A stretch of 32,439 bases of DNA from Hyphomicrobiaceae bacterium (GTDB taxonomy: Bacteria; Pseudomonadota; Alphaproteobacteria; Rhizobiales; Hyphomicrobiaceae). Shown here piece by piece: positions 1 through 32,439 of this stretch. Under the pieces are notes generated by a model. That model saw nothing but the letters and a program-made list of their open reading frames with translations. It ran no database searches and was not told where the DNA came from. The position numbers and the translations under genes are program-made. The DNA is taken from contig JAMXLN010000226.1 of assembly GCA_024281145.1 (NCBI GenBank), positions 1 to 32,439 on the forward strand, in the 5' to 3' direction. Each line of letters begins with the position of its first letter. Within the stretch, counting starts at the first letter, position 1.

Positions 1-276
1 CGGCGCTTGCCTTCGCCGCGCCAGCGTATTAACGGCATCGGCCCGGTCGTATCAGCCATGCATCCGAGGGTGGGGAATTGCGGCACTGCACAATAAAATT
101 TGTGGGCTATACCCAGCATCTCGGGCACGGAGGCCGGGCGCTCCCCAAGGGCGGCTGCCACAGAGGGCCTCTTTGTTTGCGGGTCGAGAAAACAACTCTG
201 GAACCGTTGAGGAAGTTGGGATAACGCATCCCGTCGTGGGGGCAAGAGCAGCCGGGAATGGCAAGGATTGGGCGGG
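1..276. other. Upstream region of the kor operon, no gene seen
   Basis: No convincing coding region is visible here. The long minus-strand frame that covers it is an antisense shadow of the Kor electron-transfer gene. The segment should hold the promoter of the three-gene kor operon, but I could not find a clean -35/-10 pair. An AT-richer stretch lies near 88-105. The only clear signal is AAGGA at 263-267, in front of the first gene. Confidence 0.4.
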
Positions 277-2124
277 ATGCAAGCGGGTGAATTGGCAGCA
301 CGAAGCCGGGGCCGCACGGCCCCGACCGACATTTCCAACCCGAGCTACTTTCACAAGGTCGTCGATTGCCAGTGGGCCTGTCCCACGCATACCCCCGTCC
401 CCGAATACATCCGCCTCATCGCCCAAGGCCGCTACGCCGCTGCCTACATGCTGAACTGGGAGAGCAACGTCTTTCCCGGCATTTTGGGACGTGTCTGCGA
501 TCGACCCTGCGAGCCTGCGTGCCGCCGCGGCCGGGTCGAGGAGAAGCCCGTCGCCATCTGCCGCCTCAAGCGCGTCGCCGCCGATTACAAGGGCGAAATC
601 GACGCCTTCATGCCCGACATTCCGAGCGCGAAGAACGGCAAACGAATTGCGCTCGTCGGTGCCGGACCCGCCTCCCTCACCGTGGCCCGCGATCTCATGC
701 CCCTCGGCTATAGCTGCGTGCTCTTTGAGAAGGACGCCAAGGGTGGCGGGCTCATGCGCACGAACATTCCATCTTTCCGCCTGCCCGCCACGGTGCTCGA
801 TGAAGAGATCGATCGCATTTTGGCCTTTGGTGTTGAACCGCGCTTCGGCCATGAGATCAAAAGCCTGGAGGCGCTGCTGCAGGAAGGCTTTGATGCGGTG
901 TTCATCGGCACCGGCGCGCCCAAGGGCAAGGACCTCAACGTTCCCGGCCGCACGCAAGCCAGGGCCAACGTCCATATCGGCATCGATTGGCTGACGTCCG
1001 TTGCCTTCGAACATGTGCACACCATTGGACGGCGGGTCGTCATCATCGGCGGCGGCAACACGGCGATGGATTGCTGCCGCACCGCGCTCCGCCTCGGCGG
1101 CATGGACGTCAGGGTGACTGTCCGCTCGCCGCGGCGGGTGATGAAGGCATCGCCGTGGGAGATTGAGGATGCCGAGCACGAGGGCATCCCTATCTTCGAC
1201 AATCACTCCCCCAAGGAGTTTCTGCTCGACAAGGGACGGCTCGCCGGCGTGCGCTTCCAGAAGATGAGGGAGGTCGGCGTCGATCGGAGCGGGCGGCCCA
1301 AACTCGAGCCCACCGGCGAGGAAGTCGTATTCGAATGCGACGATGTGTTGATGGCGATCGGCCAGGAGAACAGCTTCCCCTGGATCGAGCGCAACATCGG
1401 CATCGAGTTTGACGAATGGCACATGCCAAAGGTCGACAACACGACCATGATGTCGACGCGAGCCGGCGTATTCTTCGGAGGGGACGCGGCCTGGGGGCCT
1501 GAGAACATCATCTGGGCAGTCGCTCACGGTCACCAAGCCGCGCTCTCGATCGATCTCATGTGCCACGGTAAGGATCTGGCCAACGAGCGACCCAAGTCCT
1601 CTTCTTCGCGCTTCAGCCAGAAAATGGGCATCCACGAGTGGTCCTATAAGAACGACTACGCGCCCCTCAATCGGGTGGCCATGCCGCACGCCGACAAAGC
1701 TCAGTCATTGCGCAATCTGAAGGTCGAGGTCGAACTGGGCTACGACGACAAACTGGCCTTCAAGGAGGCCGAGCGCTGTCTCAATTGCGACGTCCAGACG
1801 GTGTTCTCCGCACCGCTGTGCATCGAGTGCGATGCCTGCATGGATATCTGCCCTGTCGATTGCATCAACTTCATCGACAATGAGGATGAGCCGGCGCTGC
1901 GCGAGCACCTGCGGGTGCCTGCCCACAACAAGACGCAGGACCTCTACGTTTCGACGCCGCTCAAGACTGGCCGCATCATGGCCAAGGACGAGGACGTGTG
2001 CCTACACTGCGGGTTGTGTGCGGAGCGCTGTCCGACGGGCGCCTGGGACATGCAGAAATTCATGTATGTGGAGGCGCAGGCTGCACAGGCTTGTCTAACG
2101 CATCACAATGCCTACCTGCGCTGA
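277..2124 (+). CDS. korC: FAD/NADP-binding Fe-S oxidoreductase subunit of 2-oxoacid oxidoreductase (KorC-like)
   Basis: This is a 615-residue electron-transfer flavoprotein of the glutamate-synthase small-subunit type. An N-terminal cysteine cluster (C31, C35, C74, C78, C82) should bind Fe-S. An FAD dinucleotide fold follows (GAGPAS near 128-133), then a second nucleotide fold (GGGNTA near 258-263) that should bind NAD(P)H. Two [4Fe-4S] ferredoxin motifs sit at the C-terminus (C515/518/521/525 and C575/578/581/585). Together with the next two genes it matches the three-subunit 2-oxoglutarate:NADP+ oxidoreductase known from Azoarcus evansii, in which such a subunit passes electrons to NADP+. 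I chose ATG 277, nine bases after AAGGA; a TTG at 268 is in frame but sits directly against that ribosome site. Substrate and direction of electron flow are inferred. Confidence 0.85.
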   Translation: MQAGELAARSRGRTAPTDISNPSYFHKVVDCQWACPTHTPVPEYIRLIAQGRYAAAYMLNWESNVFPGILGRVCDRPCEPACRRGRVEEKPVAICRLKRVAADYKGEIDAFMPDIPSAKNGKRIALVGAGPASLTVARDLMPLGYSCVLFEKDAKGGGLMRTNIPSFRLPATVLDEEIDRILAFGVEPRFGHEIKSLEALLQEGFDAVFIGTGAPKGKDLNVPGRTQARANVHIGIDWLTSVAFEHVHTIGRRVVIIGGGNTAMDCCRTALRLGGMDVRVTVRSPRRVMKASPWEIEDAEHEGIPIFDNHSPKEFLLDKGRLAGVRFQKMREVGVDRSGRPKLEPTGEEVVFECDDVLMAIGQENSFPWIERNIGIEFDEWHMPKVDNTTMMSTRAGVFFGGDAAWGPENIIWAVAHGHQAALSIDLMCHGKDLANERPKSSSSRFSQKMGIHEWSYKNDYAPLNRVAMPHADKAQSLRNLKVEVELGYDDKLAFKEAERCLNCDVQTVFSAPLCIECDACMDICPVDCINFIDNEDEPALREHLRVPAHNKTQDLYVSTPLKTGRIMAKDEDVCLHCGLCAERCPTGAWDMQKFMYVEAQAAQACLTHHNAYLR

Positions 2125-2227
2125 AGGGGAAAGAGATGGGGTCAAACGGAGCGCCGTTGCGCTCTTCGGCCAAAGCGGGTGCGGCGCCGCGGCGGCTCGC
2201 CCCGTCCCAGAAGAGGCCATTCGCTAG

Positions 2228-4048
2228 ATGAGCGGCATCAACGACTTCGTGGTGAAATTCGCCACCGTCAATGGCTCGGGCTCCGCTTCCGCCAACGGCA
2301 TCTTCGCCAAGACGCTGTTCCGCATGGGCATCCCCGTCAGTCCCAAAAACATCTTTCCTTCCAACATCCAGGGCCTTCCGACCTGGTACGAAGTGCGGGT
2401 GTCAGAGGCAGGCTATCTTGGCCGGCGCGAGGGTATCGACCTGATGGTCGCCATGAACCCGCAGACCTTCAAGGAGGATCTGGCCGAGGTGGTGCCGGGC
2501 GGTTGGCTGCTCTACGATTCGACGCTGCCGCGCGTGTGGCCACGTGAGGACGTCACCATTATCGGCGTGCCCATCGCCGAGATGTGCGCTGCCAAATGGC
2601 AGGACACACGCCAGCGCCAGCTCTTCAAGAACATGGTCTATGTCGGCGCCCTCACCGCTCTCCTCGACATGGACGTGGAGGTTCTCAAGAGCGCAGTCGT
2701 CGACCAACTCAAAGGCAAAGAAAAGCTGGTGGCGGCGAACATGGAGGCCGTCGCGCTCGGGCGCGAATACGCTTGCAAAAACTTCGACTGCCCGCTGCCC
2801 ATCCGTGTGCGCCACGCGGACGGCGCCAAGGGCAAAATCCTGGTCTCGGGCAACGATGCGGCGGGTCTTGGTGCCATCTACGCCGGCGCCACGGTGTGCG
2901 CCTGGTACCCCATCACGCCCTCCACGTCGCTCGCCGAAGCTTTTGAGCGCCACGCCAAGCGTCTGCGCATCACCAAAGAGGGTCGACGGCTCTTTGGTAT
3001 CGTGCAGGCCGAAGACGAGCTTGCCGCCATCGGCGTCGCCATCGGCGGCGGTTGGAACGGCGCACGCGCCTTCACCGCTACCTCCGGTCCCGGCATCTCG
3101 CTGATGAGCGAATTCCTGGGCCTTGCCTATTTCGCAGAAGTGCCCGTGGTCTTATTCAACATTCAGCGCGGTGGTCCCTCCACCGGCATGCCAACGCGCA
3201 CGCAGCAGTCGGACATCATCTCCTGCGCCTACGCTTCGCACGGCGACACCAAGCACGTGCTGCTGTTTCCTGCCAATCCGACGGAATGCTTCGCCATGGG
3301 CGCTGAGGCCTTCGACCTCGCCGAACGCCTCCAGACCCCGGTGATCGTCATGTCCGACCTCGACATCGGCATGAACGAGTGGGTGACCGATCCGTTCGCT
3401 TGGAACGAAGCCCACGTGCACGACCGCGGCAAGGTGTTGAGCGCCGAGCAGCTCGAAAAGTTCAAGGAACTCAAGGGCAAGGATTGGGGCCGCTATCAGG
3501 ACGTGGACGCGGATGCGATACCCTATCGCACGCTGCCCGGGACGCATCCGACCAAGGGTGCGTTCTTCACGCGCGGCACCTCGCACGACGAGAATGCTCG
3601 CTATACCGAGGATGGCCGCGCGCACGCCCGAGTTCTCGATCGCATTCGCCGTAAGTTCGATACCGCGCAAACCCTCGTGCCCAAGCCGGAGGTTGCCATC
3701 AAGGACACGAGCGGCAAAACCGGCCTCATCTATTTTGGCGCCACCACGCCTGCCGTGCGCGAGGCCCTTGACCTCCTCGAGCGTGAGGGTGTGAAGGTGA
3801 ACGCGTTGCGCATCAAGGCCTTCCCGTTCACGCGCGATGTGGTCGCGTTCTGCGCCATGCACGAGCGGGTGTTCGTGGTTGAGCAGAACCGAGACGCGCA
3901 AATGCGATCGCTCCTGATGACCGAGGCCGAAATTCCCGGCGCCAAGCTGATCCCGGCGCTCAACTATGATGGCATGCCGCTGACCGCGGCCTTCGTGTAC
4001 GGCGCCGTCTTGCAGCGCCTGCAACCGGCCAAGGCCGCCGCGGAGTAA
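2228..4048 (+). CDS. korA: 2-oxoacid:acceptor oxidoreductase, fused gamma-alpha subunit (KorA-like)
   Basis: This 606-residue protein fuses the gamma domain (about 1-185) to the pyrimidine-binding alpha domain of the pyruvate/2-oxoglutarate ferredoxin oxidoreductase family. The gamma domain opens with NGSGSASANGIFAKTLF. The alpha domain opens near 205 with GNDAAGLGAIYAGA and carries YPITPSTSLAEAF and the ATSGPGISLMSE stretch, both hallmarks of the family. With the beta subunit it would decarboxylate a 2-oxoacid to an acyl-CoA and reduce Fe-S clusters. The fused form and size fit KorA of 2-oxoglutarate enzymes better than pyruvate enzymes, which often use other subunit splits, but the substrate cannot be read with certainty. 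It starts 103 bases after the flavoprotein, with AAGAGG upstream of ATG, and ends 14 bases before the beta gene, so the three are surely co-transcribed. Confidence 0.9.
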   Translation: MSGINDFVVKFATVNGSGSASANGIFAKTLFRMGIPVSPKNIFPSNIQGLPTWYEVRVSEAGYLGRREGIDLMVAMNPQTFKEDLAEVVPGGWLLYDSTLPRVWPREDVTIIGVPIAEMCAAKWQDTRQRQLFKNMVYVGALTALLDMDVEVLKSAVVDQLKGKEKLVAANMEAVALGREYACKNFDCPLPIRVRHADGAKGKILVSGNDAAGLGAIYAGATVCAWYPITPSTSLAEAFERHAKRLRITKEGRRLFGIVQAEDELAAIGVAIGGGWNGARAFTATSGPGISLMSEFLGLAYFAEVPVVLFNIQRGGPSTGMPTRTQQSDIISCAYASHGDTKHVLLFPANPTECFAMGAEAFDLAERLQTPVIVMSDLDIGMNEWVTDPFAWNEAHVHDRGKVLSAEQLEKFKELKGKDWGRYQDVDADAIPYRTLPGTHPTKGAFFTRGTSHDENARYTEDGRAHARVLDRIRRKFDTAQTLVPKPEVAIKDTSGKTGLIYFGATTPAVREALDLLEREGVKVNALRIKAFPFTRDVVAFCAMHERVFVVEQNRDAQMRSLLMTEAEIPGAKLIPALNYDGMPLTAAFVYGAVLQRLQPAKAAAE

Positions 4049-4062
4049 CGTCGAGGCACGAG

Positions 4063-5118
4063 ATGAGCTACATCGCCAAGCCTTCCGCCCACCACCCGGC
4101 GCTTCCCAAGAACGCGCTAGGCCTGACGCACCGCGACTACGAAGGCACCATGTCGACCCTATGCGCGGGCTGTGGGCACGACTCGATCACGGCCGCGCTC
4201 ATTGAAGCCTGCTTCGAAATGGACCTGCCGGCCCACCGCATCGCCAAGGTGTCGGGGATCGGCTGCTCGTCGAAGGCACCGACCTATTTCCTCTCCCGCA
4301 GCCACGGCTTCAACTCCGTGCACGGCCGCATGCCCTCGATTACCACCGGCGCCAACCTCGCCAACCGCGACCTCGTCTATATCGGCGTGTCGGGGGATGG
4401 CGACACTGCATCGATCGGCTTGGGTCAGTTCTGCCACGCCATCCGCCGGCGCGTGAATATGACCTACATCGTCATGAACAATGGCTGTTACGGCCTGACC
4501 AAGGGTCAATTCTCCGCCACCAACGATAAGACCTCGCCGTCGAAGAAGGGCGATGCCAATCCATTCGAGGCCATCGACCTGTGCCAGATGGCAATCCAGC
4601 TCGGCGCCGGCTTCGTCGCGCGCTCCTTTTCCGGCGACAAGGCACAGCTCATTCCGCTGCTCAAAGCGGCGATCAGCTACTGGGGTTTCGCCTTCCTCGA
4701 TGTCGTCAGCCCGTGCGTGACGTTCAACAATCATCCAACGTCGACCAAGAGCTACGACTATGTGCGTGCGCACAACATGGCCGTCGACCAACTCGACTTC
4801 ATCGAGGAGAAGGAGGAGATCACCGCCCACTACGCCGAGGGAACATCCGTTTCCGTGACGATGCACGACGGCTCGCGCCTCGTACTGCACAAGCTCGACC
4901 AGCAGCACGATCCGCGCGATGCCGATGCCGCCATCATGGCCATTCGCAGCAACGCAGCCAAGGGGCGGGTGGCGACGGGTCTTCTCTACGTCAACGAGAC
5001 CCAGCAGGACATGCACGACATCCTGGCGACCGACGCGCGTGCGCTCAATTCCGTGCCCATGGCCGAGCTCTGCCCCGGTGTAAAGGCCCTCGAGGCCATC
5101 AACGCACGCTTGCGCTAG
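4063..5118 (+). CDS. korB: 2-oxoacid:acceptor oxidoreductase, TPP-binding beta subunit (KorB-like)
   Basis: This is a 351-residue beta subunit. The N-terminal TLCAGCGHD motif holds C34 and C37, ligands of the [4Fe-4S] cluster together with a Cys in GIGCSS. The thiamine-diphosphate/Mg motif starts at GDGDTASIGLGQF (about 112-124) and closes with the MNNGCYGLTKGQ segment. It forms the active site with the preceding alpha subunit. The 14-base spacing shows translational coupling. Members of this family use either 2-oxoglutarate or pyruvate/branched 2-oxoacids; the presence of the NADP-type flavoprotein subunit in the operon favours 2-oxoglutarate. The protein is full length for the family and shows no damage. 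Confidence 0.9.
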   Translation: MSYIAKPSAHHPALPKNALGLTHRDYEGTMSTLCAGCGHDSITAALIEACFEMDLPAHRIAKVSGIGCSSKAPTYFLSRSHGFNSVHGRMPSITTGANLANRDLVYIGVSGDGDTASIGLGQFCHAIRRRVNMTYIVMNNGCYGLTKGQFSATNDKTSPSKKGDANPFEAIDLCQMAIQLGAGFVARSFSGDKAQLIPLLKAAISYWGFAFLDVVSPCVTFNNHPTSTKSYDYVRAHNMAVDQLDFIEEKEEITAHYAEGTSVSVTMHDGSRLVLHKLDQQHDPRDADAAIMAIRSNAAKGRVATGLLYVNETQQDMHDILATDARALNSVPMAELCPGVKALEAINARLR

Positions 5119-5180
5119 GCGAGCAGTTCCCGCCCAATGGCGCGTGCCCAAAAGCCGTCGGTGCGCGCGATGCGAAATCC

Positions 5181-5195
5181 GCCCGGTTAACGGGC
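5181..5195 (+). terminator. Hairpin behind the kor operon
   Basis: GCCCG-GTTAA-CGGGC makes a perfect five-base stem with a five-base loop, 63 bases after the korB stop. No T-run follows, so it is at best a weak or Rho-assisted terminator, or simply a 3' end structure. The rest of the 223-base gap before the FAH gene shows no coding. Confidence 0.3.
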
Positions 5196-5341
5196 AACGC
5201 GCGGGGAGAAGCGGGTTCGGGCGTGACCACGTTCAGGGCCTGAAGTGACGCTCCGACCAAGGGGCAAGCTCCACAAGGGCGCTGACGGCCTTGCAACGAA
5301 CCTGATATGAAATCCTGCCCCCATCAGCAAAGGCCCCACGC

Positions 5342-6022
5342 ATGACCTACGCTTTCAATCCCGCTCCACAGCCGGCGCTCCCGATTAGGGGCACGGACAA
5401 GCTCTTTCCGATCCACCGCGTTTATTGCGTGGGCCGCAACTATGTCGAACACACCAAGGAAATGGGCGGCGACACCAAGGACCCGCCGTTCTTCTTCCAA
5501 AAGAACCCAGACAACGTCGTCCTTGATGGGAAATTTCCCTATCCGGCGGCCACCAACGATGTCCACTTCGAGATCGAGTTGGTTGTGGGCCTCAAATCGG
5601 GCGGCACCGACATTGCGGCCACCCAGGCCATGAAGCACGTGTTCGGCTACGCCGTCGGCATCGACATGACGCGTCGCGACCTGCAGGCGCAAGCCAAGAA
5701 ACTTCAACGTCCTTGGGAAGTGGGAAAGGCCTTCGAGCACTCCGCCCCCTGCACCGCGATCGTTCCAGCGCAACATGTGGAAAACCCAGCCGCGGGTGGG
5801 ATCTGGCTGGACGTCAATGGCGTGCGCAAGCAGACCGGCGACTTGTCCCAAATGATCTGGGACATCCCCCACCAGATCGCCTTCTTGTCGACGCTGTTTG
5901 AGCTTCGGGCCGGCGATCTCATTTTCACCGGGACCCCGTCGGGTGTCGGCGCCGTGCAACGGGGCGACCGGCTCAAGGGCCACGTCGACGGCGTCGGTGA
6001 GCTCGACCTGACAGTCGTCTGA
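5342..6022 (+). CDS. Fumarylacetoacetate hydrolase (FAH) family protein
   Basis: This 226-residue protein belongs to the short FAH/FAHD1 group. The metal-binding residues E77 and E79 lie in HFEIELVVGL, and a third ligand is probably D108 in GIDMTRRDLQ. The C-terminal FTGTPSGVGAVQRGD loop is typical. Such enzymes cut C-C bonds of beta-diketo acids (fumarylpyruvate, acylpyruvates) or decarboxylate oxaloacetate. The length and the opening with CVGRNYVEHTKEMG resemble fumarylpyruvate hydrolases of gentisate breakdown, but no gentisate dioxygenase is in the window, so the substrate stays open. It stands alone, 223 bases after the kor operon and tail-to-tail with a minus-strand gene. Confidence 0.88.
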   Translation: MTYAFNPAPQPALPIRGTDKLFPIHRVYCVGRNYVEHTKEMGGDTKDPPFFFQKNPDNVVLDGKFPYPAATNDVHFEIELVVGLKSGGTDIAATQAMKHVFGYAVGIDMTRRDLQAQAKKLQRPWEVGKAFEHSAPCTAIVPAQHVENPAAGGIWLDVNGVRKQTGDLSQMIWDIPHQIAFLSTLFELRAGDLIFTGTPSGVGAVQRGDRLKGHVDGVGELDLTVV

Positions 6023-6058
6023 GCGGCGGTTCCTGCCCCATCCTGCGTGTGGCCGGGG

Positions 6059-6658
6059 CTAGCGCAACGTCCCGTTGCGGACCAAGGTCGGGCCGGAGAC
6101 AAGCTTGGGCGCATCGCGAGATACCCTGGCCGCCACCAAGTCCGGCCGCGGCGTTTGTCGGGCTGCCTGCTCCTTGGCGTGCGAGGCGACGGCGGCGGCA
6201 AAGCAGCGATCGAGATTGGCGCAGCGGCGCGCGCCGGACGGATGCGTCGCTGTTGCTGGTGCATCGCCAAACGAGCGACAGGCCTGCGCAAGACCCTCGC
6301 GGTCGAGCCAGCCGGCTTTGACACCCTCAGTCACCGCCCAGCAATCAGCCTTGAGCTCGTTGCCGCCCACATGGTGGTGGCCGCATTCGTGATGGAACAC
6401 GAAGAGGCGCACGATCTCGGTTTGACGGTTGAGCAGGCCCGGATTGAGCACCAACACCCCCGGCGCAGCGACGCCCAAATTGGGCAGATGCGGGTCGAGC
6501 ACGTTGCGCACACCACCGCACCGCAGGACGCGGCCGGCGATCGCCAACGCACCATCGCGCTGCAGACTGATCGAGGAGGCCGATTGCACCGGCCCGCTGC
6601 CCATCCCCACGCACACAAAAGCCAGCGCCAAACTCGCGCACAGACGCCACTGAGCCAT
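6059..6658 (-). CDS. Exported putative zinc metallopeptidase-like protein (HECGH motif)
   Basis: This 199-residue protein begins with a clear signal peptide (hydrophobic stretch 7-19, likely cut after VQSA). A zinc-peptidase-type motif HECGH lies at 90-94, followed by GGNELKAD with E101 as a possible third zinc ligand. That is the HExxH...ExxAD layout of gluzincin-like families such as M48. Several cysteines (47, 93, 106) could form disulfides in the periplasm. I do not recognise a named family. The C-terminal third is low in motifs. It converges with the FAH gene, 36 bases apart. The start is supported by the signal peptide, and the upstream region is divergent from the next gene. Confidence 0.75.
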   Translation of the reverse strand: MAQWRLCASLALAFVCVGMGSGPVQSASSISLQRDGALAIAGRVLRCGGVRNVLDPHLPNLGVAAPGVLVLNPGLLNRQTEIVRLFVFHHECGHHHVGGNELKADCWAVTEGVKAGWLDREGLAQACRSFGDAPATATHPSGARRCANLDRCFAAAVASHAKEQAARQTPRPDLVAARVSRDAPKLVSGPTLVRNGTLR

Positions 6659-6997
6659 TCGCTTCCCTCATCGTCCCCGTACTCAAGGCGCGAATAAGCA
6701 ACCACTTTTGGCCCTATTGCGGCAGCTAGGGCTTGGCTGGGAGGGGAGCACGGGGCCCACCACGACCCTTCCCGGCGACGGATCCTCGGCAGGGGCTTCG
6801 TTGCCCAGTGAGATGTTTGCAAGCCCACTTGATCGGGCCACGTGCAACGGAGCGCGCTGCAACATTCCGGGCTCCTGCGCAATTGGTTCCTCGTTGCGAA
6901 GCGGCCAATGCAAGGGGACTGACGCAAGGGGACATGAAGCCCCCTCACGCCCTATGCAGGGGCGGTGGTGGGTGCCTTTGACGAGAGGGACCGTGCC
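6659..6997. other. Divergent intergenic region with a 10-bp direct repeat
   Basis: This region of about 340 bases lies between the minus-strand HECGH gene and the plus-strand repeat protein and should hold both promoters. No gene is convincing; the frames found here lack ribosome sites and continue on both strands. GCAAGGGGAC occurs twice, at 6910-6919 and 6924-6933, a 14-base period that could be a regulator site or chance. GAGAGGGA at 6983-6990 is the ribosome site of the following gene. Confidence 0.35.
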
Positions 6998-7399
6998 ATG
7001 CTGGACGTGAAGACCAGGGGCCTGAAGACCAGGGGCCTGAAGACTAGGGGCCTGCGCCGTTGGGTCGCAGATTTCGCGTTGGCCTTCGTCCTCTTCTGGG
7101 CTGCGGTGTTGGGGCTTGGGGCCGCCCACAGCCGCGCTTACGCTGTGTCCTTACCGGTCCTCGTGCGGGAGGTCATGGCGACCGATGCTGCACCCTCGAG
7201 CCCGGCCAGCCTGCGCGTCAACGCTTTGAACCGGACGGTGGGCCGCTCCCCCATCGGCGAGCCCGAAACCAACCCCGAACACGCGCGCCTGCTGCTGAGC
7301 CTCGCATTTGCCACCCTGGCCGCCATCAACCTTGGGTTTTGGCGCCATCTGCGTCGCGTCTATGCCTCCCCGCGACGTCGGGTGTCGAGGAGGAGCTGA
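6998..7399 (+). CDS. Small membrane protein with KTRGL repeats
   Basis: This 133-residue protein of unknown function starts at ATG 6998, seven bases after GAGAGGGA; in-frame GTG codons at 6965 and 6968 lack a ribosome site. Near the N-terminus the pentapeptide KTRGL is present three times, encoded by a 15-bp tandem repeat. A membrane segment follows (about FALAFVLFWAAVLGLGAAH). A second hydrophobic stretch (LLLSLAFATLAAINLGFW) lies close to the C-terminus, which ends in a basic tail (RRVYASPRRRVSRRS). The likely topology is two transmembrane helices joined by an outside loop of about 60 residues. The basic repeats would lie in the cytoplasm. Confidence 0.6.
   Translation: MLDVKTRGLKTRGLKTRGLRRWVADFALAFVLFWAAVLGLGAAHSRAYAVSLPVLVREVMATDAAPSSPASLRVNALNRTVGRSPIGEPETNPEHARLLLSLAFATLAAINLGFWRHLRRVYASPRRRVSRRS
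7010..7054 (+). repeat. 15-bp tandem repeat, three copies, in frame
   Basis: The unit AAGACCAGGGGCCTG occurs three times without spacers (7010-7024, 7025-7039, 7040-7054). The third copy has one C-to-T change. The unit length is divisible by three, so copy changes keep the reading frame and add or remove KTRGL. Confidence 0.9.
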
Positions 7400-7490
7400 C
7401 CGGGAAAGCGCGTCTTCTTCCCCATTCCTCCTCCACACTTCCACCATCTTCGTCTATATGAGTGGGGCGCCGATTTGAGGAACGAGCTTG

Positions 7491-7994
7491 ATGGCCAGCA
7501 ACATGACGTCGCAAAGCCGCGTGATTGCCACGGCCGGCATCGCCGTGGCTGTCGTGGGGGCGGGCGTTGGCGTGCTGCGCAGCGACCTGCTGCTCAATCG
7601 CGGCTTCGGCAATGCTCTGCAGGCGACGCGACCCGGCCTATCGTTTGAGGGTGCCGCGGCCAAGACACAAGATCATGCTGCCGCCGTAGGCGATGAGGGC
7701 TATTGGCTGACCCGCTCGGAAGTCGAAAGTCCGGCACCTTTCGCCAAGCAGTTGGCGGTCGGCGATCGGATTTCCGTTGCTGGCCGCGACGGCCGCGAAC
7801 GACAGCTGGAAGTGGTGGACCTCAAGACCATAGGCGGCAACGCAGCCCGTCCGCTGCAAACGGGAGGCATGCGCCTTTTGCTCGTGACCTGCCGTGTCAC
7901 CGGCGAGGCCTCCGACCGGGACGCCCCGGTGCGCTTTGTCATCGAGGCCGAGGCCATGCAGCGAGCGCTGGCGGCACCTGCCAAGGCCCTGTGA
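7491..7994 (+). CDS. Membrane-anchored protein resembling a degenerate class D sortase
   Basis: This 167-residue protein has an N-terminal membrane anchor (about 11-29) and an outside domain. The segment QLAVGDRISVAGRDGRERQL, then EVVDLKTI, and LLLVTCRV with C134 resemble the last strands of class D sortases, where LTLVTC carries the catalytic Cys. The catalytic His normally found just before the VGD segment (HRxTHF type) is not seen; that place reads SEVESPAPFAKQ. It could be a sortase-fold protein that lost or changed activity, or an unrelated beta protein. ATG 7491 follows GAGGAA by eight bases; a TTG at 7488 is less likely. No partner substrate with a sorting signal was found. Confidence 0.6.
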   Translation: MASNMTSQSRVIATAGIAVAVVGAGVGVLRSDLLLNRGFGNALQATRPGLSFEGAAAKTQDHAAAVGDEGYWLTRSEVESPAPFAKQLAVGDRISVAGRDGRERQLEVVDLKTIGGNAARPLQTGGMRLLLVTCRVTGEASDRDAPVRFVIEAEAMQRALAAPAKAL

Positions 7995-8077
7995 AGAAGC
8001 CTCACGGCGCCCGCGTGCCTGTGGCGCAGGTTGCCAGTGCGCCCGAGCCATGAAGAGCCCATAAACTTGCACCACCT

Positions 8078-8557
8078 ATGAGTGGCAAGCTTCACACCTA
8101 CACGTGCTCCCTGACCTGGACCGGCAATAAGGGCACGGGCACGACGAGCTACCGGGCCTACGCGCGCGATCACGTGCTCTCCGGTCCCGGCAAGCCCGAT
8201 CTGCCAGGCTCCTCCGATCCAGCCTTCCGCGGCGATGCCTCTCGCTACAATCCCGAGGAGCTGCTGGTTGGCTCGCTCGCCAGCTGCCACATGCTCTGGT
8301 ACTTGCACCTGTGCGCCGATGCCGGCGTGACGGTGCTCGCCTACCGTGACGAGCCCATCGGCACGATGGTTGAGGAGGACACTGCCAAGGGCGGCCATTT
8401 CACCGAGGTGGTCCTGCGCCCCCGGGTGACGATCGCCAGGGGCGCCGACGCGGCCCATGCCCGCGCCTTGCACGAGAGCGCACACGCGAAGTGCTTCATC
8501 GCCAACTCGGTCAATTTTCCTGTGACCTGCGAGCCTGAAATCACCGTCAGCGCATAA
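8078..8557 (+). CDS. OsmC/Ohr family protein
   Basis: This 159-residue protein shows the two cysteines of the OsmC/Ohr fold. C70 lies in NPEELLVGSLASCHM and C139 in HESAHAKCFIANS, the pair that reduces organic or fatty-acid hydroperoxides in characterised members. The subgroup with a PGSSDPAFRGDASRYNPEEL opening is common in proteobacteria as an OsmC-like peroxidase, but its exact substrate is not settled. The protein is complete. There is no strong ribosome site before ATG 8078. It lies in the same direction as the sortase-like gene (83-base gap), so shared transcription is possible. Confidence 0.9.
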   Translation: MSGKLHTYTCSLTWTGNKGTGTTSYRAYARDHVLSGPGKPDLPGSSDPAFRGDASRYNPEELLVGSLASCHMLWYLHLCADAGVTVLAYRDEPIGTMVEEDTAKGGHFTEVVLRPRVTIARGADAAHARALHESAHAKCFIANSVNFPVTCEPEITVSA

Positions 8558-8674
8558 GTGGCAGCGCATAGTGGCTCGAGGGAGGCTCCGTCAACAAGGA
8601 CAAAGCCCCGGCAAAGGTGGCCCGGTTCCCGAGCCGCGATCCCTATGCTAGATTAGCCGTTACATGGGATAGCG

Positions 8675-9028
8675 ATGCCAAAGCGCCGTCTTGCCCTCGC
8701 TGCCGTGGCGACCGCCGCGCTGCTTGCACTGCCGTTTCCTTCGCGCGCTGGCGATGGCGCGGCGACCGGCGCACCCCAAGGCGCTCCCCCGCCCGCCTGG
8801 CCCACCTCGCCCTATCATGGCGTCATCAGCGGTGCCACGGGCGAGCCCATCCCCTGCCGCTGTCGCTATCGCGATAGTGACTTCAGGCTCGGCGACACGG
8901 TGTGCATGAATACCTACCGCGGTGTGCAGATGGCACGCTGCGACCTCTTCCTCAACAACACGTCTTGGGTGCCCATCGGCGTTCCCTGCACCATGAGCCG
9001 GGTGCCGACGCACCTCGCCGGCAAGTAA
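8675..9028 (+). CDS. Small secreted cysteine-containing protein
   Basis: This 117-residue protein has a textbook signal peptide (MPKRR, hydrophobic 6-20, cut after SRA). A proline/alanine-rich linker follows, then a compact domain with about five cysteines (PCRCRYRD, VCMNTYRG, ARCDLF, PCTMS) that could form disulfides in the periplasm. I do not recognise the family with certainty. The GDTVCMNTYRGVQMARCDLFLNNTSW pattern looks like a small conserved envelope domain. It converges with the RND permease gene, only 36 bases apart. Confidence 0.65.
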   Translation: MPKRRLALAAVATAALLALPFPSRAGDGAATGAPQGAPPPAWPTSPYHGVISGATGEPIPCRCRYRDSDFRLGDTVCMNTYRGVQMARCDLFLNNTSWVPIGVPCTMSRVPTHLAGK

Positions 9029-9035
9029 AGAGCGG

Positions 9036-9051
9036 GGTTTTCCTTAAAACC
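9036..9051. terminator. Small hairpin between convergent genes
   Basis: GGTTTT-CCTT-AAAACC is a perfect six-base inverted repeat with a four-base loop, midway between the stop codons of the secreted protein and the RND permease. Its position suits a bidirectional terminator, but the stem is AT-rich and no long T-run follows, so it may be weak. Confidence 0.35.
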
Positions 9052-9064
9052 ACTAACCGAAACG

Positions 9065-12000
9065 TCACTCGGCCGCGGCGCGTGGCGGCTCGGGCCGGAG
9101 CTCGCTTGCAGCCGGGATGTGCTCGCGGCGTCCGGTCCCCAGGTAAGCGCCGACCTTCTCAAACGTCAGGTAGATGGCGGGTGTGATGTAGAGGGTCAGC
9201 AGCTGCGACACCGCGAGCCCGCCCACCACCGCAAGGCCCAGCGGCTGTCGCAATTCGGCGCCGGCACCCCAGCCGACGGCGATCGGCAGTGTTCCAAACA
9301 GAGCCGCCATGGTGGTCATCATGATCGGACGGAAGCGCAGCAGGCACGCTTCGCGGATCGCGTCGAACGGCGTCGCCCCGCGCGCTCGCGCCTCGATGGC
9401 GAAGTCGACCATCATGATGGCGTTCTTCTTGACGATGCCCACCAGCAGGATGATGCCAATCATGGCGATGATGGTGAGCTCAACGTCGAACACATAGAGG
9501 ATGAGGAGCGCGCCGAGACTGGCGGAGGGCAGTCCCGACAGGATCGTGATCGGATGAATGAAACTCTCGTAGAGGATGCCGAGCACGATATAGATCGTCA
9601 GAATGGCGGCCACGATCAGGATGGGCTGATCGCGGAACGAGCTCTCAAACACTTGCGCGGTGCCCGCGAACTGGCCCGTGATGGTCGCTGGCATTTTCAC
9701 TTCGCGCTCGAGCTCGCGCATCGCCCCGACAGCCTCGCCAAGCGTGTAGCCGGGACCCAGATTGAAGGTGATGGTGACGGCCGGCAGTTGGCTCTGGCGC
9801 GCCACCGAAACGGGCCCGGGCACCAGTTTGACGCGGGTAACCGCGCTCAGCGGCACCTGCTGGCCCGTATTCGATCGCACATACACCTTGGAGAGCACAG
9901 CGGGGTCAAGCTGTTGCGCGCGATCGGTTTCAATGAGCACGGCATAATCATTAGACGGAGTGTATACCGTGGCAAGCTTGCGAATGCCGAATGCCGAATA
10001 GAGCGTCGAGCGCACCACATCCAGGGTGAGCCCCAAGCGACCAAGCTCGTCGCGATCGATGTCGAGGGACAGCTGACGTGCGCCGAGCGTCAGATCGCTG
10101 GTGACATCGGTGAAGCCCGGTGCTTGCTTGACGCGAGCAATGAGCCGCTCCGCGTTGTCGTAGAGCTCGGTTTGGTTGACGCTCGTCAGGGTGTACTGGT
10201 AGAGCGCCGCGCCACTGCGGCTGCCGATGCGCAGATTTTGTAAGGGTACCGGGAATGCGCGAATGCCAGCCACGCTGGCAAGGCTGCGCCGCAATCTGCC
10301 CTGCACGTCGGTGATGCTTCCCTGGCCATGGCGCTCGCTGCGTGCCTTGAGCTGCACAAAGATTGAGCCGCGGTTGAGCGTCGGGTTGAAGAAGCTTTGG
10401 GCGACATTGGAGTTGATATAAAGCACGTCGGGATCGGCCAGGATCCGCTCGGCCAATGCCCGCTGCCGGTCGAGCATGGCATCGAAGCCGATATCGGGTG
10501 CTGCCTCGGTGCGCACGATGATGATGTTGGTGTCCTCGGTGGGCAGGAAGCCCTTCTTGACCGCACCGAAGGCCACGACGGTGGCGACCACCGTGCCGAT
10601 CGTCAAGGCCCACATGAGCCAGGGCACGCGCAATGACGCGTCGAGCGTGACGCGATAGGCCCGCGCCATGAGATCGTAGGCGCCTTCGAAGGCGCGCGAG
10701 AGGATGTTGGGTCGTTGCTCACGGCCGTGATGAACCTTGAGCAGGCGCGAGCACAGCATCGGCGTGAGGGTGAGAGAGACGAAGCCCGACAGCAAGATGG
10801 CGATGCTGATGGTCATGGCGAATTCGAAGAAGAATCGCCCGACGATCCCGCCCATGAACAGGATCGGAATAAAAACCGCGACCAGCGAGAGCGTGATTGA
10901 GAGCACGGTAAAGCCGATCTCCGTTGCCCCCCGGATGGCGGCTTCGAACGGCTTCATGCCCTCTTCGACGTAGCGCACGATATTCTCGAGCACGACGATC
11001 GCATCATCCACCACAAACCCCAGCGCCAAGGTCAGCGCCAGCAGGCTCACGTTGTCGAGCGAGAAATTGAAAAGCGCCATGCCGGCGAAGGTGCCGATGA
11101 TCGACAGCGGCAAGGCGATGGCAGGAATAAATGTCGCACGCCAGGTTCGCAGGAAGGCGAGGATCACCAGGATCACCAGCACCGCCGTCAGCATCAAAGT
11201 GAGCTGCACGTCGTGGACCGAGGCGCGGATCGATTCGGAGCGATCGCTGAGCACGCTGAGCTTGATCGTCGGCGGCAATAACCGATCGAACTCGGGCAGC
11301 ATTTGATGTACGGCATCCGTCACGGCCACCGTGTTGGCATCCGGCTGCCGTTGGACGGAGACGATGATTGAGCGAACGCCATTGAATTCCGTCCGCGCTT
11401 CATCGTCCTCCACGGAATCCTCGACCTTGGCGATGTCCTGGAGCCGCACCGGAGCGCCGTTGCGCCAAGCGATCAATGCCGGCTTGAAATAGGCGGCGTA
11501 GGGCTCGGCGCCCTTGATGTCGAGCACGTAGTACTGCTGGCCGGTGCGGATGCTGCCGATCGGCGCCACCGATGCCAGCGCCATTACCGCCACCCTCACT
11601 TCCTCCACCGAAATGCCGCGTGTGGCCAGTGCGTCGAGGTCGTATTTAATCCGCACGGCACGCTTCTGAGCGCCATTGATGGTGACCTGGGCCACGCCCG
11701 GGAGGGTCGACAGCTTGGGGCTCATCACCTTCTCGGCGAACTCGTTGATCTCCTGCGACTGAGCCGTTTCTGAGGTGAGGGCCAGGAAGATAATCGGCGA
11801 GTCGGCCGGGTTGACCTTGCGGTAGGCCGGCGGCGCCGGCAGGTCGATGGGTAGTCGCGCCATGGCGACGGAGATCGATGACTGCACGTCGAGCGCGGCC
11901 GCATCGATGTTGCGGCCAAGATCGAATTCCAAGGCCACCTGGGTGTTGCCCTGCGTGCTGAGCGAGGTAATCGATGTGATCCCGGCGATGGTGGCGAACT

Positions 12001-12208
12001 GCCGCTCCAGCGGCGCAGCTACCGACACCGCCATCGTGTCCGGGCTGGCACCAGGGTATTGCACGCTCACCGTTATGGTCGGTACTTCGATGCGCGGGAT
12101 GGCGGCGATCGGCAGCTGCCGATAGCCGAAGAAGCCCCCCAGCAACAGCGAGGCCATCACCAGCGTCGTCATGACGGGGCGACGGATGCACAGCTCCGAC
12201 AGGCGCAT
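9065..12208 (-). CDS. RND efflux transporter permease (AcrB/MdtC type)
   Basis: This 1047-residue inner-membrane pump subunit is of the hydrophobe/amphiphile efflux (HAE1) class. The first helix follows RPVMTTLVMASLLLGGFFGYRQLP, and ISVQYPGASPDTM is the usual porter-domain start. The proton-relay Asp pair of helix 4 is present in GFVVDDAIVVLENIV, and the C-terminal half repeats the fold (GIVKKNAIMMVDFA). It should form a trimer driven by the proton gradient and export drugs, detergents or envelope compounds with the adaptor encoded just upstream and an outer-membrane channel that is not in the window. I chose ATG 12208 (MRLSELCIRRP), the normal family start; the longer frame adds 45 basic residues. 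The gap to the adaptor is 16 bases, so this is one operon. Confidence 0.93.
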   Translation of the reverse strand: MRLSELCIRRPVMTTLVMASLLLGGFFGYRQLPIAAIPRIEVPTITVSVQYPGASPDTMAVSVAAPLERQFATIAGITSITSLSTQGNTQVALEFDLGRNIDAAALDVQSSISVAMARLPIDLPAPPAYRKVNPADSPIIFLALTSETAQSQEINEFAEKVMSPKLSTLPGVAQVTINGAQKRAVRIKYDLDALATRGISVEEVRVAVMALASVAPIGSIRTGQQYYVLDIKGAEPYAAYFKPALIAWRNGAPVRLQDIAKVEDSVEDDEARTEFNGVRSIIVSVQRQPDANTVAVTDAVHQMLPEFDRLLPPTIKLSVLSDRSESIRASVHDVQLTLMLTAVLVILVILAFLRTWRATFIPAIALPLSIIGTFAGMALFNFSLDNVSLLALTLALGFVVDDAIVVLENIVRYVEEGMKPFEAAIRGATEIGFTVLSITLSLVAVFIPILFMGGIVGRFFFEFAMTISIAILLSGFVSLTLTPMLCSRLLKVHHGREQRPNILSRAFEGAYDLMARAYRVTLDASLRVPWLMWALTIGTVVATVVAFGAVKKGFLPTEDTNIIIVRTEAAPDIGFDAMLDRQRALAERILADPDVLYINSNVAQSFFNPTLNRGSIFVQLKARSERHGQGSITDVQGRLRRSLASVAGIRAFPVPLQNLRIGSRSGAALYQYTLTSVNQTELYDNAERLIARVKQAPGFTDVTSDLTLGARQLSLDIDRDELGRLGLTLDVVRSTLYSAFGIRKLATVYTPSNDYAVLIETDRAQQLDPAVLSKVYVRSNTGQQVPLSAVTRVKLVPGPVSVARQSQLPAVTITFNLGPGYTLGEAVGAMRELEREVKMPATITGQFAGTAQVFESSFRDQPILIVAAILTIYIVLGILYESFIHPITILSGLPSASLGALLILYVFDVELTIIAMIGIILLVGIVKKNAIMMVDFAIEARARGATPFDAIREACLLRFRPIMMTTMAALFGTLPIAVGWGAGAELRQPLGLAVVGGLAVSQLLTLYITPAIYLTFEKVGAYLGTGRREHIPAASELRPEPPRAAAE

Positions 12209-12224
12209 GGGTCCCCTTCCCGGC

Positions 12225-13460
12225 CTAGCCGCGGCCGTTCGCGCGGCGCTCTTCGGAGGCCGGGGTGCTGCCCGCCGGCCGACGCGGCTCCTCGACTTTG
12301 ACGGTGACCCCCGGCGCCAGGCGGATCTGGCCGTCGGTGACAACGCGCTCGCCGGGCTTAAGCCCGCCGCTCAGGTAGGCGGTCTGGCCCACAATGCGCT
12401 CGACGATGACCGTGCGGGGGGCGACCGTGTCGTCGGCCCCGATGACCCAGACAATCATGCCCTGCTGCGCTGGCAGGACCGCGGAGGCCGGCACCGCCAG
12501 CATCCCCCGCTTCGTTTCGACGGTGAGGGCCACCTCCGCGGACAACCCCGGCCACAGCACCTCATCGGCGTTCTCGGCGATCACGCGCGCCGTAATGGTG
12601 CCGGTCTGCTTGTCGACCTGGTTGTCCACGAAGCCCAGCGTTCCCTGCACGACCATCGGCTTGGTGCTGCCGCGCACGGTGATGTCGGCCAGAGCTTTGG
12701 CCGTGAGCGCGCGACGCAAGACGCCGAGCTCGTTCTGCGGCACGGCAAAGGTCACCCAGATCGGCTTCGTCTGATTGATGATGACGAGAGGGGCCTCCGC
12801 GTCGACGCCGCGCACCGTGGCGCCGACCTTGGAGGTGAGCGTCCCCGTGCGGCCCGTAATCGGCGCGCGGATCGTGAGATAATCCAGCTGGGTGCGCTGC
12901 GACTCAAGCAAAGCGATGCCGGCGGCGATGCTGGCCTTGAGCCCCTCCACGGCGTAGCGTGCCTGATCGACAGAGGCCTCAGTCACGATCTTCTTGCCGA
13001 TCAGCGCCTCGCGTCGCAGCAGCGTCGCTTCGGCGTCCCTGAGGCTCGCCTGGTCCTTGGCTATGCTCGCTTCGGCCTGCGAAATCTGTGCCTTGACCAG
13101 CCGATCGTCGAGACGAAAGAGGACGTCGTTCTCGTTGACGAGATCGCCCTCCTTGAAGAGCACCTCGACAATCTGGCCATCCACGCGCGTCTTGACAGCC
13201 ACGTTGGCAAACGGCTCCACCGTGCCGGGCGCCATCAGGATGACGGGCATGTCGGAGGCGATGACGCTGGCTGCGGTGACGGGAGCCGGCGGACCGCTGC
13301 GGCCCTTGCCCTCGGCCTTCTTGGGCACCGCCTTGGCCGTGTCGGCGGACGGCAAACCAGGGTGCGGAAGGATCGCCAGCGCATAAGCAAGGCCGACGCC
13401 AATGGTCGCGCCGGCCACATAGAGTGCAAACCGCCTGGCTCTCATCGAAGCGAACGCCAC
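12225..13460 (-). CDS. RND efflux periplasmic adaptor (membrane-fusion protein, HlyD family)
   Basis: This 411-residue adaptor has an N-terminal anchor (RRFALYVAGATIGVGLAYAL). The first lipoyl half is VKTRVDGQIVEVLFKEGDLV. An alpha-hairpin rich in Glu/Gln/Arg (about 130-200) follows, then the second lipoyl half (IRAPITGRTGTLTSKVG), a beta-barrel domain, and a membrane-proximal domain ending in GLKPGERVVTDGQIRLAPG. It links the permease to an outer-membrane channel. It is the first gene of the operon, with the permease next. ATG 13445 (MRARRF) is an alternative start. The long proline/alanine/lysine stretch after the anchor may act as a spacer. Its substrate is not visible from the sequence. 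Confidence 0.92.
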   Translation of the reverse strand: MAFASMRARRFALYVAGATIGVGLAYALAILPHPGLPSADTAKAVPKKAEGKGRSGPPAPVTAASVIASDMPVILMAPGTVEPFANVAVKTRVDGQIVEVLFKEGDLVNENDVLFRLDDRLVKAQISQAEASIAKDQASLRDAEATLLRREALIGKKIVTEASVDQARYAVEGLKASIAAGIALLESQRTQLDYLTIRAPITGRTGTLTSKVGATVRGVDAEAPLVIINQTKPIWVTFAVPQNELGVLRRALTAKALADITVRGSTKPMVVQGTLGFVDNQVDKQTGTITARVIAENADEVLWPGLSAEVALTVETKRGMLAVPASAVLPAQQGMIVWVIGADDTVAPRTVIVERIVGQTAYLSGGLKPGERVVTDGQIRLAPGVTVKVEEPRRPAGSTPASEERRANGRG

Positions 13461-13531
13461 CCCTCAACCCCGCGGGCCCGACCAACCGGATTGTGGAAGA
13501 TCGCAAGCCCCGGGTTCAAACACATACTAGG

Positions 13532-13550
13532 GCGCAAAGACGCTTTGCGC
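13532..13550. promoter_or_regulatory. Perfect 8-bp inverted repeat, candidate operator of the efflux operon
   Basis: GCGCAAAG-ACG-CTTTGCGC lies 72 bases upstream of the adaptor start, between it and the MarR-type regulator. There is no T-run on either side, so a terminator is less likely than a dimer-binding site. A possible -10 (TAGTAT, minus strand) lies just downstream of the repeat. MarR proteins bind palindromes of about this size, so the neighbouring regulator is a natural candidate; this link is inference. Confidence 0.45.
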
Positions 13551-13709
13551 GAGTGTCCCGCGATGGGCCCCAAATCCTGCCCACATTGGGCCAAAGGCAA
13601 CGCCGGCGCCACATCCCTTTGGTCGCAGCACCAAAAACCCGCGGCGGTTCTGCCCGCGGCGCAAGCGCCAGACAAGTCCGCCGCCCCACGCCCCCCATCG
13701 AGCGCGAGG

Positions 13710-14219
13710 CTAGAGACGATAGCGGACCTGGTCGGTCCAGAAGCGTTCCAGCCGCACAAGGGCCTTGTTCAGGCCCTTGAAATCCTCATGTGAGATCTGC
13801 GCCACGGTCTCCAGCGAGAGGAGCTGGCGCTCGTAGAGCTTCTGAATAATCAGCCGCGCCCCAAGCCCCTTGGGTGTCAGACTGACCCGGACCGAGCGGC
13901 GATCCTTCTCGGAACGCTTGTAGTGCAGATAGCCCATCTCCACGAGCTTTTTGAGGTTGTAGGAGACGTTGGAGCCCAGATAGTAGCCCCGCGTCTTGAG
14001 CTCGCCAGCGGTGAGCTCATCATCGCCCATGTTGTTGAGCAAGAGCGCCTGAACGCTGTTGATCTCAGCGCCGCCGTGTCGGTCGAACTCGTCCTTGACG
14101 ACATCGAGCAGCAGGCGATGCAGGCGCTCGATCATCCTGAGCGCGTGCAAATACTCGCTGCGAACGCTGCCCTCGCCCGCAGGCGTGCGCAGGCGCACCA
14201 TGTCCAACGCAACACTCAT
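13710..14219 (-). CDS. ldtR: MarR family winged-helix regulator, LdtR-like
   Basis: This 169-residue regulator has the winged-helix core in the middle. INSVQALLLNNMGDDELTAGELKTRGYYLGSNVSYNLKKLVEMGYL covers the helices up to the recognition helix, and RSEKDRRSVRVSLTPKG is the wing. The YYLGSNVSYNLKKLV recognition segment and the SEYLHALRMIERLHRLLLDVVKDEF N-terminal helix match what I know of LdtR, a MarR-type regulator of Rhizobiales (Liberibacter, Sinorhizobium) linked to an L,D-transpeptidase and cell-envelope stress. ATG 14219 is preceded by AGGCAGGGA. It lies upstream of the efflux operon on the same strand with a 249-base gap, so it may control that operon, itself, or distant envelope genes. 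Confidence 0.82.
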   Translation of the reverse strand: MSVALDMVRLRTPAGEGSVRSEYLHALRMIERLHRLLLDVVKDEFDRHGGAEINSVQALLLNNMGDDELTAGELKTRGYYLGSNVSYNLKKLVEMGYLHYKRSEKDRRSVRVSLTPKGLGARLIIQKLYERQLLSLETVAQISHEDFKGLNKALVRLERFWTDQVRYRL

Positions 14220-14486
14220 GGGTCCCTGCCTTAATGCTGTCTGACGCGTTCCGGTTTTCCGGATTGGCGCCAACACTAGGCGAAAGGCGCTAATTTTAAC
14301 TTAAAGCAATGGGTTAACGAACCATGACCCGGGCGCACCCGGCGGCTCTCGACGCCGCGGGGCTCACCTGGCACTCGGGGCGTTCATGAACCCTAAGGGA
14401 GAAGCCAGCACAGCCGCTCCGCCCCGGGGCTCCCTGCAGCGAGCACACCAGAAAAGCCGCTCGCTCCCCCCAAGCCGGCTCATCGC

Positions 14487-15500
14487 TCATCCAACCATAA
14501 ATCCCGCGCCAACGGGATCGTCGCGGTCGATGCACCATCGCGCGGTGCCGATGATGTTGGCCCTGCCCTTGATCGTCGGGCACACCGCGGGCTCTTTGCC
14601 GAGCATGGCCTTGCCGATGAGGCAGCCTTCAAACACGCCAGTGCCGAGCAAGCCCTCCGACTGGATCGGTTGATTGAGCCCCAGTTTGCCGCGCGCATGA
14701 AACATCGCCATCATCGCCGACGTGCCGGTGCCACCGGGAGAGCGGTCGAGCTGCCCCGCGCTAAAGACGTGCACGTTCTTGTAGAAGGCGCCGGGCAGCC
14801 GCCCCTCGTGCCAGAGCGTGACGAAGTTGAGGTTGCTGACGTGGCCCTGTGTTGGATGCTGCAGTTTGCCCTTCTCGCGTAGCATCTCGCGAGCGGCGAG
14901 GCCGATCTGCGACAGCTGCGGAGCGTTGTCGGGGTTGATTTCAAGGCCCCTGCCGCGGATGTCGATGATGCCGAAATAGTTGCCACCCCAAGCCACGTCG
15001 GCGCTCACCCGGCCGAGACCTGGCACATCGAGCGGGATGTCCTGAGCCGCCACGTAGGCCGGCACGTTCTCGAAACGGCACCAGGCCACCCGATCGCCTT
15101 CGTGGGCGACTTCGCTCACAACCGGGCCGGCGGTGGTCTCAAAGCGAATGGTGGTACGCCCATGCTCGGCTTTGGGCACCATGCCCAGCGCCACCATGGC
15201 CATCGACACGGCAATCGTTCCGTGGCCACACATGTGCGAATACTGGGTGCCGTCGACCCAGATCAGACCGGCGTCGAAGCCCGGCTCCGATGGCGGCGTG
15301 AGGAACACGCCGAACATGTCCTTGTGCCCGCGCGGCTCGCGCATCAACGCGGTACGCACCCAGTCGAAGTTTTGCTCCAGGAACCGACGCTTTTCGACAA
15401 TGCTCGACGCTGGCGGGTAGAGAATGCCGGAGTGGATGATGCACGTGGGCTCACCTTCCGTGTGAGTGTAGATCACGTCAAAGGCTATGTTGCAGCGCAT
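14487..15500 (-). CDS. Proline racemase family protein with Cys/Gly active-site pair
   Basis: This 337-residue protein belongs to the proline racemase / 4-hydroxyproline 2-epimerase / trans-3-hydroxy-L-proline dehydratase family. The first catalytic residue is present (C91 in MCGHGTIAV). The second, normally Cys in racemases and epimerases and Thr or Ser in dehydratases, is G256 in DRSPGGTGTSA. A two-base racemisation is then unlikely; loss of water (dehydratase) with one catalytic base, or another substrate, fits better. The start is ATG 15500, preceded by AAGG at a normal distance; the longer frame lacks support. It is divergent from the ABC importer with a 130-base shared promoter region, and the reductase at the end of that operon could take the dehydratase product. 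Confidence 0.85.
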   Translation of the reverse strand: MRCNIAFDVIYTHTEGEPTCIIHSGILYPPASSIVEKRRFLEQNFDWVRTALMREPRGHKDMFGVFLTPPSEPGFDAGLIWVDGTQYSHMCGHGTIAVSMAMVALGMVPKAEHGRTTIRFETTAGPVVSEVAHEGDRVAWCRFENVPAYVAAQDIPLDVPGLGRVSADVAWGGNYFGIIDIRGRGLEINPDNAPQLSQIGLAAREMLREKGKLQHPTQGHVSNLNFVTLWHEGRLPGAFYKNVHVFSAGQLDRSPGGTGTSAMMAMFHARGKLGLNQPIQSEGLLGTGVFEGCLIGKAMLGKEPAVCPTIKGRANIIGTARWCIDRDDPVGAGFMVG

Positions 15501-15630
15501 GAAGTTGCCTTGCGGTTGGCATGCCGCCATAGTCGGGGCAAGCGTGTCTGACGATGCCGGAAGAGGCGCGCCGCAACACGATACTCGCCGGTTCACGCGC
15601 GCGTCGAGCGGCTATGGAGGAGATCGAACC
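15501..15630. promoter_or_regulatory. Shared divergent promoter region, racemase family gene versus ABC operon
   Basis: Both start codons point outward from this 130-base segment, so both promoters and any common operator must be here or in the gene starts. No clear palindrome stands out. The strong ribosome site GGAGGAG at 15616-15622 precedes the binding-protein gene by eight bases. Confidence 0.5.
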
Positions 15631-16674
15631 ATGACGAGAAATCTCGTGTGGGCCCTGCTCGGGGCGGGCGCCTGTCTGGCGACGGCGAACCCGGCATTGG
15701 CGCAGCAGAGGCTGACGGTGGCCACCTACGGGGGAAACTGGGGCGAGGCGCAAAAGGCCTGCATTCTCGAGCCATTTGCAAAGGCAAGTGGTGTGCAGGT
15801 GGTGCAGGAGATGAGCGTCTCGACCGTCACCTACAACAAACTGAAGCAGCAGAAGGGTAATCCTTCGATCGATATCGCCTGGATCGACGGAGGCATCTCC
15901 GAGCTTGCCTCTGCCGACGGCGTGGTGGCCGCGATCGATCCGGCCAAGGTGCCGAACATTGCGGGCCTCATCGACGAAGCGGTTTACAAGACCAAGGATG
16001 GCAAGATTTACGCGCTCAGCACGGGGTTTTATGCGCTCGGCATTGCTTACAACACCAAGGAGCTCAAGGAAGCGCCGCAGTCCTGGTGGGACATTTGGAA
16101 GCCTGAGTATTCAGGCAAAGTGACGCTACCCAGTCCCGTCAACGCGGCGGGCCTACCGTTCTTTGCGCATATCATCACCCTCACCGGTGGGTCGCTCGAC
16201 AATCCCACGTCCGGGGTGGAAAAGCTCAAGACCATCAAGGTGTCGAGCTACTACGACGCATCCGGGGTGGCGCAGGCGGCGCTCCAAAGCGGGGAAGCGG
16301 TCGCGGCGGCTTATTACAATACCGCCGCATGGGCGATTGCAGACAAGGGGCTGCCGATCGCCTTCATCGTGCCCAAAGAAGGAGCACCCTCAGCCGACAT
16401 TCGTGTGCACATCGCAGACGGTACCAAGAATGCCGACGCGGCGCTGCAGTTCGTCAACTATGCAGTTGGGGACGAGGCGATGAATTGCCTCGCCGAGAAG
16501 CTCTATGTCGGCCCGCCAACCAAGCACTACAAGATTTCCGATCAGGCCAAGTCGCGCATGCCCTGGGGCGCCAGCGGCAACGTGAAGAACCTCGCCATTC
16601 CCAACTGGGATGCCCTTAATGCCAAGCGTGCAGCGCTGACCGAGGTCTGGAATCGACAGATTGCCGGGAAGTAG
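15631..16674 (+). CDS. ABC transporter substrate-binding protein (spermidine/putrescine type)
   Basis: This 347-residue periplasmic binding protein has a signal peptide (MTRNLVWALLGAGACLATANPALA, cut before QQR). The mature protein starts RLTVATYGGNWGEAQKA, typical of the PotD/PotF-like cluster, and DIAWIDGG plus WWDIWKPEYSGKVTLP are family landmarks. It delivers a small organic amine or acid to the importer encoded next. The strong ribosome site GGAGGAG supports ATG 15631; the longer upstream frame has no such site. Relatives bind polyamines, but also proline betaine-like or other amines, so with a racemase-family enzyme and an OCD-family reductase around it, an imino acid or hydroxyproline derivative is a reasonable guess. 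Confidence 0.9.
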   Translation: MTRNLVWALLGAGACLATANPALAQQRLTVATYGGNWGEAQKACILEPFAKASGVQVVQEMSVSTVTYNKLKQQKGNPSIDIAWIDGGISELASADGVVAAIDPAKVPNIAGLIDEAVYKTKDGKIYALSTGFYALGIAYNTKELKEAPQSWWDIWKPEYSGKVTLPSPVNAAGLPFFAHIITLTGGSLDNPTSGVEKLKTIKVSSYYDASGVAQAALQSGEAVAAAYYNTAAWAIADKGLPIAFIVPKEGAPSADIRVHIADGTKNADAALQFVNYAVGDEAMNCLAEKLYVGPPTKHYKISDQAKSRMPWGASGNVKNLAIPNWDALNAKRAALTEVWNRQIAGK

Positions 16675-16713
16675 AAAAAGCGCGGGGTTTCGCCCTGCCG
16701 ATGTGAGAGCCGC

Positions 16714-17778
16714 ATGACGCTCGATGTGGTTGTCGTCGACAGCCTCGTCAAAAGATATGGGCCGGTGACGGCCCTTGCCGGAGTATCTCTCGCCGTTCGC
16801 AGGGGCGAATTCATTGCGCTCTTGGGACCAAGCGGCTGTGGAAAGACAACGCTCCTGCGCGCCGTCGCCGGCTTCGTAGAGCCGACCTCGGGCGAAATTC
16901 GCATCAACGGCCGCCCGATGCGAGGCGTCCCGCCGAACTTGCGGCCCGTCAACACGGTCTTCCAGCAGTTCGCGCTCTTCCCCCACATGACCGCCAGCGA
17001 AAACATTGCCTTCGGCCCGCGCCGGCAGCGCCTTTCCCCGGCAGAGATCCATGGCCGTGTAAGGGATGCGCTCGCCATGGTCGGTCTCGAAGGGCTCGGA
17101 GCGCGCTACCCTCGCGAGCTCTCGGGGGGCCAGCAGCAGCGCGTGGCGCTGGCTCGCGCCATCGTCAACCGACCGGAGGTGCTGTTGCTCGATGAGCCGC
17201 TCGGTGCGCTGGATCTGAAGCTTAGAAAGCGCATGCAGGTGGAGCTCAAACGGCTTCACCAACAGCTTGGCATGACCTTTCTCTTCGTCACGCATGACCA
17301 AGAGGAAGCGCTTGCCATGGCCGACCGCATCGCGGTGATGCGTGAGGGGGTCATCGTGCAGCTCGGCAGCGGAGCCCAGATCTATAGAAATCCCGCGACA
17401 CGCTATGTGGCCGATTTTATCGGCGAGGCAAACCTCATCACCTGCCAGGTGGATGCCAGCGGTGCGGTGCAAATTACTCCCAATGGCCCCGGCGGCCCCT
17501 ATCGCATGCCGGCGAATGGCACGCAGCAAGTGTCGTTGATGGTGCGGCCGGAAAGCGTAAGGCTCGGGTGCGGGGCCGGCGCGGATCACGTCGCCCTGCC
17601 GGCAACGCTCAAGGACAAAGCATTCGTCGGATCCACCTACCGGCTCTATCTTGTACTTGCCGACGGACAGGAGATCGCCGCCGAGCCTGGCTGCGGCCGT
17701 GAGGTGGATGAGCTTGCGCCGGGCGCGGCGGTCTGGGTGCACTGGCACAAGGATGCCGCGCGCCTGCTTGAGGATTGA
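16714..17778 (+). CDS. ABC transporter ATP-binding protein (PotA-like)
   Basis: This 354-residue ATPase has all motifs intact: Walker A GPSGCGKTT (38-46), signature LSGGQQQRVALARAI (from about 136), Walker B VLLLDEPLGALD and the switch His in FLFVTHDQEEALA. A C-terminal TOBE domain (about 240-354; LMVRPESVRLG) is typical of PotA/FbpC-type importers and may sense substrate or regulatory ligands. It works with the two permeases that follow. It lies 39 bases after the binding-protein gene and 36 bases before the first permease, within one operon. Confidence 0.93.
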   Translation: MTLDVVVVDSLVKRYGPVTALAGVSLAVRRGEFIALLGPSGCGKTTLLRAVAGFVEPTSGEIRINGRPMRGVPPNLRPVNTVFQQFALFPHMTASENIAFGPRRQRLSPAEIHGRVRDALAMVGLEGLGARYPRELSGGQQQRVALARAIVNRPEVLLLDEPLGALDLKLRKRMQVELKRLHQQLGMTFLFVTHDQEEALAMADRIAVMREGVIVQLGSGAQIYRNPATRYVADFIGEANLITCQVDASGAVQITPNGPGGPYRMPANGTQQVSLMVRPESVRLGCGAGADHVALPATLKDKAFVGSTYRLYLVLADGQEIAAEPGCGREVDELAPGAAVWVHWHKDAARLLED

Positions 17779-17814
17779 CGCGCGGGGGAGCGAGCGCGCG
17801 CAAGGCGGAAAGAG

Positions 17815-18657
17815 ATGCGGTTCACCTCGGCCAATGCGGCGTTTTTGATGCTGGGGCCGATCGCGTTCTTTGTGCTGTTTTTTCTTGCGCCGTTCGGGCT
17901 GCTGATCGCGGAAAGCTTCATGCGCCCCCAAGGTGGCGTGACGCTCAGCAACTACATATCCGTGTTGAGCGACGGCTATTACTGGAACGCACTCATCAAC
18001 ACGCTGCTGATCTCGCTGTGGGTGACGGTGGTTTCGTTTCTTCTTGGCTATCCGCTCGCCTACTTCATCGTCTTCCACGTGCGCAGGCCATGGGGACGGC
18101 GGCTCATCTATGTGCTGCTGATGACGCCACTTTTCACAAGCAACATCGTGCGCGCGTTCGGTTGGATCGTGATCCTGGGCCGGAGAGGGATCGTCAATTC
18201 GAGCCTGCTCGCGCTTGGATTGATCAATACCCCGCTCGATATCCTCTACGGTAAGCTCAGCATCATCATCGGGCTCGCCTACATTTTGCTACCGATCATG
18301 GCGCTTTCCATTTGCAGTGTGCTGCAGACCGTTGATCGTTCGCTCATCGAGGCAGCGCGCGATCTGGGCGCTCGACCATCGCGAGCCTTCATTGCCGTGA
18401 CCTTTCCCTTGAGCCTTCCCGGCGTAGTCGCCGGCTCGATCATCGTCTTTGCCTTGAGTGTCAGCGCCTACGTGATCCCAAGTATCCTCAGCGGGGGGCG
18501 CGAGATGGTGATGCCGATCCTGATCTTTCAGCAGTACGCGGCAACGTTCCGCCCCGACATCGGTGCCACCTTGTCGGTCGTTCTGCTCGCGGTGACGCTG
18601 CTCCTGATCGGGAGTTATCTCATTTTGTTCGAACGACGCTTGCGGGCGGTAGGGTGA
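17815..18657 (+). CDS. ABC transporter permease (PotB-like)
   Basis: This 280-residue inner-membrane permease has about six hydrophobic helices. The cytoplasmic EAA loop is EAARDLGARPSRAFIAVTFP, which docks onto the ATPase. The first helix is FLMLGPIAFFVLFFLAPFGL. It is the first of two permeases of the polyamine-type importer. AGGCGGAAAGAG precedes ATG 17815. The next gene begins only four bases after its stop, so the two are translationally coupled. Confidence 0.92.
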   Translation: MRFTSANAAFLMLGPIAFFVLFFLAPFGLLIAESFMRPQGGVTLSNYISVLSDGYYWNALINTLLISLWVTVVSFLLGYPLAYFIVFHVRRPWGRRLIYVLLMTPLFTSNIVRAFGWIVILGRRGIVNSSLLALGLINTPLDILYGKLSIIIGLAYILLPIMALSICSVLQTVDRSLIEAARDLGARPSRAFIAVTFPLSLPGVVAGSIIVFALSVSAYVIPSILSGGREMVMPILIFQQYAATFRPDIGATLSVVLLAVTLLLIGSYLILFERRLRAVG

Positions 18658-18661
18658 GCCG

Positions 18662-19489
18662 ATGCACGCCGATCTTGCTGATCGCCTTGGCCGTATCTTC
18701 ATCGCCGCGGTGAGCACAATTGCGATGCTCTACTTGGCGCTCCCACTGTTGGTTGTGATCGCCATATCGTTCACGGCCACCGAGTATCTGAGATTTCCTC
18801 CGCAGGGACTGACGCTGCGCTGGTATTGGCAGGTCGTGAGCGATCCGACGTTCGTCGAAGCGTTCGTCGTTTCCGGCGAACTTGCGGTGGCCGCGACCGC
18901 AACCGCGCTTATATTAGGTGTGCCTGCCGCTCTTGTTTTCGCTCGCAAGCGTTTTCCCTTGAGCCAGGTCCTAAGTGCGCTCTTCTTGTCGCCGCTGGTG
19001 CTGCCAACTATCGTGCTCGGTGTGGCGATTTTGCAGTATGCCTCCGCGCTTGGGTTTGCCCGCAGCTTCTTGGCGCTATTCGTTGGCCATGTTGTTCTGG
19101 TTACCCCTTACGTCATTCGAACCTCGCTCGCGTCGCTGTCGGGCATGCAGCCGGCACACGAGGAGGCGGCACAGGACTTGGGCGCAACGCCATTACAGAC
19201 CTTTTTTCTCATTACCTTGCCGCAGATCAAGGCCGGCGTCATTGCCGGTGCACTTTTTGCCTTCATCAATTCTTGGATCAATGTCGAGGTCAGCATCTTC
19301 AACTCGACCGCCCAGCTCGTGACCATCCCGGTCAAACTTTTCAACTACATTCAGTTCAACATCGATCCGACGCTTGCGGCGGTGTCGGCGGCCACGATCT
19401 ATATTGCCATCCTGGTCGTGGTGGCGATCGATTTGGCGGTCGGCATCGAGAAGGCCGCAGCCAACACGGGCCCAGAAGCGCGCCCGTAA
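18662..19489 (+). CDS. ABC transporter permease (PotC-like)
   Basis: This 275-residue second permease has about six helices and an EAA loop EAAQDLGATPLQTFFLITLP. The pair forms the translocation channel as a heterodimer. The family resemblance is to PotC of spermidine/putrescine systems (FTATEYLRFPPQGLTLRWYWQV near the N-terminus is characteristic). The ribosome site lies inside the end of the previous gene. Its stop is 19 bases before the GTG start of the reductase, which is therefore part of the same operon. Confidence 0.92.
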   Translation: MHADLADRLGRIFIAAVSTIAMLYLALPLLVVIAISFTATEYLRFPPQGLTLRWYWQVVSDPTFVEAFVVSGELAVAATATALILGVPAALVFARKRFPLSQVLSALFLSPLVLPTIVLGVAILQYASALGFARSFLALFVGHVVLVTPYVIRTSLASLSGMQPAHEEAAQDLGATPLQTFFLITLPQIKAGVIAGALFAFINSWINVEVSIFNSTAQLVTIPVKLFNYIQFNIDPTLAAVSAATIYIAILVVVAIDLAVGIEKAAANTGPEARP

Positions 19490-19508
19490 GCGCGAAGGAG
19501 AAGGGTCC

Positions 19509-20492
19509 GTGGCCAAAGCAGAGCCCATCCTTTATCTGAGCAACCGCGACCTGGAGCAGCTCGGCCTCTCGTTGGGCGAGATCGTGCCGATCCTCGAGGC
19601 AATGTTTCGCCGCAAGGCCAGCGGTGACACTGCGCAGCCACCCAAAATCTTCTTCCACCGCGGTGGGCCACGCTTCTATAGCTCGATGGTCAGCTCTGCG
19701 CCCGGATTGGGTTATGCGGGCTGCAAGTGGCAAAGCGGCGATCCGGAAAACCCAGGGCGCGGACTTGCCTATATCCAAGGCTTGTTCATCCTGTCGGAGG
19801 ACGCGACGGGACAGCCGGTCGCGATCATGGATTCCAAATGGGTGACGGGCAACCGCACGGCGGCGGCTTCGGCCGTGGCGGCTAAGCACCTGGCGCGCCG
19901 GGATGCGCGCACGATCGCCATCCTCGGGTGCGGGCTGCAGGGCCGCAAGAATCTGGAGGCGCTGAAGGCCGTGCTGCCATCGCTTGTGCGCTGCCAGGCC
20001 TATGACGTAGTTGCCGAACGCGAGGCCGCATTCGTGCGCGAGACGCACGAGCGATGGGGGGTCGTGGTAGTGGGAGCCGGTAGCGCCGAGCGGGCCGTGC
20101 GCGGCGCCGACATCGTCATTACGGCTGGGCCGATCGAGGACCACCGGCGCGCAACGCTGATGCCGGAATGGCTGGCTCCTGGGACCCTCACCATCGCGCT
20201 CGATTACGATTCTTACGTGACCGATGCGGCCATCGCCGCGGCAGATCTGGTGCTCACCGACGATCGCGGGCAGATCGAGGATGCGCGCCAGCGCGAGGGT
20301 AAGTTCACGGGCGTGACGCGTATCGACGCGGAGCTCGCCGACCTTCTTACCACTGGCCAAGGTCGGCGCACGACAGAAGATCAGCGCATCCTCGTGTTCA
20401 ATCTCGGGATCGCGCTTGAAGACCTGGCGACCGGCGTGGAGATCCTGAACCGCGCGCGCAGGAAGAAGGTCGGCATCCTGCTCCCTGCCTGA
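19509..20492 (+). CDS. Ornithine cyclodeaminase / pyrroline-2-carboxylate reductase family protein
   Basis: This 327-residue protein starts at GTG 19509, after AGGAGAAGG at a good distance. The Rossmann motif AILGCGLQGRKNLEAL binds NAD(P). KWQSGDPENPGRGL carries the Lys that contacts the substrate carboxylate, and ALDYDSYVTD holds the candidate catalytic Asp. Members include ornithine cyclodeaminase, alanine dehydrogenase, ketimine reductase and 1-pyrroline-2-carboxylate reductase. The last produces proline from the product of trans-3-hydroxyproline dehydratase, which is the racemase-family activity suggested nearby. It is the final gene of the ABC operon and ends two bases before the stop of the convergent FMN oxidase gene. 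Confidence 0.85.
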   Translation: MAKAEPILYLSNRDLEQLGLSLGEIVPILEAMFRRKASGDTAQPPKIFFHRGGPRFYSSMVSSAPGLGYAGCKWQSGDPENPGRGLAYIQGLFILSEDATGQPVAIMDSKWVTGNRTAAASAVAAKHLARRDARTIAILGCGLQGRKNLEALKAVLPSLVRCQAYDVVAEREAAFVRETHERWGVVVVGAGSAERAVRGADIVITAGPIEDHRRATLMPEWLAPGTLTIALDYDSYVTDAAIAAADLVLTDDRGQIEDARQREGKFTGVTRIDAELADLLTTGQGRRTTEDQRILVFNLGIALEDLATGVEILNRARRKKVGILLPA

Positions 20493-20494
20493 GC

Positions 20495-21664
20495 TCAGTC
20501 GCGCTTGTTCGCGTTGGTGCGCGGCGGCAGTGCTGCCAGCCGTTCCTTCACAACAGGAAAGGGATTGAAGATGTGCGGCGGATCGAGCGCATCCGTCGCG
20601 ACCACATGATTGCGGCTCAATTCGCTAAGATTGGTTACGCCCAGAAGCCCCATAGCGATGATGATCTCCTCCTCAAGGATCTCCATCATCCGTACGAGAC
20701 CTGCCTCGCCGCCCGCCGCCAGCGCCCAGCACTGGAGCCGGCCAATGCATACGGCGCGCGCACCAAGGGCGATGGCCTTGAGGACGTCGGTGCCGCGATA
20801 AATGCCACCATCCATGATCACCGCGGTGCGTCCCGAAACCGCGTCGACAATTTCCGGCACCACTTCGATTGATCCGGGTGCGCAATCGAGCTGTCGACCG
20901 CCGTGGTTGGAAATATAGATTGCGCTTGCGCCGTGCTCGACGGCAGCCCGTGCATCCTCGGCGGTCGAAATGCCCTTCAAAATGATCGGCAGCGACGAAC
21001 GCCGACGGATCCGCTCGATCGTTTTCCACGTCAAGCGCGCGGTGACCATGCGCGCTTCAGCGGCCGCAACCGCCTTCGAGCTGGCCCCTTCGCGCAGCAC
21101 CTTCTGGGTTGCGGCATAGGTCGTGGACTTGCTGCCACGAGAGCGAAATCCATTGATGAGGTCGCGCTCACGCCGGGAGTAATAGGGAGCCTCCGTCACG
21201 ACCGCAATGGCGAGACAGCCGGCAGCAACAGCCTCGTCGACGGCTGCATCGAGCCAGGCCTGATCGCCTCGCACATAAAGACCGAGGATCAAGGGATGAT
21301 CGACTTTAGAGCGCACGATTTTGAGCGGCGGATCGGCGAACGTGCTGTAGATGAGCAGGGACCCATACGTCTTGCACGCACCGGCCACGCTGACCGCCGC
21401 AGCCGGGTCGATAAGGGCGAGCGAACCCACCGGCGCCATCATGACGGGCAGCGCAAGCTTGTGGCCAAGAAACGTGGTGGAGGTATCGATGCGGGCGACG
21501 TCGTTCAAGACACGTGCACGGAAGGCCAGCCGGTCGAGCCCGTGACGATTGCGCCGCAGCGTGACCTCAGACTCGGTGCCGCCGTTGACGAAGTCCCACA
21601 CCGCAGGCTCCATCTTGGCGTGCGCGATGAGCAGCATCTCCTGCAGCGTCGTGAATTCAGTCAT
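20495..21664 (-). CDS. FMN-dependent 2-hydroxy-acid oxidase/dehydrogenase family protein
   Basis: This 389-residue protein has the (S)-2-hydroxy-acid oxidase fold (lactate dehydrogenase LldD, glycolate oxidase, mandelate dehydrogenase). The catalytic base is H254 in SNHGGRQLD, with R257 next to it, K230 in LKGIS near FMN, and the phosphate loop DGGIYRGTDVLKAIALGA. Two usual motifs differ: the QLY segment reads GLYVRGD, and the TVDxP segment reads VVTEAPYYSRRERD. It would oxidise a 2-hydroxy acid to the 2-oxo acid. ATG 21664 is preceded by AGGAAAGGGA. It converges with the reductase gene with almost no gap and is divergent from the small dimeric-barrel gene, so it may serve the same pathway under separate control. 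Confidence 0.88.
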   Translation of the reverse strand: MTEFTTLQEMLLIAHAKMEPAVWDFVNGGTESEVTLRRNRHGLDRLAFRARVLNDVARIDTSTTFLGHKLALPVMMAPVGSLALIDPAAAVSVAGACKTYGSLLIYSTFADPPLKIVRSKVDHPLILGLYVRGDQAWLDAAVDEAVAAGCLAIAVVTEAPYYSRRERDLINGFRSRGSKSTTYAATQKVLREGASSKAVAAAEARMVTARLTWKTIERIRRRSSLPIILKGISTAEDARAAVEHGASAIYISNHGGRQLDCAPGSIEVVPEIVDAVSGRTAVIMDGGIYRGTDVLKAIALGARAVCIGRLQCWALAAGGEAGLVRMMEILEEEIIIAMGLLGVTNLSELSRNHVVATDALDPPHIFNPFPVVKERLAALPPRTNANKRD

Positions 21665-21804
21665 GGTTCCCTTTCCTATCCGGCCGCAGATCGACGCACT
21701 TTCGCGCATGCAAGGACTGCGCGCCCTGGCACGAACAAAGTCTTGCCCAAGCGCGGACCACCCGTCAGTCTTGCGAACAAGAGCAAATCTGACAGGAGTT
21801 GGCG
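21665..21804. promoter_or_regulatory. Divergent promoter region of the FMN oxidase and the small barrel protein
   Basis: This 140-base space lies between two outward-pointing starts. The minus-strand ribosome site AGGAAAGGGA and the plus-strand CAGGAG (21794-21799) mark both starts. No obvious -35/-10 pair or palindrome was seen. Confidence 0.45.
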
Positions 21805-22095
21805 ATGTATGCACGCGTAATGACGTCAAGTCCCAAGCCCGGCTCCGCCGCCGCCGCGATTGCGGAATGGCCGCAGCACATCAGCGCCTTCAAGGGCAAA
21901 GGACTTGTTGCCGGCTACCTGTTCTTCGATCGCAGCCACAACCAATTCCTGTCGATCACAATCTGGGAGAGCGAGGACGCGCAAAGGCGCAATGCCACGA
22001 GCCCCGAGCAGATCCATGGTCGTGCGCAGTTCATGCAACATCTGACGGGTGCGCCGGTGCCCAGCACATATGAGGTCGCTGCGGTGGTAGAGTAG
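21805..22095 (+). CDS. Small dimeric alpha-beta barrel (ABM-like) protein
   Basis: This 96-residue protein starts at ATG 21805 after CAGGAG. The pattern ARVMTSSPKPGSAAAAIAEW, a central FKGKGLVAGYLFFDRSHNQFLSITIWESEDAQRRNATS, and a final strand STYEVAAVVE fit the ferredoxin-like dimeric barrel of the antibiotic-biosynthesis monooxygenase / DUF-type superfamily. These proteins often act as small cofactor-free oxygenases or isomerases or as stress proteins. No catalytic residue can be assigned. It is divergent from the FMN oxidase, hinting at a shared stimulus. Confidence 0.65.
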   Translation: MYARVMTSSPKPGSAAAAIAEWPQHISAFKGKGLVAGYLFFDRSHNQFLSITIWESEDAQRRNATSPEQIHGRAQFMQHLTGAPVPSTYEVAAVVE

Positions 22096-22372
22096 CGGCA
22101 CTGGCGAGCGCGTTTCGCCGCACCTGAGACGTGTGTCGCGCGATCGACAGCCTGGCCTGACGGCGCGCGCCGATGCCCCGATCTTGGTTTCACCTTCGTT
22201 GATGGCGAGGCCCGAGTGCATACGTGACGCTGGGCACGGCTTGGTGCCGAGACGGCATCGTCTGTCGCATGCACGAGCGCCCCCAGCGCCGTGCACCAAC
22301 GCCTGGCAACTACAGCCCAGTCGACGATACAGTTAGCGTTGCAACACCCGCGATGCTCGCCCAGGATGACGA
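22096..22372. other. Intergenic segment before the phosphoesterase, nothing found
   Basis: No gene, repeat or clear promoter stands out in this 277-base segment. Overlapping frames on both strands are short and lack ribosome sites. It probably holds the promoter of the phosphoesterase gene. Confidence 0.4.
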
Positions 22373-23749
22373 ATGCGCCAGACGCCAACTCTCACGGGGT
22401 CGCTTCGGCCGATCCCCGCATTGCTGCCCCGAGGTCACGGTCATCAATTCGTCGTCTACGGCGACGCCTGCTCTGGCATGCCCGGGGCACCGCACGAGAA
22501 GACATTTGCTGCCGTGAACGGCGTTGTGCGCCGCCTTGCCCCGCAACCGGAGTTCATCGTCTTCGCTGGTGATGAAATTGCCGGACTAACGTCGGATCCG
22601 GAGCTGCTGCGATCACAGTGGCGACACTGGCTGCACAATGAAATGGCGTGGGTCGATCCGTCCGCAATTCCGATTTGGCATGCGACGGGTAACCACACAA
22701 CTTACGATCAAATGAGCGAGCAGATTTTCCGCGCGACCCTCAACCTTCCCCGCAACGGCCCTGCTGGTCAGGAGGGACTTGCCTATTGGGTGCGGCAGGG
22801 CGATCTCTTGATCGTGTTCACCAATACCTTATCGACCGAGTTCGGTGGCGAGGGCTTCGTCGAGACGCAATGGTTGGGTGACACTCTGCGCAAACACGAG
22901 GATGCAAAGTACAAACTTGTGGTGGGGCACCATCCCGTTTTTCCGGTCAACGGATACGCGCACGCCTATCAAAGGCAGGTCGCGCCAGAGATCGCACCGG
23001 CATTTTGGAAAACGCTCGTGTCACAGGGCGTTCTCGCCTACCTGTGCAGCCATATTCTGGCGTTCGATGTACAGGTGCATAGCGGCGTCCTGCAAATCTG
23101 CACGGGGGGCGCCGGAACTGCGCACAGGATGCCGGAAGGCATCGAATACCTCCATTGCGTTCAGATGGCTGTCGATGCGAAGGGGCTTCGCTGTCAGGCT
23201 TTGGACATTGATGGTCTTGTCAGAGAACATGTAGCCTGGCCGGCCGATGGGCCAACCACAACAAATGCGCTCGCCCTACCGCACGGAGCGTTTGAAGCCC
23301 CCGTCAACTGTCCACCCGATCACGCGTGCATCGTGTTGCGCTTTGTCGGTCGAACATCCTGTGCAAGTCAGGGAGCAGCCCAAACCTGGTTGTCGACACG
23401 GCGTGCGGGGGAACTGGAACCCTTCTGGCTTGGGCTGCGAGGCCCTCAGCAGCGCTTGACGGCCATCCTCCACCACGCGCCCGGTCGCAGTCCGCACTAC
23501 TGGCTTGGTGGCCCAATTCAGCCGGGCAACCCGTTTGATATCGAAGTCATGCTCCACCCCGACATGGGACCAGGCGGCCTCTTGTACCGAGCTGCGGGTG
23601 CTCAGCCCTGGACCTCCATGTCGGCGGCGTCCCCCTGGGGCCTGGAACGCGTCAAGGCTTCAAGGGAATGGTGCATCGGGCATTCTTGTGGAGGCGCTGC
23701 TGACCGCCCGTTCATGGGAGCCGAGCTTGCAGCTTGGCTCACTTGGTGA
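22373..23749 (+). CDS. Calcineurin-fold metallophosphoesterase with C-terminal lectin-like domain, two metal-site His missing
   Basis: This 458-residue protein has an N-terminal phosphoesterase domain similar to purple acid phosphatases: QFVVYGDACSG (D31), FIVFAGDEIAG (D67), ATGNHTTYD (N107, H108), VVGHHPVFP (H186/H187) and LCSHILAFD (H227). The usual first motif D-x-H is D31-x-C33, and the last G-H-x-H is S-H227-x-L229. The C-terminal part (about 290-458) looks like a concanavalin/LamG fold, ending in DRPFMGAELAAWLTW. It may therefore bind a glycan or other ligand and keep only one metal site, or be a pseudoenzyme. No signal peptide is evident. A weak ribosome site (CAGGA) precedes ATG 22373. 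A terminator lies about 320 bases behind its stop. Confidence 0.75.
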   Translation: MRQTPTLTGSLRPIPALLPRGHGHQFVVYGDACSGMPGAPHEKTFAAVNGVVRRLAPQPEFIVFAGDEIAGLTSDPELLRSQWRHWLHNEMAWVDPSAIPIWHATGNHTTYDQMSEQIFRATLNLPRNGPAGQEGLAYWVRQGDLLIVFTNTLSTEFGGEGFVETQWLGDTLRKHEDAKYKLVVGHHPVFPVNGYAHAYQRQVAPEIAPAFWKTLVSQGVLAYLCSHILAFDVQVHSGVLQICTGGAGTAHRMPEGIEYLHCVQMAVDAKGLRCQALDIDGLVREHVAWPADGPTTTNALALPHGAFEAPVNCPPDHACIVLRFVGRTSCASQGAAQTWLSTRRAGELEPFWLGLRGPQQRLTAILHHAPGRSPHYWLGGPIQPGNPFDIEVMLHPDMGPGGLLYRAAGAQPWTSMSAASPWGLERVKASREWCIGHSCGGAADRPFMGAELAAWLTW

Positions 23750-24200
23750 GGTCTAAACGCGCTTACCAATTCGCGAGCGGTGTCGCGACGGCTCGGCGGC
23801 AAATTCCCGCGATGGCGCGTCATCGATCTGCCTCCATGGGAAGAGGCCCGTGCTTTCGACCCCGGTGATACCCCGCTTGGGTGCTGAGGCGGCGGTTGGC
23901 TGTCGATAACTGCAACAGACGCTCCCACGCTCAACCGTTGTCGGCGCGGGTCGCCTGGCGCCCATCCCGCACCCAGCGTCGGCGCCCGCGGGGGCCCGGT
24001 TGTGTTGGGAGTACCGGGCTCGCTGGATCGTTACCGCCGAAAAGGTTTCGCAGAGGTTTCTGAGGTTTGGGGGGTCAGAGAGGTCTCTGGCCTTTTTGTT
24101 GCAACGCACGCCTTTTGTGCATCGGCGGCTGATTTCGCGCCAGGCCGGGACGAGGCGGGAAGGCGACACCCACGCCGTCAATCCATGTGAGGGCGCTCTA
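23750..24200. other. Intergenic segment of 450 bases ending in a terminator; possible ncRNA
   Basis: No protein gene is convincing. Frames on the minus strand lack ribosome sites and family likeness. AGGTTT appears three times within 24043-24068 with spacing of 11 and 9 bases. A strong plus-strand terminator sits at 24073-24100. The segment in front of it could be a long 3' UTR of the phosphoesterase or an independent small RNA. Confidence 0.4.
24073..24100 (+). terminator. Strong intrinsic terminator on the plus strand
   Basis: GGTCAGAG-AGGT-CTCTGGCC makes an eight-base stem with one G-T pair and a four-base loop, followed at once by TTTTTGTT. It is the best Rho-independent terminator in the window. 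It lies about 320 bases after the phosphoesterase stop, and no plus-strand gene ends directly in front of it. Confidence 0.75.
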
Positions 24201-24530
24201 TCAAATGCGCTCCGGTGCATCGATGAGCACCCGACCTTCCTCCACAATGACAGGATAGGTTCTCACGGGGAGCATGCAAGGGGGCGATACGACCTCGCCC
24301 GTGCGTATATTGAATTGGCCGCCATGAAAATTGCACTCGACGACATCGCCACACAAATCGCCTTCAGCGAGCGAGCCAGGCCCGTGGGTGCACGCGTCAT
24401 CGGTGACGTAGTACTCGCCGTCGACATTGAAAACGGCGAGCACCAAGCCTCCAACTTCCACCTTCAAGGCGCCACCCTTCTCGACATCAAGCGCGCGGCA
24501 GAGCTCGAGCCGAGGTCGTCTAGGGGACAT
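24201..24530 (-). CDS. Rieske [2Fe-2S] ferredoxin
   Basis: This 109-residue soluble Rieske ferredoxin is of the non-haem oxygenase type. The cluster ligands are C47 and H49 (DACTHGPGSL) and C66 and H69 (ECNFHGGQF). The C-terminal part (MLPVRTYPVIVEEGRVLI) has the normal final strands. It should carry electrons from a reductase to a terminal oxygenase, most simply the Rieske oxygenase encoded divergently 79 bases away. No ferredoxin reductase is in the window. ATG 24530 fits the family N-terminus (MSPRRPRLEL); the ribosome site is weak. The longer frame upstream is not needed. Confidence 0.9.
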   Translation of the reverse strand: MSPRRPRLELCRALDVEKGGALKVEVGGLVLAVFNVDGEYYVTDDACTHGPGSLAEGDLCGDVVECNFHGGQFNIRTGEVVSPPCMLPVRTYPVIVEEGRVLIDAPERI

Positions 24531-24609
24531 GGCGCAACCCGTTAGCGACTTTCTCGCGTGCCGTGCCGCGGGTAAGATTGGGAGCAACGAGCGCCGTGGG
24601 AGCCTGCCG
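24531..24609. promoter_or_regulatory. Divergent promoter region of the Rieske pair
   Basis: This 79-base region between two outward-facing starts must hold overlapping promoters for ferredoxin and oxygenase. GTGGGAG at about 24595-24601 is the likely ribosome site of the oxygenase. No clear palindrome was seen. Confidence 0.45.
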
Positions 24610-25896
24610 ATGCTCAGGAGAGAGCAGAACGAGCTGCTGACGCAAACCGGACCCAACACGCCCGGTGGTCGGCTCTTCCGCAAGTACTGGATTCCCGCGC
24701 TGCTTGTCGAAGAGTTGCCCAACGCAGAGTGCGCTCCCGTGCGCGTCAAGCTTTTGTCGGAGCGACTGCTGGCCTTCCGCGACACGCGCGATCGCTACGG
24801 TCTGATCGATGAGTTCTGCGCGCATCGAGGCGTGTCGCTTTGGTTTGGTCGCAACGAGGAGGGCGGTCTGCGCTGTCCCTACCATGGCTGGAAGTATGAT
24901 TACACCGGTCAGTGTGTCGAAGTTCCGTCCGAGCCGGAGGAAAGCGGTTTTTGCAAGAAGATCAAGCTCAAATCCTATCCGCTGGTTGAACGTGGCGGGG
25001 TGTTGTGGACCTACATGGGGCCACCGGACAAACGTCCGCCCTTGCCAGAGTGGGAATTTGCGACCGTGCCACGGGAGCAGAGCTTCACGTCCAAACGTCT
25101 GCAGGAATGCAATTGGCTCCAAGCGATGGAGGGTGGCATCGACTCGAGCCATGTTTCCTTCCTGCACCGCGGCGAGCTGAGCTCTGATCCCCTCTTCAAG
25201 GGTGCAAAGGGCAATCAGTACAACTTGGGCGACACAAGGCCCGTGTTTGAGGTGGCGGAGAGCCCCGGCGGACTCTACGTGGGGGCGCGTCGCAATACCG
25301 AGGACGGCAACTACTATTGGCGCATCACGCAGTGGGTCATGCCATCCTTCACCATGATCCCGCCGCGGGGTAATCACCCCGTGCACGGCCATTTCTGGAT
25401 CCCGATCGATGATGAAAATTGCTGGGCCTGGAGCTTCGATTACCACGCCCTGCGCCCGTTGACTGCGAGCGAAATTGCGGCCATGCGTGACGGCAAGGGC
25501 ATCCATGTCAGATACGTGCCTGGAACGTTCCGGCCGATGGCCAACAAGGACAATGATTATCTGATCGACCGCGAAGCGCAAAAAGCCGGCCGCACCTACA
25601 GTGGTGTTGCAGGTATTGCGATGCAGGACGCGTCCATGCAGGAAAGCATGGGTCCGATCGTCGATCGCACGAAAGAAAATCTCGTCTCGACGGACAACGG
25701 CATCATCATGGCACGACATCGCCTGCTGCGTGCGATCAAGGACCTGATCGAGAAGGACGCCACCCCGCCGGGTGTCAACACTCAGCATCAACGTGTGCGA
25801 TCGGCCTCGGTGGTCCTCGAGCCGGGTCAGGCGTTCGCGGATGCGGCCACGGACGCGCTCAACGTTCGTCCGGGTGTCGCCCATTCCACGGTGTAG
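24610..25896 (+). CDS. Rieske non-haem iron oxygenase, phthalate dioxygenase type
   Basis: This 428-residue terminal oxygenase has its N-terminal Rieske domain ligands C70/H72 (FCAHRGVSLW) and C89/H92 (CPYHGWKYD). The catalytic iron site is D178, H181 and H186 in EGGIDSSHVSFLHRG, with the Asp bridging two subunits. The stretch QDASMQESMGPIVDRTKENL near the C-terminus is typical of the phthalate 4,5-dioxygenase large-subunit group. The enzyme would oxidise an aromatic acid or related ring with O2 and electrons from the divergent Rieske ferredoxin. This group is broad and often misnamed, so the substrate is not assigned. The 173-residue protein next starts two bases after its stop and is surely co-translated. 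Confidence 0.9.
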   Translation: MLRREQNELLTQTGPNTPGGRLFRKYWIPALLVEELPNAECAPVRVKLLSERLLAFRDTRDRYGLIDEFCAHRGVSLWFGRNEEGGLRCPYHGWKYDYTGQCVEVPSEPEESGFCKKIKLKSYPLVERGGVLWTYMGPPDKRPPLPEWEFATVPREQSFTSKRLQECNWLQAMEGGIDSSHVSFLHRGELSSDPLFKGAKGNQYNLGDTRPVFEVAESPGGLYVGARRNTEDGNYYWRITQWVMPSFTMIPPRGNHPVHGHFWIPIDDENCWAWSFDYHALRPLTASEIAAMRDGKGIHVRYVPGTFRPMANKDNDYLIDREAQKAGRTYSGVAGIAMQDASMQESMGPIVDRTKENLVSTDNGIIMARHRLLRAIKDLIEKDATPPGVNTQHQRVRSASVVLEPGQAFADAATDALNVRPGVAHSTV

Positions 25897-25898
25897 CC

Positions 25899-26420
25899 AT
25901 GTCGAGCGAGTCGGCACAGGCCAATGCCGCCACTGAGGCACGTTTTCGTATCGACGATGCCAATTGGCGCCAACGGGTCGTCAAAGTCATGGCTCTGGAC
26001 CGGCGTAGTGAGCCGGTCGTGAGGAGGCTCGCTCAAGGGCGGTGGGGCGGTGCCACCTTCTTCACGGCATCTGCATTCGCGCCTGCGCCCTCACCGAATA
26101 CCGATATGCAATTCTCGATGGCCAGCTGGTTGAGCGATCTTGCCGGGCGAACCAAGGACCTGGTGGATGAATTGAATGGCGCCGACCTGGTCGCGATGGT
26201 CGCAACGGCGGGAGAGAATTTGCAACAGGTCGCGCCCGTCATCGGCGAAGCCTGCAAGGCAAAACACGTGACCACCATCGCGTTCGTTCTCGGCAGCGCC
26301 TCGATACCACAAGACGCGCTATCGAGAACCCTCAGGCAGCTGCGCCCCTGGACGCTTATGCTGGTGATAGCGCCAAGCGAAGAGGCGATTACAGAGACGC
26401 TGGCCGCACTACGCGCTTGA
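25899..26420 (+). CDS. Unknown protein co-translated with the Rieske oxygenase
   Basis: This 173-residue soluble protein has no family I recognise with certainty. It starts two bases after the oxygenase stop, so it is translationally coupled to it. The part LVDELNGADLVAMVATAG, followed by VAPVIGEACKAKHVTTIAFVLG, looks like a Rossmann-type strand-helix-strand unit and recalls tubulin/FtsZ-like folds, but the glycine-rich nucleotide loop (GGGTGTG) is absent. No Fe-S, FAD or membrane motifs are seen. A role as accessory or assembly factor for the oxygenase is a guess from position only. An inverted repeat lies nine bases behind its stop. Confidence 0.65.
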   Translation: MSSESAQANAATEARFRIDDANWRQRVVKVMALDRRSEPVVRRLAQGRWGGATFFTASAFAPAPSPNTDMQFSMASWLSDLAGRTKDLVDELNGADLVAMVATAGENLQQVAPVIGEACKAKHVTTIAFVLGSASIPQDALSRTLRQLRPWTLMLVIAPSEEAITETLAALRA

Positions 26421-26428
26421 TGTCAACT

Positions 26429-26463
26429 GCGCCGGCCGGTCAATGGCGATCTTCGGCCGGCGC
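26429..26463. terminator. Long perfect hairpin behind the oxygenase operon
   Basis: GCGCCGGCCG (26429-26438) and CGGCCGGCGC (26454-26463) are perfect ten-base arms around a 15-base loop, starting nine bases after the previous stop. The strong GC stem is a likely 3' end structure. No direct T-run follows, though T-rich patches come about 10-25 bases later. Confidence 0.5.
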
Positions 26464-26880
26464 GATGGAATCATGTTCTTTTCGCTGGGATTGTTTTGCT
26501 AGCGTGCGCAACGCTACCACGTTGTATGCGCATGGCAGGGGTAAGCGACGATGGCGCGAGCCTTCACGCTGTCAACGAAAGGACTGCCGCAGCCAAGAGA
26601 GCTCTCGATCCTCTCATCAGCGCGACCAAGGAGGCGATCATGGGCCGGCGAAGCCCAGCTCGCTCTTGAGATCGATGTCCAGCGCTAATCTTTCGAAGGC
26701 TGACGCAATCGCGTTATGCGGGAGGCTATTCTTCTTTGCCACCCGCGAGACGTAAGCTCATTTGTTGCCCACGGGTACACCCTAGGTATTATCACTTTAT
26801 ACTTTCAGTGCGACTTGGTGTTGATGGCCCGCTGCGGACTGACCTACCCAATTCCTTCGCACGAGACGCGAGGGGTACAC
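26464..26880. other. Intergenic region with a mini-ORF and a candidate promoter
   Basis: No gene of normal size is convincing. A 47-codon frame (26526-26669) has no ribosome site at its start but contains a perfect AAGGAGG (26628-26634) before an internal ATG, giving a nine-residue mini-ORF (MGRRSPARS). A candidate promoter for the next gene lies at 26765-26792. Confidence 0.3.
26765..26792 (+). promoter_or_regulatory. Candidate sigma-70 promoter of the small hypothetical gene
   Basis: TTGCCC (26765-26770) and TATTAT (26787-26792) are separated by 16 bases, within a locally AT-rich patch about 90 bases before ATG 26881. It is the most promoter-like stretch I could see in this region, but no start site is known. 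Confidence 0.35.
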
Positions 26881-27081
26881 ATGGCAAAGCATAAGCCTCC
26901 CACCGATGCCGAGGCAGTGATCTTCAACGCTCTCACAGAAACCATATCGTGTGGACCCCTGACCTGGGAGGACGGGGTGCTCTCTGACGATGAAAAGAGC
27001 GAGGAACTGCACTGGATGGCGTGTCACGTGCTCGCCAGCCTAATCAACGAAGGGTTCCTCGTAAGCAGAAAGAGTGCTTGA
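26881..27081 (+). CDS. Small hypothetical protein, 66 residues
   Basis: The start ATG 26881 follows GAGGGG at a good distance, while the frame upstream has no ribosome site. The protein is acidic in the middle (WEDGVLSDDEKSEELHW) and looks soluble, with a probable helical core (DAEAVIFNALTE, LHWMACHVLASLINEGFL). I do not recognise it. The 3' end overlaps by 42 bases the end of the convergent gene on the other strand, so one of the two might be shorter or not real. Confidence 0.55.
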   Translation: MAKHKPPTDAEAVIFNALTETISCGPLTWEDGVLSDDEKSEELHWMACHVLASLINEGFLVSRKSA

Positions 27082-27504
27082 CGCGGTGCCTCCGACCGGC
27101 AGCTGAAGCGTGGCTGGCCGCCTGATCGAGGTTGGGCTTGCAGCGGGATCCTCATCGGGGGCCACTCGCCTCCCCGGCGCGCGTGGCAAGGAGTTCATCG
27201 CTCGGCGCAAGGCTTCTTCCGCGAGACCTGCCTCGGCACGCTGATCGAGATAGCAACCTGTTGGTCTGTGCCCTGTTGGTCTGTGCCCTGTTGGTCTGTG
27301 CAGGGGATGGGCTGTGGCAGGCGGTTGTATCACATCCGCCATACCGGTCCATGTGTTGCCCAGCTCGCGCCTTGCATCGTCGATCAGCTCGGTTGGTTCT
27401 TTGCGGGTCTCAATCGAGGTGATCCACCCCGTCCGCACGCGATTGTCACAATCAGGTATGCTGCGAGCGAAGGTCCAAGAAACGATACGATCGGCTGCGC
27501 TCAT
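27040..27504 (-). CDS. Hypothetical protein with HRPTG repeats, 154 residues
   Basis: ATG 27504 is preceded, eight bases away, by a clear AAGGAG (minus strand of 27513-27518), good support for translation. The N-terminal half (MSAADRIVSWTFARSIPDCDNRV...) looks folded. The middle has three in-frame copies of HRPTG, encoded by a perfect 15-bp tandem repeat. The last part is rich in Pro, Arg and Ala, low complexity. No family is recognised. It is divergent from the next plus-strand gene, and its tail overlaps the small hypothetical gene by 42 bases. A longer frame from 27633 lacks a ribosome site. Confidence 0.55.
   Translation of the reverse strand: MSAADRIVSWTFARSIPDCDNRVRTGWITSIETRKEPTELIDDARRELGNTWTGMADVIQPPATAHPLHRPTGHRPTGHRPTGCYLDQRAEAGLAEEALRRAMNSLPRAPGRRVAPDEDPAASPTSIRRPATLQLPVGGTASSTLSAYEEPFVD
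27257..27301. repeat. Perfect 15-bp tandem repeat, three copies
   Basis: CCTGTTGGTCTGTGC is present three times without a mismatch (27257-27271, 27272-27286, 27287-27301). It lies inside the minus-strand hypothetical gene and encodes HRPTG three times in that frame. It is the second three-copy 15-bp repeat in the window. Confidence 0.92.
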
Positions 27505-27707
27505 GCTTGGAGCTCCTTGCGGCGTTGCCGCAACCGCATCAGGGCGGTTGGTGCGGTGGATGCGTGATCCTTGCCCACTCCCATCCGTCGGAATAGCGAT
27601 CTCGGTGTTCTTACCGATGGTGCTCCGCCGCAATCAAGGCGACAACGCTGCAGCGCGACCGCGGTGGTCGCGTGGACAGTGGCTGCAGCTGACGGAGTGC
27701 GCATGCT

Positions 27708-28343
27708 ATGCCAATCTCCCGCCGTCGCGTAACGCCCTTCCGCAGACGCAGATCTCTGGACGGAGGACCGAACATCCCTCCTCGGCTGCGGCGACGGCCG
27801 CTCCTGACGGGACGGCAAGCCCAGGAGATACTCCATCAATGGGATCGACAGATCACGCGGCTACGCCGGCGTGTCGATGAGCTGGAGGAGCAGAACGGCA
27901 GGCTCGTGGTCGCCCTGCGGGAGGCCGTCGACATCTGCGACGCAGCGCTGGCGCCCGAGCATGCCCCCATTGCAGCGCAGATCTCCGCCCACCTCGCGCA
28001 GGCGTGCCACGTCCTTTCTTCCCAGTGTGCGCGCTTGCGCACTCAGCTGCGGCTGCGATGGCGTCCTTGGCTGTTCAGTGCGGCTCTTCTTGGCCTGACC
28101 TACCGACGCAAACTCAAGCCCATCGTCGGCTGGCCATTCGAGCCTGTCGGTGACGGCAGTGACAGCCCAGTCGGGTCGATGGCAGCGCCTCCACTCGTCG
28201 CACCCAACACAGCCAGCCAGTTCTGCAATATGGGGCGACAAGACGCAGAGAGGCCATCCCAGCCGAGCGGCTCCTCGAATGTCGCGCAGGTGTCTCGACA
28301 GCCATCGAGCGTTAGCAACTCAATCGGCAACGAAAGCGGCTAG
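27708..28343 (+). CDS. Hypothetical coiled-coil protein, 211 residues
   Basis: The frame is open for 211 codons, with GACGGAG about ten bases before ATG 27708. The N-terminus is strongly basic (RRRVTPFRRRR). A helix of about 50 residues (QEILHQWDRQITRLRRRVDELEEQNGRLVVALREAVD) has a coiled-coil heptad look. The short hydrophobic segment WLFSAALLGLTY could touch a membrane. The last 70 residues are Ser/Pro/Asn-rich and look disordered. No family is recognised. The base composition resembles the surroundings, so the gene could be real or a lucky open frame. Confidence 0.45.
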   Translation: MPISRRRVTPFRRRRSLDGGPNIPPRLRRRPLLTGRQAQEILHQWDRQITRLRRRVDELEEQNGRLVVALREAVDICDAALAPEHAPIAAQISAHLAQACHVLSSQCARLRTQLRLRWRPWLFSAALLGLTYRRKLKPIVGWPFEPVGDGSDSPVGSMAAPPLVAPNTASQFCNMGRQDAERPSQPSGSSNVAQVSRQPSSVSNSIGNESG

Positions 28344-28820
28344 CCCACACAGGAGACGCTGCGGCGAGCTATCGAGCGACTGAGGCCTGTAAAGAGGCCA
28401 TGTAGACCCAGTCTCCGTCGCAAATGATCCGCTGCTAAAGCGAGCGCCCGGGCTCCAGGTGCGCTGAGCCGCTGCCGGCGAGAACCACAATGTGGCGTTG
28501 ACGCAACAACCATTTCCAATCTGTGCCGCACGATTGACAGTCCGAGGCTGGTCTTCCAGTGATGTAGGCAGGGCGGCGGTCGAGGGCGTTGCGTCCTTAC
28601 CCTGTGTGCGGGACTTCGTGCAGGGACCGTTGTTTGTGCGGGGACCGTCCGCTCAAGTGAGCCACGCCTAAGTCATTCAGAAATACTGGCAGCACCTGGT
28701 GAACGACTACGGGGCTGACATGGTGTTGACACCTGGGATGGATGTGGGAGCGAAGGTGGTTGCAAGTTCACCTGATGCATCGCGCGTCTGTTGGGCGGGG
28801 CTCACCGTTGCCGAAGCGCG
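28344..28820. other. Non-coding segment, 480 bases, with a short direct repeat
   Basis: No coding frame is convincing on either strand. GTGCAGGGACCGT (28618-28630) and GTGCGGGGACCGT (28636-28648) form an imperfect direct repeat with an 18-base period. The stretch looks like decayed accessory DNA, but I could not recognise a transposase fragment. Confidence 0.35.
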
Positions 28821-29021
28821 CTAGTCGGTCTTTCGGAATTTCGCACGATCCTCCATCCTCTTCAGCCGACGCAGAAGCAGGCGAATGTTCTCCGGCAATT
28901 CTTGCGTGGTGATATGGCTCGTTACCTCGCGCAATGACGCGCCGATGCGATTGATGAAGTAGATGTTGTCGATCCGCGCAACGTATTTTGGCTGCTTCTC
29001 CATGCTGGCAGAATAGTTCAT
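28821..29021 (-). CDS. Small helical protein, possibly NepR-like anti-sigma factor
   Basis: This 66-residue frame looks like a real protein. Its core IGASLREVTSHITTQELPEN followed by IRLLLRRLKRMEDR fits the pattern of NepR (IGxxLRxxYDxVVxExVPDRFxxLLxxL), the alphaproteobacterial anti-sigma factor that holds EcfG in the general stress response. The usual neighbours phyR and ecfG are absent, so it would be an orphan paralogue. The Tyr/Asp pair of NepR is replaced by Thr/Ser here, and the ribosome site is poor: AAGG lies only two bases before ATG 29021. ATG 29003 is an alternative start. The call rests on a short motif. Confidence 0.45.
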   Translation of the reverse strand: MNYSASMEKQPKYVARIDNIYFINRIGASLREVTSHITTQELPENIRLLLRRLKRMEDRAKFRKTD

Positions 29022-29192
29022 TTCCTTGCCGGCGCTGTTCCAAAGGGAACGTCACAAGACGCGCGGCATTCTTGCGACCAACTCATCGGGTTTGCCCTGA
29101 ATATGGACAACCGTCGGCGGCCTCGACGCGCCACACTGGCCGACGAACCTCTTCGGCCTCAACCGACCTCCAGGGCAAGCAACAGCGTGTCT

Positions 29193-30101
29193 TTATGACA
29201 GGTTGAACTGGTAGCTGGCGGGCACCCACCGGTAGCTGGTCCCCGACTTCTCCACGAAGCCGAGCGAGGGGAATGGCATGTGGAAGCCGGCGACGGCGAT
29301 CTTGTCGGTTGCCACCATGTCGAGAATGCGTTTGCGGGTTGTGATCGCCATGTCCTTCACATCATCGAAGCCAGTTGCCCATTCGGGCTGTTGGATTGAT
29401 ACGACATAGTGGTTGGCAACATCGCCCCAAATGAGCAGGCTCTGGTTGTCACTTTCCACATGGAAGGCAAGCATGCCCGGCGAGTGACCGTAGGCATTGA
29501 CGACCCGTATACCGGAGACAACCTCACCTTCGGGCTTGAGAAACGTCGCCTTGTCCTCGAACGGTATGGCGATCTCTTGGAACATCTGGAGATTCTGCTT
29601 GCGAGCCTCGCGCACTTGGCCTTTTTTCCAAAAGTCGAACTCCACCTCGCCGAAGGCGATACGTGCATTCGGATAAGCTGGCTTACCGTCATGCATCAAC
29701 CCGCCGATGTGGTCGGGGTGGCCATGGGTGATGGCAACCACATCCACTTGCTGAGGCGTATATCCTGCCGTCTGGACAAGATCCCGAAGGTTGCCTGCAG
29801 TGGCTATGCGCCCCTTTCCGTTGCCCGTATCAAACAGGACCAGTTCCTTGCCGGTGTTCACAAGGGTGGGAACGAAATGGTGATCGAAATGAGTTGCCGG
29901 CAGGCCGTTTGCCTTCAAGAGGTTGTGCACATTTTCCGCTGATTGATCTTGGCCAAAGGTTGGATGTGGGCCAGGGCTCACACGGAAGCCGTCGAGGATC
30001 TGGGTCACCTCAAAGTTGCCGAGCCTAAAGCGATAAATCTGCGGGCGCAGCACGCCCAGCATCGGTGCCGAGCCACCCGGAGTGGTCGAGTTCTGTGGCA
30101 T
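29193..30101 (-). CDS. Metallo-beta-lactamase-fold hydrolase
   Basis: This 302-residue protein carries the zinc motif H126-x-H128-x-D130-H131 in ITHGHPDHIGG. Further ligands are likely in NAYGHSPGML and WGDVANH, and in the late GFHMPFPSLGFV. The N-terminal part (YRFRLGNFEVTQILDG) and the final YRWVPASYQFNL are typical of the methyl-parathion-hydrolase/lactonase-like group, whose members hydrolyse lactones or esters. No signal peptide is seen, though many of these relatives have one. ATG 30101 is preceded by AAGGAG at six bases. Flanks on both sides are gene-poor. The substrate is unknown. Confidence 0.9.
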   Translation of the reverse strand: MPQNSTTPGGSAPMLGVLRPQIYRFRLGNFEVTQILDGFRVSPGPHPTFGQDQSAENVHNLLKANGLPATHFDHHFVPTLVNTGKELVLFDTGNGKGRIATAGNLRDLVQTAGYTPQQVDVVAITHGHPDHIGGLMHDGKPAYPNARIAFGEVEFDFWKKGQVREARKQNLQMFQEIAIPFEDKATFLKPEGEVVSGIRVVNAYGHSPGMLAFHVESDNQSLLIWGDVANHYVVSIQQPEWATGFDDVKDMAITTRKRILDMVATDKIAVAGFHMPFPSLGFVEKSGTSYRWVPASYQFNLS

Positions 30102-31877
30102 GATTTCTCCTTGCGAAACGCTGCCGCGGTCGGCTGCCGATGCCACGGCTTGGGCTCTTTGACATACGGCGGCTGGCGACCCAGCGACAATGTAACTGGG
30201 TTATCTGCCCAAGCGGACCCCAATTCGACACCACACGCATACAACTGCTCAAGGATGGTGTCCGAAACTTGCCCCGTGTTGCCTTCCTCGGCATTCGGGG
30301 CGCTGGCAGGCCATGAACGGCAGAGCCCCGTGCCGCCGTTACTACTTGCGCAGGCTGACGCCGTGATAGCCGGTCGCAGCCTCAGCGGGCCGACACTCCC
30401 CATGGTTTCTTCAGGGTTCAGGATGTAGCCGACGATTGGCTTTGAACCCACCCTACCAGGAGCCCAACCTCCTGTTCGTCCATATCAGGAACATGAATTA
30501 GACCTTTCCCGGCGGAAAGACACCATTGCCAATTGACAGATCAGCACGTCATCCCCCCGGTCACCTGTAACGCTCAGCATTCCTCGTGTTGGGCCTCGCT
30601 CAACTCGCGCCCTCATTCCTCAGCACGGGCGCACTGCCGCGCCACTGCCCCGGGGGACCTCTCTCTCCATTGCTTCCAGGGCCTTTTGCCTGCGTTTCCT
30701 TGCCATGGCTTAGCACCATGGCTTGCCGGCCGACGAAAATGACGGTCGCGACACGCGCACGCTCGTTGAGAAGCGTCCCGCCACCTAGGCCCCCCAGCCA
30801 CTCGGCAGCGGGACGCGGCCCGGCTCGACGTCTGTGACGGAGCCGAGGGCCCTCAACTGTCCCACAGCCGGGGCAGGGCTGACAATGTGGCGCTCGCAGT
30901 GACCAAGACGCGTATTGTGGAGCTCGAGCTTGCTTTGTGCGGCGTGCTTTGCCGACCGGGCGTAGCTCAATGGCAAAGTCGCCATAGTGCGTTTCGTGCG
31001 AGGAGCCCGCGCGCTCAGGTCGGGCGAGAAACGCCCCATCGTCCGCTTGGCTGCCGATGACTCAGCCGCGCGCACTGTGCATATTCGCGCGCGGCGTCCT
31101 CGTTATAGCGGCGCAGCGGATCGATGTCTTCCAAACGAGAAGGCCAACGCACCAGATCCGCTCGGTGGGATTGCTTGCAGAGCTCTGCTCGCGGCTGCCT
31201 GTCGGTGGGTCCTCGGCGCGGTGCGGCCAATGAGCCCTCGCTGCGCGAAGAATTGCGCTGCGCACCGACCGAGCGCTTGAAGGGGGGAGGCACCGCCGCG
31301 TGCGCACCTCCCCCGCGTCCCTCACGCTACAGCGCAGTGAGGGTCCCCCCGCAACCAAATGTGGAAGGGAGCCGCCGACAGGTGGGGTATGGCAGCGGCA
31401 TTTCCCCCCGATGCCTTGCCGCTGCATGCGGTAGCCGCGACAAGGCGCCGACCACCACAACGGCCATATGTGACACCTCGTTCCAACGTCGAACACAAAT
31501 TGTCAGTACGAAAACGTACGTGCACCGCGCACGCCTGGTGCTCCAGAACCCTGGTCGCCTCTTCCTTGGCAGATCACGGGTGGCACGCACCTTCTCAAAC
31601 ATCCGAGTTTTTGCTCCAGCCTACCCCCCGGGCCCATCCCACAGCTGCGCGATTGCCCTTCCGCTCCTCCTTCCTGCGCAACATCGCATCCCATCGTCCC
31701 GCCCGATCACTGGCTTTCAGAGCCAGCGCTGAGGTGACTGCCAGTTGCGCCCCAAATCCTGCCCGCAATGAAGACAGCAAAACCCCGCAGCTGATCGACC
31801 ATCGGCGGCAAGCACTGAACTTATCGCTCTACATCTTCTGTGCCCATCGTTCCATCGTGCGCCCGCCCCCTTGGTCG
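30102..31877. other. Gene-poor region of about 1.8 kb
   Basis: No frame in this stretch has a good start, normal length and family likeness; frames overlap on both strands and change often. It contains a possible tRNA-Gly relic near 30957 and a nine-base inverted repeat (GCAGCGGCA at 31392-31400, TGCCGCTGC at 31417-31425). I see no intact transposase, integrase or phage gene. It looks like eroded accessory DNA. Confidence 0.45.
30957..30979 (+). other. Possible relic of a tRNA-Gly 5' half
   Basis: The stretch CGGGCGTAGCTCAATGGCA matches the acceptor and D-arm start of bacterial tRNA-Gly from memory (GCGGGCGTAGCTCAATGG). No anticodon or T arm follows, so it is not a working tRNA. It may be an old integration-site fragment or a chance match. 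Confidence 0.35.
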
Positions 31878-32439
31878 CTAGTTTGCCGTCATGCCGCCGT
31901 CGATTACCAACTCGCTGCCAGTGACCCAGGACGCCTCGTCGGAGGCCAGATATAGGCAGCCAGCGGCGATGTCAGCAGGTGTTCCGAACCGGCCGAGTGG
32001 CGTGGCCTGCAAACGCATCTTTGCAACTTCGGGATTGGAATGGCCTGGTTTCGTCATCGGCGTGTCAACGAACCCGGGATGCACAGAGTTCACACGGATC
32101 TTGTCAGGCGCATACTGGATCGCCGCGGCTTTGGAAAAGATGCGCACTGCACCCTTAGACGCGTGGTAAGCCGCATTGGCGTGTGAGCCAATAATCCCGC
32201 AGATTGACGATATGTTGATGATTGAACCGCCTCCGGCACGCTGCATGGCTGGGATCGCGGCCTTGGTCCCGAGAAAGACGCCTGTGGCATTAATCTCGAT
32301 GACGCGGTTCCACTGTTCTAGCGTCTGATCTGCGAGCCGTGGTCCGGCCGTGGGGCCCGTTTGGGTGTTCAATTGCGGGTCTCGACCGGAGATCCCAGCA
32401 ATGTTGCACAGTATGTCGAGCTGACCATAGGTCCTCTCA
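31878..32439 (-). CDS. SDR family oxidoreductase, 5' end outside the window
   Basis: The frame is open to the window edge, so the N-terminal coenzyme-binding part (TGxxxGxG) is missing. The visible part (about 187 residues) begins with ERTYGQLDILCNIAGISG, a variant of the NAG motif. INISSICG holds the catalytic Ser, and YHASK the Tyr and Lys. Then VHPGFVDTPMT and the C-terminal SDEASWVTGSELVIDGGMTAN follow, the classical SDR end. It should be an NAD(P)-dependent dehydrogenase or reductase of alcohols or ketones; the substrate is not visible. The TTG at 32372 is not the real start, as the frame and the family homology run on upstream. Confidence 0.92.
   Translation of the reverse strand, partial: ERTYGQLDILCNIAGISGRDPQLNTQTGPTAGPRLADQTLEQWNRVIEINATGVFLGTKAAIPAMQRAGGGSIINISSICGIIGSHANAAYHASKGAVRIFSKAAAIQYAPDKIRVNSVHPGFVDTPMTKPGHSNPEVAKMRLQATPLGRFGTPADIAAGCLYLASDEASWVTGSELVIDGGMTAN

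Follow-up and report, generated by a model that had tools for sequence, protein, structure and literature searches.

Which reaction can be expected of a proline racemase superfamily protein that pairs Cys with Gly at its two catalytic positions, when the known pairs, Cys/Cys, Ser/Cys, Cys/Thr and Ser/Thr, map onto racemases, epimerases and dehydratases? The question is raised by a gene in a stretch of 32,439 nucleotides from a Hyphomicrobiaceae bacterium (contig JAMXLN010000226.1), called the window below. The open reading frame runs on the minus strand from an ATG at 15500 to a stop at 14487 and encodes 337 aa. Residues of the window protein are numbered from this ATG, from which the codons below were counted.

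14487–15500, minus strand: proline racemase superfamily protein of the Cys91/Gly256 type, 337 aa (Pfam, residue alignment, AlphaFold2 and fold matches)
15228–15230, minus strand: codon of Cys91, the first catalytic position (alignment)
14733–14735, minus strand: GGT codon of Gly256, the second catalytic position, which is Cys or Thr in characterised members (alignment)
14769–14771, minus strand: codon of His244, present in 83/83 clade members and 0/60 others (alignment)

The window protein is a full member of the superfamily. PF05544 (Pro_racemase) matches residues 9–334 with 309.6 bits against a curated cut-off of 27, and the AlphaFold2 model, with a mean pLDDT of 90.5 (about 60 in the block around residues 51–60, adjoining Phe63), together with Foldseek shows the two-domain DapF-like fold; Foldseek ranks 1–38 are all superfamily structures, with TM scores (by query length) of up to 0.92. 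Cys91 lies within MCGHG and Gly256 within DRSPGGTGT, as an earlier note on this DNA had read them. Both motifs align without gaps to solved proline racemases and a dehydratase, DRSPGGTG standing against DRSP[C/T]GTG of the references. The alignment that would have overturned that reading, with a neighbouring Cys, Ser or Thr realigned into position 256, was looked for and is ruled out by the gap-free motif, while a sequencing error or frameshift at Gly256 is ruled out by the relatives, all of which carry Gly above 41% identity. The same note took the second position to be Cys or Thr/Ser in known members; this holds for Cys and Thr and fails for Ser, as the Ser variants (Ser/Cys and Ser/Thr) change the first position, both in the text of PMC4113996 and in our alignment.

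None of the six matching NCBIfam superfamily models claims the protein, which falls far below every cut-off. Specifically, it scores 293.9 bits against 556 for the ProR equivalog NF010576, 244.5, 177.6 and 147.2 bits against 376, 450 and 442 for the 4-hydroxyproline 2-epimerase models, and 266.4 and 193 bits against 540 and 550 for the dehydratase models. At the catalytic positions it has Cys91 and Gly256 in place of the two opposed Cys of ProR or the Cys/Cys or Ser/Cys pair of 4-hydroxyproline 2-epimerase. The Phe residues at ProR ligand sites 1 and 5 are present (Phe63 and Phe246, in 83/83 clade members); the meaning of these sites comes from the text of PMC4364671, and their transfer from TlProR numbering onto the window protein is our own mapping.

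The gene belongs to a coherent, uncharacterised branch of the proline racemase family that is scattered over the proteobacteria. A scan of genome contigs confirmed 127 loci, and all of the best 80 that were kept carry Cys/Gly at 69–83% identity to the window protein; the genera with clade members include Achromobacter, Bosea, Ancylobacter, Azospirillum, Pseudomonas, Cupriavidus, Pandoraea and Paraburkholderia. Cys/Gly likewise occurs in four loci at 52–57% identity (L110–L113) and in L004 at about 42% (41.7%, the lowest). At 36% identity or less, with alignments shorter than 270 columns set aside, the sequences have other residue pairs, except L023 (32%), a member of a second Cys/Gly family. 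The distribution is patchy. Two of 60 relatives scanned hold clade members (G011 and G038) and one a second-family member (G057), and four other clade members were found in 385 genomes of the class at E ≤ 1e-100. Six other genomes of the window's genus gave no superfamily match at E ≤ 0.001, 398 genomes of the phylum gave none at E ≤ 1e-68 besides the window's own genome, and five genomes of the order of G173 gave no new clade member.

The count of Cys/Gly members that the earlier note had proposed gives 83 distinct proteins in one clade, plus the independent second family. We compared these 83 with 60 other superfamily proteins (Cys/Cys 35, Ser/Cys 13, Ser/Thr 7, Cys/Thr 4, Cys/Gly 1), duplicates removed: an earlier set of 88 rows held five genes under two locus ids, recognised by their contigs and coordinates, and taking out these and one double of L145 left 83 and 60. 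As the clade rows were chosen by their Cys/Gly pair (L145 and its double excluded), 83/83 is circular for Cys91 and Gly256 and informative for the other residues; that the pair is fixed in the clade follows from the identity gap and the tree. His93, Asp252, Phe63, Phe246, His220, Thr228, His244, Met263, Asp83 and Gly283 are each present in 83/83 clade members, and a one-residue insertion near 288 in 82/83. Outside the clade, His244 and Met263 occur in 0/60 superfamily proteins and Thr228 in 1/61 (an earlier count). Before the last doubles were removed, Cys20 was Cys in 85/88 rows and Cys293 in 76/88, and both were considered and set aside as stand-ins for the lost Cys, a role that Cys20 could conceivably still have.

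The absence of one catalytic residue might mean that catalysis has been lost and that the protein now serves in binding or regulation. We consider this very improbable: Cys91, His93, Asp252 and the surrounding motifs are kept across 39–99.7% pairwise identity in the clade, and the gene keeps its place at the end of an importer operon throughout most of the clade.

The reading that we rank first, tentatively and at less than even chances, is that the window protein, with its proline racemase fold, is catalytically active in catabolism and performs a one-base elimination on an imported substrate. A proline-like or other L-amino or imino acid would be taken up by the importer, its carboxylate and nitrogen would be gripped as in proline racemase, and Cys91 alone would take off the alpha-proton. 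Without an acid/base on the opposite face the carbanion would not be inverted, and a beta-substituent such as a hydroxyl would be expelled, in an elimination of the dehydratase or ammonia-lyase type. The enamine or imine product would pass into central metabolism, spontaneously or through household enzymes; in the window's lineage, a reductase of the ornithine cyclodeaminase (OCD) family in the importer operon may accept the imine.

Several observations bear on this reading. In a Ser/Cys epimerase, the Ser counterpart of Cys91 is labelled the base for the L-substrate (figure legend in PMC4113996). Since Cys91 is the only remaining thiol of the pair and occupies this position, a one-base reaction or a different substrate, as the earlier note proposed, is the natural inference from a pair that is real and fixed in the clade; the link which that note drew to a reductase is weak, as set out below. 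Elimination by a member that misses the second base has precedent in the family: the trans-3-hydroxyproline dehydratases carry Cys/Thr or Ser/Thr, and the Thr is oriented non-catalytically in the solved Ser/Thr enzyme, according to the same paper. His93 and Asp252, kept in 83/83, and the occurrence of Cys91/Gly256 in all relatives above 41% identity also argue for it. Against it, the pocket has Phe63 and Phe246 as in proline racemases, whereas the Cys/Thr dehydratases have Tyr63, and the invariant His244 may supply a second acid/base. Additionally, the equivalent Cys104 of the human dehydratase can form a disulphide with Vmax essentially unchanged, as described in the text of PMC9309405, which leaves some doubt whether even the first Cys acts as the only base.

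To place the clade, we built a tree of 76 rows with IQ-TREE under LG+C20, including 16 clade representatives. All 16 fall on one side of a branch supported at 100/97, so that the Cys/Gly clade is monophyletic. Its sister group is formed by three Bacillota proline racemase rows, two of them near-identical (98/82), and the T. litoralis racemase falls outside this grouping; all four proline racemase rows and 6R76 are flagged for odd composition, which calls for caution on the sister relation. The four Cys/Thr rows make up a separate clade (100/99) that does not include the window protein. Cys/Gly requires two origins on the tree, the second being L145, which lies inside the Cys/Cys epimerases.

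The proline racemases of Bacillota (Acetoanaerobium sticklandii, 7PB3, and Ligilactobacillus) share with the clade the fold, Phe63/Phe246 and the MCGH and DRSP motifs. The clade differs from them in having Gly for the second Cys, in His244, Thr228 and Met263, in the insertion near 288, and in an importer cassette in place of the D-proline reductase genes. The window protein is 38% identical to 7PB3, while the basal member L004 is 50% identical to it, yet has Gly256, His244, Thr228 and Met263; because even this member carries all four, they were set in place early. His220, unlike these four, is also found in the Acetoanaerobium enzyme.

These residues are the core of a second reading, in which the protein remains a racemase or epimerase with two bases: His244 has taken over from position 256 as the second acid/base, the resulting Cys/His pair inverts an amino acid other than proline, and Thr228 and Met263 replace a Glu/Lys pair of proline racemase. 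In the AlphaFold2 model, strands 224–231 and 238–245 lie ahead of helix 257–269, and Phe246 and residue 226 match ligand sites 5 and 4 in the text of PMC4364671. His244 stands two residues before Phe246 and near site 4, and by strand alternation His244 and Thr228 should face the ligand-site side in the model. The restriction of His244, Thr228 and Met263 to the clade (in all 83 members, with Thr228 once elsewhere) and the sister relation to proline racemases, one row of which, the Ligilactobacillus gene L147, adjoins prdA and prdB, are in keeping with inversion. So is the clade locus L141: the gene immediately upstream of the racemase-like one, in the same orientation, encodes a FAD enzyme that among the NCBIfam models matches D-amino acid dehydrogenase best, at a score below cut-off; this suggests a D-product and speaks against elimination. 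On the other hand, L147 and the Acetoanaerobium racemase carry Glu228 and Lys263 at the positions of Thr228 and Met263 of the clade, so the change at the three positions may amount to an exchange of packing partners and not to a new base. Besides, L145 of the independent second family has Val244, so His244 is no general companion of Gly256. We rank Cys/His inversion second, as a possibility less likely than one-base elimination.

The genes on the other side of the start codon bear on the substrate. The window gene is divergent from an ABC importer, and the importer operon ends in an added OCD-family gene, an arrangement that the earlier note had also described.

15631–16674, plus strand: ABC importer solute-binding protein of the polyamine/2-aminoethylphosphonate type (SBP_bac_8, 88.3 bits)
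16714–17778, plus strand: ABC importer ATPase, PotA-like (TIGR01187 potA, 358.2 bits against a cut-off of 355.6)
17815–18657, plus strand: ABC importer permease 1, PotB-like (BPD_transp_1, 54.2 bits; PotB the best model, below cut-off)
18662–19489, plus strand: ABC importer permease 2, PotC-like (BPD_transp_1, 47.8 bits; PotC the best model, below cut-off)
19509–20492, plus strand: ornithine cyclodeaminase/mu-crystallin family oxidoreductase, closing the importer operon (Pfam, 163.5 bits in a longer frame)
20495–21829, minus strand: FMN-dependent 2-hydroxy acid dehydrogenase family protein, convergent (FMN_dh, 361.8 bits)

The start of the binding protein was set, in our reading, at the ATG ahead of a signal peptide. 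The protein falls far below the cut-offs of the PhnS2 and PotD models; its best PDB relative is the ABC binding protein 4edp (97 bits), and weaker matches include spermidine/putrescine, mannopine, iron, pyridoxal-phosphate and GABA-sensor proteins. Reading the substrate off the binding protein was rejected, as relatives of such mixed ligands give no assignment. The OCD-family gene has a GTG start 19 bases past the permease. The earlier note called its product a pyrroline-2-carboxylate-reductase-type protein; the family assignment holds, whereas the best NCBIfam models are alanine dehydrogenase and SbnB rather than the reductases, and the protein is below every NCBIfam cut-off (61.2 bits against 400 for LhpI, in the longer frame; 97.1 against 322 for PRK06141; 76.2 against 266 for PRK07340). 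The FMN-dependent dehydrogenase may belong to the pathway.

We next counted neighbours by tblastn within the flanks of the 77 clade loci with at least 5.5 kb upstream. In 74/77, the Cys/Gly gene comes after those for the solute-binding protein, the ATPase and both permeases, and the gene of a GlxA-type regulator runs divergently. The exceptions are L030, which has the window's arrangement, L067, with the regulator and no importer, and L039, with neither. Homologues of the OCD-family and FMN-dependent genes occur in 1/77 loci each, both times in L030. This locus, taken to be one contig with L144 because their lengths agree, represents the one other genome found with both genes in the window's arrangement, at 73.5% identity for the OCD-family gene and 72% for the FMN gene. 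No other enzyme family is common to most clade loci. Genes in unannotated loci were called by a GC3 heuristic that yields false frames, and neighbour families 6 and 12 (20 and 12 loci), which overlie the second permease on the opposite strand, are probably such frames. In Bosea sp. F3-2, a RidA-family gene (L150:4404–4910) adjoins the GlxA regulator of the cassette. RidA clears enamine and imine products, and its presence there would suit an elimination reaction.

For one-base elimination this cassette cuts both ways. An enzyme that stands as the single shared one in the usual cassette fits an elimination whose product can do without a partner enzyme of its own. Both the window and L030/L144 have an OCD-family gene within the importer operon, and the distant relative L143 has one, at 42% identity, in its own operon; the rarity of such a gene, missing from nearly all other clade loci, counts against one-base elimination and also weakens the reductase link of the earlier note. 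Taking the OCD neighbour as proof of a hydroxyproline pathway was rejected for the same rarity and for its scores below the NCBIfam cut-offs.

Elimination could in principle take the form already known, with the window protein turning over trans-3-hydroxy-L-proline as a dehydratase. The Cys/Thr dehydratases (the litoralis enzyme 6R76 and human L3HYPDH, 7QPO) have the same fold, a Cys as the sole thiol of the pair and a possible OCD partner, which the window shares, and OCD-family members beside other superfamily clusters reduce pyrroline-2-carboxylate (text of PMC4113996). The window protein nevertheless lies outside their clade and has Phe63, while the four aligned Cys/Thr rows carry Tyr63, Cys244 and Arg263 besides the Thr at the second position; its dehydratase model scores of 266.4 and 193 bits reach about half or less of the cut-offs, and the OCD-family gene is rare in the clade.

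Paralogues in the same genomes bear on this point as well. At least one further full-length superfamily gene is present in 13 of 20 genomes reached through clade loci, Cys/Cys epimerase-like in seven, Cys/Thr in four and Ser/Thr in one; these residue counts leave out the second gene of G817 and nine copies taken as known Cys/Gly loci. Bosea lupini, a Methylobacterium MAG and Aquamicrobium hold Cys/Cys, Cys/Thr and Cys/Gly members together, and six further genomes with a clade member (G011, G038, G173, G179, G276 and G442) all have other superfamily genes. Where such Cys/Cys, Cys/Thr or Ser/Thr paralogues coexist with it, the Cys/Gly enzyme is therefore unlikely to repeat their reactions; this applies to trans-3-hydroxyproline dehydration in the 5/20 genomes with Cys/Thr or Ser/Thr. 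The Cys/Gly member is alone in 7/20 genomes and in the window's draft genome, where the window gene is the sole superfamily gene found, so that the dehydratase role is possible there. Altogether we regard dehydration of trans-3-hydroxy-L-proline as unlikely. One further superfamily member, L181 (G808, the genome of L076, Pseudomonas sp. 14P_8.1_Bac3), has HCGHG in place of MCGHG and a Cys/Thr pair, at 37% identity to the nearest query used.

The deeper branches of the clade have richer neighbourhoods, which do not agree on one pathway. In L139, L140 and L143 (Alphaproteobacteria, genomes of two orders), a polyamine-type importer beside the Cys/Gly enzyme is accompanied by AtuA-like, DUF4387, family III CoA-transferase, lipid-transfer-type thiolase and DUF35/ChsH2-like genes. 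The thiolase and DUF35 parts recur in L141, a short contig, and L142 has acyl-CoA dehydrogenase, MBL-fold, SDR and AMP-ligase genes. The CoA-transferase/thiolase/DUF35 clusters do not follow from a hydroxyproline-type dehydration and thus count against one-base elimination of that kind. About 4.5 kb from the Cys/Gly gene of L139 lies an enolase-superfamily gene (L139:2870–3970) whose best NCBIfam model is muconate cycloisomerase and whose second-best is cis-3-hydroxy-L-proline dehydratase (136.1 bits against a cut-off of 500), and near it a pipecolate-oxidase-like FAD gene, below cut-off.

A third reading concerns the pocket rather than the bases, and it draws on the second Cys/Gly family. 4-Hydroxyproline 2-epimerases (Cys/Cys or Ser/Cys) have the same fold and DRSP motif as the window protein, the MCGHG motif being common to the Cys/Cys types; they differ in their two acid/base residues and, in most Cys/Cys rows, in Ser63, His226 and Tyr246. 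Their known operons contain DAAO, DHDPS and aldehyde dehydrogenase genes (text of PMC4113996). The second family arose inside the Cys/Cys epimerases and has six distinct members: L145 (identical with L200), L201, L202, L203, L166 and the Rhizobium etli locus L220. All six carry PMCGAG and DRSPGGTGTSARM, so that Gly stands in place of the second Cys and Ala in place of the nitrogen-binding His. The family shares with the window clade the Cys/Gly pair and an adjoining ABC importer, and differs in its separate origin, the exchange of His93 for Ala and a betaine-type importer; its member L145 has Val244 and Arg263, unlike the window clade.

The R. etli member, WP_011428697.1 (L220:9004–10002, equal to Rhizobium etli CFN 42 p42f 443586–444584), is annotated as 4-hydroxyproline epimerase and scores 581.2 bits against the cut-off of 376 despite the missing second Cys; it is possibly misannotated. 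At least one tested second-family member thus bears an epimerase annotation above a curated cut-off without one of the residues that epimerisation is thought to need. The gene order there is GntR, DHDPS-type, aldehyde dehydrogenase, FAD oxidoreductase, betaine-type ABC importer, Cys/Gly gene, GlxA regulator, reductase and Rieske oxygenase, with putA further on. The DHDPS, aldehyde dehydrogenase and FAD enzyme genes and the betaine-type importer are also present in 5/5 other second-family loci, the GlxA-type regulator in 4/6 (R. etli and 3/5 others) and the full Rieske/reductase pair in 2/6 (L220 and L145), with a partial Rieske match in L221. The nearest match of the R. etli Rieske protein and of its reductase is glycine betaine monooxygenase, at scores below cut-off, and the regulators next to the two Cys/Gly families are similar to GbdR (209.3 and 195.5 bits against a cut-off of 480). 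Against the background of hydroxyproline betaine catabolism, we suggest that the second family may act on that betaine, the two small residues giving room for the N-methyl groups.

Carried over to the window clade, Gly256 would free space for an N- or ring substituent, and the main event would be a reshaped pocket for an N-substituted or betaine-like substrate. The betaine-type importer and hydroxyproline-type genes in 6/6 second-family loci, the Rieske/reductase genes near L220 and L145 and the GbdR-like regulators of both families point this way. The window clade, in contrast, retains His93 and Asp252, and the binding protein of the window is of the polyamine type. The ligands of GlxA-type regulators are diverse, and in the second family the regulator was not found in two of the six loci and the full Rieske/reductase pair in four. 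A substrate change as the main event is doubtful, and we place it third, just behind Cys/His inversion.

A broader reading joins parts of these. The active site would derive from a Cys/Cys proline racemase whose second thiol is gone and in which His244, Thr228 and Met263 have been installed, and it would carry out either a one-thiol or a Cys/His two-base reaction on an imported amino acid, neither of them described with this residue pair in the literature searched; Cys/Gly would have arisen twice, both times beside ABC importer operons. We hold this joint account as tentative, somewhat below one-base elimination. The literature searched, which included PMC4113996, PMC4364671, PMC9309405, PMC8142540 and PMC4417235, showed no Cys/Gly pair in the text covered. 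The text of PMC4113996 does state that some superfamily clusters miss one or both Cys, and clusters 6, 10 and 13 are not named in its main text. Judged from sequence, the window clade may well perform a reaction other than those of the known members. The fixation of Cys/Gly in two independent lineages amounts to a natural experiment on the number of bases that the fold needs, and the clade points to an unassigned nutrient pathway in such bacteria as Achromobacter, Azospirillum, Bosea and Pseudomonas.

In the window, the next gene downstream of the Cys/Gly gene (13710–14276, minus strand) encodes a MarR-family regulator that scores 250.2 against the NCBIfam LdtR cut-off of 250, and positions 12225–13460 on the same strand encode an RND efflux periplasmic adaptor subunit (TIGR01730, 232.9 bits).
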